From contig JAPOPC010000091.1 in NCBI GenBank assembly GCA_026713105.1, positions 1 to 62,667 of the forward strand: DNA of 62,667 nucleotides, in the 5' to 3' direction. Origin of the DNA: Acidimicrobiaceae bacterium (GTDB lineage Bacteria > Actinomycetota > Acidimicrobiia > Acidimicrobiales > Poriferisodalaceae). A program made the translations under genes and the position numbers. Under the pieces are notes generated by a model. It had not been told where the DNA came from. It made no database searches and was given only the letters and a program-made list of their open reading frames with translations. This document shows positions 1 to 62,667 of the stretch, piece by piece (the stretch's first letter is position 1; every line of letters begins with the position of its first letter).

Positions 1-1522
1 CGCACGAACACCGAAACCGGGACCAGCGACACCCCCACGACGCTGCCGCCTGCAGCCCCAACACCCCGAAACGACAAATCAGGCCAACCGGAATGCCCAA
101 AACACGACTCGCGGCATTCTCATGAATAATCAGGGCTAGCGCGAGCGTGGCAGCTGCTGTAACCGGTTTGGAGACGCTGCCAATGCGAAACAGGGCATCG
201 GGCAGCATTGGTTCCTCGTTCTCAGCGTCGGCCAGCCCATACCCCTTGGCGAATACCAGGCGGCCGTCTTGAGCGACGGCAACCGCCGCTCCCGGCACAT
301 CCCACTTCTCCAAGAAGTCCGGGATCAGCCGATCGAAGGCTTCCGCTCCGGCAACGTTGATTCCCGTCTGTCCGGCGCTGTAGGAGGCACGAACACCCGA
401 TGGAGTCCAAACCACCCTCATCGCGTAGTCATTGATGGCGTCCTGCGACACGGCGGCATTACCGCCGAACACTCGCAGATCAACGGTGTCGTGGGCTTTG
501 CGGGCGGCATCGAGGTAGGCGGCGGTGTCGGCGGGGATGTTGTCGGGGTCGGCGAGCAGCAGCGGTGCGCAGAGCCGTCCCAGCAGGGGTGCCGCGCTGA
601 ACGAGTCGAACGGCACCCGAGCGCGGGCCAGCCCGATCGTGTCATTGGCGAAACAGGGCTCGCCGGCTCCGGCGTTGTATCGGTCGGCGACGAACTCGGC
701 GGCCCTCGCCGCAGTGTCATATCGAGTGCGGCCCGCCACCCGAGATACCTTGATGCCGAGGTTTTTGACGGACTGCTCCACGGCTTGGCTCAGAGCTGCG
801 GTGCCGCCCATCAGTACCACGTGGGAGATGCCAGCGTCGCCCAGATAGCCACCCACGTCGGGGTGGAGCTTGTCGGGCGGGTTCAACAGCACTGGATGGA
901 TCCCCCGGGCTGCGAAGGGGGCTGCCACGAGGGCATCAGCGAACACTTCGCTGTTGGCGATCACCGCCGTGCGGCCGAGCTCACCCATCGGGCCTGGCGT
1001 GACCTGGCCGGCGGCCGCCACACTGGTGCCGTAGCGGTCGTCGCCCGCGACACGCTCAGCGGTGATGCCGGCCTCGCTGAGCGCTTCGAGCACATCGGCG
1101 TCCACGCCGCTGCCTGGACCGTGCCCGCCTCCGCTCGCCTCGGGTCCGAGCACCAGCGCCTTGGGTACACCTACTCGCTGGAGGAACTCGAGCGCGTCGG
1201 CTCGCAGCTTGTCGGGCGGGGTCATCAGCACCGGCGCTCCAAGAGCTCCTGCTACGGGTGCGGCTACCACGGCGTCGGTCCAGCGTCGGCCCGACACCAG
1301 CACCACCCACTCCAGCGAGCCGCCAGCATCAGCAGCTACCGCCTCAGCGACCTGCAGCGACGTCTCATAGCGGTCCGCGCCACCAAACCGGGTCACCGAC
1401 ACACCCGAACCGTCGGCCTCCGCGGTGCTCGCCGCAGTGGTCGGTAACACCAACACACTGCCCAAGCCCATCAGCACCGACACGATCGCTGCGAACATTG
1501 GAGAGGCGCTGGCTCTGGTCAC
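1..1522 (-). CDS. CWB2 cell-wall-binding / serine hydrolase (beta-lactamase family) fusion, 3' end outside window
   Basis: Secreted protein whose N-terminal half matches the CWB2 domains of the two genes upstream. A serine hydrolase/beta-lactamase-like (PF00144 type) domain follows. The reading frame is open from a GTG at 1522 (alternative ATG at 1498) to the window edge. A short signal peptide (hydrophobic core then LPTTAAS) precedes three CWB2-type repeats rich in RYxTA and VLMGGTAALS motifs. From about nt 400 leftwards comes the start of the hydrolase with LIPDFLEKW, VPGAAVAVAQDGRLVFAKGY and the nucleophile motif SVSK (codons 178-167). CWB2 domains anchor proteins to anionic wall polymers in Gram-positives, so a surface peptidase or esterase role is inferred. 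The gene sits 25 nt downstream of the metalloprotease gene and may be co-transcribed. The frame stops resembling the family after about nt 135, so it may be broken. Confidence 0.7.
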   Translation of the reverse strand, partial: MTRASASPMFAAIVSVLMGLGSVLVLPTTAASTAEADGSGVSVTRFGGADRYETSLQVAEAVAADAGGSLEWVVLVSGRRWTDAVVAAPVAGALGAPVLMTPPDKLRADALEFLQRVGVPKALVLGPEASGGGHGPGSGVDADVLEALSEAGITAERVAGDDRYGTSVAAAGQVTPGPMGELGRTAVIANSEVFADALVAAPFAARGIHPVLLNPPDKLHPDVGGYLGDAGISHVVLMGGTAALSQAVEQSVKNLGIKVSRVAGRTRYDTAARAAEFVADRYNAGAGEPCFANDTIGLARARVPFDSFSAAPLLGRLCAPLLLADPDNIPADTAAYLDAARKAHDTVDLRVFGGNAAVSQDAINDYAMRVVWTPSGVRASYSAGQTGINVAGAEAFDRLIPDFLEKWDVPGAAVAVAQDGRLVFAKGYGLADAENEEPMLPDALFRIGSVSKPVTAAATLALALIIHENAASRVLGIPVGLICRFGVLGLQAAASWGCRWSRFRCSC

Positions 1523-1547
1523 GCGTGTGGGCACAGCTGGCGGCGGG

Positions 1548-4500
1548 TCATGTGTTGCGTGTGATGGTGACGGTGTGGGCGTCGCCGGTGTCGCCGATGA
1601 CTGTGATAGTCCAGCCGGCGATCGTGACCGATTCACCGAGGCCAAGCACGGGGAAATCGTCGACCTGGCCGTCGCCGGAATCGCCGGCGATCTTGAGAGG
1701 CAGCTGACCGTTGCCGAGGATTGTGTCGACGGTGTAGACGAGCACGCCTTCTTCAATAAGGCCTATGTGCTCGGTGCGCCCGCCCCAGCGGTCGGTGTAG
1801 TCATGGTCGCGGTCGTAGCCGATCTTGCGGCGGCTCTCGACGGCGATGATCTCGTGACGGCTGATTGGCACCGCGGCCATCGCGATGGCGCCGCCGGTGC
1901 GTGCCACTGGTGCGAGTGCGACAGTGGCATTGTCGCCAGTGACGCAGTCCACCTGCCGCTCTTGTAGCCAGCCGAGCTGCCAGCGACTCCACGCCAGCAT
2001 TTCCAATGGTCCGAGATTCAGGTCGTTGCTCGCAGAGATGCCGCCATCGGGCCCGCGATACACGGTCCGTATCCGCTTGTCGTTGTCGGCTACAAGGAAG
2101 TTGGCGTTCAGGCCCATCCGGCCGAACTGGACGCGGATCCACCGATGTCCGCTCGCCGGGTTCGGAAGCCTGTGGGCGTCGTCGTAGGCGTACATGTCGA
2201 GCAGGCCCAAGTTGTGACCCAACTCGTGTCCAATGGCATTCGCAGCGCTGCTGTGCCATTCCTCTTCATTGGAGATTGCCGCAGCGTGGGACAGCGCCAC
2301 TGGTTCGTCTCGTGGCTCCGTGTTAATGCGCGAGCTGTCCATCGTGGCACCATCGGCGGAAACTTGTCCGTTGCCGTTGCCACCGTAGAAGTGGGTACTG
2401 GGAAATACGACGACGACGGCGTCGATGCGGGAGAAGTCGAAGTCGGGATCGGCGATCACGACAGCGTGCTCGCTTGCAGGCTGAACGAGACTTTCCCCGA
2501 CGAACAGCTCCGTGGCGTACTTGCTGTAGGGCTCGCGGGCGCGCAGCCACGTGTGGTGAGGCACGAACTGCACGTCGAGTTTGCGGTAGCTGGACCTCTC
2601 TAGATATTCCTCGGCCTCATCTAGGGATTGCCCGATTTCCTCGCGGGTGGTGTGGGTGGCTCGGGCGTCGGGGAAGTCCATGAATAGCACTGCGACGCGC
2701 AGTGTGCCCTTGGCGGGGACTGCCCAGTCGGGGAGCGGGAACCCTGCAGTCACCCTGTTGAGAGGTCCGCGTGGTTTGCAGACTGCTGCGGCGGTGAGCA
2801 CTTCGGTGCCTGCCGAGCCAGCCACTGCGGCGTAGCGGGTGCCGTTGATGTCGAGCCGGTCGCCGGTCTGGTCGTAGTGCGTGAATACGATGCGTTGCCC
2901 GTCAGGCGACCATCTCGGCCTTATGGCCCAGCCGTCGAGGTTCGTGATCTGATGCTCGGCGATCCCATCGACCTCGATCGAGACGATGTCCGTGCCGCCG
3001 TCGCGGTTGGGTTGGCTGAACGCCAAGGCAGCTCCATCCGGCGACCACGCCACCCCGCCATCCCAGAAGGCACCGGCGGCGGCGACCCACTCGTCGCCGC
3101 CGTCGGCGGAGACGACTCTGACGCCTCCGGCTGCGATGTACGCGATTCGGGTGCTATCGGGTGACCAGGCGGGGTGGCGATCCCAGGGATGGCCTGCGGT
3201 GAGCGAGGTGAGGTTTGTGCCGTCGGCGTCTATCACCGCTATCTGTGTATCGATGTCGATAGGGTCACCATCGAGGCCGCGGCCACTGCGGATCTGATTG
3301 TCGAACACGATCTTCGTCCCATCGGGCGACCAAGACGGCTCGCTGTCCCAAACATCGCCGCTGGTGAGCTGTCGCTCGCCGGTTCCGTCGGTATTCACGA
3401 CCCAAATATGCGATTCCCGATGGGTACCACGGTCAATTGCGCGGGCATACGCAATCTGGGTCCCGTCCGGCGACCAAGACGGCTCACTGTCCCAAACATC
3501 GCCGCTGGTGAGCTGTCGCTCGCCGGTTCCGTCGGTATTCACGACCCAGACATGCGATACCCAACGAGTACCACGGTCAATTGCGCGGTAATACGCGATC
3601 TGGGCACCGTCGGGCGAGAACACAGGACCGTGCGTATTGCCGCCGTCGTACTGCACCTGCTGTTGAGGATTGCTGCCGTCGTTGTTGACCGCCCACAGCG
3701 AATGGCCGTCGGAATACACGACGCGACTGCAGTCAGGTGACCACGAGGGGTCTTCGGCGTGGCCTTCGATCAGCCGACGAGGCCGATCTTCGATGGCCCC
3801 GCCGCAGGACCCTGCCGCCAGCACGCCCGGTTCCCCATCGCCTGGCTCGGCCTCTTCTGATTCGCCTTGGGTGGGGTCCTCACCGGTGAGGTAGGTGTTG
3901 ATGGCTGTTTGGGACACTGCGGCGTCGCCGCCGAACACCCGCAGGCCGACGTTGGTGTTCGCTTCTCGCGCGTCATCGAGGTATGCGGCGGTGTCGGCGG
4001 GGATGTTGTCTGGATCGGCGAGCAGCAGCGGAGCGCAGAGCCGTCCCAGCAGGGGTGCTGCGCTGAATGAGTCGAACGGCACACGGGCGCGGGCGACGCC
4101 GATCGTGTCATTGACGAAACACGTCTTGCCAGCCGCAGCGCTGTACTGGTCTTCGGCGAGGTCGGCCGCTTTCGCGGCGGTGTCATAACGAGTCGCGCCC
4201 GCAACGCGGGACACCTTGATACCGAGGTCTTTGACGGCCTGCTCTACGGCATTGCTGAGAGCTGCGGTGCCGCCCATCAGCACCACATGGGAGATGCCGG
4301 CGTCGCCCAGATAGCCGGCCACATCGGGATGCAGTTCATCGGGCGGACTCAACAGCACCGGATGAACACCACGGGCAGCGAAGGGGCCCGCCACGAGTGC
4401 GTCCGCGAACACGTCACTGTTGGCAATCACAGCGGTGCGGCCCAGCTCGCCCATCACGCGCGGTGTGATCTGCGCCGCGGCCGCCACCGCAGTGCCGTAC

Positions 4501-4985
4501 CGGTCATCACCGGCGATGCGTTCAGTGCTGATGCCGGCTTCGCTGAGCGCTTCGAGCACATCGGCGTCCACACCGCGTCCAGGGCCATGCGCGCCTCCGC
4601 TCGCCTCGGGGCCGACCACCAGCGCCTTGGACACACCGACCCGCCCCAAGAATTCCAGCGCGTCGGCTCGCAGCTCCCCAGGCGGGGTCATCAGCACCGG
4701 AGCCCCCAGAGCTCCCGCCACCGGCGCGGCCACCACCGCATCGGTCCAGCGCCGGCCCGACACCAGCACCACCCACTCCAACGAACCGCCGGCGTCAGCA
4801 GCCACCGCCTCGGCGACCTGCAGCGACGTCTCATAGCGGTCAGCGCCGCCATAACGCACCACCGACACACCCGAACCGTCGCCTGCAACGTTGCCGTCGG
4901 CGGCACCCACAGCAGTCGCTGGAAGCACCAACACGCCGCCCAGGCCCACCAGCACCGACACCACCACCAGCGCCAGACGTCGCAT
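1548..4985 (-). CDS. Secreted CWB2 / TolB-like propeller / zinc metalloprotease
   Basis: A 1145-residue surface protein with four parts. It has a signal peptide (MRRLALVVVSVLVGLGG, hydrophobic core, cleavage near residue 28) and three CWB2 repeats (about 35-370). A Gly/Glu-rich linker leads into about six WSPDG-type beta-propeller blades (about 400-700, TolB/PD40 style), and the C-terminal metalloprotease follows. The protease carries HELGHNLGLLD at residues 920-930 (HExxHxxGxxD, as in M6/M11-type peptidases), so H920 and H924 should bind zinc and E921 be the base. The role is inferred to be a wall-anchored extracellular protease. It is a tandem paralogue of the gene at 5433-8684, with near-identical first 370 residues. 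Two successive blades are almost identical at DNA level. The ATG follows a conserved AT-rich block; no clear Shine-Dalgarno sequence is visible. Confidence 0.88.
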   Translation of the reverse strand: MRRLALVVVSVLVGLGGVLVLPATAVGAADGNVAGDGSGVSVVRYGGADRYETSLQVAEAVAADAGGSLEWVVLVSGRRWTDAVVAAPVAGALGAPVLMTPPGELRADALEFLGRVGVSKALVVGPEASGGAHGPGRGVDADVLEALSEAGISTERIAGDDRYGTAVAAAAQITPRVMGELGRTAVIANSDVFADALVAGPFAARGVHPVLLSPPDELHPDVAGYLGDAGISHVVLMGGTAALSNAVEQAVKDLGIKVSRVAGATRYDTAAKAADLAEDQYSAAAGKTCFVNDTIGVARARVPFDSFSAAPLLGRLCAPLLLADPDNIPADTAAYLDDAREANTNVGLRVFGGDAAVSQTAINTYLTGEDPTQGESEEAEPGDGEPGVLAAGSCGGAIEDRPRRLIEGHAEDPSWSPDCSRVVYSDGHSLWAVNNDGSNPQQQVQYDGGNTHGPVFSPDGAQIAYYRAIDRGTRWVSHVWVVNTDGTGERQLTSGDVWDSEPSWSPDGTQIAYARAIDRGTHRESHIWVVNTDGTGERQLTSGDVWDSEPSWSPDGTKIVFDNQIRSGRGLDGDPIDIDTQIAVIDADGTNLTSLTAGHPWDRHPAWSPDSTRIAYIAAGGVRVVSADGGDEWVAAAGAFWDGGVAWSPDGAALAFSQPNRDGGTDIVSIEVDGIAEHQITNLDGWAIRPRWSPDGQRIVFTHYDQTGDRLDINGTRYAAVAGSAGTEVLTAAAVCKPRGPLNRVTAGFPLPDWAVPAKGTLRVAVLFMDFPDARATHTTREEIGQSLDEAEEYLERSSYRKLDVQFVPHHTWLRAREPYSKYATELFVGESLVQPASEHAVVIADPDFDFSRIDAVVVVFPSTHFYGGNGNGQVSADGATMDSSRINTEPRDEPVALSHAAAISNEEEWHSSAANAIGHELGHNLGLLDMYAYDDAHRLPNPASGHRWIRVQFGRMGLNANFLVADNDKRIRTVYRGPDGGISASNDLNLGPLEMLAWSRWQLGWLQERQVDCVTGDNATVALAPVARTGGAIAMAAVPISRHEIIAVESRRKIGYDRDHDYTDRWGGRTEHIGLIEEGVLVYTVDTILGNGQLPLKIAGDSGDGQVDDFPVLGLGESVTIAGWTITVIGDTGDAHTVTITRNT
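3331..3618 (-). repeat. Tandem 144-bp propeller-blade duplication
   Basis: Two consecutive copies of a 144-bp unit (3331-3474 and 3475-3618), each encoding one 48-residue blade with GDVWDSEPSWSPDGT and GERQLTSG. They differ by only a few bases, so the duplication is recent or kept alike by gene conversion. Confidence 0.8.
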
Positions 4986-5045
4986 CGGCGTGACGCTAGT
5001 TCAAGCAATCAAGATTTCTATATTTCTGCAATCGCCATGAAGGCA
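4986..5045 (-). promoter_or_regulatory. Conserved AT-rich upstream block of CWB2 protease gene (copy 1)
   Basis: Directly upstream of the 1548-4985 gene is a block shared with the region upstream of the 5433-8684 gene. On the minus strand both read CGATTGCAGA, then ATATAGAAATC, then TGATT, then GAACTAGCGTCACGC just before the ATG. TATAGA is a reasonable -10 candidate; no convincing -35 is seen. It stands out from the GC-rich surroundings. Confidence 0.45.
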
Positions 5046-5104
5046 GTCAGACATCACACGCACGACACCCGCAAGCGCTCAGTACGACGTGCAGGCAAGC
5101 TCGG

Positions 5105-5248
5105 CTAGCGGGCCGGTACGGGCGTGGCCGACGAGCGTGACGGCAAGTTCGACATCTACCCGCCCGACCCGGCCATGTACGAAGACCTCATTCCCCCGCC
5201 ATTCCAAGAAGGCCAAGAACTGCCCGAGCCTTCACTCCCTCACTGAGT
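5105..5248 (+). pseudogene. Remnant of a small protein, related to 10369-10506
   Basis: The stretch encodes PPDPAMYEDLIPPPFQE, then ELPEPSLPH and a stop. It is nearly base-for-base the same as the 3' half of the small gene at 10309-10506. The N-terminal part is missing or altered and there is no credible start. It lies between the two tandem CWB2 protease genes and probably marks a duplication end point. The rest of the 5046-5305 interval holds no recognisable gene. Confidence 0.5.
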
Positions 5249-5305
5249 CGCCAACGCCCATTACGACCGGGCCGGCCAACGGGTCGCCGTCAGCGGTGAT
5301 GGCGT

Positions 5306-5404
5306 TCAACTCTTAAGCACGGTCCGCAGCGACACGATCGTTGCGAACGCCGGAGAGGCGCCACCTCTCGGCACAGCAGTCGAGCGTTGGACGCTGGCCC
5401 TCAT
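5306..5404 (-). pseudogene. Truncated 5' end of a CWB2 gene (like the gene at 1-1522)
   Basis: A 32-codon frame downstream of the 5433-8684 gene starts MRAS and continues ASPAFATIVSL before diverging to a stop. It aligns with the start of the 1-1522 gene (TRASASPMFAAIVSV). The upstream DNA, up to the end of the preceding protease gene, is also near-identical in both places. A 12-codon insertion and loss of everything after the signal-peptide core suggest the leftover of a deleted CWB2/hydrolase gene copy. Confidence 0.55.
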
Positions 5405-5432
5405 CACTCGTGTGGGCACAGCTGGCGGCGGG

Positions 5433-8400
5433 TCACGTGTTGCGGGTGATCGTGACGGTGTGGGTGTCGCCGGCGTCGCCGGTGACCGTGATGGTGACGC
5501 CGCGAACCGTGACTGACTCGCCTTCCTGGAGTACAGGGAAGCCATCGATTTGGCCGTTACCGCTGTCGCCGGCGATGCGCATGGGCAGTTGGCCGGTGCC
5601 GATGAGCGTGTCCACGGTGTAGACGAGCACGCCTTCTTCGATCAACGCCGGACGTCGTCCCGCGTCGCCGCGCGGCCAGGTGAACTGAGGACCGCGGTCG
5701 TAGCCGATCTTGCGACGGCTCTCGACGACGATGACCTCGTGGCCATTGAGAGGCACCGCGGCCACGGCCACGTTGCCGCCCGTCCGCGCGACCGGGGCAA
5801 GCGCCACGGTGGCGTCATCGCCGGTGATGCATTCGGCTTGGCGAGGATTGAGCCAGCCGAGCTGCCACCGGCTCCACGCCAGCATCTCGACAGGTCGCAA
5901 GCGATCGACCCCCCGCCACCACCAGGCACCGTCGGGATAGGTCCTGGTCACACGGCGCAGCATCAGCGAAGCGTCAGCCAAGAAATAGGCCCCGATCCCC
6001 ATCAGACCGAAGCGGATGGGGATCCACTCCTGATCATCGGGTGCTTCGGGCCGTTCGTGGGCGCTGTTGTCGTAGGGATACATGTCCAAAAGGCCCAGAT
6101 TGTGCATCAGCTCGTGCGCAGCCGTGCGGCCCCAGTCCCGGAGATCGCCCGGCTCCTCGCGAGGAATGTTGTTGTTGACGTGTCTGCGCAGCGAAACACC
6201 GTTCGACTCGATCGTCCCGCCCGCATGGCCGCCAAAGAAATGGGTACTGGGAAGAATTACGGCGAGGCTGTGGAATCCGTCGAAATCGAAGTCGTCAGTG
6301 AGCTGAAGCACATCTGCAAAGAAGGCATCGCCGATGACCCACTGATGGCCGATCGCAGACTCGCTCAGGTAGTCCTGGTAGCTGTTGGGTGCTCGTAGCC
6401 ATTCGTGGTGCGGCACGTATTCGATGTCGAGTTTTCTGTAGCTGTTGCGTTCGAGGTATTCCTCCGCCCACGGCAGCCCCCGCGCAACTTCCGCCTCTGT
6501 GCTGTGGTCGGCTTGGGCGTCGGGGAAGTCCACGAACAACACCGCCACCCGGACGGTTCCCCTGGTCGGCACCCAATCGGGCAGCGGGAACCCCGCAGTT
6601 GTGCGATTGAGTAGTCCGCGTGGCTTGCAGACTGCTGCGGCGGTGAGCACTTCGGTGCCTGCCGAGCCGGCCACTGCGGCGTAGCGGGTGCCGCTGTAGT
6701 CGAGCTGGTCACCGGTCTGGTCGTAGTGGGTGAATGCGATGCGCTGCCCGTCAGGCGACCACCTCGGCGTCATTGCCCAGCCGCCGAGGTCGCTGACTTG
6801 ATGCTCAGCGATCCCGTCGACCTCGACCGTGACTATGTCGGTCCCCGACGTCTCGTCGCCGGCGGCGAACGCCAGCTTGGTGCCGTCGGGTGACCATGAC
6901 ACGCCTCCATTCCAGAAGGCACCTGCAGCGACGGGCCACTCGTCGCCGCCATCGGCTGAGACCGCCCAGACACTGTTGGCTGCGATGTATGCGATGGACT
7001 CCCCGTCCGGAGACCACGCCGGCCGCCTGTCCCAGTGCCCGCCAGCTGTTAACGGCGTGAGGCTGCTGCCGTCGGCGTTCGTTACGGCGAGATAGAGGTC
7101 TGCGTCGATGGGGTGGCCGTCGTCGTCCCGGCCGTCGCCAGCATGACGCGAGAATACGATTCGGGACCCGTCAGGCGACCACGCCGGGGTCCGGTCCCGG
7201 ACATCGCCGTCGGTGAGCTGCACCGGATCGGCACCGTCGGATTCCGCGACCCAGACGTGGCGCACCCAGTGACCAGCATCATTGTTGAGGCCGCTCGTGT
7301 ACGCGATACGGGTCCCGTCCGGCGACCACGCCGGCTCACTGAGGAACGCCCCGTCGTGGGGGACGATGACGCGCGCGTCGGTGCCGTCAGAGCGAGCGGT
7401 CCGCAGCGAACCCCATTGGCTGTAGGCGATGTGGTTGCAGTCAGGCGACCATGCGGGGTCCTGCGACCTCGGGTCGTCGACCAGCCGCGACGGCGGGTCC
7501 GACGCCGAACCGCCGCACGACCCCGCCGCCAACACCCCCGGCTCCCCATCGTCAGGCTCGGCCTCGCCTGATTCGTCCCGGGCGGAATCCTCGCCAGCGA
7601 GGTAGGAGTCGATGGCTGCTTGGGATATGGCTACATCGCCGCCGAACACTCGTAGGTCGACGGTGGTATTCGCTTTTCGCGCCTCATCGAGGTATGTGGC
7701 GGTGTCGGCGGGGGTGTTGTCGGGGGCGGCGAGCAGCAGCGGGGCGCACAGCCGTCCCAGTAGGGGTGCCGCGCTGAAGGAGTCGAACGGCACGCGGGCG
7801 CGGGCGACGCCGATCGTGTCACTGGCGAAACACGTCTTGCCGGCCGCGGCGCTGTATTGACCAGCGGCGAGGTTGGCTGCTTTCGCGGCGGTGTCGTAGC
7901 GAGTGCTGCCGGCGACCCGGGAGATCTTGATGCCGAGATCTTCGATGGACTGTTCGACGGCTTGGCTGAGAGCTGCGGTGCCGCCCATCAGCACGACGTG
8001 ATCGATGGCCGCGTCGCCCAGATAGCCGGCCACGTCGGGATGCAGTTCATCGGGCGGGCTCAGCAGCACCGGATGGACCCCTCGGGCAGCGATCGGGCCT
8101 GCCACCAGTGCGTCGGCGAACACTTCCCCGTTGGCGATCACCGCGGTGCGGCCCAGCTCGCCCATCACGTCCGGCGTGACTCGCCCTGCGGCCGCTACCG
8201 CAGTGCCGTACCGGTCACCGCCCGCGATGCGATCAGTGCTGATGCCGGCCTCGCCGAGCGCTTCGAGCACCCCAGCATCCACACCGCGTCCAGGGCCGTG
8301 CGCGCCGCCGCTCGCGTCGGGGCCGACCACCAGCGCCTTGGACACACCCACCCGCCCCAGAAACTCCAGCGCGTCGGCCCGCAGCTCATCGGGCGGGGTC

Positions 8401-8684
8401 ATCAGCACCGGCGCGCCCAGCGCGCCTGCTACCGGAGCGGCCACCACGGCGTCGGTCCAGCGCCGGCCCGACACCAGCACCACCCACTCCAGCGAGCCGC
8501 CGGCATCAGCAGCTACAGCCTCGGCGACCTGCAGCGACGTCTCATAGCGGTCAGCACCGCCATAACGCACCACCGACACACCCGACCCGTCGCCGTCGGC
8601 GGCGCCCACGGCAGTCGCCGGAAGAACCAACACCCCGCCCAAGCCGACCAGCACCGACACCACCACCAGCGCCAGACGCCGCAT
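5433..8684 (-). CDS. Secreted CWB2 / TolB-like propeller / zinc metalloprotease (paralogue)
   Basis: A 1083-residue paralogue of the protein at 1548-4985 with the same order: signal peptide, three CWB2 repeats, about five WSPDG propeller blades, then a metalloprotease. The zinc site is HELMHNLGLLD (H857, E858, H861), followed by MYPYD. The signal peptide and most of the CWB2 region are nearly identical to the neighbour, while the protease domains have diverged clearly. That pattern suggests conserved anchoring with different cleavage specificity (inference). It lacks the extra duplicated blade. The start ATG follows the same AT-rich block as its paralogue. Whether it processes wall proteins, host proteins or nutrients cannot be told from sequence. 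Confidence 0.88.
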   Translation of the reverse strand: MRRLALVVVSVLVGLGGVLVLPATAVGAADGDGSGVSVVRYGGADRYETSLQVAEAVAADAGGSLEWVVLVSGRRWTDAVVAAPVAGALGAPVLMTPPDELRADALEFLGRVGVSKALVVGPDASGGAHGPGRGVDAGVLEALGEAGISTDRIAGGDRYGTAVAAAGRVTPDVMGELGRTAVIANGEVFADALVAGPIAARGVHPVLLSPPDELHPDVAGYLGDAAIDHVVLMGGTAALSQAVEQSIEDLGIKISRVAGSTRYDTAAKAANLAAGQYSAAAGKTCFASDTIGVARARVPFDSFSAAPLLGRLCAPLLLAAPDNTPADTATYLDEARKANTTVDLRVFGGDVAISQAAIDSYLAGEDSARDESGEAEPDDGEPGVLAAGSCGGSASDPPSRLVDDPRSQDPAWSPDCNHIAYSQWGSLRTARSDGTDARVIVPHDGAFLSEPAWSPDGTRIAYTSGLNNDAGHWVRHVWVAESDGADPVQLTDGDVRDRTPAWSPDGSRIVFSRHAGDGRDDDGHPIDADLYLAVTNADGSSLTPLTAGGHWDRRPAWSPDGESIAYIAANSVWAVSADGGDEWPVAAGAFWNGGVSWSPDGTKLAFAAGDETSGTDIVTVEVDGIAEHQVSDLGGWAMTPRWSPDGQRIAFTHYDQTGDQLDYSGTRYAAVAGSAGTEVLTAAAVCKPRGLLNRTTAGFPLPDWVPTRGTVRVAVLFVDFPDAQADHSTEAEVARGLPWAEEYLERNSYRKLDIEYVPHHEWLRAPNSYQDYLSESAIGHQWVIGDAFFADVLQLTDDFDFDGFHSLAVILPSTHFFGGHAGGTIESNGVSLRRHVNNNIPREEPGDLRDWGRTAAHELMHNLGLLDMYPYDNSAHERPEAPDDQEWIPIRFGLMGIGAYFLADASLMLRRVTRTYPDGAWWWRGVDRLRPVEMLAWSRWQLGWLNPRQAECITGDDATVALAPVARTGGNVAVAAVPLNGHEVIVVESRRKIGYDRGPQFTWPRGDAGRRPALIEEGVLVYTVDTLIGTGQLPMRIAGDSGNGQIDGFPVLQEGESVTVRGVTITVTGDAGDTHTVTITRNT

Positions 8685-8745
8685 CTGCGTGACGCTAGTT
8701 CAGCGAATCAGGATTTCTATATGTCTGCAATCGTTATGAGGACAG
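8685..8745 (-). promoter_or_regulatory. Conserved AT-rich upstream block of CWB2 protease gene (copy 2)
   Basis: Second copy of the block described at 4986-5045, with CGATTGCAGA, ATATAGAAATC and GAACTAGCGTCACGC in the same order and spacing before the ATG at 8684. Retention of both sequence and position supports a promoter or 5' UTR function, although recent duplication alone could explain it. Confidence 0.4.
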
Positions 8746-8904
8746 CCACCGCCTCGGTCGCCTCGACAGAGAGACTCACGGCGCCCCCTCGGCTGAGAGT
8801 CTCGTGGAGACTGGTGCCAACGAGAAGCTGTCCCACACCGAACTCCTGGCCCGGCTCCTCGACGTCGAAACCCAAGCGGACCCTTCGATGTGACACCCCT
8901 CACA

Positions 8905-8910
8905 TACGGT
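8905..8910 (+). promoter_or_regulatory. TACGGT -10 element, leaderless start of the HNH gene
   Basis: TACGGT ends 6 nt before the ATG at 8917 and no ribosome-binding sequence is present. The same hexamer sits at the same distance from PhyH and from a tRNA 5' end in this window. Confidence 0.45.
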
Positions 8911-8916
8911 TGTTCT

Positions 8917-10128
8917 ATGGCAAGCGACGGCAGCGGGCAGGTGGCTCCGAACAGCAGCCCAGTAGACGCGTGGGCGTCGGGTGGGGTGCGTGTGGACGCG
9001 GTGGACGTTGCTGGGCTATGCGGGCAGGCGTTGCAAGCACGGCTGGGTGAGATCGCTCGGGCCGAGTCGGGGCTGGCCGCGATGAAGGCGGACACGTTGG
9101 GCGAGATCGCCCGCCGCGACGGCGACGGCGCGGCTGCGCATGCTGCTGCGGACGCCATGTCGGTTTCGGGCCGCAAGGCACGCGGCGACGTGCGCGACGC
9201 GGTACGGCTCAGCGAGCTGGACGCGACCCGCGAGGGGCTCTCGTCGGGCACCGTGCCGGTGGGCCACGCGCAGCTGATCGCCCGCGCCGCTGGCGACGCC
9301 GCGATCGACGACCGATACCTGGCCGAACGGGCCTCCCATGAGGGCTATGACGAGTTCCGTCGCACCGTTGAACGCCATGTGGCCGACGTCAACCGAGACG
9401 ACGGCGCGTCGGTGCTCGAGCGACAGCGCAAGGCGCGCACCGCCAAGATCTTCACCCGTGCCAGCGACGGCATGACCGTGCTCAACGTCGCCGTCGACCC
9501 GGTCACCGGCGCCCGGCTGGGCACAGTGATCGCCGCAACCGAGCGGCGCCTGTTCCAACACGAAGATCCTGCTGCGCGGCGCACGCCTGCCCAGCGGATG
9601 GCCGACGCGATCACACAGCTCATCTGCGATCCCGACGCCAAACGCCCCGCCGGGGCTTCGCTGATCGTGGTCGCCGACTACGACATGGTCAACCACCACC
9701 TCACCGGTGGCCGTCTTGGCGATGGCACACCGATCCCGATCGGCGAGATCGCCCGCATCGCTGTCGATGCCGAGGTGCTGCCGACGATTTTCGAAGCCGC
9801 TACCGGCGACCTGCGCATGGGACGCAGCCGCCGCACCGCCACCGACCTCCAACGTGCCGCGCTGGCTTTGCGCGACAAGGGCTGTGTCGGCTGCGGCATC
9901 GCCCCTGAGCGCTGCCAGCACCACCACATCGACCACTGGCAGCACGGCGGTCACACCGACTACCAGAATCTCGTCACCGTCTGCCCCGACTGCCACAACG
10001 ACAAAATCCACCAACAGGGCTTCACCGTCCAATGGGACCCCACAAAGAGCCACTACGGGCTCCAACCGCCAGGCAGGCCCTCGAACCGCACCGACGGCCA
10101 AGCCGGACCACGAGCGCCCCCACGCTGA
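8917..10128 (+). CDS. DUF222 / 13E12-repeat family HNH endonuclease
   Basis: A 403-residue protein with an N-terminal helical DUF222 region (about 20-290) and a C-terminal HNH nuclease domain. The zinc-binding and catalytic parts are visible: CVGCG near 326-330, HHHID at 335-339, then CPDCHND near 358. DUF222/HNH proteins are multi-copy in mycobacteria and other actinobacteria (REP13E12 family). Their role is unsettled and they are often linked to mobile DNA. ATG 8917 was chosen over an in-frame GTG at 8890 because a TACGGT -10 would lie inside the longer version. The 3' end runs into an imperfect tandem repeat, so the last residues (Pro/Arg/Thr-rich) are probably not structured. Confidence 0.88.
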   Translation: MASDGSGQVAPNSSPVDAWASGGVRVDAVDVAGLCGQALQARLGEIARAESGLAAMKADTLGEIARRDGDGAAAHAAADAMSVSGRKARGDVRDAVRLSELDATREGLSSGTVPVGHAQLIARAAGDAAIDDRYLAERASHEGYDEFRRTVERHVADVNRDDGASVLERQRKARTAKIFTRASDGMTVLNVAVDPVTGARLGTVIAATERRLFQHEDPAARRTPAQRMADAITQLICDPDAKRPAGASLIVVADYDMVNHHLTGGRLGDGTPIPIGEIARIAVDAEVLPTIFEAATGDLRMGRSRRTATDLQRAALALRDKGCVGCGIAPERCQHHHIDHWQHGGHTDYQNLVTVCPDCHNDKIHQQGFTVQWDPTKSHYGLQPPGRPSNRTDGQAGPRAPPR

Positions 10129-10275
10129 ATGCCCCGGGGTCACCTCCCGCTAGGCCAAGGCCGGACAGGCCGAGGTCTAACCCGACCCTGGAGGCTCAGA
10201 CCCCCCCCGCGATGCCAAGACCAGACAGGCCGAGGTCGACCCCCACCCTGAACGCCTCGGGGCACCCCTCCCACT
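10097..10275 (+). repeat. Three imperfect ~57-60 bp tandem repeats
   Basis: Copies begin at 10097, 10154 and 10214, each opening with GCCAAG and then a GACAGGCCGAGG-like core and a CACCCTGAA/GACCCTGGA segment. The first copy overlaps the end of the HNH gene; the other two are downstream. Confidence 0.6.
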
Positions 10276-10308
10276 CCCAGCAATGGTGAAGCTTGCCTCG
10301 ATGATTGG

Positions 10309-10506
10309 GTGGCCGGCGTCAGTGAGGCACTGCGTCTAGCCGCCAAAGACGCTCACCTGCTCGCCCACCAAGCGGGTACCGGCGTGGTCTACAGCCGTGA
10401 CGGAGTAGGTGACATCTACCCGCCCGACCCGGCCATGTACGAAGACCTCATTCCCCCGCCGTTCCAAGAAGACCAAGAACTGCCCGAGCCTTCGCTCCCC
10501 CACTGA
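10309..10506 (+). CDS. Small hypothetical protein (65 aa), possibly a remnant
   Basis: A 65-residue frame from GTG 10309. The first half (SEALRLAAKDAHLLAHQ then GVVYSRDG) resembles small actinobacterial proteins with an amphipathic helix followed by a V-x-x-DG strand. The acidic/proline-rich tail (PPDPAMYEDLIPPP) is repeated almost exactly at about 5150-5245. No known domain is recognised. There is no good ribosome site, so it may be a decaying gene. Its association with the CWB2 array through the repeated tail is the only contextual clue. Confidence 0.35.
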   Translation: MAGVSEALRLAAKDAHLLAHQAGTGVVYSRDGVGDIYPPDPAMYEDLIPPPFQEDQELPEPSLPH

Positions 10507-10518
10507 ACCGCCCTCCGC

Positions 10519-11343
10519 TCAGGACGCCACGACGGCGGTGACGCCTGCGACGGCCGCAGCAATGCCGACGTACTGGCGGACGTTGATCGGGTCGTTGTAC
10601 GCGGCCCGGCCGACGAGGACGCTTATGACTGGGAACATGGACGCTCCGACGACAGTTGCGGGCGCGTCGAACCAGATGCCGACGATGTAGAAGATGGTCG
10701 CCGCAGCGCTGGCCACGCCGGTCAGGAATGCGAAACCCAGCACATCGGGCGGAGGCAGCGCAGGCAGTCGGCGGATCGCGACCAGCGCAGCCATGGCGGT
10801 CACCGATGTGAGCCGCTGGCCGAATCCCGGCCAGGCGCCGGAACTCTCGGAGAGGTCGACCAAGACGCTGAGACCCACCCCGTAGGCAAGTCCCGACAAC
10901 GCTGCCCACGCAGTTCCTTCCCATACCCGGGTGCCGCGGGTCCCGCCGGCGGTCACCAGCCCGAGACCGCCGAAGGCTGCCATGGCGCCAATGATCGCAA
11001 GCAAGGGCGGATCGTGGCCGCGCAGCGTCGTGTAGGCGAACGGGATGACCGCCGACAGCGTGGCCACGATGGGTGCGGCAATCGCCGACCCGGCGCGATC
11101 CAACGACGTGTAGTAGCAGGCGAGTCCGGTGCCGAGGCCCAGTCCCGAAATCAGTCCACGACTGAAGTCGTCGCCGGCGAACGATCCCGGCACAAAGGGC
11201 ACGATCGCCAGCGAGACCAGCGCAGCGGTGCCCTGGAACACGATCATGGCCGACAGCACGTGGCAGCGCATCACCACACGGCGCCCGAAGAGGTCGCTGG
11301 TGCCGATGCTCATCGACGTGAGCAGACCGAACAGCGCTCCCAC
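10519..11343 (-). CDS. EamA/DMT-family membrane transporter
   Basis: A 274-residue integral membrane protein with about ten hydrophobic segments arranged as two five-helix halves. Family-typical stretches include SGLGLGTGLACYYTSL at the end of the first half and a Gly-rich second half (SGLAYGVGLSV). Proteins of the drug/metabolite transporter superfamily export small metabolites; the substrate cannot be predicted. It lies downstream of an MFS exporter gene on the same strand, separated by about 65 nt containing two GC-rich hairpins, so co-transcription is uncertain. ATG 11343 gives the expected N-terminal first helix (GALFGLLTSMSIGTSDLFG). Confidence 0.8.
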   Translation of the reverse strand: MGALFGLLTSMSIGTSDLFGRRVVMRCHVLSAMIVFQGTAALVSLAIVPFVPGSFAGDDFSRGLISGLGLGTGLACYYTSLDRAGSAIAAPIVATLSAVIPFAYTTLRGHDPPLLAIIGAMAAFGGLGLVTAGGTRGTRVWEGTAWAALSGLAYGVGLSVLVDLSESSGAWPGFGQRLTSVTAMAALVAIRRLPALPPPDVLGFAFLTGVASAAATIFYIVGIWFDAPATVVGASMFPVISVLVGRAAYNDPINVRQYVGIAAAVAGVTAVVAS

Positions 11344-11363
11344 TAGGCCGCTCCGGTCACTGC

Positions 11364-11402
11364 GACCCCATCACGGGGTCTCACGCGGGCTCGCTCCCGC
11401 GT
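11364..11402. terminator. Two adjacent GC-rich hairpins after the MFS gene
   Basis: GACCCC (11364-11369) pairs with GGGGTC (11375-11380), and ACGCGGG (11383-11389) pairs with CCCGCGT (11396-11402). Both are perfect stems with short loops, directly downstream of the minus-strand gene ending at 11409. No T-run is present, so intrinsic termination is only a possibility. Confidence 0.4.
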
Positions 11403-11408
11403 TCGCCA

Positions 11409-12941
11409 TCACCGGCGCCGCCTGAGCAATGCAGCTACTGCGGCGGAAGCACGGGCAGGGATCGGGTGGAAACGGCCCTGCTGGGCCACTGGCGGACCTG
11501 CCACGAGCAGCATGCGTGCGGCGACGAAAACGGCAATGGACACATGCGCTGCGGCCATGACGATATAGAACGCATTGAGCGTCAGCGACATGCCGATCGC
11601 CGCACAGATCGGCCCCACAGTCGCGCCGACTCCGTTCATGCGCACTAGCACGGCGCTGGCCCCGGCCCGCTGAGAGTCTCTCAGCCAATCGTTCGCCTGC
11701 GCCACCGACAACGAATAGATCGGGTAGGCGAACGCACCCATCACTGCCATGACCACTATGCCGGCGATGCTGCGCTCGTCGAGCGCCAGCATGACTAGGC
11801 AAGCGGTGCCGGCGATCGACGCTGCAAGGACCATGACGATGCGCCGCGGCACGCGGTCTGACAGGCGACCGAGGGGGATCTGCCCGAACAGGCTGCCGAT
11901 CATCGGGGCTGCGACGAACGCAGCGACTTGGAATGGCGACAGTCCCCGCGACGCCGCGTATACCGCGCCGATCCCCGAAATCGAGCCAAGTGCTGCTCCC
12001 ACGAGGAATGCAACGATGACTCCGGTCGGAGCGGCCGCCATGAGCGTGCGAAGTCCGACCCGTTCGGGGACGACTACCGGCGGGTTCGCAGAGGCCGACA
12101 GCGACATCGGCACGAGGGCCAGCGACACCAGTACCGACACGACGGCAAACAGCACGAAACCGTCGGTATCGGCGGCTGCCACCATGAACTGGCCTGTGGC
12201 GATGGCACCCATCGTGATGACCATGTAGCGAGCCAGCATCCGTCCGCGGTTCTCGTTGGTTGCCAGCTCGTTCAACCACGTCTCGGCCACCACGAGCAGT
12301 GCGGCGAAGCACGCGCCCCACATGAACCGTCCAGCGCCCCACACCAGCGGGTTGACCCATACCGCCTGCACGAGCACCACGCTGCTCCCCGCCGAAGCCA
12401 GAGCGGCGAACACGCGCACATGGCCGACTTGGCGAAGGAAATGGGGCGCCAGTGCCGAACCAGCCAGGAACCCAACGAAGTTCATCGCCATGACCAGCCC
12501 TGCGACCGTCGACCCAAAACCCTCGGATTCGGCCCGGACGCCGAGCAAGGTGTTCTGCAGGCCGTTGCCCGCCATGAGCAGAGCAATGCCGACGAACAGG
12601 GCAGTGCTGCGTGCCGCAGGTGACGCGAGCGCCGGCCCGCCGATGTGCGGCTCGGCGGTGGAGGAACGCGCAATCTGAGGTACCAGCTCTGCTGCCATCG
12701 CGCGTGCGCGCTCGAGCGCCCGTTCGCGGCGGGTCCTGCGTACCGAGTCGTATGCACCGCCTCCGGCGGAGATGTTGGTTGCTCCGCCTTCGGCGACTGT
12801 GTTGGTTGCTCCGCCTTCGGCGACTGTGTTGGTTGCTCCGCCTTCGGCGGAGATGTTGGTTGCTCCGCCTTCGGCGGAGGGGCCGGAAGTCTCGCCTTCG
12901 GTGTTGGGCTTCGGTTCAGGGAATGGCGGCACCGCCGGCAC
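11409..12941 (-). CDS. MFS transporter with repeat-containing N-terminal extension
   Basis: A 510-residue 12-helix major facilitator protein. The transporter core begins near residue 105 (TALFVGIALLMAGNGLQNTL) and contains the loop 8-9 motif GRLSDRVPRR typical of the family. The overall look is of the YcaD-like group, with no substrate prediction possible. Residues 1-100 are an unusual cytoplasmic extension: proline/glutamate-rich, then four copies of a nonapeptide of the type AEGGATNTV, then a basic helix (RRERALERARAMAAELV). A start inside the extension is possible, since the repeats add nothing expected for the family. It lies 6 nt downstream of the formate dehydrogenase electron-transfer gene, so it may be the last gene of that operon. 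Confidence 0.82.
   Translation of the reverse strand: MPAVPPFPEPKPNTEGETSGPSAEGGATNISAEGGATNTVAEGGATNTVAEGGATNISAGGGAYDSVRRTRRERALERARAMAAELVPQIARSSTAEPHIGGPALASPAARSTALFVGIALLMAGNGLQNTLLGVRAESEGFGSTVAGLVMAMNFVGFLAGSALAPHFLRQVGHVRVFAALASAGSSVVLVQAVWVNPLVWGAGRFMWGACFAALLVVAETWLNELATNENRGRMLARYMVITMGAIATGQFMVAAADTDGFVLFAVVSVLVSLALVPMSLSASANPPVVVPERVGLRTLMAAAPTGVIVAFLVGAALGSISGIGAVYAASRGLSPFQVAAFVAAPMIGSLFGQIPLGRLSDRVPRRIVMVLAASIAGTACLVMLALDERSIAGIVVMAVMGAFAYPIYSLSVAQANDWLRDSQRAGASAVLVRMNGVGATVGPICAAIGMSLTLNAFYIVMAAAHVSIAVFVAARMLLVAGPPVAQQGRFHPIPARASAAVAALLRRRR
12774..12881 (-). repeat. Four 27-bp in-frame tandem repeats
   Basis: Units begin at 12774, 12801, 12828 and 12855, each starting GTTGGTTGCTCCGCC on the plus strand. 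They encode the nonapeptide repeat in the N-terminal extension of the MFS protein. The 27-bp period preserves frame, so copy number could vary without breaking the gene. Confidence 0.8.
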
Positions 12942-12947
12942 CAGTGG

Positions 12948-13892
12948 TTAGCGCTCCGCTGTGTCAGTCGAAGGTGGCTCGAACGCCGGTGCGTGCACGT
13001 ATTCCCAGCCGAATCGGCCCTTGATGCACAGGTGGCCGTTCGTCACCGAATGGTCGGCAGGCGACGTGACTTTGACGATGCGCTCGTCCTGGACATGCAG
13101 CTCAAGATTGCAGCCCACGCCGCAGTATGAGCACACGGTGCGCGTGACGGTCTGGTCGTCTGGGCGCCACTCCCCCACCGCGCGCAAGTCGAACTCCGTG
13201 CGGAACTGCAATGCCCCGGTGGGGCACACAGCAACGCAGTTTCCGCAGTACACACACGCGCTCTCGGGGAGTTCGGTGTCGTACTCGGTGCGGATCCGGG
13301 CGTCAAAGCCGCGCCCTGCCACGGCGATGGCAAAGGTGTGCTGAGCATCGTCGCCGCAGGCTTCGACGCACTTGTAACAAAGCACACACCGGTCATAGGC
13401 ACGGATGTACAGATCGTCCTGGATGCGCACCGGCTCGTCGACACGCTCGGGTTCGAGCCCGGCCTCGCCGCCCGCTGTGGAGCCCGGTGAGCCGTCGTCG
13501 CTGCAGGGCGCGTCGTACCGGGCAGGGTCGGCGCCGTAGTGCCGTGACCAATCGGCGATCTCGGATGCCTGCGAGAGATCGTTCGCCGACCCGAGGAACT
13601 CCAGCACCATTCGGCGACTGTGGCGGACACGCTCGGAATCGGTGCTGATCTGCATGCCGGCTTCAACTGGTCGTGAGCAGGCGGGCACGAGCGTGCGAGA
13701 CCCTTCGAGCTCCACGACGCAGACACGGCAGACGTTGACCGGAGTGAGATTGGGAGCCCAGCAAATGGTCGGCGTCTCGACGCCCGCAGCGGTACAGGCG
13801 GCGAGGATCGTCTGCCCTTCAGGTACCGTCACCTCGCGCCCGTCGATGCTTAGCGTCACCGCTGTCTGGGTGTTCGGCTCAGCTGGGTTCAT
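12948..13892 (-). CDS. Formate dehydrogenase alpha subunit, N-terminal iron-sulfur part (separate gene)
   Basis: This 314-residue protein equals the N-terminal third of NAD-dependent formate dehydrogenase alpha (FdsA/FdhA) or NuoG. In order it has a [2Fe-2S] ferredoxin fold with CRVC and PAC ligands, and two [4Fe-4S] motifs (CVLCYKCVEAC and CVYCGNCVAVC). Then comes the cluster domain of molybdopterin oxidoreductases (CSYCGVGC, with CIKGRFGWEY at the end). It stops exactly where the catalytic domain would normally begin; that part is encoded at 15794-17767. It would pass electrons from the Mo site to the diaphorase. ATG 13892 is preferred over longer in-frame starts because it has GAGAGG upstream and lies 13 nt after the NuoEF stop. 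Confidence 0.85.
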   Translation of the reverse strand: MNPAEPNTQTAVTLSIDGREVTVPEGQTILAACTAAGVETPTICWAPNLTPVNVCRVCVVELEGSRTLVPACSRPVEAGMQISTDSERVRHSRRMVLEFLGSANDLSQASEIADWSRHYGADPARYDAPCSDDGSPGSTAGGEAGLEPERVDEPVRIQDDLYIRAYDRCVLCYKCVEACGDDAQHTFAIAVAGRGFDARIRTEYDTELPESACVYCGNCVAVCPTGALQFRTEFDLRAVGEWRPDDQTVTRTVCSYCGVGCNLELHVQDERIVKVTSPADHSVTNGHLCIKGRFGWEYVHAPAFEPPSTDTAER

Positions 13893-13905
13893 GACCGGGA
13901 ACCTC

Positions 13906-15801
13906 TCACGATGCTGAGTCTCCCAGCGAGTCGCGCTGTTGCGCGACTCGCGCGGTACCGCCCATTTCTTCCCGCTCTTGTTCGCTGCGCTCACGGGCCG
14001 CTCGGGCCACGGCTTCGCCTGCCGGCTCAGCCTCCAGGAGACCGAGTCGCATGGCAGACATCACGGCTGAGGCCGCAGTGTGTCCGAGTCCGCAGATGGA
14101 CGCGTCTCCCATGGCGTCTGCGATGTCGCCGAGCAGCTCACGTTGTGGCTCCGTGGGCCCGCCCGCCCGACGAATGCTGGTGACCAGCTCGTGCTGGCGG
14201 ACGGTGCCGACGCGGCACGGAACGCACTGGCCGCACGACTCGTCACGGAAGAACTTGGCCAGCCGCTCGATCACGCCACTCATGTCGGCGGAGTCATTGA
14301 AGACCATCACCGGGCCGGACCCGAGCGTCGTGCCTGCGGCACGCGTGTCTTCCAAAGAGAGCGGCAGCGCAAGCGCATCTGGCCCGACGAAGCTGCCTGC
14401 CGCACCGCCCAGCAGTACTGCGGCCAGCGTGCCTTGCACACCTCCGGCCAACTCCAGCAGCTCCCCCAGCGGCGTTCCGAAGGGAGCTTCGTACAGTCCT
14501 GGTCTCCCGACGTGGCCGGACAGGCAGAACAGCTTGGTCCCCGGCGAGCCCTCGGTTCCCACGCTGCGGTACGCCTCGGGCCCGATGCGCAGGATCTCGT
14601 TGACGTTGAGCAGCGTTTCGGGGTTGTTCACCACGGTGGGCTGCCCGAACAGCCCGTGGGTAGTGGGGAACGGCGGCTTGTTGCGGGGTTCTCCGCGGAA
14701 ACCCTCGAGCGAGTTGAACAGCGCAGTTTCCTCGCCGCAGATGTATGCGCCTGCACCCCGACGCAGTTCGATGTCGAACTGCTGGCCCGATCCTGCCGCG
14801 TCGTCGCCGAGCCAACCCGCACTGCGCGCTTGCGCAATGGCCCCGCGCAGGCGCTGGGTGGCCAGCGGATATTCACCGCGGATGTAAATCCAGCCCTGCT
14901 GCGCGCCGACCACCAGGCCGGCAACGGCCATGGACTCGATGATCGCCAAGGGCTCGAGTTCGCAGAGCAGACGGTCCTTGAAGGTTCCGGGCTCGGACTC
15001 GTCGATGTTGGCGACGACGTGGCAGGGGCCGTTCCCGTCGGCTACCGCCCGCCACTTGATACCGGTGGGGAACGCCGCTCCGCCCCGCCCGGACAGTCCC
15101 GCAGCGCTCACCTGGGCGATGACATCGTCAGGCCCGAGGCGCAGTGCTGCATCAAGCGCTGCTCCCCCACCCCGCTGGCGGTAGGCCTCCATCGAGGTGC
15201 TCTCGCCGTTGTCGAAGCCGCGCTCGATCATCTGCCGCAGCAAGCTGGGCGATTCGGGGGTCGATGCCGTGACGCTCACGAGCAGCGAATCGGGTCCGCT
15301 GTCGTCGGCGGGCACCCGGTCAGGCTCGCGGCGTCCCTGGATGAAGACCGCCGGAGCCCGTTCGCACTGCCCGAGGCATGGACCTTCGTGCACGGCGTGA
15401 CCCTGTGAGCGGAGGTGTTCCGCCAGCGGAGCGGCTCCCGCGAGCGCGCAAATGGGATCGACGCAGACGTGGCGGACGCTGAGCTCATGGGATGGGGAAT
15501 CCGTGCGGAACATCTCATAAAAGGTGGCCACGCCATAGGCCTCGGCCGGCGGCACACCCAGCGTGCGACCGACGAAGTTGAGACCCCCCGGCGAGATCCA
15601 CCCTGCTTCGCGCTGAAGAGCGTGCAAGGCGGGCAACAGCAGGTGTCGCAACTGCTTGCGACGCCGCGTCCCTCCCCGAACGACGCGCGGATGATCGACA
15701 ACGACTGCGCCGTCGCCCGCGCCGTTGACGCTGAGCGCAGCCAGAACCGCTTGCCGTTCCGATGCGGTGGGTTCCGCATCGGAGAAGTGCAGGTCAGCCA
15801 C
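13906..15801 (-). CDS. Fused NuoE-NuoF type diaphorase subunit of formate dehydrogenase
   Basis: A 631-residue fusion of FdsG/NuoE (about 1-150) and FdsB/NuoF (about 165-590). The NuoE part has the [2Fe-2S] ligands CVDPIC and CLGQC. The NuoF part has GRGGAAFPTG (NADH/FMN binding), CGEETALFNSLEGFRG, and SCGQCVPCRVGT plus a later Cys for [4Fe-4S]. It should reduce NAD+ with electrons from formate via the iron-sulfur protein. The start is GTG 15801, overlapping the fdhA stop by 8 nt. The C-terminal tail (GEAVARAARERSEQERE) is encoded by a 67-bp dispersed repeat and is absent from normal NuoF. Gene order fdhA-C, nuoEF-like, fdhA-N suggests one operon and one soluble complex. Confidence 0.9.
   Translation of the reverse strand: MADLHFSDAEPTASERQAVLAALSVNGAGDGAVVVDHPRVVRGGTRRRKQLRHLLLPALHALQREAGWISPGGLNFVGRTLGVPPAEAYGVATFYEMFRTDSPSHELSVRHVCVDPICALAGAAPLAEHLRSQGHAVHEGPCLGQCERAPAVFIQGRREPDRVPADDSGPDSLLVSVTASTPESPSLLRQMIERGFDNGESTSMEAYRQRGGGAALDAALRLGPDDVIAQVSAAGLSGRGGAAFPTGIKWRAVADGNGPCHVVANIDESEPGTFKDRLLCELEPLAIIESMAVAGLVVGAQQGWIYIRGEYPLATQRLRGAIAQARSAGWLGDDAAGSGQQFDIELRRGAGAYICGEETALFNSLEGFRGEPRNKPPFPTTHGLFGQPTVVNNPETLLNVNEILRIGPEAYRSVGTEGSPGTKLFCLSGHVGRPGLYEAPFGTPLGELLELAGGVQGTLAAVLLGGAAGSFVGPDALALPLSLEDTRAAGTTLGSGPVMVFNDSADMSGVIERLAKFFRDESCGQCVPCRVGTVRQHELVTSIRRAGGPTEPQRELLGDIADAMGDASICGLGHTAASAVMSAMRLGLLEAEPAGEAVARAARERSEQEREEMGGTARVAQQRDSLGDSAS
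13968..14034 (-). repeat. 67-bp dispersed repeat, copy A (inside NuoEF 3' end)
   Basis: Nearly identical to 18778-18844, sharing CTTCCCGCTC, TTCGCTGCGCTCACGGGCCG and CTCGGGCCACGGCTTCGCC. Read in the gene frame it encodes the charged C-terminal tail of the diaphorase subunit. Confidence 0.75.
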
Positions 15802-17767
15802 CGGCGCCACCTGCCGCCACTGCCTGGCGTGAGGCACCGTCCCGCAACGGGTCGATGCGGACGGCGGCGGCCTTGAACTCGGCCGTGCCGCTGCGCGGGT
15901 CCCAGGCATCGTTGGTGAGCAGGTTCGCGTCGACCAGGTCCGGGAAATGGAACGTCGTGAAGACCAAGCCGGTGGGCAGGCGATCGGTGACGTGCACCTC
16001 CATGTCAACCGAACCTCGCGGGGAGCTCACACGCACAGTGTCGCCTTCGACGATCTCAAGTTGCGCAGCGTCGGCAGGACTCACCTCAATGGCGTCACCA
16101 GACCGGATGGGCGAGGAATAACCAGCCGACTGCGCACCGGTGTTGTACGAATCCAGCACCCGACCCGTGGTCAGGCGAAGCGGGAACTGCTCGCTGAGTG
16201 CCTCAGCCGGAGGACGATGGACGACGGTCGAGAAAGGGGCCGGCGCGTGGCCGTCCAAGCCAGGCTCCCACAGCCAACTGTGCAGGAACTCAGCGCCTGG
16301 ATGGTCCTCATGCGGACAGGGCCACTGCAGCCCACCGCTGGCCTCGAGTCGCTCCCAGCTCATGCCGCCGTGCAAGGGTGACAGCGACCGCATCTCGTCC
16401 CAGAGCTCGTGCGCTGAGGTGGCCGTCCACTGCACCCCCATATGCGATGCCAATTCGCTGATGATGCGCACATCGTCTCGAGCATCGCCTTGGGGAGGCA
16501 CTGCTGCTCGCACCCGCTGGACTCGCCGTTCCGAAGACGTCACCGTGCCCTCGCTGGAGGCCCAGCCCGCAGCCGCCGGCAGCACGACGTCGGCCATGCG
16601 TGCAGTGCGAGTCAGCGAGATGTCTTGCACAACGAGCAGATCCAAGCCTTCGAGCAGCTTGCGAGCGTGTGCCACATTGGCCTCGGAGTCGGCAGGGTTC
16701 TCCCCGATGACGTACAGGGCGCGCAGTTCGCCCTCTTCCATCGCGTCGAACATCAGGGTGAGATGCTTTCCCGGAATCGGATTCAGCTCGCAGCCCCAAG
16801 TGCTCTCATAGCGAGCTCGGACCTGCGGGTCGGAGAGCAGCTGGAAGCCCGGCAGCCGATCAGGCAGCGCGCCCATGTCGCCGCCGCCCTGCACATTGTT
16901 CTGGCCCCGCAGCGGCACCAGGCCCGAGCCCCACCGGCCGACATGGCCAGTGAGCAGCGCGAGGTTGCACAGCGAGAGCACGTTCTCGACCGCGGTGTGG
17001 TGCTCGGTGATGCCCAGCGTCCACAGGATCTGAGCTCGAGGGGCCGTGGCGTACGCGTGCGCCATCTCGGCAATGGCCTCAGCCGGAACTCCGGTCAGCC
17101 GCTCGCCCTCGTCGAGTGTGAACGGCTCAACCGAAGCTGCGTAGTCATCGAATCCCGTAGTCGCATGTTCGATGAAGGAGCGGTTGTGCAGTCCCTGGGC
17201 GATGATCTCGCGGGCCACCGTGTTGGCGAGCGCGATATCTGTGCCGACGTCGAGGCCCAGCCACACGTCCGCGAACTCGGCCGAGGAGGTGCGGCGGGGA
17301 TCCACCGCGTACATGGCTGCACCGTTGTCGATGCCCCGCAGCAGGTGGTGGAAGAAGATGGGGTGCGCCTCGCGTGCGTTCGATCCCCACAGCAGGACCA
17401 CATCGGTTTCGGTGATTTCCTCATAGGAGCTCGTTCCGCCCCCAAATCCGAACACTGTCGCCAGACCGACGACCGACGGAGCGTGTCAGGTGCGATTACA
17501 GGAGTCGATGTTGTTCGACTTGAGCACCGTTCGCATGAACTTCTGGGCTGCGTAGTTCATCTCGTTCGTGCTCTTCGAGCACGAGAACATGCCGACCCCA
17601 CCGGCACCGTGCTGCTGGGTCGCAGCCCGCAGCCCGGATGCAGCACGATCGAGTGCATCGTTCCAGCTAGCAGGTCGAAGCACGCCGCCGTCTCGTACGA
17701 GCGGCGTGTCGAGACGCGCAAGGGGACCCTGACGCTTCCCCCGTCGTGCACCATTCCCCCGCGGCAT
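15794..17767 (-). CDS. Selenocysteine formate dehydrogenase, catalytic subunit
   Basis: A 657-residue molybdopterin oxidoreductase that oxidises formate to CO2 at a Mo/W-bis-MGD site. An in-frame TGA (17488-17486) falls at the catalytic position: NNIDSCNRT-Sec-HAPSVVGL, matching the known Sec site of E. coli FdhF-type enzymes. A SECIS-like hairpin follows it. Downstream are GSNAREAHPI, RTSSAEFAD, LRGQNNVQGGGDMGALPD and the C-terminal MGD-binding region (LTTGRVLDSYNTGAQS, AFKA-like end). ATG 17767 has a strong GGGGAGGG site upstream. The usual N-terminal cluster domain is missing and sits in a separate gene at 12948-13892. It is transcribed divergently from iclR. Standard gene callers would split it at the TGA. 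Confidence 0.9.
17457..17473 (-). promoter_or_regulatory. Bacterial SECIS-like hairpin in fdhA
   Basis: On the minus strand, 12 nt after the TGA, GTCG pairs with CGAC around the 9-nt loop TCGGTCTGG. The GGTCT in the loop and the distance to the stop match the E. coli fdhF SECIS. In bacteria this element recruits SelB-Sec-tRNA so that the TGA is read as selenocysteine. Confidence 0.75.
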
Positions 17768-17890
17768 TGTCCCTCCCCGGTCGGCTTGAATGCCGTGAAC
17801 CCGAATTCTACGCCGTCACCGCTGCCTTTACCGTGACTACAACAATTTCACTCTGACTATAGATTACTCGCCATCTCGCGACGAGGCAGT

Positions 17891-17912
17891 GTTCCGTAGA
17901 GCAGAACGGTTC
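17891..17912. promoter_or_regulatory. Putative IclR operator, site 1 (GTTC-N9-GAAC-N-GTTC)
   Basis: GTTC, nine bases, GAAC, one base, GTTC lies in the fdhA/iclR divergent region, 66 nt before the iclR start and 123 nt before fdhA. The same arrangement occurs at 23294-23328. Binding by the adjacent IclR protein is inferred. Confidence 0.6.
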
Positions 17913-17978
17913 CACAATACGGCACAACATCACGCTCACACGACGGCCCAGCGCCTCCCGCGGGCTACCGTGGTCGCG

Positions 17979-18734
17979 GTGCAGTCGATCTCTCGCGCGT
18001 TCGCCGTCTTGCGGGCACTCGCCGTAGGTCCGCAGGGTGTCACCGACGTTGCCGGCAACGTCGGGCTGCCCAAGAGCACGGTGGCTCGCCTGCTCACATC
18101 ACTCGAAGCGGTCGATGCAGTCGTGCAAGACGACGCCGGCGGCGACTACCGGCTCGGGCAGGGACTTATCGACATCATCGGTGCGGCTGGCGCCGATCGG
18201 AGCCTGCTGGCTGCGGCGCGCCCACACCTGCACAGTCTCGTCAACCAGATCGGCGAGACAGCCGGTGTGAGCGTTCGCGCCGACCGCACGGTCTATTACC
18301 TCGATCAAGTCGAACCCGAATCCGAGGTGCAGGTGCGCTCGTGGACAGGCGAGTACTGCCCCATGCACCTGGTGCCCTCAGGGTTGGTGTACCTGGCTCA
18401 CCTCAGCCCCGAAGCGCTTGACGAATATGTCAGCGGAGGGCTCGAAGCGACGACTCCGCACAGCATGGTCGATGTCGAAGCGCTGCAGACACGGCTGGCG
18501 CAGGTCGCGAGCGCCGGGTATGTGTGGGTCTACGAGGAATTCGCCGTCGGGATCAACTCCGTGGCTGCACCGGTTCTGAGCGAAGAGGGAACCGTGGTTG
18601 CTGCGCTGCACGTGCACGGTCCGGCATACCGCTTCCCCGATCCGAATCGCACCCACGACATCGGTCTTCTGCTGATCGAAGCTGCCTCGAATCTGGCCGA
18701 TCACCTGGCGGGCCGAGCCCCACTACCGGCTTAG
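17979..18734 (+). CDS. IclR-family transcriptional regulator
   Basis: A 251-residue regulator with an N-terminal winged helix (SISRAFAVLRALA then LPKSTVARLLTSLEA as recognition helix region) and a C-terminal IclR effector domain (about 75-250). Typical segments are VRADRTVYYLDQVE, LHLVPSGLVYLA-like, EEFAVGINSVAAPV and the final LIEAASNLADHL. IclR proteins bind small carboxylate-type ligands and act as repressors or activators. GTG 17979 was chosen because it gives family length, and longer starts would place the operator inside the gene; TACCGT ends 7 nt upstream, allowing a leaderless transcript. It is divergent from the formate dehydrogenase genes and convergent with etfA, so it probably regulates the one-carbon genes on both sides. 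Confidence 0.9.
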   Translation: MQSISRAFAVLRALAVGPQGVTDVAGNVGLPKSTVARLLTSLEAVDAVVQDDAGGDYRLGQGLIDIIGAAGADRSLLAAARPHLHSLVNQIGETAGVSVRADRTVYYLDQVEPESEVQVRSWTGEYCPMHLVPSGLVYLAHLSPEALDEYVSGGLEATTPHSMVDVEALQTRLAQVASAGYVWVYEEFAVGINSVAAPVLSEEGTVVAALHVHGPAYRFPDPNRTHDIGLLLIEAASNLADHLAGRAPLPA

Positions 18735-18777
18735 AACGTGCGCGGATTGGCGGAACGTTCCATTGCGTCACCTCTTG

Positions 18778-18844
18778 CTTCCCGCTCTAGTTCGCTGCGC
18801 TCACGGGCCGCTCGGGCCACGGCTTCGCCATTTGGCTCAGCCTC
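18778..18844 (-). repeat. 67-bp dispersed repeat, copy B (between iclR and etfA)
   Basis: Second copy of the element at 13968-14034, in the same orientation relative to the upstream gene. It starts 11 nt beyond the etfA stop codon, in the convergent iclR/etfA gap. Here it is not translated as part of a conserved gene. Confidence 0.75.
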
Positions 18845-18854
18845 TTGGCTCGGA

Positions 18855-19916
18855 TTAGCTCGGGCTGTCGCGGCGGCGGCGGATCTCATTGGAGATCGCG
18901 GGCACGACCTCGTGCAGGTCGGCAATCACGGCGTATCCCGCTTTGGTGACCATGTTGGCCTCGGGATCGATGTTGATCGCCAGGATGTTCTTCGAACCCA
19001 TGGCGCCGACCCAATGCTGGATCGCGCCGGAGATGCCGCAGGCGATGTAGATCTCCGGGGCGATGCGGGTGCCGGTCTGGCCCACTTGATCCGAATGCGA
19101 GCGCCAGCCGTTGTTGGTGACCGCACGCGAGCAACCGACGCGACCGCCGAGCAACTCGGCGAGTTCCTCGAGCTGGGCGAAGCCTTCCGCTGAGCCGACG
19201 CCCCGGCCGCCCGACACCACGACCGGCGAGGTGGACAGCGTGATGCCCTCGGTGAGCGTCACCCGGTCACGCACCAGTGTCCGGCTCGCTTCAGGCCCCA
19301 AGTCGGGCTCGAAGCCGATCACCTCGGCCTCGCCTGCGCCGCTCGACGACACATCTACGTCGACCGGTGTGGCTTCAATGGAATGCGGCGCGATGGTGAG
19401 CAACGGCAGCGTGGAACTCAGCGTCACGTCTTCGAGCAGCGAACCGCCCCACTGAATGCGGGTGATCTGCCACGGGTCGCCGTCGTCGGGCGCTCCCGCT
19501 TCGCCGGCAGCTGCCGATCCGCCCGTTGACACGCTCACGCAATTCGCCACCAGCGGCAGGTCGAGGCGGGCTGCCAGCTGGGCCATCGCCTCCGCGCCGC
19601 GGTCGGTGCCCGATGCCACCACTGCGGACGGTGCTGCCACATCGGTGAGCGACGCGAGTGCCGCGCCCCAGGCATCGGGGCCGTAGTCGGCCAGCAGCTC
19701 ATGGCGGCCGCAGTACACCACGGCGGCGCCATATCCGGCGCAGATCGCCCTCAATTCCGGCCCGTGCGTCTCGAACAGCGCCCCGTCGCCCAGCACGACC
19801 GCCTTCGCCTCGGTGCCGAGATCGACGGCGAGGGACCGCGCGGCCGTGAGGGCCTCCAGGGCGCCGCCCGAGGGGACGCCACGGTCGTGGTCGACGAGGA
19901 CAGCGACGCCGCTCAC
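18855..19916 (-). CDS. etfA: Electron transfer flavoprotein alpha subunit
   Basis: A 353-residue EtfA/FixB. The C-terminal FAD domain is clear: VVSGGRGVGSAEGF, GCSRAVTNNGWRSHSDQVGQ, GTRIAPEIYIACGISGAIQH and AINIDPEANM. The N-terminal AANH-type alpha/beta domain starts SGVAVLVDHDRG. With EtfB it carries electrons from flavin dehydrogenases to ETF:quinone oxidoreductase or a similar acceptor. GTG 19916 overlaps the etfB stop as GTGA, typical translational coupling. Immediately upstream lies a dimethylglycine/sarcosine-dehydrogenase-like flavoprotein, the most likely electron donor. The 120-nt convergent gap to iclR contains a 67-bp repeat. Confidence 0.93.
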   Translation of the reverse strand: MSGVAVLVDHDRGVPSGGALEALTAARSLAVDLGTEAKAVVLGDGALFETHGPELRAICAGYGAAVVYCGRHELLADYGPDAWGAALASLTDVAAPSAVVASGTDRGAEAMAQLAARLDLPLVANCVSVSTGGSAAAGEAGAPDDGDPWQITRIQWGGSLLEDVTLSSTLPLLTIAPHSIEATPVDVDVSSSGAGEAEVIGFEPDLGPEASRTLVRDRVTLTEGITLSTSPVVVSGGRGVGSAEGFAQLEELAELLGGRVGCSRAVTNNGWRSHSDQVGQTGTRIAPEIYIACGISGAIQHWVGAMGSKNILAINIDPEANMVTKAGYAVIADLHEVVPAISNEIRRRRDSPS

Positions 19917-20695
19917 AGCACACCCAGCTCGTCGAGCAGGTCCACCACCGCCGGTGCCGCCGCGGCGCTGTCGCCCAGCGTCACCGTGGTGCTGGCACGC
20001 TCGGGCGGTCGGTGCAGCCGAATCCTGGACTGACCGCCCGCTGCAGCATCCTGTGCGCACTCGAGCATCTGGATCTGGGCCTTGCGCGAGGCGAGCCGCC
20101 CTTTCATGGTGGGATAGCGCGGCAGGTTGATGCCCTCCTTGACGCCGAGTGCACAGGGGGCATCGAGCTCGTACACCTCGTAGCCGGCGTCGGTCTCGCG
20201 GCGCGCCGTGAAGCCTCGCTCGCCGACGTCGATGCCCTTGATGCCGTTCACGATCGGGCGCCCGAGCGCGTGCGCCACCCGGATGCCGACCTGGAAGTTG
20301 CCCCCGTCGGCAGATTCGTTGCCGAACAGGATCAGGTCGAATTGTCCGTCAACGGCTTCGAGCTCTCGCACGGCGGAGGTGATGGCCACAGCAGTTCGCT
20401 GGGGATCCCAGTCGAGGCCGCCCTCAGCGATGACGAGCGCAAACTCGGTGCCGCCGACACTGGCCGCGTAGCGCAGCTGCTCGGTCGATTCGTCGGGACC
20501 CAGAGTGAGAACCACCACAGCGTGATCGTCGCCGTCGAGCTGTTCGACGATCTGGGCAGCTTCTTCGGTAGCACATTCCTCGTGGGGGCTGGTGGTGAAG
20601 CCCAGGTGCGCCGTGTCGACTTGTTGACCGTCGGCGGTCACGTTGATGCGCGATCCCACGGCGGGGACCCGCTTCACGCAGACCAAGATGCGCAC
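19913..20695 (-). CDS. etfB: Electron transfer flavoprotein beta subunit
   Basis: A 260-residue EtfB/FixA. It opens with RILVCVKRVPAVGSRINV, has the AMP/nucleotide loop region (NESADGGNFQVGIRVAHALG), and the family signature around ALGVKEGINLPRYPTMKGR. Start GTG 20695 lies 10 nt after the dehydrogenase stop, and the stop overlaps etfA. Together with EtfA it forms the soluble electron carrier for the upstream flavoprotein dehydrogenase. The last 50 residues are alanine-rich and less conserved. Confidence 0.93.
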   Translation of the reverse strand: MRILVCVKRVPAVGSRINVTADGQQVDTAHLGFTTSPHEECATEEAAQIVEQLDGDDHAVVVLTLGPDESTEQLRYAASVGGTEFALVIAEGGLDWDPQRTAVAITSAVRELEAVDGQFDLILFGNESADGGNFQVGIRVAHALGRPIVNGIKGIDVGERGFTARRETDAGYEVYELDAPCALGVKEGINLPRYPTMKGRLASRKAQIQMLECAQDAAAGGQSRIRLHRPPERASTTVTLGDSAAAAPAVVDLLDELGVL

Positions 20696-20705
20696 GCGGG
20701 TGCCC

Positions 20706-23228
20706 TCAGGCCTTCATGCGGCTGTCGTCGGGATCGAACAGCCCAAGGTTCGAACCGGTGGCCGCCACCGTGACCGGATACCGCTCGTTCTGGTACATCA
20801 CTGACAATTCGGTGCCCACGGCGGCCAGCTCGGTCGGCAGGTACGCCATTGCCAGGTAGGCGCCGAGCGACGGGGCATTCCCCGCCGTGGTCACGCGGCT
20901 GACCCTGCCGTGGGAGTCAGTGATTCGCTCCCCCGCAGCAGTCAGCACCGGCTCGTTGCCGGCGCCCATGGGGAAGCGGTCGTAGCCCTCGGCACAGCGC
21001 AGGCTCTCGAAGCGCAGCATCACCAGCTGGGCGGCCAGCTCTTCGGAGCGGGCGGCGAGGTAGGCCTCTTTGCCGATGAAATCGGCAGCTTTCACTCGCG
21101 GTCGCGCCAGCCCGGCCTCGGTCGGGTTGTACTCGTTCTCGAGCTCAGCGCCCATGAGGCGGTAACCCTTCTCGAGACGTCCCGTCGTGCCGTACACGCC
21201 GGCCCCGACAGGCCGCAGATTGAAGTCCTGCCCGGCTTGGGAGATTGCGTCCCACAGGGCCAAGCCGGCACTGGTGGCGCAGTAGATCTCGAAGCCGGCG
21301 TCGCCCACGTAGGAGATGCGGAACATCTGCGTCGGGATCCCGGCGAGGAGGGCGTCACGCACCTGCCCGTATCCGAACGACTCCTGGGCCAGATCTGTCT
21401 CTGTCAGCGTCGCCAACAGGTCGACAGCGTTGGGACCCCACACGCCGAAAGTGGCAAGCGCTTCAGTGCGGTTCTCGAACGTCACGCCGCTGGGGGGCAG
21501 GTTGTGACGGAACCAGTACTCGTCGCGGCCGCCGTCGAATGCACCGGTCGCGATGCGGAAACGGTCCTCGGCCAGGCGCACGATGGTCAGGTCCGAGCGG
21601 AACCCGCCGTCATGTGTGAGCACCGGCGTGTAGATCGAGCGCCCAACTGGCAGATCGCACTTGTTCACCACCATCTTCTCGATGTAGGGCACGACATCGG
21701 GGCCGGACACCTCGAACACCTGGAACGGCGAGACGTCCACCAGACCGCAGTGCTCGCGCAGGTGGAGATGCTCTGCATCGGTGATGGGGCTCCACCAGCG
21801 GGCATCCCATTCGTGAGTGCGGTCTTCGATGCCGTATTTCTCGACGAGATCGGCGTTCGACTCGTACCAGTGCGGCCGCTCCCAGCCGCCCGCCTCGAAA
21901 TAGAAGGCACCCAGCTCGTCGGTGCGGGCCTTCGCAGGGCCGCAGGTCACATTGCGACGCGTTGCCCACTGTTCTCGTGGGTGCACGATCCCGTAGGTCT
22001 TGTTGAAGTGCTCGTCGGCCCTCGTCTCGATGTGGATGACATTGCGGTCCCCGGGGTAGAAGCGCGTGACGTCGGAGCCGTGTGGATCGGTGAGGCGGGG
22101 GTAGCCATGCGTCATCCATTCGGCCATCAGCCGGCCGACGCCAGGGCCCTCCTTGACCCACACCGCTGCGACCGACCACAGGTTCTCTACTTCGACGGTG
22201 GGGCCCAGAACCGGTGCGGCGTCGGGGGTCAGCGAGAGCAGCCCGTTGATGGCGTACTTGATCTCGCCGTCGCCCAGGAACTCCATCAGCTCGATGGCTT
22301 CCTCGAGCTGCTGGTCGAAGTCGTCGGGCGTGAAGGGCATCTCAGTCGGGCTGAGCGCCGCCTCGTCGTTGGAGGGGATGTCCTCGACGCGGTGCAGGAT
22401 CGGCCGGTGGGCATAGCTGCCCACCTCCATGGAGCCCGCCGATTGGCGCTCGTAGCAGAAGGTGTCCATGTCGCGGACGATCGGGTAGGCCAGCTCCTGG
22501 TTCGTCTCGACGAGCACGTCGAACGGCCCGACGTCGACCATCTGGTGGACGGCCGGCGTGAGCGGGATGGTGGCCCCCGCCATCTGGGCCAGCTTGGGAC
22601 TCCACACGCCGCAGGCGATCGCGACCGTGTCGCATTCGATGCGTCCCCGGTCGGTCACTACAGCGCAGATGCGGGGACGGTTCGGGCCCGCCACAGTCTC
22701 GATGTCGAGGACTTCAGTGTTGGCAAAGGTCTGCAAATGGCCGGCGTCGGTGGCCCGGCGGCGCATCTGCGTGCCCGTCTCCAGCGAATCGACCGCTGAG
22801 ACGCTCGGTGTGTAGAAGCCGCCCAGGATGACGTCGGGATCGATGAAGGGCACCAGTTCGATGACTTCGTCGACCGTGAGGAGCTGGGCCTCGATGCCCC
22901 AGCACTTGGCCGACGTCATACGGCGACGGAACTCCTCGAGGCGCTCTTCGCTGCGCGCCACCTCGATGCCGCCGCAAGTGTTCTGCAAGCCGAGCGCCTC
23001 GTACTGAAGTTGGCTGTCGACGGTGAGATCGACGATCTCCTTGGAGTGGTCGACGGGGAAGATGAAGTTCGAAGCGTGCCCGGTGGATCCGCCTGGGTTC
23101 GGCAGCGGCCCTTTGTCGAGCAGGACGATGTCGGTCCAGCCGAGATCGCTGAGATGGCCCACCAGGCAATTGCCCACGATCCCAGCACCGATGACGACAC
23201 AACTTGCCCGCGCCGGAAAGTCGCTCAT
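20706..23228 (-). CDS. Dimethylglycine/sarcosine dehydrogenase-like FAD-GcvT protein
   Basis: An 840-residue two-domain enzyme. The N-terminal FAD domain (DAO family) has VVIGAGIVGNC at 11-21 and GGSTGHASNFIF. H51 is in the position of the covalently flavinylated histidine of DMGDH relatives (inferred from alignment by eye). The C-terminal half is a GcvT aminomethyltransferase-like folate domain (DVSPFQVFEVSGPDV, FRISYVGDAGFEIYC, LEKGYRLMGAEL). Such enzymes oxidatively demethylate dimethylglycine, sarcosine or similar compounds and hand the C1 unit to tetrahydrofolate, reducing ETF. Operon with etfB and etfA and divergent from fhs both fit. The exact substrate is unknown. ATG 23228 has GGGGGATGTGAGGA upstream. 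Confidence 0.88.
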   Translation of the reverse strand: MSDFPARASCVVIGAGIVGNCLVGHLSDLGWTDIVLLDKGPLPNPGGSTGHASNFIFPVDHSKEIVDLTVDSQLQYEALGLQNTCGGIEVARSEERLEEFRRRMTSAKCWGIEAQLLTVDEVIELVPFIDPDVILGGFYTPSVSAVDSLETGTQMRRRATDAGHLQTFANTEVLDIETVAGPNRPRICAVVTDRGRIECDTVAIACGVWSPKLAQMAGATIPLTPAVHQMVDVGPFDVLVETNQELAYPIVRDMDTFCYERQSAGSMEVGSYAHRPILHRVEDIPSNDEAALSPTEMPFTPDDFDQQLEEAIELMEFLGDGEIKYAINGLLSLTPDAAPVLGPTVEVENLWSVAAVWVKEGPGVGRLMAEWMTHGYPRLTDPHGSDVTRFYPGDRNVIHIETRADEHFNKTYGIVHPREQWATRRNVTCGPAKARTDELGAFYFEAGGWERPHWYESNADLVEKYGIEDRTHEWDARWWSPITDAEHLHLREHCGLVDVSPFQVFEVSGPDVVPYIEKMVVNKCDLPVGRSIYTPVLTHDGGFRSDLTIVRLAEDRFRIATGAFDGGRDEYWFRHNLPPSGVTFENRTEALATFGVWGPNAVDLLATLTETDLAQESFGYGQVRDALLAGIPTQMFRISYVGDAGFEIYCATSAGLALWDAISQAGQDFNLRPVGAGVYGTTGRLEKGYRLMGAELENEYNPTEAGLARPRVKAADFIGKEAYLAARSEELAAQLVMLRFESLRCAEGYDRFPMGAGNEPVLTAAGERITDSHGRVSRVTTAGNAPSLGAYLAMAYLPTELAAVGTELSVMYQNERYPVTVAATGSNLGLFDPDDSRMKA

Positions 23229-23293
23229 TCCTCACATCCCCCGCCGTTGCCGGTCAACAGCATGCCGCAGCCCTGCTGCTTTGTGTTGTTGCT

Positions 23294-23328
23294 GTTCTGT
23301 ATGATGGAACAGTTCCGCTCAGCGGAAC
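23294..23328. promoter_or_regulatory. Putative IclR operator, site 2 (double)
   Basis: GTTC-N9-GAAC-N-GTTC-N9-GAAC occupies 23294-23328 and contains the perfect palindromes GGAACAGTTCC (23306-23316) and GTTCCGCTCAGCGGAAC (23312-23328). GGAACAG repeats at 23306, 23324 and 23339. It lies 65 nt upstream of the dehydrogenase and 120 nt upstream of fhs, matching the geometry of site 1. Confidence 0.65.
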
Positions 23329-23448
23329 AGCAACTAGGGGAACAGTAGCCGAACGACCCGGCAATTGACGACATCGAACCGGTGGCACAGACGCGTCACG
23401 AGGTTCTGGCAGGGTGTAGAGGGCTCAATTCGTGTGGGGGTACACGGC

Positions 23449-25158
23449 ATGACGACAACGGGCGGATTTCCCAGCGATCTCGAGATTGCATCGGCTGCAC
23501 AGATTCGGCCGCTGACCGAGATAGCTAACGAGGCGGGCATCCCGCCGGAGTATCTGGAGCTGTACGGCACCGGCGTGGCAAAGGTCAAGCTCGAAGCCGT
23601 CGAGGCAATGGCCGACCGGCCCCGCGGGCGCTACGTGGTGGTGACTGCGATCACGCCGACGCCGCTGGGCGAGGGCAAGACCACCACGACCGTGGGGCTC
23701 GGGCAGGCATTCGGCCACATCGGCCGCACCGCCACCATCGCCATCCGGCAGCCGTCCATGGGCCCCACGTTCGGCATCAAGGGCGGCGCGGCCGGCGGCG
23801 GCTACAGCCAGGTCGTTCCGATGGACCTGTTCAACCTGCACCTCACCGGCGACATGCACGCTGTGACGGCGGCCCACAATCTCTGCGCCGCCATGCTTGA
23901 TGCGCACCTGTATCACCGCAACGAGGCCGGGTTCGACATCCACAACATCACGTGGCGGCGGGTGCTCGACGTGAACGACCGGGCCTTGCGCAACATCACG
24001 ATCGGACTGGGCGGTCGCCTCGACGGCATCCCCCGCGAGTCGGGCTTTGACATCACGGCTGCCTCTGAGGTGATGGCGACGCTCGCGCTGTGCACGTCCA
24101 TGTCGGACCTGCGAGCCCGGCTTGGCCGCATCGTGCTGGGCTACACCTCCGGCGGGGAGCCGGTGACCGCAGAAGAGATCGGTGCTGCGGGCTCGATGGC
24201 AGTGCTGCTGCGCGAGGCCATCAAGCCGAACCTGATGCAGACCCTGGAGGGCTCCCCCGCGCTCGTGCACACGGGCCCCTTCGGGAACATTGCGACCGGC
24301 AATTCCTCGATCGTTGCCGATCAGATCGGCATCGGAACCTCAGAATTCCTGCTGACCGAAGCCGGCTTCGGCGCCGACATGGGCGCTGAGCGCTTCTTCA
24401 ACATCAAGTGCCGGTATTCGGGCGTGTCGCCGGACGCGGCGGTGATCGTTGCGACCGTGCGAGGCCTCAAGGCGCACTCGGGCAAGCACCGGATCGTCGC
24501 CGGCCGCCCGCTGCCGCCGGCACTTCTCGAAGCGAACCCCGACGAGGTGCACGCCGGCGGCGACAACCTGCGCAAACAGCTCGAGAACGTGCGCATGCAC
24601 GGTGTCTCCCCGGTGGTGGCGATCAATCAGTTCCCCGGCGATCACGATGTCGATCTCGCAGCGATCGCCGAGATCGCCGCCGAGTACGGCGCCCGCTCCG
24701 CTCGATGCACGCACTTCGCCGACGGCGGCGCCGGCGCAGCCGAGCTTGCAGAAGCCGTGGCAGAGGCCGCCGAAGAGCCGACGGACTTCTCGGTGCTGTA
24801 TCCCGATGACATCTCGCTGCGAGACAAGATCCTCGCGGTCGCGACCAATGTGTACGGCGCGGCCGATGTGAGCTATACCGCTCGGGCGAATCGGGAGATC
24901 GACGGCTACGAGCGCAATGGGTTCGGGAACCTGCCGGTGTGCATCGCCAAGACGCACCTGTCCATCTCGTCTGACGCCTCGCTCAAGGGTGCTCCGACGG
25001 GCTGGACTCTGCCGGTGCGCGAGGTCCGGGCGTCGGTCGGTGCCGGGTTCGTGTACCCCATCTGCGGCGACATGCGCACCATGCCAGGGCTCGGGCGCGA
25101 CCCGGCCGCCCGCCATATCGACCTCGATGCCGACGGCGACATCGTCGGCCTGAGCTGA
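23449..25158 (+). CDS. fhs: Formate-tetrahydrofolate ligase
   Basis: A 569-residue enzyme interconverting formate + THF + ATP and 10-formyl-THF + ADP + phosphate. It has the P-loop TPLGEGKTTTT (71-81), RQPSMGPTFGIKGGAAGGG, and the conserved stretch FGNIATGNSSIVADQIG. ATG 23449 starts at the family's usual N-terminus (TTTGGFPSDLEIA); longer frames reach into the divergent promoter. In this setting it probably runs towards formate and ATP, feeding the formate dehydrogenase, while in biosynthesis it could run forward. It is followed 12 nt later by a methylene-THF reductase-like gene and shares its upstream region with the demethylating flavoprotein. Confidence 0.95.
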   Translation: MTTTGGFPSDLEIASAAQIRPLTEIANEAGIPPEYLELYGTGVAKVKLEAVEAMADRPRGRYVVVTAITPTPLGEGKTTTTVGLGQAFGHIGRTATIAIRQPSMGPTFGIKGGAAGGGYSQVVPMDLFNLHLTGDMHAVTAAHNLCAAMLDAHLYHRNEAGFDIHNITWRRVLDVNDRALRNITIGLGGRLDGIPRESGFDITAASEVMATLALCTSMSDLRARLGRIVLGYTSGGEPVTAEEIGAAGSMAVLLREAIKPNLMQTLEGSPALVHTGPFGNIATGNSSIVADQIGIGTSEFLLTEAGFGADMGAERFFNIKCRYSGVSPDAAVIVATVRGLKAHSGKHRIVAGRPLPPALLEANPDEVHAGGDNLRKQLENVRMHGVSPVVAINQFPGDHDVDLAAIAEIAAEYGARSARCTHFADGGAGAAELAEAVAEAAEEPTDFSVLYPDDISLRDKILAVATNVYGAADVSYTARANREIDGYERNGFGNLPVCIAKTHLSISSDASLKGAPTGWTLPVREVRASVGAGFVYPICGDMRTMPGLGRDPAARHIDLDADGDIVGLS

Positions 25159-25170
25159 ACGGAGCCGTAC

Positions 25171-26142
25171 TTGTTCGCATTCTTGAATTCGAACCGGACG
25201 CCGTGTTGGTGGAACGCGTGGCGCTCTGCACCGGCGGGATCACCTGCGGGCCGGCGCACACCGAGTCGTCGTCGCCCGCTCGCCAAAACCGATGCCGCCG
25301 AGCTCCGTCGCTTGCTGCAGCACGCCCAGTGGGAGCTCATCCCACTGCGCAATCTGGCCGATCAGCTGCCCCACCTGCCTGCGGGGTCGCCGGTCTCGGT
25401 GACGGCATCGGCCTCCAAGACGCTTGAGGACACACTGGATCTGACCGCCGAGCTGTGTGCGTTGGGTCACCGCCCCGTGCCCCACGTAGCGGCTCGCATG
25501 GTCGCCAGCCGTGATCACCTCGAAGAGCTGCTGGGCCGCATCGAATCGATGGGCCTCAACGAGATCTTTCTCGTCGGCGGCGACGTCACGTCACCAGCCG
25601 GCCCATTCGACAGCGCCGTCGGGCTGCTGGAGGCGCTGCGCGAGGTCAGCCACTCGCTCCTTCACATCGGCGTCACTTCCTATCCCGAGGGTCATGCGCT
25701 GATCACCGATGCCGTGCTGCATGAGGCATTGCATGTCAAGCAGGTGCTGTTGGCCGAGGCGGGCATCGAGGGCCATGCAGCCACCCAGATGTGTTTTCAC
25801 CCCAAGGCCATCGTTCAGTGGCTGGCGGCCGAGCGTGACAGCGGACTCACCCTTCCGGTCCACCTCGGCATTCCCGGGGCGGTTGACCCGGCACGACTGC
25901 TGCGGATCGGCAGCCGCCTGGGAGTCGGAGCATCCCTGCGCTACCTGCGCAAGAACACCGGGGCCGTGGCCCGCATGCTGCGCCCTGGGGGCTACGACCC
26001 GAGCGAGTTGGTCGATCAGGTCGCCCCTCACGCAGAACAGCTCGACATAGCCGGTCTGCACGTCTTCACCTTCAACGCGATCGCCGACACGGTCGCATGG
26101 CGCGATACAGCCCTAGCCGAGACATCCTCACGGCGCAGGTGA
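25171..26142 (+). CDS. Methylenetetrahydrofolate reductase-like protein
   Basis: A 323-residue protein of the MTHFR TIM-barrel family. Visible family parts are GSPVSVTASASKTLEDTLD, GHRPVPHVAARMV, EIFLVGGDV (the GGD flavin/folate loop), IGVTSYPEGH, TQMCFHPKAI and LHVFTFNAIADTVAWR at the end. Relatives lacking a regulatory domain interconvert methylene-THF and methyl-THF. In this operon it could draw C1 units from demethylation towards methionine, or act in a modified demethylation route. The only in-frame start is TTG 25171, and the first 40 residues are Arg/Pro-rich and unlike the family, so the true N-terminus is uncertain. Its stop overlaps the next gene. Confidence 0.8.
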   Translation: MFAFLNSNRTPCWWNAWRSAPAGSPAGRRTPSRRRPLAKTDAAELRRLLQHAQWELIPLRNLADQLPHLPAGSPVSVTASASKTLEDTLDLTAELCALGHRPVPHVAARMVASRDHLEELLGRIESMGLNEIFLVGGDVTSPAGPFDSAVGLLEALREVSHSLLHIGVTSYPEGHALITDAVLHEALHVKQVLLAEAGIEGHAATQMCFHPKAIVQWLAAERDSGLTLPVHLGIPGAVDPARLLRIGSRLGVGASLRYLRKNTGAVARMLRPGGYDPSELVDQVAPHAEQLDIAGLHVFTFNAIADTVAWRDTALAETSSRRR

Positions 26143-26831
26143 AGCGAAGGTCGCTAACGTTGCCAGCAGGATTGTTGGCGGCGCTGAAGATCGCGCTGCT
26201 CGCAGCCGCGGGCATTGCACATCGGCAGTACTGGCACCCCGACATCGGGGTCACGTACGTGGTCCTGGTCGTGTTCCTGTCGACCAACCTCGTGATCTGC
26301 TACTGGGAGATCTGCCTGTTCTTTCGGCGGGACTACATCGAGTCTCGTACCGAGTACTGGCGTGAGCGACGGCAAGAAACCGGCCGCAGCCCCGCGACCG
26401 AATTCCTCACCTCTCAGGTTCCGCTGAAGTCGGCGCTCTCGCCGACGGTGTGGGCCGACGTGTGGGCGACGTACGCCACCTACGACGGCTCATTCGCTGA
26501 TCGCCGCACGTACGGCTTCAACGTGGATGTCGCCAATGGCTTCGTGACGGCTGTGCCTTCAGTGATCTTGTACGCGGCATTCGCGACGGAATTCCTGCCA
26601 CCGGTCGCGGCGGGAGTCGTCGGCGTCATGTTGTGCTGGCAATGGACGTACGCGACGTCGGCGTACCTGATGAGCTTCTTCGTCGCAAAGCGTCACCGGA
26701 GTATCAGCAGAAGCGAGCTCGCCGGCATGATCCTGGGATTCAATGCCCCCTGGATTCTGTGCCCGTTGGTGGGCCTGTACGCCTCCATCCGCCTGATCGT
26801 CGACGACAGTTACCGCGTCCTTGGCGGCTAA
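26139..26831 (+). CDS. Integral membrane protein of unknown function
   Basis: A 230-residue protein with about five hydrophobic segments (ALKIALLAAAGIAH, YVVLVVFLSTNLVICYW, VTAVPSVILYAAFA, VAAGVVGVMLCWQW and a final ILCPLVGLYASIRLIV). I do not recognise a family. A longer ATG start at 26097 exists, but GTG 26139 forms a GTGA overlap with the MTHFR-like gene and is preferred. Translational coupling to a folate gene suggests a link to C1 or methylated-compound metabolism, but this is only positional. Confidence 0.6.
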   Translation: MKRRSLTLPAGLLAALKIALLAAAGIAHRQYWHPDIGVTYVVLVVFLSTNLVICYWEICLFFRRDYIESRTEYWRERRQETGRSPATEFLTSQVPLKSALSPTVWADVWATYATYDGSFADRRTYGFNVDVANGFVTAVPSVILYAAFATEFLPPVAAGVVGVMLCWQWTYATSAYLMSFFVAKRHRSISRSELAGMILGFNAPWILCPLVGLYASIRLIVDDSYRVLGG

Positions 26832-26843
26832 ACGGCTCAACGG

Positions 26844-27377
26844 CTAAACGGCGAGGGCTCGCAAGCGCGCGACTCGGTGGTCGTCTCCGCCGAGGTAGCG
26901 AACCAGTACTCCGAGCACGGCCTCGTGGTCGAGCGTGCCGGCTGTGTTCATGTCCTCGAGATCGGCCCAGTCTCGGGTCCGATCGAAGAAGGCCTTGAAC
27001 ACGGCCAAGTCCCGGCAGGCGAGAAACGGGACGTCGGCGCCGCCGAATTGCTCGATTCGGGGCCGGCGGGCGGCGGCCTCATGGAACGGGGTGGTGTTGA
27101 GGAAGATGTCCAGTGGTGTGGTGTCCCACCACAGCCGGCTCTGACCGTCGGCGCTGAGTTCACGCCGGTTGGCATCGGTCACCGTCACGCCTGCGGGGAG
27201 TGCTGCCACAGCCGAGTCGATGTGGTCGATGCCGATGAAGAGATTCACGTCGATGTCGATGGTTCCTCGGGCCTGCTGGGTGCACCAAGCGAGAGCCAGT
27301 GCCCCGCCGAAAGCGTGGGGAATGTCAGCCTCGCCGAAGGCACGACTGAGAGCGACGACCCGCTCGACCAGATTCAT
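26844..27377 (-). CDS. Nucleotidyltransferase (AbiEii-like toxin candidate)
   Basis: A 177-residue protein with the minimal nucleotidyltransferase core GGALALAWCTQQARGTIDID: glycine loop, then R-x-T-x-D-I-D with two metal-binding aspartates, and a later LDIFLN strand. The C-terminal helical part includes LACRDLAVFKAFFDR and DLEDM, as in DUF1814/AbiEii-type proteins, many of which are toxins that modify tRNA. It overlaps by 4 nt with an upstream XRE-type regulator gene, the usual layout of a toxin-antitoxin pair. Function as a toxin is inferred. Confidence 0.75.
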   Translation of the reverse strand: MNLVERVVALSRAFGEADIPHAFGGALALAWCTQQARGTIDIDVNLFIGIDHIDSAVAALPAGVTVTDANRRELSADGQSRLWWDTTPLDIFLNTTPFHEAAARRPRIEQFGGADVPFLACRDLAVFKAFFDRTRDWADLEDMNTAGTLDHEAVLGVLVRYLGGDDHRVARLRALAV

Positions 27378-27685
27378 CGTCCGAACACAGGGAACATGAG
27401 CTTCGAGGAGTGTCGGGCCGGGAATTCAGCAGCCAGTTCCAGGACGGCAGCCAGCTCGGCGCCCCTGCCCAGCCGTCGGTCGCCGCGCATCCGGGGTCTC
27501 AGCTCGCGATCCAGGGCGAACCCGGCGGCTGCCACGATGCGGTCGACCGTAGAGGCTGACGGCGACTTGGATCCCGACTCATATGCGGCAATCGCAGAGT
27601 GAGAGGTTCCGGCGCGGACTGCGAGTTCCCGCAGCGTGAGACCAGCTTGAGTTCGGGCGGATCGGATCACTTGGGCCGCATTCAC
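27374..27685 (-). CDS. XRE-family HTH regulator (antitoxin candidate)
   Basis: A 103-residue protein with a canonical helix-turn-helix (IRSARTQAGLTLRELAVRAG then SHSAIAAYESGSKSPSASTV) at residues 7-50. An arginine-rich linker and a helical tail ending HSSKLMFPVF follow. Its stop overlaps the nucleotidyltransferase start (ATGA). The pair resembles HTH/nucleotidyltransferase toxin-antitoxin modules, in which this partner neutralises the toxin and represses the operon. Confidence 0.78.
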   Translation of the reverse strand: MNAAQVIRSARTQAGLTLRELAVRAGTSHSAIAAYESGSKSPSASTVDRIVAAAGFALDRELRPRMRGDRRLGRGAELAAVLELAAEFPARHSSKLMFPVFGR

Positions 27686-27726
27686 GCTTCTGATGGTATC
27701 CGATCAGATACCACGAGCAGAAGCGC

Positions 27727-29034
27727 TCAGCGAGTGTCGACGAGATCCTGCCCGGCGGACTCTTGAATGCCGGTGACGCCTTCACCAGAGTCGCGTGGGA
27801 CCGGCCGTTCCGAGATGGCGAAGTGGATGGCGGCAGCGCCGATGGAGAGGATCGCCGCCAGCCACCACCACAGGTCGTAGCTGCCGGTGGCTTCACGCAC
27901 CCATCCGCCGCCGTAAGCGCCGGCGAATGCCCCGAGCTGGTGGCTCAGGAAGACGAATCCGAACAAAGTGCCCGCATTGCGCAGGCCGAACTGACCCAGC
28001 ACGATGCCCGAGGTCAACGGCACGCTGGCGAGCCACACCACCCCCAGCAGCGCCCCGAACCCCAGCGCCACTGCGGGCGTGACCGGCAGCACCACCAAGC
28101 CCACAAAGGCGACGGCTCGGGTGATGTAGATGATGCTGAGCAAGCGGCTCTTGTTGAATCGCACGCCGAGCACCCCTGCGGAGAATGCTCCGAAGATATT
28201 GAAGAGCCCGATGAGCGCCAGCGACCACGTGGCGATGCTGGTTGCGTAGCCGGCATCGGTCAGTGACTTTGGCAGGTGGACACCGATGAAGGTCACGTGG
28301 AAACCGCACACGAAGAAGGCGGCGTTCACCAAGAGGTAGTCGCGGTGGCGCAGTGCCCGGCCCGTGACCTGGCCGAGGGATTCGTGGTCTGGAGCACTGG
28401 TGGGGGTGCCGGCGGAATCTGGGCCTGCCGTTTCCGCGTCGGGGGCCCCTGCGATGCGAGTGCCGGTGCGCAACGGCCGCACCACGGCGGCGATGGTCAT
28501 CGTGACAGCGGCCAAGACGACCATCGAGCCGCGCCAGCCGAGCAGGTCGATGAAGACCCGGGTGAGCGGCACCAGCAAGAAATGACCGAATGAACCGAAC
28601 GCGGTGGCGATGCCCAAGGCCATCGAGCGCTGGTTCGGCTCGACGAGCTTGCCGATCGACGAGAGCACGACGGCGAACGAAGCCGCAGACATGCCGAGCC
28701 CCACGATGAGCCCGCCACCCGTGTGAAGGCCCGCCGCGCCATCTGCATTCGCCATGACCAGCAGGCCGCCTGCGTAGACCGCAGCACCGACGATGAGCAC
28801 TCGCCCGGCCCCGAAGCGGTCGGCGATGGCGCCGGCGAGCGGTTGGCTGAGGCCCCACACCAGGTTCTGCAGCGCGATGGTCAGACCGAATGTGTCGACG
28901 CCGACGCCTAGGGAGACGTCGATCGCGTCAGTGAACAGGCCCATGGTGGCCCGCACGCCCAGCGAGACGGCCGTGATGATGCTTCCCGCGACGACGATGG
29001 TCACCATCGGACTGTGTCGGGGCGTGTCGCGCAC
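27727..29034 (-). CDS. MFS transporter (monocarboxylate/OFA-like)
   Basis: A 435-residue 12-helix transporter. The N-terminal half has GLTIALQNLVWGLSQPLAG and ADRFGAGRVLIVG (the loop 2-3 D-R-x-G motif); the long central loop is rich in Pro/Thr/Asp. Resemblance is to the oxalate/formate or monocarboxylate-type MFS group, so uptake or export of a small organic acid is plausible but not proven. Another MFS of the same general type begins at 61005. It ends next to the HTH/nucleotidyltransferase pair and shows no operon partner of clear related function. Confidence 0.8.
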   Translation of the reverse strand: MRDTPRHSPMVTIVVAGSIITAVSLGVRATMGLFTDAIDVSLGVGVDTFGLTIALQNLVWGLSQPLAGAIADRFGAGRVLIVGAAVYAGGLLVMANADGAAGLHTGGGLIVGLGMSAASFAVVLSSIGKLVEPNQRSMALGIATAFGSFGHFLLVPLTRVFIDLLGWRGSMVVLAAVTMTIAAVVRPLRTGTRIAGAPDAETAGPDSAGTPTSAPDHESLGQVTGRALRHRDYLLVNAAFFVCGFHVTFIGVHLPKSLTDAGYATSIATWSLALIGLFNIFGAFSAGVLGVRFNKSRLLSIIYITRAVAFVGLVVLPVTPAVALGFGALLGVVWLASVPLTSGIVLGQFGLRNAGTLFGFVFLSHQLGAFAGAYGGGWVREATGSYDLWWWLAAILSIGAAAIHFAISERPVPRDSGEGVTGIQESAGQDLVDTR

Positions 29035-29064
29035 CGAGTCAGGCTAAGAGGCGGAGCCGAGTGC

Positions 29065-30279
29065 TCAGCCGGTGTTGATGAGCCGGATGCCGTGAACGGC
29101 TTCCATTTCGGCGAGTTCGTCGAGCACCTTGCGCGAGGGCCGGCGAGACACCCGGATCGTCGCCACTGCTGCGTGGTGCTTCGGTCCGGCCAGGATCTCG
29201 TTCCGCATCTGCTGCACGTTGATGCCGCTGGCCCGCAACGCCATGAGAATGCCCGCCAGCACGCCCACCTGATCACGGTGGCGGACGACGATCGTGCTGC
29301 GACCCAGCGGTCGCTCCGCCCGATTGACGCAATTGACGACGTCACCTGCAGTGAAGGCCTCGAGCACTTCGACGACGCCGTCAGCGATGTCCTCGGAGGC
29401 TTGCACCGTAGATGCACCGATGTGATGCGTGCCGGTGACGCGCGGGTGGGACGCAAGCGGCGAGCGCCAGTCCGGATCGGTACCGGGCGGTTCCTCGCAG
29501 AACACATCGAGCCCTGCGCGCATGGCTCGCTCGTCGAGCGCTCGCAGCAGCGCCCCTTCGTCCACGATCTCGCCGCGGGAGGTGTTGAGCAGGATGGCAC
29601 CGTCAGGCATCTTCGCCAGGAACTCTGCATCGACGAGGCCGCATGTCTCGGGCGTGGCAGGCAGGTGCACCGACACGATGTCGGCACCGGCCAGCAGGCT
29701 GTCCCAGTCAGGATGGATCTGGATCTCGAGTTGCTTCATCTCGGCGAGCAGGGTCCCAGAGCGATCCGAGCGGTACAGCGCTGAGAGCTCGATACCGAAT
29801 GCCTGTGCCCGGCGCGCCACCTCGATGCCGATGGCACCCATGCCCACGATCGCCATCCGGCGACCCTTCAGGCCGGTGGCGCCCATGTATTGGGACTTGT
29901 TCCAGCGGCCCTCATGCAGGTCCGATGTGGCATCGGGGATCTGCCGGTCGACCGCCAGCAGCAGGCCCATCGTCAGCTCGGCAACGGCCACGGCGTTTCG
30001 GCCCGGCACATTGCAGACGTAGATGCCGAGCTTGGCAGCCCCGTCGCAGTCGATCGTGTCGGTTCCCGCACCTGCTCGCAGCACCATGCTGAGCCGGTCG
30101 GAGGCCTTGAACACCTTGCGCTTGACTTCGGTGCTGCGCACGACCAGGACTTCGATGCCCTCGATGTGGTCGGCGAGATCGTCAGCGGTCAGCTCGGGCT
30201 TGACGATGCACACGTGGCCCGCAGCTTCGAGCCGGCCCAAACGGCCGGTATCGATCTTGTCGGCAAACAGAATGCGCAT
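29065..30279 (-). CDS. D-3-phosphoglycerate dehydrogenase-like 2-hydroxyacid dehydrogenase
   Basis: A 404-residue D-isomer 2-hydroxyacid dehydrogenase with a C-terminal ACT domain. It has VLRAGAGTDTIDCDGA and NVPGRNAVAVAELTMGLLLA, the NAD-binding loop GMGAIGIEVARRAQAFG, NTSRGEIVDEGALLRAL, and the catalytic-His region GTHHIGAS (usual PHLGAS). The ACT domain (VRHRDQVGVLAGILMALRA onwards) fits SerA-type enzymes of serine synthesis. The specific substrate is uncertain, since the neighbours are an erythronate-dehydrogenase-like epimerase and a membrane protein rather than serB/serC. ATG 30279 was chosen; a longer frame adds only a non-homologous dozen residues. Confidence 0.85.
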   Translation of the reverse strand: MRILFADKIDTGRLGRLEAAGHVCIVKPELTADDLADHIEGIEVLVVRSTEVKRKVFKASDRLSMVLRAGAGTDTIDCDGAAKLGIYVCNVPGRNAVAVAELTMGLLLAVDRQIPDATSDLHEGRWNKSQYMGATGLKGRRMAIVGMGAIGIEVARRAQAFGIELSALYRSDRSGTLLAEMKQLEIQIHPDWDSLLAGADIVSVHLPATPETCGLVDAEFLAKMPDGAILLNTSRGEIVDEGALLRALDERAMRAGLDVFCEEPPGTDPDWRSPLASHPRVTGTHHIGASTVQASEDIADGVVEVLEAFTAGDVVNCVNRAERPLGRSTIVVRHRDQVGVLAGILMALRASGINVQQMRNEILAGPKHHAAVATIRVSRRPSRKVLDELAEMEAVHGIRLINTG

Positions 30280-30450
30280 CGGCGTCACCGCTAGGACAGG
30301 GTTTGCGGTCACAGCGCCGCCGCAGCAGCCGCCGGGACATATACCCGCATGTCTAGCCAGTGTGCCAAACGCGCGGCCCTGCGCGGTGCCACCTGCGTTT
30401 CTGGCCTCGACTCGCCGCGTTCGCAGGCCGTTCAGGCCTCTTGCCGTCGT

Positions 30451-31410
30451 TCAACGGGAGGCGAAATCGTCTTCGATGTAGGCGCGGATGATGTCGTCGT
30501 AGCTCGGATCGGGTGCGAAGCCCAGGTCCAGAGCCCGCCGGGTGTCGAACCGTTCGGGCCACCCGGCGACGATCTCCGCGATGGTCGGATCGGGCGATTC
30601 AGCGATCAGAGTTTGTGCCTCGGGCCCGGCGACACGTGTGAGGGCCTCGATCTGTTCGCCGACGGTCACCGACACTCCGGGCATCGTGAGGTTGCGACGT
30701 GCTCCCAGACCTGCGCTGTCGAGTTCTGCGGCGTGGATCATGTACCCGATTGCCGTACGGGGACTGGCGTGGCTGTGGCGCACCGATCTGGCGACGGGCA
30801 GCACAGCGTTTTGTCCAGCCAGCGGTTCTCGGATGATGCCGCTGAAGAAGCCGGAAGCCGCAGCATTGGGGGCACCGGGGCGAACGCTGATGGTGGGCAG
30901 CCGTATGCCGATGCCGTCGAAGAAGCCACGGCGGCTGTAATCGGCGAGGAGTGCTTCGACCACCATCTTCTGCGTGCCATAGGAGGTGAGCGGCGTCAGA
31001 TGAAAGTCGTCGGGGATCGGATCACCGAATGGCGCGCCGAAGACCGCAATGGACGATGTGAACACGATTCGAGGCGTGCCCTCAGCGAAACGCACCGCTT
31101 CGAACAGCGCTCGGGAGCCGTCGATGTTGACAGCCATCCCCTTGTCGAAGTTGGCCTCGGCTTCGCCGGACACGACGCCGGCAAGGTGGAATATCACATC
31201 TGGGACCGGGTCAAGCAGCTCGGCGGCGACGCCTGGCTCGCAGAGGTCGGCGACGTGTGCACTGCAGATGGCGCCGTGGGCCGGCGCCTCGACGATGTCG
31301 ACAAGATCGATCCGGTCGACGGGACGTGCCCGCAGCGTGCCGGCGTCCACCAATCGCTTGGTCAACTTGCGGCCGAGCATTCCTGCGGCCCCGGTGATCA
31401 GCACATGCAT
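30451..31410 (-). CDS. NAD-dependent epimerase/dehydratase, DenD-like
   Basis: A 319-residue extended short-chain dehydrogenase with the Rossmann motif GAAGMLGRKL at 7-16 and the catalytic YxxxK as SYGTQK. Characteristic parts are RLPTISVRPGAPNAAASGF and NLTMPGVSVTVGEQIEAL, which resemble D-erythronate dehydrogenase (DenD) of four-carbon acid sugar catabolism. The other enzymes of that pathway (DenK, OtnC, OtnI) are not in the window, so the substrate is a guess. ATG 31410 gives MHVLITG at the proper family N-terminus. It lies upstream of the 2-hydroxyacid dehydrogenase on the same strand with a gap of about 170 nt that shows nothing notable. Confidence 0.82.
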   Translation of the reverse strand: MHVLITGAAGMLGRKLTKRLVDAGTLRARPVDRIDLVDIVEAPAHGAICSAHVADLCEPGVAAELLDPVPDVIFHLAGVVSGEAEANFDKGMAVNIDGSRALFEAVRFAEGTPRIVFTSSIAVFGAPFGDPIPDDFHLTPLTSYGTQKMVVEALLADYSRRGFFDGIGIRLPTISVRPGAPNAAASGFFSGIIREPLAGQNAVLPVARSVRHSHASPRTAIGYMIHAAELDSAGLGARRNLTMPGVSVTVGEQIEALTRVAGPEAQTLIAESPDPTIAEIVAGWPERFDTRRALDLGFAPDPSYDDIIRAYIEDDFASR

Positions 31411-31470
31411 CCGGCGAACCTCACTTGACACATCCCCGGGACGCCTCCACCGGAGTCGGACCGTCGCGAA

Positions 31471-31794
31471 CTACAGCAGTTGCCCGACGTCGAGAATGAG
31501 CAGGATGATCAGCAGGATGATGATCCCGACGTTGAGTACGCTCACCGGCCATTTCCAGCGGTGATCGGAGTGCCAGTGCCGCCTGATGCTGGCGACGTTG
31601 GCCCAGAGCGCGACCAGCGCAATGGGTATGCCGACCGCCGGTCCGACGCCCGGTGCAAGCCCGATGAACACCGCGACGTACGGCAGGAACACGTAGGTCA
31701 GCGTGCAGCGGATGGCCGAGATGAGGATCGAGAACCGCAGCGTGCGCGCAGATGCTGCGTCAAGCTCCGAAGCTGCAGCGGCGGTCCCGGTCAC
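31471..31794 (-). CDS. Small membrane protein, unknown
   Basis: A 107-residue protein (GTG 31794; start uncertain) with three hydrophobic segments: ISAIRCTLTYVFLPYVAVFIG, GIPIALVALWANVA, and VGIIILLIILLILDVG at the C-terminus. Between the second and third is a basic RRHWHSDHRWKWP loop. It looks like small actinobacterial proteins of unknown function. It precedes the DenD-like gene on the minus strand by about 60 nt and is divergent from the CoA-transferase gene. Confidence 0.6.
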   Translation of the reverse strand: MTGTAAAASELDAASARTLRFSILISAIRCTLTYVFLPYVAVFIGLAPGVGPAVGIPIALVALWANVASIRRHWHSDHRWKWPVSVLNVGIIILLIILLILDVGQLL

Positions 31795-31946
31795 GGCATC
31801 CCATTCTCGCAGCCGCGGCCTGCATTGGTGCACTGCAAACGGGCCCGCGTCGGCGCGACACGGGCTGCCGACGGGCGAGCGCATCATTGCGTGCTCAGTA
31901 CCATCGTCACCAATTGCTGTGACATCACTGTGACCAAGGGGAAACC

Positions 31947-33137
31947 ATGGCCGGAGCACTCGACGGAGTACGGGTTCTGGATCTGTCCACACTGGTGCAA
32001 GGACCGCAGGCGGCAGCCATGCTGCACGGTCTCGGCGCCGAGGTCATCAAGATCGAGTTGCCCCAGATCGGCGACGTCGGTCGTCACGTCGACATCCTGG
32101 AGGACTACGGCCACTCCTCGGTGTACATCGCGTGCAATCGAGGCAAGCGTTCGGTGACGCTCGACCTGCGTGTCGACGCGGGCCGCGAGGCGTTCCTGAA
32201 GCTCGTGGAGAACGCCGATGTGGTCCTGTCGAACTTCAAGCCGGGCACGCTCGACGAGTGGGGCTTGGGATACGACGACCTCGCCTCCGTGAACCCGGGC
32301 ATCATCTGGGCTGCCGGCAGCTTCTTGGGCCCGTACGGCCCTGAGGCGGACCGTGAAGGTGCTGACATCGCAGGGCAGGCTTCCGGCGGCGTGATTGCCT
32401 CAAGCGGCTTCGACGGCGGGCCGCTGTCGACATATGGAGCGCTCGTGGCCGACCATTGCGGCGCGCAGAACCTGCAAACCGGAATTCTGGCGGCGTTGTA
32501 CGCCCGCGAACGCACGGGTCGAGGCCAGCGGGTCGATGTCAGCCTCCTCGGCGGGCAGATCTGGCTGCAAGCAGTGGAGTACACGCACTTGCTGCTGACC
32601 GGAGAAGAGGCGGGCCGATCCAACGGCGGGCACCCCTTGGTGCACGCGTTGTACGGCGTATTTCCCACCTCTGACGGTGCCATTGCCATGGCTGGCTGCC
32701 CTGAGCATCTATGGCCAGGCATGTGCCGGGCCATCGAACGCCCCGACCTCGAAGACCATCCCACGTGGAATGCCTATTTCGTGCCGCGGGAGGTGGCACT
32801 TGAGCTACGGGCGTTCTTCGCAGAGGCATTCGCCACCCGTTCCACCGAGGAATGGTCGAAGCGACTCGAAGCCGAAGCACAACGGTTCTGCGCCGTCCGC
32901 AGCCATTCGGAGGTGGTGGCAAACGAGCAGCCGTACGCCAACGATTACCTGGTGAAAGCTGACCATGACGAGTGGGGCACCCAGACGTGGGTGGGCTGCC
33001 CCATCGCTATGTCGGACACACCCACGCGACCCGGCATCGATGTCGCCGAACTCGGCCAGCACACCGAAGAGGTGCTGCTGGAGGCCGGTGCCGAATGGGA
33101 TCAACTCGAGCAGTGGCGCGAGGCCGGCGCCTGGTAG
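31947..33137 (+). CDS. Family III CoA-transferase (CaiB/BaiF type)
   Basis: A 396-residue enzyme transferring CoA between carboxylic acids. Family features include VLDLSTLVQGPQAAAMLHG-like CoA-binding start, GAEVIKIE, NRGKRSVTLDL, DVVLSNFKPGTLDEWGLGY and the catalytic aspartate in VADHCGAQN at about residue 170. ALYARERTGRGQRVDVSLL follows it. ATG 31947 has AAGGGG 7 nt upstream. The acid substrate is not predictable. Neighbouring phytanoyl-CoA dioxygenase and kinase-like genes suggest an acyl-CoA degradation setting. Confidence 0.9.
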   Translation: MAGALDGVRVLDLSTLVQGPQAAAMLHGLGAEVIKIELPQIGDVGRHVDILEDYGHSSVYIACNRGKRSVTLDLRVDAGREAFLKLVENADVVLSNFKPGTLDEWGLGYDDLASVNPGIIWAAGSFLGPYGPEADREGADIAGQASGGVIASSGFDGGPLSTYGALVADHCGAQNLQTGILAALYARERTGRGQRVDVSLLGGQIWLQAVEYTHLLLTGEEAGRSNGGHPLVHALYGVFPTSDGAIAMAGCPEHLWPGMCRAIERPDLEDHPTWNAYFVPREVALELRAFFAEAFATRSTEEWSKRLEAEAQRFCAVRSHSEVVANEQPYANDYLVKADHDEWGTQTWVGCPIAMSDTPTRPGIDVAELGQHTEEVLLEAGAEWDQLEQWREAGAW

Positions 33138-33211
33138 CCCAATCCCACTGAGCATTGCTCAATCGCTCAGTTCGCTCCCACGTCGCAAGCGCCAGTCTCG
33201 GATTCGGGGAC

Positions 33212-34513
33212 TCAGTCGCTCAGCTCGGATCCCACGACGACCGGGCGGCCTGCCAGCACGGTGTGACGCACTCGGCCGGTCAGCGTGCGGCCGGCCCATG
33301 GCGAATTCAGACTGCGCGACTGCAGCGCACTCGCGTCAACGGTCCACCGCGCGGCTGGGTCGAACACGGTCAGATTCGCCGGGCGGCCCGCCGCGACGGG
33401 CTGGCCATGATCGGCGATGCCGGCGATGCGAGCAGGCGCTGTCGAGACGACCTCGACGAACCGAGCCGGCGACATCTGCCCGGACGCAACGAGCTGCGAC
33501 CACACCACCGATGCCATCGTCTCCACCCCGATCATGCCTGGCGGGGCGTCCGCGAGCGGCCGGTCCTTCAGCGCCGGATGATGCGGTGCGTGATCGGTCG
33601 CAACGGCGTCCAGGGAACCGTCGACTATGGCTCGACGCAGTGCGGTGACGTCGCTTGCCAGTCGCAAGGGCGGATTCATCTTGGCGGTCGTGCCGAGCCG
33701 CTCGACATCGTCTTGCGTGAGCACCAAGTGTTGCGGCGTCACCTCAGCGGTGACCGCAACCCCGTCTCTCTTGGCCTGCGCGACCAACTCCATGGCTGCG
33801 GCCGTGGAGAGGTGCAGGACGTGGTAGCGACCGCCCGTTCGCCGGGCAAGTTCGATGTCACGGTGGACCACGGACACCTCTGCGTTTGCGGGGCGCCCTT
33901 GCACGCCCAGTCGCTCGGCGACAGCACCGGCGTTGATGACGCCCCCAGCAACCATCGCGGGATCTTCCGCGTGCTGGCTGATCACTGCTCCGGGCAGTTC
34001 GGTGGTCACGGCCAGCGCAGCCTCCATCAGCGCGTCATCGGCCACGCAATCACCGTCGTCGGTGAACACGCGCACGCCCACGCGATAGAGCGCCGGCAGG
34101 TCAGCGAGCCTCTCCCCCGCCCGTCCCGCGGTGATGGCGGCCGACGTCCGAACATCGCAGGGTGCAGCGGCAGCGATCGCCATCACGTCGCGGACCATGT
34201 CGGGCGTATCGATGGGCGGAGTCGTGTTGGGCATCATCACGCACGCCGTGACGCCGCCCATCGCCGCACCGGCGGCACCGGACGCAATGTCTTCGCTGTC
34301 GGTGCCGCCCGGCGTGCGGAAGTGCACCTGGATGTCGACAATCCCGGGCATGACCCAAGCGTCTGACGCGTCCAGCGTCCGCTGCGCCTGCGGGGCCTCG
34401 CCGAACGGTACGACCGCAGTGATGCGGCCACCGGAGACCACCACATCGACCGGTTCAGCGGCATCGGCCGGAACAACGAGCCGACCACCGGAAATCACCA
34501 GATCCGCAGCCAT
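33212..34513 (-). CDS. Dihydroorotase-like amidohydrolase, altered metal site
   Basis: A 433-residue type I dihydroorotase/amidohydrolase. The C-terminal barrel shows ISQHAED, HVLHLSTAAAMEL, VTPQHLVLTQDD and the catalytic aspartate in ATDHAPHHP. At the first metal motif, where the family has D-x-H-x-H, this protein has DIQVHFRTPG: glutamine (Q62, CAG codon 34330-34328) in place of the first histidine, with H64 kept. It may therefore be a non-catalytic PyrC-like protein or a hydrolase with altered metal use. No other pyrimidine genes are nearby, so assignment as PyrC is not safe. It is divergent from the phytanoyl-CoA dioxygenase gene across a gap holding a palindromic repeat. Confidence 0.85.
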   Translation of the reverse strand: MAADLVISGGRLVVPADAAEPVDVVVSGGRITAVVPFGEAPQAQRTLDASDAWVMPGIVDIQVHFRTPGGTDSEDIASGAAGAAMGGVTACVMMPNTTPPIDTPDMVRDVMAIAAAAPCDVRTSAAITAGRAGERLADLPALYRVGVRVFTDDGDCVADDALMEAALAVTTELPGAVISQHAEDPAMVAGGVINAGAVAERLGVQGRPANAEVSVVHRDIELARRTGGRYHVLHLSTAAAMELVAQAKRDGVAVTAEVTPQHLVLTQDDVERLGTTAKMNPPLRLASDVTALRRAIVDGSLDAVATDHAPHHPALKDRPLADAPPGMIGVETMASVVWSQLVASGQMSPARFVEVVSTAPARIAGIADHGQPVAAGRPANLTVFDPAARWTVDASALQSRSLNSPWAGRTLTGRVRHTVLAGRPVVVGSELSD

Positions 34514-34556
34514 CGACTCACCCTAAGGACTCGAGCCAGTAGGCACAGATGCCATA

Positions 34557-34635
34557 GCTGTGGAGGCGGCAGGAGACTCTGCGACGTTGCGACCTGCTGG
34601 ATCGCTGGAGCAGAGGGTTCTGCCGCCTCCACAGC
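34557..34635. repeat. Palindromic hairpin repeat, copy 1
   Basis: A perfect 16-bp inverted repeat (GCTGTGGAGGCGGCAG at 34557-34572, complement at 34620-34635). Then comes a 4x4 internal loop and a further 6-bp stem (CTCTGC/GCAGAG). It shares over 30 bp, inverted, with the element at 52856-53007. It lies between divergent genes, so it is not a terminator. Confidence 0.75.
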
Positions 34636-34739
34636 GGGCGCACCTACCTGCGCGGCTCCAAAGCACCAAGCCACCGCGGCGAGCGTTCCATCGCAGCGGC
34701 ATTTGCCTCTACACCCAGATTCGGGAGTGCGTCGCCCGG

Positions 34740-34745
34740 TACGGT
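34740..34745 (+). promoter_or_regulatory. TACGGT -10 element, leaderless start of PhyH gene
   Basis: TACGGT ends 7 nt before the ATG at 34753 and no ribosome-binding sequence is present. Same arrangement as at 8905-8910. Confidence 0.45.
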
Positions 34746-34752
34746 TTCAGCT

Positions 34753-35649
34753 ATGACCCTCGCCGATGTTGCCCCGCCCACCAGCGATCCCATCTCGGAC
34801 AGCCAGCGTGCCGACTACGAGGCGAACGGTTACCTGTGCTTGCCGAACTTCGTCGGACCGGATTGGCTCGACGAGCTTCGCAGCGTGACCGCAGAGTTCA
34901 TCGAGGCCAGCCGCTCGCAGACCGCCTCGGGCAAGGTGTTCGACCTTGAGCCCACCCACACGCCGGAGGCTCCCCGGCTCAGGCGACTCATCTCACCGGT
35001 CGACCAGCACCCGAGCTATGCACGGTTCACCTTCGAAGGTCCGCCGGCGCAGCTCGCCTCGGCCTTGCTCGGCGGGCCGGTGCGCTACCACCACTCCAAG
35101 CTGAACTTCAAGTGGTCTGGCGGCGGCGAGGAAGTGAAATGGCACCAGGACATCCAGTTCTGGCCCCATACCGACTTCACGCCGCTCACCATCGGCGTCT
35201 ACCTCGAAGACGTCGACGGCGAGATGTCCCCGATGGGCGTGCTGCCCGGCAGCCACCGCGGCCCGCTGTACGACCAGTACGCACCTGATGGGAACTGGGC
35301 GGGTTCCATGGCTGACGCCGATGTCGCGACGCTTGACCTCGACCAGATGGTGTACCTGGGTGGACCGGCGGGCTCGGTCACCGTCCACAACTGCTGCATG
35401 ATCCACGGATCGCTGCCGAACAACTCGCCGCGGCCCCGGCCCCTGCTGCTGCAGACCTATTCGGCCATCGGCTCCTACCCGATCAGTCACGTCGGCGCGA
35501 ACGGCGTCCTCGGCTCGAGCGGGGGCCGCCTCTGTGGCGGCGAGGCCTCCCAGATGCTCACCATCGACGGCCGCCGGATGCGCGGCGCGCCTGACTGGTC
35601 GCGCAAGGGCCCGCCCACGATCTTCGGCTCCCAGCAGAAGGACGGCTGA
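34753..35649 (+). CDS. Phytanoyl-CoA dioxygenase family (PhyH) protein
   Basis: A 298-residue Fe(II)/2-oxoglutarate-dependent oxygenase. The facial triad is visible as HQD (H131, D133 in KWHQDIQFWPH) and a distal histidine in IHGSLPNNS (H218). The 2-oxoglutarate-binding arginine lies in PRPRPLLLQTYS. The middle contains the usual GVLPGSHRGPLY. Family members hydroxylate acyl-CoAs, amino acids, ectoine or phosphonates, so the substrate is open. It starts at ATG 34753 with a TACGGT -10 seven bases upstream. A phosphotransferase-fold gene follows 45 nt later and may be functionally paired. Confidence 0.88.
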   Translation: MTLADVAPPTSDPISDSQRADYEANGYLCLPNFVGPDWLDELRSVTAEFIEASRSQTASGKVFDLEPTHTPEAPRLRRLISPVDQHPSYARFTFEGPPAQLASALLGGPVRYHHSKLNFKWSGGGEEVKWHQDIQFWPHTDFTPLTIGVYLEDVDGEMSPMGVLPGSHRGPLYDQYAPDGNWAGSMADADVATLDLDQMVYLGGPAGSVTVHNCCMIHGSLPNNSPRPRPLLLQTYSAIGSYPISHVGANGVLGSSGGRLCGGEASQMLTIDGRRMRGAPDWSRKGPPTIFGSQQKDG

Positions 35650-35694
35650 AGCGCTGTATTCCCTCTGGGCCGGTCGCCGAACAGCAAGCACGTC

Positions 35695-37275
35695 GTGAGC
35701 AGCGAGCTTTCGCACCCCGTGCCGCAGTTCTTCGACGCGCTCGATGCTGCAGTGCGCCGCGAGATCGCTGATTGCGCCGGATTGGTGGACGCCGAGCGAC
35801 TGAGCGGTGGCGCCAGCATGGAGAGCTACCGGCTGCGCTGCCGAAGCGCTGCTGAGCCCGCAGCGACATTCGACATCTGCCTGCGTCGGGGACCTGACGG
35901 AGAGGACCGCGAAGGAGACAACGTCACCGGCGTGGCCGCCGAGGCGCTCTGCATGAGCACGGCCCGCTCTGGCGGGGTTCCCGAGCCCCAAGTCCTCTAC
36001 GTGCTGCAGCCCTCCGACGGCGTCGGAGCGGGCTTTCTGATGGAGTGGATGGACGGCGTCACGCTCGGGGCTCGCATCGCCCGGCTGCCCGAACTGGAGC
36101 AGGCGCGCAAGAAGCTCGCATTCCAGTGCGGGCAGGAGATGGCCCGCATCCACAGCGTCGACGTCAACGCAACGGGGTTGGCCGCAGTGCTGCGCCGATT
36201 CGAACCGGCTGACTACCTCGCTGAGACCTGGGATCGATGCAAGGAGATGCCCACCCCGCAGCCGATGATCGATTACGCCGCCCGCTGGCTAGCCGAGCAG
36301 CTCTCAGGACGCGGATCGGTGGAGCTGACGCTGGTGCACAACGACTTTCGCAACGGCAACATCATGGTGGACCCCGTCGAAGGCCTCGTCGCCGTGCTCG
36401 ACTGGGAAACCGCGCATATCGGCGACCCGATGCGTGACTTGGGCTGGATGTGCACCAACTCGTGGCGCTTCGGCCAGCGTCACCTGCCCGTCGGCGGCTT
36501 CGGTCACTACGAGGACCTGTTCGCCGGCTACCAAGACGTTGCGGGCACACCCGTCGACCGAGATCGCGTGCAGTACTGGGAGGTGTTCGGCTCGTTCTGG
36601 TGGGCGGTCGGGTGCCTGGGCATGGCCGATCGCTACCGGACGGGTTCCGACGCCACCGTGGAACGGCCGGGAATCGGCCGCCGCAGCTCGGAGTGCCAGC
36701 TCGACTGTGTGAACCTGATCATTCCCGGACCGGTCGAATTCCAGCCGGCGGTCGCAGAACTCGGCCTGCTCGAACCCGATTTCGGCCGTCGACCGCGCGA
36801 GCTGTCACCGCTCGGCGGCAGCCTCACCAGCGCTCTGGCCCATGCCGCAGCCGGCGATATGCCCCGCGTCGACGAGCTGCTCGAGAGCGTGCGCGACTTC
36901 TTGCACGGCGAGGTCCGCCAGGCCACCGAAGGTCGCACGAACTTCCTGGCGCTGGTAGCCGGCAATTCCATCGACATCGCCCTGCGGGAACGCCTCATCG
37001 GCCCCCAACTGCATCGATACGAGCTGCAGCGACTGACTGCGCTGGTCGGCGACAGCGCTGCGAACAGTAGCGACCGCCCCGCTGGGGACGCCGCGGTCGC
37101 CGAGCAGGTCACCACCCTGCGCTGGCGCCTCGTTCACGCCCTGCGCGACGGCTCGATGCCACTCAACGCGCCGGGTCTTGCGGACTACCTGCGCACCTCA
37201 GTCGCTCACCAGGTGGCGATCGACCAGCCCAAATACTCAGCATTCCGCCACATCGCCAGCCAGCATCTGAGCTAG
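35695..37275 (+). CDS. Aminoglycoside-phosphotransferase-fold protein with DUF6285-like C-terminus
   Basis: A 526-residue protein. Residues 1-340 are an APH/choline-kinase-fold domain with the catalytic loop HNDFRNGN (215-222, Asp217 as base) and the metal DWE motif (236-238), close to the ACAD10/11-type kinases that phosphorylate 4-hydroxyacyl-CoAs. Residues about 350-526 are a helical domain (DELLESVRDFLHGEV, GRTNFLALVAGNSIDIALRE) that matches DUF6285. In many actinobacteria this domain is a separate protein beside such kinases. Start GTG 35695. The pairing with PhyH suggests degradation of hydroxylated or branched acids (inference). Confidence 0.85.
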   Translation: MSSELSHPVPQFFDALDAAVRREIADCAGLVDAERLSGGASMESYRLRCRSAAEPAATFDICLRRGPDGEDREGDNVTGVAAEALCMSTARSGGVPEPQVLYVLQPSDGVGAGFLMEWMDGVTLGARIARLPELEQARKKLAFQCGQEMARIHSVDVNATGLAAVLRRFEPADYLAETWDRCKEMPTPQPMIDYAARWLAEQLSGRGSVELTLVHNDFRNGNIMVDPVEGLVAVLDWETAHIGDPMRDLGWMCTNSWRFGQRHLPVGGFGHYEDLFAGYQDVAGTPVDRDRVQYWEVFGSFWWAVGCLGMADRYRTGSDATVERPGIGRRSSECQLDCVNLIIPGPVEFQPAVAELGLLEPDFGRRPRELSPLGGSLTSALAHAAAGDMPRVDELLESVRDFLHGEVRQATEGRTNFLALVAGNSIDIALRERLIGPQLHRYELQRLTALVGDSAANSSDRPAGDAAVAEQVTTLRWRLVHALRDGSMPLNAPGLADYLRTSVAHQVAIDQPKYSAFRHIASQHLS

Positions 37276-37302
37276 ACGAAATCGGTTGAGGCCGACATCG
37301 GG

Positions 37303-37728
37303 CTAGCGCCACAGGGCCAGCAGCACGCCGATGACGCTGTAGGAGATCAGTGGGTAGCCGGAGTTGATCGCGAGAAGCCTGAAGCTGCGACCCTCGAAGG
37401 CGTAGTTGATCCCGTTGGACGTGACGACAAAACCCACAGCGGCCAGTACGCCCAACCCGAGCCCCTCGCCGAAGGTGTCGACATCGAGACCTTGGCCCAG
37501 CAGCGCCAGCGCCAGCGTGAAGACGAACGCGAGCACGATCGCCAGCGCGTAGGGGTACCACTGCCGCGGGGTTCCCTTCATCGCTTCCATGTCCTCGTCG
37601 GTCAGCCCGACTTCGGCCATCCACGGCTTGGCGAGCGTGCTGTACCACGCCGCCCCGAGCACCTGGTTGAAGACGATCGCAACGATGATCGCCCACCAGT
37701 TCAGACTTCCCAAGTCCATCGCGTCCAT
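37303..37728 (-). CDS. DUF1761-family membrane protein
   Basis: A 141-residue protein with four predicted membrane helices. The DUF1761 signature is present: NWWAIIVAIVFNQVLGAAWY at the N-terminus, and a C-terminal pair of helices around NGINYAFEGRSFRLLAINSGY. Function of the family is unknown. ATG 37728 has GGGAGGA upstream. It is the gene after the oligopeptide ABC operon on the same strand but about 90 nt downstream, so membership in that operon is doubtful. Confidence 0.8.
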   Translation of the reverse strand: MDAMDLGSLNWWAIIVAIVFNQVLGAAWYSTLAKPWMAEVGLTDEDMEAMKGTPRQWYPYALAIVLAFVFTLALALLGQGLDVDTFGEGLGLGVLAAVGFVVTSNGINYAFEGRSFRLLAINSGYPLISYSVIGVLLALWR

Positions 37729-37816
37729 GCGCGTCCTCCCCCGTGTCCCGCCAGCCTGCGCTCGGCTCTCGTATGCAGCGTAATTCTCCGCCTACACGCA
37801 ACTGCCGGTCGGCAAA

Positions 37817-39001
37817 TCAGGAAGCGCGGATCACGACGCCAGCCTCGCTGACTCTGCCAGACGCGACGTTGCGCTCGAATGCCTCAGCGGCCTCGGGCGT
37901 GCCGACCGGGTAGAAGCAGCGATAGAGGTGGGCGCCCGCTGGCGCGCCGCCGTCGTTGTCGTCGTCGTCCAGGTCGTCGTCCCGCCACGTCCCACGTCGC
38001 CTGGCGCCCCCGTCGTTGGAGTCGGCCGCTGCCGGCGCCTCGATCAAGGCCGGCTCCTCGGCGACGCACAGTTCCTGGGCGTACTTGCAGCGAGGGGCGA
38101 ACTTGCATCCCGTCGGCAAGTCGGTCATCCGTGGCGGCTGGCCGCCGATGATCTCCAAGCGGGCATGGCTGTCGTCGGTGACCTTGGGGATCGACCGGAA
38201 CAACGCCTCGGTGTAGGGCATCCGCATGTTGCCGAAGAGCGTCGCTGTCGGTGCGCGTTCCACGATCCGGCCCGCGTACATGACAATGACCTCGTCGGTG
38301 CGACCCGCTACAACTCCCAAGTCGTGGGTGATGAGCACCAGCGACATATCGCGCTCGGCACGCTGGGTCTCGAGCAGGTCGAGTATCTGCGCCTGGACCG
38401 TCACGTCGAGGGCGGTTGTGGGTTCGTCGGCGATAAGCAGACGCGGACTGCACGCCAGCGCGATCGCGATCACGATGCGCTGGCGCATGCCGCCCGAGAG
38501 CTGGTGCGGGTACTCGTCGATTCGCCGGTGCGGCTCAGGGATGCCGACCTCCTCGAGCAGGTCGAGCGCAGCGGCACGAGCGGCCCTAGCTGACAGGTCC
38601 CGGTGCACGCGCAAGCCCTCGCCCACCTGCTTGCCGATCTTCATGACCGGGTTCAGCGAGCCCAGCGGATCCTGAAACACCATCGCGAGCTGCGGGCCCC
38701 ACATGTCGAGCAGCTCGCGGCGGCCCAGCGACATCATGTCGATCCCGTCGAAGAGGACCGATCCCGTCGAAGTCACCCTCGACTTGGGCAGCAGCCGCAT
38801 GATGGACCGCGACATCACCGACTTGCCCGAGCCGGACTCTCCCACCACGCCCAGCCGAGCGCCCGGCCGCAGGGACCAATCGACCCCGTCCACGGCAACC
38901 AGCGGCCCGACCGCGGTATGGAAGGTGGTCCGCAGGTCGGCGACGTCGAGCAACGGCTGCTCGTCAGCCCCCGCAAAGCCCGTCATCGAGGTGTCGGTCA
39001 T
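37817..39001 (-). CDS. Oligopeptide/dipeptide ABC transporter ATPase (OppD-like)
   Basis: A 394-residue cytoplasmic ATPase. It has Walker A GESGSGKS, Q-loop VFQDPLGSLNP, signature LSGGMRQR, Walker B LLIADEPTTALD and the switch His in ITHDLG. The C-terminal oligopeptide-transporter extension (GCKFAPRCKYAQELC) shows the four-Cys [4Fe-4S]-type pattern of this family. That extension is interrupted by a very acidic linker (DDDLDDDDNDGG) of about 30 residues. ATG 39001 overlaps the stop of the companion ATPase (ATGA). Unlike its partner it has no membrane insertion. Confidence 0.92.
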   Translation of the reverse strand: MTDTSMTGFAGADEQPLLDVADLRTTFHTAVGPLVAVDGVDWSLRPGARLGVVGESGSGKSVMSRSIMRLLPKSRVTSTGSVLFDGIDMMSLGRRELLDMWGPQLAMVFQDPLGSLNPVMKIGKQVGEGLRVHRDLSARAARAAALDLLEEVGIPEPHRRIDEYPHQLSGGMRQRIVIAIALACSPRLLIADEPTTALDVTVQAQILDLLETQRAERDMSLVLITHDLGVVAGRTDEVIVMYAGRIVERAPTATLFGNMRMPYTEALFRSIPKVTDDSHARLEIIGGQPPRMTDLPTGCKFAPRCKYAQELCVAEEPALIEAPAAADSNDGGARRRGTWRDDDLDDDDNDGGAPAGAHLYRCFYPVGTPEAAEAFERNVASGRVSEAGVVIRAS

Positions 39002-40710
39002 GACGCACCTCTCCCAGCGGACGCGATCTCGACGCGTTCGGGTGCGGTTTCGCCGATCAGCGGTGTGTGACAGGCCACGAACCGCCCGGGTGCGATCTCT
39101 CGCATCTCGGGCTCCTCGTCTGCACAGCGCTGTGCAGCATGCGGGCAACGCGTGCGGAATCGGCAGCCCGAGGGCGGATCCATCGGCGAGGGCAGCTCGC
39201 CGTCGATGCGTCCCGACCCCAGCTCCGCCTCTGGATCGGGTTGCGGGATCGCCGCCAGCAGCATCTCCGTGTACGGATGAGCAGGCTCGTCGAACATCGC
39301 ATCGGGCTCGCTGACCTCGCAGAGCTTGCCCAGATACATGACCGCCACGCGGTCGCTCACGTTCTTGACGACCGCCAGGTCGTGCGCGATGAACACCAGC
39401 GTCAGGCCCATGAGGTTCTTGAGGTCTTCAAGCAGATTCAGTATCTGCGCCTGCACCGAGACGTCCAGCGACGACACCGGCTCGTCGCAGATGATCACCT
39501 GCGGCACGCTGACCAACGCCCGAGCGATGGAGAGCCGCTGCGCCTGACCGCCGGAAAACTCCCACGGCCGGCGGTCCATGGCGTCATCGGGGTTGATGCC
39601 GACGTATTCGAGCACCTCACGGACACGCGGCTCGGCCCGTTCACGCGCCGCATTGCGGTTCGCCCGGTAGCGCCGCAGCACCCAACGCAGCAGCAGCGTG
39701 TCGACCACGATCGAGACCACCAGCACGATCAGCTTCACACCCGCGTCGAGACCCGCGACGTAGAAGACCTGCAGCACCACCATGGCACTGAGGGTGGTCG
39801 CGACCCCGCTGGCGCCCGCCCGTTCGGGATTCGCGATCGACGCTGCGAGCCACACGACGAGCACCGCGGTGAGCAGGCCTAGCCCACCGGAGTTCACCCA
39901 TTTGGCCCAGCCTCCGAAGCTCGACCAGGTTCGCCACAGCATGAAGCCGCTGGCGCCGGTGGTGACCACGACGCCTGCGATGCCGACAGGCGCGGACACC
40001 TCGCCGAACTGTCGCGACATCAAGCTGAAGGGCAACATCAGCGCGAGCAGCACCCAGGTCAAGCCCAGAACGAGGCCGACGGCCGCGACTGCCAGTGCGA
40101 TCGCGAGCGCCGGGAACCCGATGATGGCCGCGGGAACCTCCGTCCAGCCCAGCCACGGCTCCGCGGCACGTTCCTCGACGGCCTCAGAGAGGATCCAGAG
40201 CGCGAAGGCAACCGAGGCCGCGAGGCCCACGATCCGCATCGGTATCGCCAATCGCTCCAACAGTGTTTGCAGCAACCCGCCGATGCGCTCCTGCCACGTC
40301 GCCATCGCTGTTCGCCGTGTCACGTTCTCCAGGGCGATGAACAGCGGTTCGGCAATGATGTCGCGTACCCGGCGCCGTGGATTCAGCGACGAGATCGGAT
40401 CCTGGTAGATCATCTGCAGTCGCGGCCGCACCTCGCGCATGGCGTCGGGGTCGAGCTCGGTCAGCTCCTGGCCGGCGACCTGCACCGAGCCCGACGTCGG
40501 CGATGGGAGCTGCAGGATCGCCCGCCCCGTCGTGCTCTTGCCGCAGCCTGACTCGCCGACGAGACCGAGCGTCTCGCCCTCCATCAGATCGAGCGACACC
40601 CCTGACACGGCGTACACCTTCCGGCCGCCCGCCGCCGGGAACTCCACGACCAAATCCTGCGCCCTCAGCAGAGCGTCCGACCGCAGATGGGCGTTGCCGC
40701 TGCCCGCCAT
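38998..40710 (-). CDS. OppF-like ABC ATPase with a membrane domain inserted in its nucleotide-binding domain
   Basis: A 570-residue protein instead of about 330. It starts as a normal OppF: Walker A GESGCGKST (52-60), Q-loop YQDPISSLNPRRRVRDIIAEP (102-122). Then, from about 128 to 355, comes a polytopic membrane region with about seven hydrophobic helices, for example RIVGLAASVAFALWIL, FPALAIALAVAAVGLVLG, GLLTAVLVVWLAASIA and LIVLVVSIVVDTLLLRWVL. The ATPase then resumes with RVREVLEYVGINP, signature FSGGQAQR (385-392), Walker B VIICDEP, the switch histidine and the Cys-containing C-terminus (CRFRTRCPHAAQRC). All catalytic motifs are intact and the frame is unbroken. The insertion lies where the helical subdomain meets the permeases. 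ATG 40710 was chosen over an upstream GTG-less extension. Confidence 0.88.
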   Translation of the reverse strand: MAGSGNAHLRSDALLRAQDLVVEFPAAGGRKVYAVSGVSLDLMEGETLGLVGESGCGKSTTGRAILQLPSPTSGSVQVAGQELTELDPDAMREVRPRLQMIYQDPISSLNPRRRVRDIIAEPLFIALENVTRRTAMATWQERIGGLLQTLLERLAIPMRIVGLAASVAFALWILSEAVEERAAEPWLGWTEVPAAIIGFPALAIALAVAAVGLVLGLTWVLLALMLPFSLMSRQFGEVSAPVGIAGVVVTTGASGFMLWRTWSSFGGWAKWVNSGGLGLLTAVLVVWLAASIANPERAGASGVATTLSAMVVLQVFYVAGLDAGVKLIVLVVSIVVDTLLLRWVLRRYRANRNAARERAEPRVREVLEYVGINPDDAMDRRPWEFSGGQAQRLSIARALVSVPQVIICDEPVSSLDVSVQAQILNLLEDLKNLMGLTLVFIAHDLAVVKNVSDRVAVMYLGKLCEVSEPDAMFDEPAHPYTEMLLAAIPQPDPEAELGSGRIDGELPSPMDPPSGCRFRTRCPHAAQRCADEEPEMREIAPGRFVACHTPLIGETAPERVEIASAGRGAS

Positions 40711-40717
40711 TACAGAC

Positions 40718-40815
40718 CACCCCTCACGACGCAGCCCTCGCAGCCCAGCCCTCACAGCCCAGCCCTCGCAGCACAGCCCTCACGACGCAGCCCTCACAGC
40801 ACAGCCTCCCGAGGC
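40718..40815. repeat. Seven ~14-bp tandem repeats at the oppC/oppF junction
   Basis: Units of the type CAGCCCTCACAGCA start at 40718, 40732, 40746, 40760, 40774, 40788 and 40802. They fill the gap between the permease stop and the ATPase start and extend into the permease's last codons. The repeats occupy the place where a ribosome-binding site for the ATPase would be expected. Confidence 0.75.
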
Positions 40816-41624
40816 TCGAAGTACTGCTGCAGGCGGTCGCCCACGAAGTTGAGCGCCAGCACCGTGACGAACATGACGATGGCCGGCATCAGGCTGATGT
40901 GCGCGGCGACATCGAGGTTGGTTCGCCCCTTGTTGATCATGTCGCCCCATGTGGGCGTAGGCGGAGGCACGCTGAGACCCAGAAACGCGACCGCGCCCTC
41001 CACGACGATGAGGCCGGCCATGATGATCAGTGAATAGCTGACCAGCGAGGGGGCGACGTTCGGCAGCACCTCGCGAAACAGCACGCGGCCGTCACGCGCC
41101 CCCAGCGTTCGCGCAGCGAGCACGTAGTCCTGGTTGGCGCACGACAGCGTGGCGGCGCGCACCACACGGGCGATGGGCGCGATCGACAGCAGCACGAAGG
41201 TGAACACCAGGATGAAGATGCGCCGCTTGGCCTCGGAGTCCAAGAACAGCACCAGCGCCAGGAACAGGATCAGCGGCGGGATCACCAGCGATGCATTCAG
41301 CGTGGCAGTGAGCCACCGATCCACACGGCCGCTGTAGTAGCCCGAGACCATGCCCAGCAAACCGCCGATCACCAGCGCCAGCACGGTTCCCACGGTCGAG
41401 ATCACCAGGCTCACCTGCGCGCCGTAAATCACTCGGCTGAACACGTCCCGGCCCACACCGTCGTTCCCGAACCAGTGCGACAAGCTGGGTCCCTGCTTGG
41501 ACGTGCCGGCGAACGTATCCGCTGGGTCCTTGATGGGCAGCACGTCGGCGAACACCGCAGCGACGGCGAGCACCGCAAGGTAGGCCACCGCCAGCCAGAA
41601 GAAGAACCCCAGGCGCCTACCCAC
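40794..41624 (-). CDS. Oligopeptide ABC transporter permease (OppC-like)
   Basis: A 276-residue inner-membrane permease with about six helices. The N-terminal helix is GFFFWLAVAYLAVLAVAAVFA. Then come HWFGNDGVGRDVFSRVIYGAQVSL (typical of DppC/OppC) and the EAA coupling loop as ARTLGARDGRVLFREVLPN. The end shows PTPTWGDMINKG. Start GTG 41624 overlaps the OppB stop by 8 nt. It pairs with the OppB-like protein to form the translocation channel; the substrate is probably a peptide or similar organic compound. The 3' end runs into a 14-bp tandem repeat. Confidence 0.9.
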   Translation of the reverse strand: MGRRLGFFFWLAVAYLAVLAVAAVFADVLPIKDPADTFAGTSKQGPSLSHWFGNDGVGRDVFSRVIYGAQVSLVISTVGTVLALVIGGLLGMVSGYYSGRVDRWLTATLNASLVIPPLILFLALVLFLDSEAKRRIFILVFTFVLLSIAPIARVVRAATLSCANQDYVLAARTLGARDGRVLFREVLPNVAPSLVSYSLIIMAGLIVVEGAVAFLGLSVPPPTPTWGDMINKGRTNLDVAAHISLMPAIVMFVTVLALNFVGDRLQQYFEPREAVL

Positions 41625-42756
41625 GGGCGCCGATCTCCCTGCCGCGCAGTCGCGGATCCAGTGCCAGATACAGGAAGTCGGACATCGTGAGCACCACGAT
41701 GTACAGCGTCGAGATGACCAGCACACCGCCCTGAACAGCGATGAAATCGCGTTGGGTGACGCCGAGGAAGATGTATGCGCCCACGCCCGGGATCGTGAAG
41801 ATGAATTCGACGATCAGCGCGCCGCCGATAAGCAGGCCCACGGTCAGCCCCACCACGGTCAGCAGCGTGAAACTCGACGGCCGCAGCGCGTGGCGCCACA
41901 GGATCCGCCGAGTCGGCAGTCCCTTGCTGCGAGCCAGATCGATGAACGGCAGACGCAAGGTGGCGATCATGTCCGATCGCAACAAGCGCATGAACACGGC
42001 CGCTTGACCCATCGCCAACGCCAGCGACGGCAGCAGCATGTGCTTGAAGTGCAGCACCACGTCCTCGCCCAAGGGCACATAGCGCGCGGCTGGAAGCACG
42101 CGGAATCCGATCTCATTGCCCGCCACGCTGAGCCCGCCGATCGACAGGAAGAGCACGAGCATGACGGCGAGGACGAAATTGGGGGTGGCCAAGAATCCCA
42201 GCATCGCGTTGTTGATGGTGGCGTCGGTCTTGCTGCCCTGCCGGTAGCCGGCCCAGATTCCGAGCGGGATCGCAAAGGCCAACGCCAGCACCACCGAGTA
42301 CGCCATGATCTGCAGCGTCGGGGTCATCGAGCGCGAGATGCCGTCGGCAATGTCCTCGCGCAGCACGATCGAGCTTCCGAGATCGCCCGTGAGCACGCCG
42401 CCCAGCCAGTTGCCGTAGCGGTTGAAGAACGGCTCGTCGAGTCCGAGTTCGGTGCGGACGATCGCAATCTGGTCCGCGGTGGCGGCGGGTCCGAGAATGT
42501 TGATGGCGGGATCGCCAGGCAGGCTGGCCATCAACGCAAATACGACGAACGACACGCCGACCAGCACCGGGATCACGCTCGCGATACGACGCAACGCGTA
42601 GCGCCCGTCGGCGATGGCTGCCCCCGCGGTGCCGACGACCACCAGCACGCCGAACGTCCAGCTGAACGGGGGCCGCCAGAACCACGCCCACGCGACCGTG
42701 GCGGCGAGCGCTACCCCAACGATGCGCCCGAGCTGATCGCGGACCGCCTGTTTCAT
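41617..42756 (-). CDS. Oligopeptide ABC transporter permease (OppB-like) with extra N-terminal helices
   Basis: A 379-residue permease. From residue 53 it follows DppB/OppB: RRIASVIPVLVGVSFVVFALM, LPGDPA, GLDEPFFNRYGNWLGG, DLGSSI, the EAA-loop ARSKGLPTRRILWRHALRP and GALIVEFIFTIPGVG. Residues 1-52 add two more hydrophobic stretches (VGVALAATVAWAWFW and FGVLVVVGTAGAAIA) not usual for the family. ATG 42756. It is in an operon: binding proteins upstream, OppC-like permease overlapping downstream, then two ATPases. Confidence 0.9.
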   Translation of the reverse strand: MKQAVRDQLGRIVGVALAATVAWAWFWRPPFSWTFGVLVVVGTAGAAIADGRYALRRIASVIPVLVGVSFVVFALMASLPGDPAINILGPAATADQIAIVRTELGLDEPFFNRYGNWLGGVLTGDLGSSIVLREDIADGISRSMTPTLQIMAYSVVLALAFAIPLGIWAGYRQGSKTDATINNAMLGFLATPNFVLAVMLVLFLSIGGLSVAGNEIGFRVLPAARYVPLGEDVVLHFKHMLLPSLALAMGQAAVFMRLLRSDMIATLRLPFIDLARSKGLPTRRILWRHALRPSSFTLLTVVGLTVGLLIGGALIVEFIFTIPGVGAYIFLGVTQRDFIAVQGGVLVISTLYIVVLTMSDFLYLALDPRLRGREIGARG

Positions 42757-42813
42757 GGCAGCGGCCCGCCGGTGGTTGCCTGACGGCGGCGCACGTTCGT
42801 TGCCCTCATCGTC

Positions 42814-44760
42814 TCAGCCTTGACAATCGCCGTCAGTGCACCAGATCTGCGCGACATGGTGCGCTCCCGCGTTCACAGCGAAAGCGCCGACGTCGCTGCC
42901 CGGGATCGGCAGGTCGGTGATGTTGCGCACCCACGGGTTGGCGATGACACCCCACAGCGTCCAGTGGGTCCACAGGTTCCAGACATTGCGGCCGAAGGCC
43001 CGGTTCACCTCTTCCGCCGCTTCACGGCGAGCCTCCGGGTCGGGATTGTGGCGAATGACGTCGTACGCAGCATCGATGGCAGGGTCGGTGAAACGCCCGA
43101 CGTTGAAGGCCAGCTCCGGCACCCTGGGATCGATGGGCAACGCGGTTGCCGAGTTCCACCACAGCCACAGCTCGATCGGATCCACCCCGCCATAAGCCCG
43201 CAAGGCCATCATCTCGAAGATGCCGGCCAGCGCCAGGCCGAAGTACTGGCCCTGCTCAATGGGCTGGATCGTCACCGCCAGCTCGTCGCCGAAGACATCG
43301 GTCCACATGGCCAAGACGAGTTCGTTGGACTCGACATTGAAGGGATCATTGGTGGTGTTGAAACCGAACGTCACCGGATTCTGGCCGCTGTCGGTCTTGC
43401 ACTGCTCGAAGGCCGCCGCGGCAGCCTCGGGGTCGTAGGTCGGGTAGCCCGAGTCTTCCAAGTAGCCCATGCTGCCGGGCGGGAATGGCCCGTTCGCCGG
43501 CCTCACCAGGCCTCCGAGGCGCTCCTCGACGAATCGCTCGCCGTCGAAGGCATGCGCCAATGCCTTACGGCAGCTCAGATGCACCAGCGGGTTGGACGCA
43601 TTGAGCCCCAGCGGGTCCATCTCGATCGGCTCGTCGAGGCCTCGAACCTCGCTCAGGACCGGATTCACCCCGGCCGCAACGTTCATGACGTTGAAGTTGG
43701 TCTCGCCGAAGTCGTTGGCCTGCAGCGTGACGAAGTCGGGGTCGCGCTCGTACTTGGCGATCTCATCAGCGTTCGACGTGTGCATGAGGTCGAATTGGCC
43801 CCCTCTCAACCCGTTGGAACGGCCCGTGATGTCGGCTGCCACGACGAATTCGATCTCGTCCAGGTACGGCAGGTTCTCGCCGGTGATGCCGTTGGGGCCA
43901 CGCCAGTAATCGGGATTGCGCTCTGCGATGAAGCTGTTGCCGTTGCCGGGCGTGTACTCCACGAACCTGAATGCCCCCAACCCCACCGGTGCCGACGGAT
44001 CGCCCGTGGCCGAGGCGAGACCCGCAGCCCGCTCATCGGCGCTCAGAGGCGAGAACGGCGAGGAGTACAGCGGGTTGTTGGGCAGTGTCTCCAGCCACGC
44101 CGGTGAGAACATGAAGCCGCAGCCGTTCTCCCTCGACGCGGGACCCGGCCCCGTCGCGAACGGGATGGACGTCTCGTAGTAGAGGTACTGGCCTTCGCCC
44201 CAGACGTCTTCGATGCCCAGGTAGCCGGGCCCGATCTGCTGGCTGAAGCGACACAGGTTGATGTTGTACGCCATCGCCTCGCCGGTCAGCGGGGTGCCGT
44301 CGTGGAACGTGATCCCGTCACGGACCTTCAGCGTCCACATCAAGAAGTCTTCGCTGGGAGTTTCGGACTCCACGAGATACGGCACGATGTCGCCTTTGGC
44401 ATCGGTGACATACATCGATTCGGTGATCGCCCGCATGATCATGCGGCAACTGATGGCGCAGAGCGCGGCGTAGGGCGCGAACGGGTTCGCCGTGTCGGCC
44501 TCGATGCCGTACACCAGCCGGCCGCCGTGGACAGGACCGGTCGAGTCGTCACGGACGTCCTCGCCCGTCGCCTCGCCGGCCTCGCGCGCGGCAACGATCT
44601 CTTCGGTCGCAGGGTCGTCAGGTGCCGCCGCGGTCCCAGCAGTGGATTCGACCCCGGCGTCGGCCCCGGGATCGCCCTCGACCGGGCTGTCGCTGCCAGC
44701 GCAGGCGACAGCAATCAGCGCGAACGCCGCGGCAACTGCTACCAGCCGCGCCCGTGCCAA
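42814..44760 (-). CDS. Family 5 extracellular solute-binding lipoprotein 1
   Basis: A 648-residue lipoprotein: short basic start, hydrophobic stretch and lipobox IAVAC for lipid anchoring. A Glu/Ala/Thr-rich linker precedes an SBP_bac_5 domain with GRLVYGIEADTANPF, WTLKVRDGITFHDGTPLTGE and NPDYWRGPNG. It captures peptides or related compounds outside the cell for the permease genes just downstream. Start TTG 44760 has GGGAGACGG upstream. It is a close paralogue of the next gene upstream, and the two are separated by 31 nt. Confidence 0.9.
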   Translation of the reverse strand: MARARLVAVAAAFALIAVACAGSDSPVEGDPGADAGVESTAGTAAAPDDPATEEIVAAREAGEATGEDVRDDSTGPVHGGRLVYGIEADTANPFAPYAALCAISCRMIMRAITESMYVTDAKGDIVPYLVESETPSEDFLMWTLKVRDGITFHDGTPLTGEAMAYNINLCRFSQQIGPGYLGIEDVWGEGQYLYYETSIPFATGPGPASRENGCGFMFSPAWLETLPNNPLYSSPFSPLSADERAAGLASATGDPSAPVGLGAFRFVEYTPGNGNSFIAERNPDYWRGPNGITGENLPYLDEIEFVVAADITGRSNGLRGGQFDLMHTSNADEIAKYERDPDFVTLQANDFGETNFNVMNVAAGVNPVLSEVRGLDEPIEMDPLGLNASNPLVHLSCRKALAHAFDGERFVEERLGGLVRPANGPFPPGSMGYLEDSGYPTYDPEAAAAAFEQCKTDSGQNPVTFGFNTTNDPFNVESNELVLAMWTDVFGDELAVTIQPIEQGQYFGLALAGIFEMMALRAYGGVDPIELWLWWNSATALPIDPRVPELAFNVGRFTDPAIDAAYDVIRHNPDPEARREAAEEVNRAFGRNVWNLWTHWTLWGVIANPWVRNITDLPIPGSDVGAFAVNAGAHHVAQIWCTDGDCQG

Positions 44761-44791
44761 TTGCCGTCTCCCGTGCCTTCAGTTGGTGTGC

Positions 44792-46825
44792 TCAGCCCTG
44801 GCAATTGCCGTCAGTGCACCAGATCTGTCCCAGATGGTGCTTGCCCGAGATCACCGGGAACGTGTTCTCGGCGTTGCCCGGAATCGGCAGGTCGGTGATG
44901 TTCTGCACCCGCGGGTTGGCGATGATGCCCCACAGCGTCCAATACGTCCACAGATTCCAGACGTTCGCGGCGAACGCCCGGTTGACCGCCTCGGCTGCGG
45001 CTTGCCGCGCCGCCGGGTCGGGGACGTGCCGGATGACGTTGAGCGCATCGAAGATTGCGGGGTCCAGGAATCGTCCGAAGTTCAGTGCCAACTCGGGCAC
45101 CGACGGGTCGACCGGGCTCGCGGTGAACGGACTCCACCAGTACCACTGCTCGGAGGGGTCCACACCGCCGTGGTTCCGCCAACCCTGCATCTGGAAGACG
45201 CCGACGAGCGCCAGGTTGATGTACTGGCCCTGCTCGATCGGTGCGATCGACACCGCCAGCTCGTCGCCGAAGGCGTCGCTCCACATGGACACGATCAGCT
45301 CGTTGGACTCCACGTTGAATGCGTCGTTGGTGGTGTTGAACGCAAAGGCCACCGGATTCTGGCCGCTGTCGGCCTTGCACTGCTCGAACTCTGCCTGTGC
45401 AGCGTCGAGGTCATAGGACGGATAGCCCGAGTCCTCCAGGTAGCCGATGCTGCCGGGCGGGAACGGACCGTTGGCCACCTTGACCAGGCCCTGGTGCCGC
45501 TCGTTGGCGAAGCGTTCGCCGTCGAAGGCGTGCGCGAGTGCCTTGCGGCAGCTCAGATGCACCAGCGGGTTGGTGGCGTTGAGCCCCAGCGGATCCATCG
45601 GAATCGGCTCTTCTGCGCCCCGCACGGCCTGCAGCCACGGGTTGACGCCAGATGCGACGTTGATGAGGTTGTGGCTGGTCTCGCCGAAGTTGTTCGCCTG
45701 CAGCGTCACAAAGTCGGTATCGCCCTCGTACTTGGAAATCTCGTCCGCGTTCGCAGTGTGGATGATGTCGAACTGGCCGGCCTTCAGACCGTTCGAGCGG
45801 CCCTGGATGTCCACGGCCACCACGAACTCGATCTCGTCCAGGTACGGCAGCTCCTCGCCGGTGATGCCGTTGGGGCCTCGCCAGTAGTCGGGGTTTCGCT
45901 CCGCGATGAAGCTGTTGCCGTTGCCGGGCGTGTAGCTCACGAACCTGAAGGCACCCAGCCCGACGGGAGCGGAAGGATCACCACTGGCGCTGGCCCGGGC
46001 GGCCTCCCTGGCTTCAGCAGGCAGGGGCGATGCCGGCGACACGTACAGCGGGTTGTTCGGCAGCGTCTCCAGCCAGGCCGGCGAGAACATCTGGCCGCAC
46101 GTTTCCGCACGTCCTCCAGGCCCTGGGCCGGGTGCCAGCGGCTGGCCTGGGCTGGCGGTGACCGTGACTGTCTGGCCCTCGCCGGTGACGTCGGCGATGC
46201 CGAGGAACGCTGGACCCGTGAGCTGGCTGAGGCGGCACAGGTTGATGTTGTAGGCCACGGCCTCGCCGGTCAGCGGCGTCCCATCGTGGAACGTGATGCC
46301 GTCGCGGATCTTCAGCGTCCACACCGAGTAGTCCTCGTTCGGAGCCTCGGACTCCACCAGGTACGGCACGATCTCGCCGTCGGAGTCGGTGATGTAGAGC
46401 GAATCAGTGACTGCCCGGAAGATCATTCGGCAGCTGATGGCGCATGACGAGGCGTAATGCACGAACGGGTTAGCGGTGTCGGCCTCGATGCCGTACACGA
46501 GCCTGCCGCCGTGGACGGGACCGGTCTCGGTCTCACGGACGTCTTCGCCGGTGGCTTCACCGGATTCGCGAGCTTCGACGACCTCCTCCTGCTCTTGGGA
46601 CACGGTGGTGGCAGGCGCCGATTCGCCTGCCTCGGTCGTTTCGGGCTCGGGTGCCACGCCCTCGCCGGTGTCACCGCCGTCATCTCCGCCACCACACGCA
46701 ACGGCGATGAGTGCAAACGCCGCGACCACCACGCCGAGCCGCCAGCGCAGCGGCCGTCGGGAACGGGAGCGTCGTGGCTCACTCGTACGTTCGTCGGCGT
46801 CGCGCCGCGATGTGCCTGTGTGCAT
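44792..46825 (-). CDS. Family 5 extracellular solute-binding lipoprotein 2
   Basis: A 677-residue paralogue of the neighbouring binding protein. The signal peptide is longer and arginine-rich (RRSRSRRPLRWRLG), followed by the lipobox LIAVAC. The domain shows the same landmarks: GRLVYGIEADTANPF, GITFHDGTPLTGEAVAYNIN, NPDYWRGPNGITGEELPY, and a C-terminal VWNLWTYWTLWGI. As the first gene of the ABC operon it probably sets expression level. Having two binding proteins for one permease suggests two ligand ranges (inference). ATG 46825; a slightly shorter start is possible because the first 25 residues are very polar. Confidence 0.9.
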   Translation of the reverse strand: MHTGTSRRDADERTSEPRRSRSRRPLRWRLGVVVAAFALIAVACGGGDDGGDTGEGVAPEPETTEAGESAPATTVSQEQEEVVEARESGEATGEDVRETETGPVHGGRLVYGIEADTANPFVHYASSCAISCRMIFRAVTDSLYITDSDGEIVPYLVESEAPNEDYSVWTLKIRDGITFHDGTPLTGEAVAYNINLCRLSQLTGPAFLGIADVTGEGQTVTVTASPGQPLAPGPGPGGRAETCGQMFSPAWLETLPNNPLYVSPASPLPAEAREAARASASGDPSAPVGLGAFRFVSYTPGNGNSFIAERNPDYWRGPNGITGEELPYLDEIEFVVAVDIQGRSNGLKAGQFDIIHTANADEISKYEGDTDFVTLQANNFGETSHNLINVASGVNPWLQAVRGAEEPIPMDPLGLNATNPLVHLSCRKALAHAFDGERFANERHQGLVKVANGPFPPGSIGYLEDSGYPSYDLDAAQAEFEQCKADSGQNPVAFAFNTTNDAFNVESNELIVSMWSDAFGDELAVSIAPIEQGQYINLALVGVFQMQGWRNHGGVDPSEQWYWWSPFTASPVDPSVPELALNFGRFLDPAIFDALNVIRHVPDPAARQAAAEAVNRAFAANVWNLWTYWTLWGIIANPRVQNITDLPIPGNAENTFPVISGKHHLGQIWCTDGNCQG

Positions 46826-46928
46826 GGTGGATGACCTTCCCCAACTGCGCCACTGCGGCGCCCTTTGCGCAAACTACTAGCCCTTGGCCGTGCCACTGAC
46901 CTATCCCCTCGCCGGCACTCAAGCCCGG

Positions 46929-46934
46929 TACGGT
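46929..46934 (+). promoter_or_regulatory. TACGGT -10 element of tRNA-Met
   Basis: TACGGT ends 6 nt before the first base of the tRNA, the spacing expected between a -10 hexamer and +1. It anchors the reading of the same hexamer elsewhere in the window as a -10. Confidence 0.5.
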
Positions 46935-46940
46935 GCAGCC

Positions 46941-47013
46941 GGGCCGGTAGCTCAGTGGTCAGAGCAGGCGACTCATAATCGCTGGGTCGTGGGTTCGATC
47001 CCCACCCGGCCCA
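46941..47013 (+). tRNA. tRNA-Met (CAT)
   Basis: A 73-nt cloverleaf with acceptor stem GGGCCGG/CCGGCCC and discriminator A. The D-arm is GCTC..GAGC, the anticodon CAT is at 46974-46976 in the loop CTCATAA, and the T-loop is GGGTTCGATCCCC. No CCA is encoded. CTCATAA suggests elongator tRNA-Met, but tRNA-Ile2 (lysidine-modified CAT) cannot be excluded by eye. Confidence 0.9.
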
Positions 47014-47116
47014 CACGGCGTCGGCGCACACTTTGCGCACCCTCAGCAGCGCAACTCGGCGCGGCCGACTCAGTATCGTTGCTCCCCACGTTCGGGTCCT
47101 CCTAGGGCCCGTTCGG

Positions 47117-47189
47117 TCCGGGGTAGCTCAGTTGGCAGAGCAGCGGACTGTTAATCCGTTTGTCGTGGGTTCGAGCCCCACCCCCGGAG
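47117..47189 (+). tRNA. tRNA-Asn (GTT)
   Basis: A 73-nt cloverleaf with acceptor stem TCCGGGG/CCCCGGA and discriminator G. The anticodon GTT is at 47150-47152 and the T-arm is GTGGGTTCGAGCCCCAC. No CCA is encoded. It lies 5 nt from the 3' end of dnaG on the other strand. A TTGCTC/TAGGGC pair with an 18-nt spacer upstream is a weak promoter candidate. Confidence 0.92.
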
Positions 47190-47194
47190 CACCC

Positions 47195-49279
47195 TCACTC
47201 CACCGCGGCCGCCTCTTCTTCGCCGGCCGTAACTGCGTCGGCGGGCTCCGACCCTGTCAGCTCTGATTCGGCAGAGGGCTGCGCGCTACGGACTGAATGC
47301 ACCCAGCTCACGACGGATTGTGCGGCGCCGACACGCACCGAGGCATCGAGCAGTTCGGACTCCCGGTCGAGCAGCCATCTCAGCAATTGCTCGATGTTCG
47401 CATTGTTGCGATCGAGCTCGATATGCGGCCCGTCCACGCTCCCGCCCACGCTGCGACGCGTTGCCCGCACGAAGTGACGCAACGCCATCGTCGCCCGGTC
47501 GATGGCCTCCGCTGTGCTCACCGTCGCACCTAGTTTCTCGCCGGCAGCAAGCAATTCGACGGCAGAGTCGTCGGGGTCGTCGCCAACATGGGCACCGGCA
47601 CAGATACGGTCGAATGCTTCCGCTCCTGCTGGTGTGGCGAAGAGCTCACGCACCAGCAGGTCCTCCGCATTGCCTTGCGGGGCAAGTGCTGCAGCCAGCA
47701 GGCTGACGTCGTCGGCCGCCCGCTGCTGCGGGCTCTTGGCGCGCACCGCACCGGCGCCTCGCCCGCGCCGGTGGGGCTGCGATCCGGCGGTGCTCGCCAC
47801 TCCGGCTTCGCCTGGGTAGTCGCTTTCGTAGGTACCGCTGTCGTAAGACTCGTGGTAGTCCTCCCCCGGATCGGGCGGAGGCGGGGCGTCTGCGTACGGG
47901 TCGGATGCCGCGGGTGGCAAGCGATCTTCCAGACCTCGCCGAGCCGCGTCGACGCGTTCGCGAAAGCTGCCGACGTCCATCGGAATACCGCCCGCGATCG
48001 GCTCGAGATCGCTGTCCAGCAAGACTTCCGCCGGATACACAGCGAAGACCTGGGCCGCTTCGTCGGCTGCGCGGTCACGCCCGGCAGGGCTGTCGAGATC
48101 GGCCCGCTCCAGGATCCGTTCGGCCCGGAACGTGTGCAGCGGCTGGGCCTCGTCTAGCGCTGCGCGCAGAGCCGGCGGGTTGGACGCTGCCAAATCGCCG
48201 GGGTCGGCACCAGCCGGCAGCTTCGCCACGAATGCGTCGAGCCCGTAGGCGCGCTCCCATTGATGCACGCGCTCGGCGGCAGTCTGACCTGCGGCGTCAG
48301 CGTCGAAGGCCAGCACGATGCGCTTGGCCGACCGCGAGAGCAATTCAGCGTGCTGCGCAGTCAGGGCAGTGCCGCAGGTGGCGACCGCCTCGGAGATGCC
48401 CGCCAGGTCGCAGCCGATGACATCGGTATGGCCCTCGCACACCACGATGCGTTCAGTGGTGCGCGCCGCCTGCTTTGCCAAATGCAGCCCGTAGAGCACC
48501 TTACTCTTGTCATAGACCGCTGTGCCGGCGGTGTTCTTGTACTTGGGGCCCTTCGGCGGCGGCTCATCGGGGCGAGGCAGGACCCGCCCGGCGAAGCTGA
48601 CCACCCGGCCGCTGGCATCACAGATGGGGAACATCACGCGGTCCCGGAAGAAATCCGACGCCTGGTCCCCATCCCCGTCAGCGTCCTCGCCCTCCTTGGC
48701 TTGGCTGGCTCGCCGCGACTCGGTGTAAGCCAGACCGGCTGCTGCCAGCAGCGGCGCTGCAGCATCGAGGTGTCTGCACAGCGCATCCCACAGCGGTGGT
48801 GCGTACCCAAGCCGCCACTTGACAACGGTGTCGCGGTCGTAACCGCGCCGACGCAGGTACGCACGTGCTTCACCGGCATCAGCGCTACTCATCAGGCGCT
48901 CGTGGTAGTAGCAGGCCGCCCTTTCGAGCAGGTCGAGCAGTTCCTTGCGACGCTGGTTGGCACGCTGCGCGCCGGGCGCGTCGTAGGTCAGGGTGATGTT
49001 TGCTGCTGCCGCCAGTTGCTCGACGGCGTCAGTGAAGTCCAAGTGCTCGGTTTCGCGCAGGAACGTGATGGCATCGCCGGAGGCCTTGCAGCCGAAGCAG
49101 TGATAGAAGCCGTCGGTGCCGCTGACGCTGAACGACGGCGTCTTCTCGGTATGAAACGGGCACAGCCCGACATGGCGGCTGCCGGAACGTTTCAAACTGA
49201 CCCGGCGTCCGATGAGCGCGACGAGATCAGTCGCCTCGCGCACACGCTGCACGTCGGAATCCCGAATACTCATGTTCAC
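47195..49279 (-). CDS. dnaG: DNA primase
   Basis: A 694-residue primase making RNA primers for replication. The CHC2 zinc finger is at residues 40-64 (C40, H43, C61, C64, in CPFHTEKTPSFSVSG). The catalytic core and TOPRIM domain show VVCEGHTDVIGCDLAG and LAFDADAAGQTAAER. The C-terminal region contains a Pro/Asp/Tyr-rich, probably disordered segment (about 475-530) before the DnaB-interaction-type helical end. ATG 49279 and ATG 49273 are both possible. It lies downstream of the PPDK-like gene on the same strand. Confidence 0.96.
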   Translation of the reverse strand: MNMSIRDSDVQRVREATDLVALIGRRVSLKRSGSRHVGLCPFHTEKTPSFSVSGTDGFYHCFGCKASGDAITFLRETEHLDFTDAVEQLAAAANITLTYDAPGAQRANQRRKELLDLLERAACYYHERLMSSADAGEARAYLRRRGYDRDTVVKWRLGYAPPLWDALCRHLDAAAPLLAAAGLAYTESRRASQAKEGEDADGDGDQASDFFRDRVMFPICDASGRVVSFAGRVLPRPDEPPPKGPKYKNTAGTAVYDKSKVLYGLHLAKQAARTTERIVVCEGHTDVIGCDLAGISEAVATCGTALTAQHAELLSRSAKRIVLAFDADAAGQTAAERVHQWERAYGLDAFVAKLPAGADPGDLAASNPPALRAALDEAQPLHTFRAERILERADLDSPAGRDRAADEAAQVFAVYPAEVLLDSDLEPIAGGIPMDVGSFRERVDAARRGLEDRLPPAASDPYADAPPPPDPGEDYHESYDSGTYESDYPGEAGVASTAGSQPHRRGRGAGAVRAKSPQQRAADDVSLLAAALAPQGNAEDLLVRELFATPAGAEAFDRICAGAHVGDDPDDSAVELLAAGEKLGATVSTAEAIDRATMALRHFVRATRRSVGGSVDGPHIELDRNNANIEQLLRWLLDRESELLDASVRVGAAQSVVSWVHSVRSAQPSAESELTGSEPADAVTAGEEEAAAVE

Positions 49280-49344
49280 TGCGACGCTAACGATTCGTCA
49301 GCGATCAGGCAGCCCCGGCCCGCACCCCGATTCCGGACTCGCGC

Positions 49345-50892
<1,548 letters not shown>

Positions 50893-50933
50893 CCCAACCC
50901 CCGCGCGCGCCAGCTCGTCGCTGAATCGTGCCG

Positions 50934-52307
50934 CTAGAGATCCAAGCGGCTTGCGAGATGGTCTACTAGCGACGCGATCGGCACCCGGTCCTGGGCCATC
51001 GTGTCGCGGTCACGCACGGTCACGCAGCGGTCGTCGATGGACTCGAAGTCGACCGTGACGCACAGCGGCGTGCCGATCTCGTCCTGGCGGCGGTAGCGGC
51101 GCCCGATGGCCTGGGTCTCGTCGTAGTCGCACATCCAGTGCGGTTGGCACATCGCCAGCACCTCGCCGGCCAGCGCCCCCAACGGCTCCTTGCGCGACAG
51201 CGGCAGCACCGCCACCTTGTAGGGCGCAAGCCGGGGGTGCAGCCCCAGCACCGTGCGCAGATCGTCATTGACGGTTTCTTCCCGGTATGCGGCGAGCAGA
51301 AACGCCATGAGCGCCCTGGTCGCTCCAGCCGCGGGTTCGATCACGTGCGGCACATATCGATCGCCGCTGGCCTGGTCGAAGTACTCCAGCTTCTGGCCCG
51401 AATGGGAGGCGTGCTGGCGCAGGTCGTAATCGCCGCGGTTGGCCACGCCCTCGAGCTCGCCCCAGCCCCACGGGAACAAGAACTCAACATCGCTCGTGCC
51501 GCTGGAGTAGTGGCTGAGCTCGTCGGCATCGTGAGGCCGCAGCCGCAGGTGAGTCGCGGGGATGCCCAAGTCGACGTACCACTGGTACCGATCGGCCAGC
51601 CAGAACTCGTACCACTGCTGTGCCTCAGCGGGCGGGACAAAGAACTCCAGCTCCATCTGCTCGAACTCGCGGGTCCGGAACACGAAGTTGCCCGGCGTGA
51701 TCTCGTTGCGGAACGACTTGCCTACCTGTGCGATGCCGAAGGGCGGTCGCTTGCGGCTGGTTTCCAGGATGTTCTTGAAATTCACGAACATGCCCTGGGC
51801 GGTCTCGGGCCGCAGGTATACCTCCGCGCCGGCGCCCTCGACCGGACCGGCCTGGGTGCGGAACATGAGATTGAAGGCGCGGGCCTCAGTGAAGGTGCCG
51901 CTCTCGCCGCAGTTGGGGCACTGGTCGGGGTCGTCGAGCTGGTCTTGGCGGTGGCGCGTCTTGCAGCTTGTGCAGTCCACCAGAGGGTCGCTGAAGTTCG
52001 TCAGGTGGCCCGAGGCCTCCCACACCTGGGGCGGACCCAAAATGGACGCATCGAGGCCCACCACGTCGCTGCGCATCTGAACCATCGAGCGCCACCAGGC
52101 GTCTTTCACGTTTCGCAGCAGCTGCGCACCGATCGGGCCGTAGTCGTACGCGCTGCGAAAGCCGCCGTAAATTTCCGCCGAGCCGAAGACGATGCCCCGG
52201 CGCTTGCAGAGGTTCACTATCTTGTCGAACAGCGCGGAATCGGCCGCGGGCTCGCAATCGGTGTCGGGCGCTGGCTCAGCGCTGGTGGGCGAAGTCACGG
52301 GCGGCAA
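50934..52307 (-). CDS. glyS: Glycyl-tRNA synthetase (class II, homodimer type)
   Basis: A 457-residue enzyme charging tRNA-Gly. Visible features are FDKIVNLCKRRGIVFGSAEIYGG, AYDYGPIGAQLLRNVK, a zinc-type site (CTSCKTRH then QCPNCGESG), YLRPETAQGMFVNFKN (motif 2 region), and SFRNEITPGNFVFRTREFEQMELEFF. The C-terminal anticodon-binding domain starts around VAVLPLSRKEPLG. The ATG 52307 context includes a short Thr/Ala-rich leader, so a slightly later start is possible. It is divergent from a small membrane protein. Confidence 0.95.
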   Translation of the reverse strand: MPPVTSPTSAEPAPDTDCEPAADSALFDKIVNLCKRRGIVFGSAEIYGGFRSAYDYGPIGAQLLRNVKDAWWRSMVQMRSDVVGLDASILGPPQVWEASGHLTNFSDPLVDCTSCKTRHRQDQLDDPDQCPNCGESGTFTEARAFNLMFRTQAGPVEGAGAEVYLRPETAQGMFVNFKNILETSRKRPPFGIAQVGKSFRNEITPGNFVFRTREFEQMELEFFVPPAEAQQWYEFWLADRYQWYVDLGIPATHLRLRPHDADELSHYSSGTSDVEFLFPWGWGELEGVANRGDYDLRQHASHSGQKLEYFDQASGDRYVPHVIEPAAGATRALMAFLLAAYREETVNDDLRTVLGLHPRLAPYKVAVLPLSRKEPLGALAGEVLAMCQPHWMCDYDETQAIGRRYRRQDEIGTPLCVTVDFESIDDRCVTVRDRDTMAQDRVPIASLVDHLASRLDL

Positions 52308-52408
52308 GGGTACTGAGGGTCTTGCGGGCCGCCGGGATGAATTTCGCCCGATCGGCCGGCCGGACCTCGTGCCCCGGCGAAAGGCCCGCGCTCATTAGCA
52401 TTGACGGC

Positions 52409-52843
52409 ATGCGGCTGCGTGACACCACCGTGGTCTTCCTGTGCGCCTTCTTGGGCATCGCGGTCTTGCTGGTGCCGATGCCAGTCTTCGGCGGTCCCTA
52501 TGAGGACATCCGGGAGGGCGAAGTCGACTGGACGTGCGCGATTCCGCCGCTGAGCCTGGCCCCGCCCGACGTGGATCTCGACGAGCTGCGTGATGCCATC
52601 TCAGCCGCTCATGTCACGGCTCGCACCACCGGCACCTTTTACGAACCGCCTGAGAGTCGGCACCCGCTGTGCCGCGGGCTGGCTCGCACCCAGGTAGTGC
52701 TGGGGCTGCTGGCGCTGGCCGGGGCGTTCTGGCGCGGCCGCAGGTGGTGGCGCTCGACGGCCGATACGCGTGCGGAAAAGCGCTTCAAGCGACTTCATGG
52801 CGCCGCCGAGAACCCACAGGGACGCTCCAGGATGTTCCGCTAG
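52409..52843 (+). CDS. Small membrane protein, unknown
   Basis: A 144-residue protein with an N-terminal membrane helix (VVFLCAFLGIAVLLVPMPVFG) and a second one (VVLGLLALAGAFW) followed by a basic tail (RGRRWWRSTADTRAEKRFKR). The part in between is extracytoplasmic by the positive-inside rule and holds two cysteines (DWTC and PLC), possibly a disulfide. No family is recognised. ATG 52409 was preferred to longer starts overlapping the glyS promoter. Confidence 0.6.
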   Translation: MRLRDTTVVFLCAFLGIAVLLVPMPVFGGPYEDIREGEVDWTCAIPPLSLAPPDVDLDELRDAISAAHVTARTTGTFYEPPESRHPLCRGLARTQVVLGLLALAGAFWRGRRWWRSTADTRAEKRFKRLHGAAENPQGRSRMFR

Positions 52844-52855
52844 ACGGATGCGTCC

Positions 52856-53007
52856 GCGGCGGAGGCGGCAGAACCCTCTGCTCCCGCGATCCGGCAAGCC
52901 CGAGATACGCACCTAACCGCATTTCTTTCCGACATCATCGGCTCATCACGTTGCGCCCGATAGGGAACCGGTCGCAACGTCGCAGAGTCTCCTGCCGCCT
53001 CCGCCGC
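52856..53007. repeat. Palindromic hairpin repeat, copy 2 (inverted)
   Basis: A perfect 16-bp inverted repeat (GCGGCGGAGGCGGCAG at 52856-52871, complement at 52992-53007). It has the same internal loop and 6-bp CTCTGC/GCAGAG stem as copy 1, but in opposite orientation and with about 70 nt more inside, including ACGTTGCG/CGCAACGT. It fills most of the gap between the small membrane protein and recO; no gene is seen there. Confidence 0.75.
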
Positions 53008-53045
53008 TATGGCGTCTGTGCCTTCTGGCGCATGTCTTTGGCCCC

Positions 53046-53762
53046 TCAGCGCAGCAAATCTGCGCTGCGAAGTCGCTTTTCCATGTGGTACTCCCACATG
53101 CGGGTGACGACTGCTGCGACCTCGTGGGTGTCGGAGGAGGGCTCTAGGTCAAGCACGGCATTCACCCGGCCTTCGGTGATCAAGCGCAGCATCGCGAGCG
53201 CCCCTGCTGAGAGCTGGCGGCCCCGCCGGTGGACTTCGCAGGTCACGCCGCCCTGTGCAGGGTCGAACGCCACGATGGGCGCGTCCTCGCAGCCGGTGCC
53301 CACCACGCAGCCCTCGAGCATCGGCGCGGTCCCCTCGTGGGCCAGCAGTCGCAGCAGGAATGCCGGCAGCAGCATCTCAGAGTGGGACTGGTCCAACCGG
53401 CGCAATGCTCCGGTGAGCATCTGGTAGGGCACGGGGTCGTCCCCACGATCGTGCACCGACTGGTCCACGGCCTCCACCAGCGTCATGGCGGTACCCAGCC
53501 GATCAAGGTCGGAGCGCAATGTCGGCCAGCGGTCGAGCGTCACCGCACCCGTGACGATGTCGAGCTCGCCCCGTCCCCGGTAGAGCTGCAGATCGACATG
53601 GCGCAACGGTTCGATGTGGCCGGCCAGCTTGCTGCGCGTCCGCCGAGATCCCTTCGCGACCGCACGCACCTTGCCGTGCTCGGAGGTGATGATCGTGATG
53701 ATCCGATCGGCCTCGCCGAGCTTGAAGGTGCGCAGCACCACTCCCCGGTCCCGGTATTGCAT
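53046..53762 (-). CDS. recO: DNA repair protein RecO
   Basis: A 238-residue RecO, which loads RecA at single-stranded gaps. The N-terminal OB fold reads RDRGVVLRTFKLGEADRI, then ITSEHGKVRAVAKGSRRTRSKLAG. The helical part has RLDQSHSEMLLPAFLLRLLAHEG. A Cys-rich zinc-binding-like segment (GTGCEDAP then GGVTCEVHRRG) is present but reduced compared with four-Cys relatives. It is followed about 70 nt upstream on the same strand by uppS, the frequent actinobacterial pairing. Confidence 0.93.
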   Translation of the reverse strand: MQYRDRGVVLRTFKLGEADRIITIITSEHGKVRAVAKGSRRTRSKLAGHIEPLRHVDLQLYRGRGELDIVTGAVTLDRWPTLRSDLDRLGTAMTLVEAVDQSVHDRGDDPVPYQMLTGALRRLDQSHSEMLLPAFLLRLLAHEGTAPMLEGCVVGTGCEDAPIVAFDPAQGGVTCEVHRRGRQLSAGALAMLRLITEGRVNAVLDLEPSSDTHEVAAVVTRMWEYHMEKRLRSADLLR

Positions 53763-53835
53763 CTGTGGGGGTATCCCCTTCGCTGTTTCGAGTGATGGCT
53801 GCGGCGGGTTGGTGCCGCAATGGGAGACGTGCGGG

Positions 53836-54558
53836 TCAGCGATTCAGGCCGCCGAATCGGCGGTCGCGGGCCTGGTAGGTGCAGATGGCGTCGAACAGAT
53901 CGCCACGTCGGAAGTCGGGCCAGAGCGTGTCGGTGAACACCAACTCGCTGTATGCCATCTGCCACAGCAGGAAGTTCGACAAGCGGTTCTCGCCCGATGT
54001 CCGGATCATGAGGTCGACCTCGGGCATCTCAGGGTCGTAGAGGTGCTTCGCAAGCGCGGCCTCGTCGACCTCGTCCGCGGGGACGCCGGAGCGCACCAGC
54101 CCGGCCGCCGCATCGACGATCTCGGCTCGGCCGCCGTAGTTGAACGCCACCGTGAAGGTGAGGCCCGAATTTGCCGCGGTGAGCTCGACGGCCTCGTCGA
54201 TGCGTGCCCGCACTCGCCGCGGGATTCGGGAGTCCGGCCGCCCGACAAAGCGAATGCGGACGTTCTGCTCGTGCAGCTCATGGCTGCGCCGCACCAGCAA
54301 CGACTCGTTGAAGCCCATCAGGAAGCGGACCTCTGACGGCGGGCGCCGCCAGTTCTCCGTGCTGAACGCATACACGGTGAGCCATTGCAGACCGATGTCG
54401 GCCGCGCCCTCCACGGTGTCGATGAGGGCTTCCTCGCCGGCGGCGTGGCCTTCGGTGCGCGGCAGCCCGCGCGCTTGGGCCCAGCGTCCGTTGCCGTCCA
54501 TCACACAGGCCACGTGAGTCGGCAGGCGCGACAGGTCGATTCCCGCACCCGAATTCAC
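53836..54558 (-). CDS. uppS: Polyprenyl (undecaprenyl-type) diphosphate synthase
   Basis: A 240-residue cis-prenyltransferase making the lipid carrier for wall synthesis. HVACVMDGNGRWAQARGLPR contains catalytic Asp21. Then come EGADIGLQWLTVYAFSTENWRR-type motif (VYAFSTENW), FNYGGRAEI, and the C-terminal IRTSGENRLSNFLLWQMAYSE. GTG 54558 gives the family length; a longer frame to 54609 adds a Gly/Arg-rich leader. It belongs with recO in a short minus-strand operon. Confidence 0.93.
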   Translation of the reverse strand: MNSGAGIDLSRLPTHVACVMDGNGRWAQARGLPRTEGHAAGEEALIDTVEGAADIGLQWLTVYAFSTENWRRPPSEVRFLMGFNESLLVRRSHELHEQNVRIRFVGRPDSRIPRRVRARIDEAVELTAANSGLTFTVAFNYGGRAEIVDAAAGLVRSGVPADEVDEAALAKHLYDPEMPEVDLMIRTSGENRLSNFLLWQMAYSELVFTDTLWPDFRRGDLFDAICTYQARDRRFGGLNR

Positions 54559-54640
54559 ACTGCGCAGGGTAGAACCCCTGCCGCCGCGGGTCAGTGCGCC
54601 CGGTTGCACAAACTCACACGATTACCGGCGGTTCGTCTCC

Positions 54641-54646
54641 TACGGT
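54641..54646 (+). promoter_or_regulatory. TACGGT -10 element upstream of dinG-like gene
   Basis: TACGGT, then about 36 nt including a strong AGGAGG ribosome site (just before ATG 54683). Here the element would yield a leadered transcript, in contrast to the leaderless cases at 8905 and 34740. Confidence 0.4.
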
Positions 54647-54682
54647 TGGGTCAGCCGGCAACCCCCGACTGTCAGGAGGCAG

Positions 54683-56653
54683 ATGTCCGACGATCCCACT
54701 GCCGAGCCGTGGGACCTTTCCCCAGCTCCCGATTCGCCTGCGGCGCAGACCGCCGACGCCGCTGCGGCGCTCGACGAGGTCATCGCCGAACTCCCCGGCG
54801 GCGGCGAGCGGCGAACCGGTCAGGCCGAGATGGCATCCGCCGTGCACGAAGCAATCTGCGACGGGGGCACGATTCTGTGCCAGGCGGGCACCGGCGTCGG
54901 CAAATCGCTCGCCTACCTGGTGCCCGCCGCGCTCGCTGCGGCCGCGGGCAAGCGCGTCGTCATCGCCACCGCGACCTTGGCATTGCAGGATCAGCTCGTC
55001 AGCAAGGATCTCCCGCTCGTGGCTGCAGGCATGGCCGAGCGATTCGGACGCCCGGTGCGGTGGGAAGTCCTCAAGGGCCGCAACAACTACCTCTGCCGAC
55101 ACCGCTTCGGCGAGCACGCGCAGCAGCACCTCGACCTCGCGGGCGGCCCCGCATCCCCGGCAGAACTGGCGCGCCAGCGTCAGCTCGCCGACATCGAGCA
55201 GTGGGTGCCCCGAACGCGTACCGGCGACCGTTCCGAGCTGACGGTCGCGCCCGACGCGCGGGTGTGGTCGTCGGTGTCGGTGAGCAGTACCGAGTGCATC
55301 GGCGCCGAGCGTTGCCCCCAGGGCCACCACTGCTTCGCCGAGGAGGCTCGTGCCCGCTCTGCGCGGGCCGGAATCGTCGTGACCAACCAGCACCTGTACT
55401 GCATCGACCTGTTCGGCGACGGCTACCTGTTCGGACCCCACGACGCCGTGGTGTTCGATGAAGCGCACCAGCTCGAACCCGTGGTGACCCAGGTGGCGGG
55501 CATAGAACTCACCCCCGCAGGCTTCGTGCGGCTCGCCGCCGAGGCTCGGGCCGTCGGCGCAGGCGGCACCGCGGCCGATGCCGTGGCCGACGTGGCAGCA
55601 CGTCTCGCCAGCGAACTCGAACCGCTGCGCGACACCCGTCTGGGCGCAATCACCGGCGACTTGGCCACCTTGCTCGAAGCAGCCGACGGGCGTGTCGAGC
55701 AGCTCGCGTCGGAGCTGCGCCGCGCCGACGGCGACGATGCGCCAGATCTGGAACGGCTGCGCGTCAGCCGGCTGGCGGCCGAGTCGCTCACTGCGCTGCG
55801 GATGGCTGCAAGCCCGCCCGCCGGGACCGTCATCTTGGTGGAAGGGCGGGGACAGCTCCGCCTCGCACCGCTTGACGTGGGCGATCTGCTGGCCAGCCGT
55901 CTGTGGGGCCGCCAGGCATGCGTGCTCACCAGCGCGACGCTCGGCCCCCACTTTGTCCAGCGACTCGGTGTGCCCGCCGCTGATCACACCTATCTCTCGG
56001 TGGACAGCCCGTTCGACTACCCCTCACATGCGCTGCTGTACTGCGCCCGCCACCTGCCTGCGCCGACTCAAGAGTCGTACCGCGCCGCGGCGGCCGGGGA
56101 GTTGGCGGCACTGGTCTCGGCGGTGGGAGGCCGCACGCTCGCGCTCTTCACGAGCTGGCGCGCTCTGCATGACACCGCAGACGCGCTCGGCGAACAGCTC
56201 GGGGGCATCCGGGTGCTCCGTCAGGGGCGCGACCTGTCCAACACTGCACTCCTCGAGGCGCTGGGCGACGACCCGGCGACCGTCGTCTGCGGAACGATGA
56301 GCTTCTGGCAGGGGGTGGACGTTGCCGGCCCGGCACTGTCTCTGCTGGCCATCGACCGACTGCCGTTCGCCCGTCCGAACGAACCGCTGGCCGCGGCGCG
56401 GCGCGAGGCGGCCGGCGACGACGCCTTCATGACCGTCGATGTGCCCAAAGCCGCGGACCTGCTGGCCCAGGGCGTGGGCCGGCTGATACGCACCACCACC
56501 GATCGGGGGGTGGTGGCGGTGCTCGACTCACGGCTCGCTACCGCCGGATACCGGTCTCGCCTGCTCGACCCGCTCCCGCCCATGCGTCGCAGCGTGGACC
56601 AGGCCGAGGCGATCGAGTTTCTCGTTTCCATCCGAGAGCGGATCGTTTGCTGA
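54683..56653 (+). CDS. DinG-like ATP-dependent DNA helicase
   Basis: A 656-residue superfamily 2 helicase of the XPD/DinG group. It has Walker A QAGTGVGKSLAYLVPA and motif Ia ATATLALQDQLV. A four-cysteine iron-sulfur region runs from NNYLCRHRF to ECIGAERCPQGHHCF, followed by the DEAH box (VFDEAHQLE). C-terminal helicase motifs are TSATLGPHF, GTMSFWQGVDVAG and QGVGRLIRT with the arginine finger. It unwinds DNA structures during repair or replication. ATG 54683 has a perfect AGGAGG site. It is convergent with era, with only 11 nt between the stops. Confidence 0.92.
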   Translation: MSDDPTAEPWDLSPAPDSPAAQTADAAAALDEVIAELPGGGERRTGQAEMASAVHEAICDGGTILCQAGTGVGKSLAYLVPAALAAAAGKRVVIATATLALQDQLVSKDLPLVAAGMAERFGRPVRWEVLKGRNNYLCRHRFGEHAQQHLDLAGGPASPAELARQRQLADIEQWVPRTRTGDRSELTVAPDARVWSSVSVSSTECIGAERCPQGHHCFAEEARARSARAGIVVTNQHLYCIDLFGDGYLFGPHDAVVFDEAHQLEPVVTQVAGIELTPAGFVRLAAEARAVGAGGTAADAVADVAARLASELEPLRDTRLGAITGDLATLLEAADGRVEQLASELRRADGDDAPDLERLRVSRLAAESLTALRMAASPPAGTVILVEGRGQLRLAPLDVGDLLASRLWGRQACVLTSATLGPHFVQRLGVPAADHTYLSVDSPFDYPSHALLYCARHLPAPTQESYRAAAAGELAALVSAVGGRTLALFTSWRALHDTADALGEQLGGIRVLRQGRDLSNTALLEALGDDPATVVCGTMSFWQGVDVAGPALSLLAIDRLPFARPNEPLAAARREAAGDDAFMTVDVPKAADLLAQGVGRLIRTTTDRGVVAVLDSRLATAGYRSRLLDPLPPMRRSVDQAEAIEFLVSIRERIVC

Positions 56654-56664
56654 GCCTGCACTCC

Positions 56665-57546
56665 TCAGCCGTGCGGACCCGAGGGTGCTTCAGGCGCGAG
56701 CATCCGGGCGACGGCATCTGGGGTGCGCTGCCAGTCCGGCTCGACGCGAACTCGCAGCTCGAGGTACACACCGTCGAGACCGAGCTCGCGGCGTGCCGCC
56801 GTGCCGACATCGCGGAGCATCCGTCCTCCCCGACCGATGACGATCCCTTTCTGGGAGGGCCGCTCTACGGCGATGTCGCAGCGGATGCGATCCGGCTCCC
56901 ACTCGGTGACTCGCACCGCAATGCTGTAGGGCAGCTCGTCGTCCAGCCGTGCCAGCAGCTGCTCGCGCACTGCCTCGGATATCCGCCACGCGTCGGGCAA
57001 GTCGGTGATGCTCTCGGGGGGGAAATAGGCCGGGCCTTCAGCCAGACCAGCCGCGAGGTGGGTGACCAGCACATCAGTGCCGTCGCCGGTGGTCCCCGAG
57101 ACGGGAAAGTACGCGCCGGCATCGAATTCCGCAGCGGCGGCGAGCTGGGCCACCACCTGAGCTCTCGACGCCCGATCGCACTTCGTGACCGCAACGACGG
57201 TGGACGCACCCGCTGGCAGCGACTCCCAGATCAGTCGGTCGCCACGGCCCAGTGGGGCGGTTGCGTCGAGGACCATGCAGATCACGTCCACCGGCTCGAG
57301 GTCGGCGATGGCCGTGCGTGCGGTCTCGTTGAGCTGCTCGCCCAAGGAGGTGACCGGTTTGGCAATGCCAGGCGTGTCGACGAAGACGATCTGCGCGTCC
57401 TTCAGGTGTCGCACACCCATGACGCGCAAACGTGTGGTCTGCGGCTTGGCGGAGGCAATGCTGACCTTGGCCCCGACGAGGCAATTCAACAGCGTGGACT
57501 TGCCCGCGTTGGGGCGCCCGACGAGGGTCACAAAGCCTGAGCGCAT
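56665..57546 (-). CDS. era: Era GTPase
   Basis: A 293-residue ribosome-assembly GTPase. G1 is GRPNAGKST (10-18), G2 region KPQTTR, G3 DTPGIAKP, G4 TKCDRAS. A C-terminal KH domain follows with QKGIVIGRGGRMLRDVG, which binds 16S rRNA. ATG 57546 lies 13 nt after the CorC-like gene's stop. A longer in-frame start (57645) adds a low-complexity leader. It is last in the order phoH, ybeY, corC-like, era, the common bacterial cluster for ribosome maturation genes. Confidence 0.95.
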   Translation of the reverse strand: MRSGFVTLVGRPNAGKSTLLNCLVGAKVSIASAKPQTTRLRVMGVRHLKDAQIVFVDTPGIAKPVTSLGEQLNETARTAIADLEPVDVICMVLDATAPLGRGDRLIWESLPAGASTVVAVTKCDRASRAQVVAQLAAAAEFDAGAYFPVSGTTGDGTDVLVTHLAAGLAEGPAYFPPESITDLPDAWRISEAVREQLLARLDDELPYSIAVRVTEWEPDRIRCDIAVERPSQKGIVIGRGGRMLRDVGTAARRELGLDGVYLELRVRVEPDWQRTPDAVARMLAPEAPSGPHG

Positions 57547-57559
57547 CGCTCGCCCGGAG

Positions 57560-58951
57560 CTATCCGGCACCCGGCGGGCCCGAACCGCCGGTCCCCGCAC
57601 TGTGTGAGCCGGCACTGTCAGGGCCAGCACTGTGTGGGCCAGCACTGGGCCGGGCGCCGACGAGGTTGATGCGCCGGCCTGCCACCTCGAGCGCAGACAG
57701 GCACCAGCCGTCGAGTTCGGTGGTCTCTCCCGTTACGGGCACGTGACCCATACGGTCGAGCACCAGGCCGCCGACCGTGTCCCAGTCGCCGTCCGGCAAC
57801 CGCAGCTCGAGCACCTCGGCCAGCCGTGACGCCGGCAGCCGGCCAGAGAACAGGAACGCATCGTCGCCGACGACCTGTATGAGCGCCTCGTCTGCGTCGT
57901 ACTCGTCAGCGATCTCACCGACGAGCTCTTCGATGATGTCCTCCAGCGTGACCAATCCGGCCACGCCGCCGTACTCGTCGACGGCGATGGCGAGGTGAGA
58001 TTTGGACTCCTGCATCTCGCGCATCAGGTCGCTGACCCGTTTCGTCTCGGGCACGAAGGTGGCCGGCCGCAGCACCTGCGCGCACGTGACCGATCCATCG
58101 GGAGGCGTGCCGTGCAGGTAGGCGGCGACGAGATCTTTCGCCAGCACGATTCCCCGCAGGTCGTCGACGCTGGCGGCGGTCACCGGCAAACGGGTGAAGC
58201 CGGACGCGATGACCCGCTCCAGCGCATCGGCGACGCTGTCATCGAGACCGACGGTGACCATGTCGGGGCGAGGCACCATCACCTCGCGCACGATCGTGTC
58301 CCCGAGCTCCATGATCTGCCCGATCAGCTCGGCCTCGCTGTCCTCGATCAGGCTGGCTTGCGCCGCGGCCGAGGCGAGCGCCACCAACTCGTCCTCGGTG
58401 ACCTCACCGCTGTCGCCTTGCGTCGCGGCAGGTCCGACCGCCCGCGCCGGGAACGCGAGCAGACGCGCAACCCATGCGAGCGGCCCCGTGCGGGCCAGCA
58501 CACGAGCGACCGGCGCGAGCACGCGCGCCATCCGGTCGTTGGCCTCGACTCCCCAGCGTCGCGGCATCGCCTCGGTCACGCCGAACAGCACGATCGCCGT
58601 CACGGCCATCGCGACGATGATGCCCGCCGGGCCCGTGCGGTTTGCGGCGATCCAGGTGACGCCGCCCACCAGCGTCACCTGGGCCAGGACCCGCAGCAGC
58701 GAGACGGGGCCCAGCACGATCTCGCGGTCTGCAACGAGCTGTTCCAGCGAGGCTTTCGGCGGCGCGCTCGCATGCCCGTTGTCGCGGTCGCCGTTATGCC
58801 GCTCACTGCTCCCGTTGGACTCGTCCAGCCCGGAGGCGCGGGCCCGACCGAGCCGCACGAACGTCGCCTCGATCAATCGCAGGAACATGGCCGCCGCGAG
58901 CAGGATTGCTGCTGCGACGGCACCCAGCACCCAGTTCATGGACGGCTCCAC
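57560..58951 (-). CDS. CNNM/CorC-type membrane protein with CBS domains
   Basis: A 463-residue protein: about three to four N-terminal membrane helices (DUF21/CNNM), two CBS domains (about 205-330) and a CorC_HlyC domain (about 350-430). Landmarks are IGQIMELGDTIVREVMVPRPDM, SGFTRLPV, LVTLEDIIEELVGEI and TVGGLVLDRMGHVP. These proteins are linked to Mg2+/Co2+ transport or its control. The C-terminal tail has four SAGPHSAGPDSAGSH-type repeats encoded by 15-bp units (57597-57655). Its start overlaps the ybeY stop by 16 nt. Confidence 0.9.
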   Translation of the reverse strand: MEPSMNWVLGAVAAAILLAAAMFLRLIEATFVRLGRARASGLDESNGSSERHNGDRDNGHASAPPKASLEQLVADREIVLGPVSLLRVLAQVTLVGGVTWIAANRTGPAGIIVAMAVTAIVLFGVTEAMPRRWGVEANDRMARVLAPVARVLARTGPLAWVARLLAFPARAVGPAATQGDSGEVTEDELVALASAAAQASLIEDSEAELIGQIMELGDTIVREVMVPRPDMVTVGLDDSVADALERVIASGFTRLPVTAASVDDLRGIVLAKDLVAAYLHGTPPDGSVTCAQVLRPATFVPETKRVSDLMREMQESKSHLAIAVDEYGGVAGLVTLEDIIEELVGEIADEYDADEALIQVVGDDAFLFSGRLPASRLAEVLELRLPDGDWDTVGGLVLDRMGHVPVTGETTELDGWCLSALEVAGRRINLVGARPSAGPHSAGPDSAGSHSAGTGGSGPPGAG

Positions 58952-59547
58952 AAGCTGTGCAAGTGTTCAGACTCGCGGGCGCGCATGGCCGCAGCCTCGT
59001 CGGGCTCCGCGTGGTCCATGCCGAGCAAGTGCAGCACGCCGTGCACGACCAGCAAATCGATTTCCGCGGTGGTGCTGCCGTCGTGCCCCGGGCGCGATCG
59101 GGTTCCTGCTGGGGCGTTCGACGCCGCGACGGCCGGGCAAACGACGACGTCACCGGCCATGACGGGGCCGGCCCCCCGATCGCCGGGCGACTGCGCGCCT
59201 GACACGAGGTCCAGGGGGAACGCGAGCACATCGGTCGGCCCGTCGTGGCCCATGTGGGTCTCGTTCAGCCGTGCCATCTCGTCGGAGCCGACGAACGTGA
59301 CGGCGGTCTCGGCGCCCGGTGGCACCCCCTCGGCTTCCAGCACCTGGCACACGAGCACGCGATAGCGCTCGGAATCGATCTGCACATCGCTCTGGCGGTC
59401 GGCGATCAGCACGCTGTGCTCGCCGATGCCGAAGCCCTCGCGGCTGAGGTGCGCACAGGCATCGGCCGGCGAGGGGCAGCTCGCTTCCGAGCGCCGCTGC
59501 GGGGCCGGTTCACTCGCCGCCGTTGCGCTGTGCGTCACGCCGGTCAT
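58936..59547 (-). CDS. ybeY: YbeY endoribonuclease / rRNA maturation factor
   Basis: A 203-residue protein with the metal motif HGVLHLLGMDH (H-x3-H-x5-H) near the C-terminus and the conserved MARLNETHMGHDGPTDVLAFPL. YbeY trims 16S rRNA 3' ends and takes part in ribosome quality control. It is longer than usual at the N-terminus (about 45 extra residues, low complexity), so the real start may be later than ATG 59547. It overlaps phoH by 38 nt in this reading and the CorC-like gene by 16 nt. Confidence 0.92.
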   Translation of the reverse strand: MTGVTHSATAASEPAPQRRSEASCPSPADACAHLSREGFGIGEHSVLIADRQSDVQIDSERYRVLVCQVLEAEGVPPGAETAVTFVGSDEMARLNETHMGHDGPTDVLAFPLDLVSGAQSPGDRGAGPVMAGDVVVCPAVAASNAPAGTRSRPGHDGSTTAEIDLLVVHGVLHLLGMDHAEPDEAAAMRARESEHLHSLWSRP

Positions 59548-60472
59548 ATGCCGCCACGATGTCGCCGACGATGCGATGGCGGGTGATGTCACGCCTGCCG
59601 AGACGAGCGAAAGCCAGCCCCACGATCCCGTCCAGCGCCTGTTCGACGTCGAGCAGACCGCTCTTGCCGCCGGGCACGTCGATCTGGGTCCGGTCGCCGG
59701 TGACGACCACCTTGGAACCGAACCCGATGCGGGTCAGGAACATCTTCATTTGCTCGGGTGTGGTGTTCTGCGCCTCGTCCAAGATGATGAAGCTGTCGTT
59801 GAGGGTGCGGCCCCGCATGAATGCCAGCGGCGCCACGTCGATGGTCTTGCGTTCGAGCAGCTTGCCGGCAGTCTCCACATCGAGCATGTCGTACAGCGAG
59901 TCATACAGCGGGGCGAGGTACGGGTCGATCTTCGCCATCAGGTCCCCCGGCAAGAACCCGAGCCGCTCGCCCGCTTCGACTGCGGGGCGGGTGAGCACGA
60001 TGCGCCGCACCGCCTTTGACATCAACGCGTCGACAGCCAGCGCTACCGCGAGCCAGGTCTTGCCGGTGCCCGCTGGCCCGACTGCGAACGTCACGGTGTT
60101 GGCGCGCACGAGCTCCACGTAGCGCTTCTGGCCGGCGCTCTTGGCACGCACCACCCTGCCATTGGGAGCGCGCAGGATCGGGGCGGACAGCACGTCGCTG
60201 GGGCTCTCGTCGGCTTCGACCATGTCGATGACGCGGTCGAGCACTTCGGGCTCGATGCGCTGGCCGGCCTCGAGGACCTGCACCATCTCCTCAAAGACCT
60301 GACCGACGAGCGCCGCATTGGGGCCGGCGACGGTGATCTCGTTGCCCCGCACATGGATGTCGGCATCAGCGAAATGGTCTGCGACGAGGCGCAGGTGCTC
60401 ATCGCGCTGGCCGAGCACGCCGACCATGAGGTGATTGCCCGGAACGTGAATCCGCACCTGGGTGTCCGCCAT
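59510..60472 (-). CDS. phoH: PhoH-like ATPase
   Basis: A 320-residue P-loop protein: N-terminal domain to about 115, then VGPAGTGKTWLAVALAV (Walker A). Next come LTRPAVEAGERLGFLPGDL, FIILDEAQNTTPEQM (Walker B) and VTGDRTQIDVP. It is thought to act as an RNA-related ATPase in ribosome or RNA processing, always near ybeY. ATG 60472. Upstream 60473-60629 holds no gene and probably its promoter. Confidence 0.93.
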   Translation of the reverse strand: MADTQVRIHVPGNHLMVGVLGQRDEHLRLVADHFADADIHVRGNEITVAGPNAALVGQVFEEMVQVLEAGQRIEPEVLDRVIDMVEADESPSDVLSAPILRAPNGRVVRAKSAGQKRYVELVRANTVTFAVGPAGTGKTWLAVALAVDALMSKAVRRIVLTRPAVEAGERLGFLPGDLMAKIDPYLAPLYDSLYDMLDVETAGKLLERKTIDVAPLAFMRGRTLNDSFIILDEAQNTTPEQMKMFLTRIGFGSKVVVTGDRTQIDVPGGKSGLLDVEQALDGIVGLAFARLGRRDITRHRIVGDIVAAYDRRDAQRNGGE

Positions 60473-60629
60473 AGGGCTTAGGCGCCTGCGCTCGACGGCC
60501 CGGCGCGCTTGGTGGTGCTCACTGAGGTGGAGCTCCAAGGCGGCATTCGGAGGTGCCGACGGATGGTGCGGTCACGATGCAGCCAAGGCTAGCCCGCGAC
60601 CGGGAAGGCGTATCAGCCAATTTCGCGGA

Positions 60630-60848
60630 TCAGCGCCGCAGCCCGGCATAGATCTCCTTGCACGCCGGGCACACCGGGTAGCGCTCGCCGTCGTGGGTGG
60701 GCACCCACTTCTTTCCGCACAGCGCCACGACCGCTTCGCCGTTGACGGCTGAGCGGGTCAGCGCCGTCTTGTTGACGTAGTGCGAGAACCGGTCGTGGTC
60801 GCCGTCGGTCTCGCGGGTGTCGGGCCGCTCGATGACATCAGTCTCCAT
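60630..60848 (-). CDS. DUF3039 protein
   Basis: A 72-residue protein with HYVNKTALTRSAVNGEAVVAL, a Cys in CGKKWVP and a second pair in CPACKEIY. This is the DUF3039 pattern found almost only in Actinobacteria, with a likely zinc-binding role. ATG 60848 is preceded by a TACGGT hexamer 9 nt upstream and no Shine-Dalgarno, so a leaderless or near-leaderless mRNA is likely. Divergent from the MFS-ferrochelatase frame. Confidence 0.88.
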   Translation of the reverse strand: METDVIERPDTRETDGDHDRFSHYVNKTALTRSAVNGEAVVALCGKKWVPTHDGERYPVCPACKEIYAGLRR

Positions 60849-60857
60849 ACGGCCTTC

Positions 60858-60863
60858 ACCGTA
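60858..60863 (-). promoter_or_regulatory. TACGGT -10 element of DUF3039 gene
   Basis: On the minus strand TACGGT ends 9 nt before the ATG at 60848, with no ribosome-binding sequence between. Confidence 0.4.
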
Positions 60864-61004
60864 CGGCAGTAATGTCCCCGGTCGCGCAGCCCCAGCAGTG
60901 TCGGCGATGGCGCGCGTCGAAGGGCAGCCCACTCCGAGCATGGCTAGGTCGTCTTCCCAGCCCGCCGACGGCGGCACGCAGCGCACGCCCCGCAGGTCGC
61001 AGCA

Positions 61005-62667
61005 ATGAGATCCGCCGCCTCCGAAACGCGACTCGATTCCGGTGCGGGCTGGATGGTGGTGTCTTCCGCTGTGCTGGCCACCTTCGCAGTGTTCGGCGTG
61101 GCCTACAGCTTCGGCGTGGTCCTGGACGAGATCCGGTCCGAATTCGGGATCGGCACCGGCCTGACCTCGCTGCTGTTCTCGATCTCGACCTTCATCTACT
61201 TCGTGCTCGGCGTGTTCACCGGGCGCCTCGGCGATCGCTACGGGCCACGGCGAGTCCTGCTCGTGGGTGCCGTCAGCCTCGGCACCGGACTCTGGTTCAC
61301 CGCGGTGGCGGGCAACCTGTGGCTCGCCGTGTCGATGTACGGGTTCGGCGTCGGCGTGGGCGTGGCCTGTGCCTACGTGCCCATGGTCTCCGCCGTCGGC
61401 GGATGGTTCGAGCGACATCGCACATCGGCACTCGGCGTTGCGGTGGCCGGCATCGGTCTGGGCCAGCTCGTGGGCGCGCCGGTGGTCAGGAACCTCGTGG
61501 CCGAATACGGCTGGCGTGACGCCTATCGAGTTCTCGCCGTGGTGGCGCCCGCACTGCTGATCGTCGCCGCCTTCGGTGCCAGACGACCGCCCCAAGCGGC
61601 GACGTCCGGCGATCTGCCGTCGATGCGGCGGCTGGTGCGCAACCGCCGTTTCAGCTTGCTGTACTCGTCGATGTTCCTGCTGAGCGCCAGCCTGTTCATA
61701 CCGATCGTGTACATCGACAAGTACGTCACCGACCGCGGCGGCACGCAAGGTGCCTGGCTGCTCTCACTCATCGGACTGGCATCAGTCCTGGGCCGGCTGG
61801 GTCTCGGGGCGCTCGGCAGCGTGCTGCCGCTGATGCGCCTGTATCAGATCTCATACACGGTGATGGGGCTGAGCTACCTGATCTGGCTGTTCGCCGGAGA
61901 CAGCTCGGCGGCACTGGTGGTGTTCGTGCTGGTCATGGGCGCCAGCTACGGAGGTTTCATCGCGCTGTCCCCCGCTGTGGCCGCGCAGCTCTTCGGATTG
62001 ACCGGTCTCGGCGGCGTGCTGGGCGCGCTGTACACGGCTGCAGGCGTGGGCGGGCTTGTCGGCCCGCCCCTCGTGGGCCTGCTGATCGACAGCTACGGCT
62101 TCGGCGCCGCCATCGTCGTCTCGATGGCCACCGCGCTGGCCTCGGTGCCGCTGCTCGTCGCCACATCGCGGGCACCCGCCGCCGCGCTGGCAACGGTCGG
62201 TGACGGCGCGGCCGCTGGCCAGCCGACGGCGGCTCGCGAGCACGCCCAACGTGGCCCCGCAGCCCGGCCGAGCGAAACGGCGCCCGCAGCCCGGCTGGGC
62301 GGGGTGGCTCCCGCTGCCGGAGTCAGGCATGGCAGATCCGTGACCGTGCAGCACTTTCGCACTGCCCCTGCCGACGAGTCGTTGGGCCCTGCAGCCATTG
62401 ATTCGGTGCTCCTGGCGTCGTTCGGGGGACCCGAAGGCCCCGAAGACGTCATGCCGTTCCTGCGCAACGTGACCCGAGGGCGCGACATCCCGGCGGAGCG
62501 GCTCGCCCCGGTCGAAGCGCAGTACCTGCGCCACGGCGGCGTGAGTCCGATCAATGAACAGAATCGCGCCCTGCTGGCAGCGGTGTCTGGCGAGCTCGCT
62601 CGCCGAGGCACGCCCTTGGCGTGCTACTGGGGAAATCGCAACTGGCATCCGTACCTGCGAGACACAG
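61005..62667 (+). CDS. MFS transporter fused to ferrochelatase (3' end outside window)
   Basis: One unbroken frame from ATG 61005 to the window edge, without a stop. Residues 1 to about 395 are a 12-helix MFS transporter ([48 protein letters not shown]). A linker of about 70 residues rich in Ala/Pro/Arg follows. From about residue 467 comes a ferrochelatase N-terminus: [29 protein letters not shown], and the protoporphyrin-binding region [14 protein letters not shown]. Ferrochelatase inserts iron into protoporphyrin or coproporphyrin. An in-frame GTG at codon 446 (62340) could start a separate HemH, but the MFS frame would still lack its own stop. Fusion could couple porphyrin or heme movement to metal insertion (inference). 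Confidence 0.75.

Follow-up and report, generated by a model that had tools for sequence, protein, structure and literature searches.

The window, a 62,667-nucleotide stretch of an Acidimicrobiaceae genome, carries on its minus strand a gene for an OppF-like ABC ATPase with an inserted, predicted membrane domain (38998..40710). The gene is a single open frame from the ATG at 40710 to the stop codon at 38998 and encodes 570 residues. On the same strand lie an OppD-like ATPase without the insert (37817..39001), whose ATG overlaps the OppF stop codon (ATGA), an OppC-like permease (40794..41726), whose start codon is uncertain, and an OppB-like permease of 379 residues, assigned with Pfam and NCBIfam (41617..42756). 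Adjoining them on this strand, at higher coordinates, are two substrate-binding proteins of Pfam family SBP_bac_5 (42814..44760 and 44792..46825), the second being 71% identical to the first. With its two permeases, OppD, and family 5 binding protein, the operon resembles E. coli OppBCDF/DppBCDF, and the system is likely a peptide importer.

All five catalytic motifs are located in the 570-residue frame, in agreement with the earlier note, which had stated that every one of them is kept. The first half of the nucleotide-binding domain (NBD; residues 1-126; 40333..40710, minus strand) begins with MAGSGNAHLR and contains the Walker A motif GESGCGKS, starting at residue 52, and the Q-loop YQDP, starting at residue 102. 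The second half (39250..39636, minus strand) contains the signature FSGGQ, starting at residue 385, the Walker B motif IICDEP, starting at residue 406, and the switch His443 within the AHD starting at residue 442. In Pfam, the protein scores 104.8 bits for ABC_tran and 67.4 bits for oligo_HPY, at residues 465-529. This C-terminal region (39124..39318, minus strand) includes the first three of four conserved Cys residues (516, 522, and 529), the fourth being residue 547. Among the best 120 of 7998 scored homologs, with the window protein itself among the 120, the four-Cys pattern is present in all, and an N-terminus of the MAGSGNAHLR kind in 113. A 4Fe-4S role of these Cys residues is reported for E. 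coli DppD/DppF in the available part of PMC12136057, and those of the window protein are candidate cluster ligands. The closest NCBIfam families are OppF and DppF, yet the scores stay under the curated cut-offs (358.5 versus 540 for OppF, 286.6 versus 660 for DppF, and 335.3 versus 408 for subfamily PRK11308). The best Foldseek match of the ATPase is 8z21_D (E = 1.4e-24), and the NBD fold, all of the motifs, and the oligo_HPY region with four Cys residues are shared with E. coli OppBCDF/DppBCDF (PDB 8z21 and 8z1v; PMC12136057, available part). Where source names are given, they label the homologs as ordinary oligopeptide/dipeptide ABC transporter ATP-binding proteins.

The helical subdomain of this ATPase is interrupted by a 232-residue insert (residues 127-358, approximately; 39637..40332, minus strand), which consists of stalk helices and six predicted transmembrane helices. 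The Q-loop-to-signature spacing is 282 residues in the window protein, versus 57 in 11 insert-free sister OppFs, and 58 in the OppD orthologs. Because the normal QDP-to-SGGQ spacing is 57, the insert amounts to about 225 residues by this measure. The earlier note had set about 230 inserted residues against about 20 in a normal protein; its size of the insert holds, while the normal spacing has to be raised to 57. Unlike the window protein, the E. coli OppF/DppF chains have 333-334 residues and no such insert. The insert site is most likely the loop linking helix 3 of the helical subdomain to helix 4. Judged from sequence position alone, it would be the same loop as that of Arg104 in the maltose-type ATPase MsmX, which lies between helical-domain helices 3 and 4 and is discussed together with the permease interface in the available part of PMC7658222.

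The length of the insert is nearly constant. The spacing is 281-299 residues in 118 of the best 120 homologs (282 in 97, 281 in 11, 299 in six, 283 in two, and 286 and 292 in one each), and the remaining two are shorter proteins with the called start inside the insert. The mean identity of the other 117 full-length rows to the window protein is 61% in the insert, and 79% and 82% in the two NBD halves. Against eight congeners, a set that does not include L020-L022, the dN/dS values are 0.19-0.22 for the insert, 0.10-0.17 for the first NBD half, and 0.03-0.07 for the second; such values indicate that the selection acting on the insert is purifying. Ten aligned rows have invariant Ser49, Glu50, Arg55, Glu58, and Trp63 (insert numbering) in or at the margins of the first outer loop, and the charged residues that do not vary among these rows include Glu50, Arg55, Arg134, Asp196, and Lys200. 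Searches of Pfam and the PDB gave no significant match to the insert. An intein was set aside, as the Pfam scans gave no intein family and the insert is hydrophobic.

How many times does the insert cross the membrane? The full-length AlphaFold model (79 sequences; mean pLDDT 78.8) has six long helices in the insert, at residues 135-178, 184-234, 240-261, 268-293, 299-320, and 323-369, and the model of the insert alone (69 sequences; pLDDT 86.0) has the same six. The first and last of them, 44 and 47 residues long, join the NBD to the hydrophobic part. In addition, the number of membrane helices must be even, because both NBD halves must be cytoplasmic. Hydropathy alone is not decisive for the count, which depends on the cut: the window insert gives 7, 6, 6, and 5 peaks at cuts of 1.0, 1.2, 1.4, and 1.6, respectively, and at 1.2 the 118 homologs divide into 56 with six peaks and 62 with seven. 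Six membrane passes are thus predicted by the models, rather than seven. The helix prediction and the AlphaFold run on the protein alone, both proposed in the earlier note, yielded helices; its “roughly seven hydrophobic helices” are supported as a predicted polytopic domain, and their number is corrected to six. The two cytoplasmic stalks average 4.0 and 4.7 K+R residues, versus 1.1-1.3 in the outer loops, and outer loop 1 is acidic (mean D+E 3.2). In outer loop 2, positive residues are no rarer than in inner loop 1 (K+R 1.25 versus 1.19). The stalks and the acidic outer loop 1 conform to the positive-inside trend, and the shorter loops are flat.

In four relatives (L070, L075, L076, and L117), this site is occupied by a shorter insert. 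G563 was found by searching the order for the OppB extension described below, and the shorter insert of its OppF, a protein of 482 residues, contains two hydrophobic helices. In its family, three of 39 genomes (G563, G586, and G1064) have the shorter insert; in G1064, the OppD and binding protein genes lie on the other strand. The fourth shorter form came from the class search, in G002, a genome on a single 4.78 Mb contig, with OppF fused to OppD. The class profile kept the ordinary NBD tail and matched 195 of 286 genomes, and only G002 spans the full profile among the matches listed; none of the nine other genomes searched in its genus matches the shorter form. The spacing is 164, 175, and 175 residues in the other three and 167 in G002. 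The G002 insert gives three hydropathy peaks at a cut of 1.5, as its long second stretch scores as two 19-residue peaks.

The BLAST alignment of the shorter forms to the window protein reaches residue 180 (L070), 235 (L075), 233 (L076), or 163 (L117), and resumes at residues 344-351. TM1-TM2 of the insert (about residues 157-226; 40033..40242, minus strand) are the counterpart of the shorter insert, and the TM3-TM6 block (about residues 241-347; 39670..39990, minus strand) is not present in the shorter forms. Consistently, hhalign matches the shorter insert to the stalk plus TM1-TM2 (P = 6e-6, probability 85%), a stretch in which the stalk may supply part of the score, and does not match it to TM3-TM6 (P = 0.19) or TM1-TM2 to TM3-TM6 (P = 0.53). 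The shorter insert is likely a two-helix hairpin, and the alignments support its homology to TM1-TM2 and the stalk, rather than to TM3-TM6. Since the profile match covers the stalk and TM1-TM2 but not TM3-TM6, the six-helix domain can be read as a composite of a hairpin and a separate four-helix block.

The OppB of the window is also enlarged. Rather than starting at TM1, it has about 50 extra residues (residues 1 to about 50; 42607..42756, minus strand), with the motif WAWFxRPPFSWTFG and two hydrophobic segments, which are candidate spans with best 19-residue means of only 1.46 for the first and 1.77 for the second. The extension is present in all 13 six-helix operons that were read (the window as reference and L012-L023), in three of the four hairpin operons (the exception being G002), and in none of 16 insert-free operons, which comprise five from the window's own genome (L077-L081) and 11 from other genera (L084, L086-L094, and L096). 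We left out L011, where the contig ends near OppF, L071, which is the same record as L022, and L082, L083, L085, and L095, which have no OppF in the stretch. The own-genome controls were judged insert-free on their adjoining NBD halves and not on a loose pattern, which in stop-to-stop frames gave some long spacings (264, 232, and 419) or no spacing at all. All 16 extended OppBs have two hydrophobic segments, with best 19-residue means of 1.43-2.72 and 1.63-2.72. Of 397 genomes sampled from the order, a profile of the extension matches 12: the 11 that bear the six-helix insert, and G563, which has the shorter one. This tally is incomplete, as it missed G586, a genome that was probably in the sample and whose OppB carries the extension. 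The co-occurrence of the two features rests on few lineages, in which related sequences are not independent. The extension has no similarity to TM1-TM2 of OppF (P = 0.21). The OppC orthologs of insert operons have six hydropathy peaks in all six measured.

The insert-free sister OppFs (L084, L086-L094, and L096) belong to further genera of the window's family. They share the N-terminus MAGxGxAHLR, have stop-to-stop frames of 341-377 residues, and are 63-70% identical in the second NBD half. Their operons differ from that of the window in the spacing of 57, in an OppB without the extension, in the order OppD-OppF-SBP-OppB-OppC, and in a binding protein that is only about 23-26% identical. Trees were built on the NBD columns, and their 22 six-helix rows are three loci together with 19 proteins out of the 118 of full length, omitting P0120, whose N-terminus is short. 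In these trees, the six-helix rows group with supports of 85/87 and 86/86, and the insert-free sisters with 96/90 and 100/99. The joins between the six-helix, shorter, and insert-free states are weak. A single origin of the insert has weak support (64/75; p-AU 0.44 with G002 added), and is neither shown nor rejected by the trees. Because this support is weak, a loss of the insert in the insert-free sisters is possible. The insert may perhaps have been gained first as the hairpin and later enlarged by the four-helix block, an order that the trees leave unsettled. The own-genome paralogs form very long branches in these trees.

How does this layout compare with known ABC transporters? In the textbook view, the membrane permeases of ABC importers are powered by soluble ATPases, which dock on the cytoplasmic side via coupling helices. 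In ABC exporters such as MsbA and P-glycoprotein, membrane helices and an NBD are present in one chain, as in the window ATPase, with the membrane domain attached at one end of the NBD and serving as the pathway. Unlike in exporters, the membrane block of the window protein lies inside the helical subdomain, within the NBD, and separate OppB and OppC are encoded; the protein is not a fused half-transporter of the exporter type. The M. tuberculosis OppABCD/DppABCD (8j5q and 8wd9) belong to the same Opp/Dpp ATPase lineage but have two NBDs in one chain, and the available part of PMC12136057 reports no inserted membrane domain for them. As compared to E. coli OppBCDF/DppBCDF, the window system differs in the 232-residue predicted membrane block in OppF and the N-terminal extension of OppB.

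We consider it somewhat probable that the OppF-type ATPase of this likely oligopeptide importer is an integral, dedicated subunit, anchored beside the enlarged OppB. The stalk and the six-span bundle interrupting the helical subdomain would make the ATPase an integral membrane subunit, and in the models unbroken helices run from the NBD into the membrane. This predicted anatomy fits the membrane tether via the ATPase's helical subdomain that the earlier note had proposed. The bundle would be located next to OppB/OppC, where it would probably contact the extra OppB segments, and would keep OppF permanently on one permease. The extension preceding TM1 of OppB is a plausible docking partner of the bundle, although docking on it would not be required, at least for the shorter forms, because G002 lacks the extension. 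According to the available part of PMC12136057, each permease subunit of E. coli DppBCDF has six transmembrane helices, both ATPases dock via coupling helices, with DppC contacting DppF, and a change from the inward- to the outward-facing state involves a rotation of the helical subdomain by about 20 degrees. Since the entry and exit helices of the insert continue the helical subdomain, the bundle would move with its rotation, and may stiffen or modulate the power stroke. More tentatively, it is conceivable that the bundle constitutes a third, moving membrane module with a stepwise origin from a soluble ATPase via the hairpin, in which the ATP-driven rotation is passed through the two unbroken helices to the six-helix bundle, which works against the enlarged OppB. 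If so, the motor would push inside the membrane as well as via the coupling helices.

With this conserved block of predicted membrane helices, the motor subunit, which is ordinarily soluble, would become a membrane protein. The insert-free, shorter, and six-helix states, together with the enlarged permease, would make the extent to which motor and permease can merge testable, and the same system would make testable the required rotation of the helical subdomain and the fixation of the ATPase to one permease.

The main rival to the anchored-subunit reading is a sensor role, in which the bundle would respond to membrane tension, lipids, or an ion and switch the ATPase by locking or freeing the helical subdomain. 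Other importers, such as OpuA and MetNI, are regulated by added domains. The helices predicted to continue unbroken into the helical subdomain and the residues invariant in and around the first outer loop would suit such a switch; however, the insert matches no known family, sensors included, and a sensor alone leaves the OppB extension unexplained, so we regard this role as unlikely. A neutral passenger tolerated by the NBD is improbable: in its favor are the faster evolution of the insert relative to the NBD and the occurrence of insert-free sister OppFs, but the nearly constant length in 118 listed homologs, the dN/dS of about 0.2, the invariant residues, and the accompanying OppB extension all argue against it. 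The ATPase might also drive the bundle as an additional module for transport or lipid handling, consistent with the polytopic nature of the bundle and its invariant charged residues. We give this very little credence, as the shorter forms are unlikely to make a pathway of their own and Foldseek gave no significant fold match of the insert to a transporter (best E = 0.46).

Finally, although the window comes from a draft genome of 117 contigs, an assembly chimera or a misread frame is practically out of the question and is refuted by the other copies, since 13 distinct contigs from named genome records show the layout, 11 of the 39 family genomes have it complete, and the shorter form lies on the single contig of G002. 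The continuous frame without misassembly, claimed in the earlier note, is thereby confirmed by these contigs and by the 118 of 120 listed homologs. The same homologs answer its call for a database search for an insertion at this place. Among openly available papers, we found no description of such an ATPase, in accord with the remark that no standard ABC importer with such a layout was known. The small family, the shorter forms, and the enlarged OppB lay beyond the reach of the earlier note, which ran no database searches.

The layout defines a small family, of Acidimicrobiia or their kin among the named records. The titles of the 13 records read Acidimicrobiia, Acidimicrobiales, Acidimicrobiaceae, Microthrixaceae, or uncultured actinobacterium, and the scan that found them relied on two short patterns, which reach close relatives only. 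No stand-alone relative of the insert was found in a weak search, in which four proteins were listed among 7999 candidates. P0059 and P0122 have starts called inside the insert, and P0123 is the first NBD half with part of the insert. P0121, which starts in the insert and then departs from the family sequence, was read as a broken copy. With P0110 as the query, a search of regions recovered no more than three insert-bearing OppFs out of 7996 candidates, though more than 100 exist, and is thus insensitive. Three stretches of the viral collection fit a pattern, and no relative is encoded in any of them.

In the phylum sample, one of 396 genomes has the insert, and of the 395 genomes in the class sample, the window's own was the only clear match. 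The two weak matches in the class are due to chance: L026 is an FTR1-type permease by translation, and the frame of L025 has no ABC motif. The six-helix insert is present in 11 of the 397 genomes of the order, G432 included. In the family, 12 of the 39 genomes match, the window's own included, 11 of them in full and G432 with only a piece at a contig end. In the window's genus, 10 of 11 genomes match, its own included (nine are the same genomes as L011-L019), and in a second genus two of two, one being G432. The sole miss in the window's genus is G418, in which the extended OppB is truncated at a contig end. The window's own genome has one insert-bearing OppF, and the other Opp-type ATPase genes listed there have adjoining NBD halves.

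Among the OppF homologs, three protein records (P0056, P0059 and P0122), of 340–435 aa, have their called start within the insert, the predicted six-helix membrane block of the OppF-like ATPase, and these starts are likely annotation errors. In genome G002, a shorter-insert OppF and OppD form a single chain (L117:7416–9839), with an open frame of 824 aa, and the OppB of this operon lacks the N-terminal extension of about 50 residues that is found in the other insert operons read. In the related insert operon L023, the OppB frame (L023:5328–6668; 447 aa, with 70 residues preceding the match) starts further upstream, and the usual extension is preceded there by additional hydrophobic residues.

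The OppD of the window (37817–39001) has a low-complexity, Asp-rich stretch, WRDDDLDDDDNDGG, between the third and fourth Cys residues of its C-terminal region, and this stretch is absent from the ortholog in the related operon L020. The binding proteins of the operon form a tandem pair (42814–46825), with 71% identity to each other; among the related operons, L017 has three consecutive copies, while L020 and L021 each have one.

Elsewhere in the window, the pyruvate phosphate dikinase-like frame at 49345–50892 matches only the C-terminal part of its family (profile positions 358–864 of 865). The next frame upstream encodes a tRNA synthetase, and therefore the N-terminal half does not adjoin it. 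A fusion of an APH-type kinase domain and DUF6285 (35695–37275) adjoins a PhyH dioxygenase-like gene (34753–35649).
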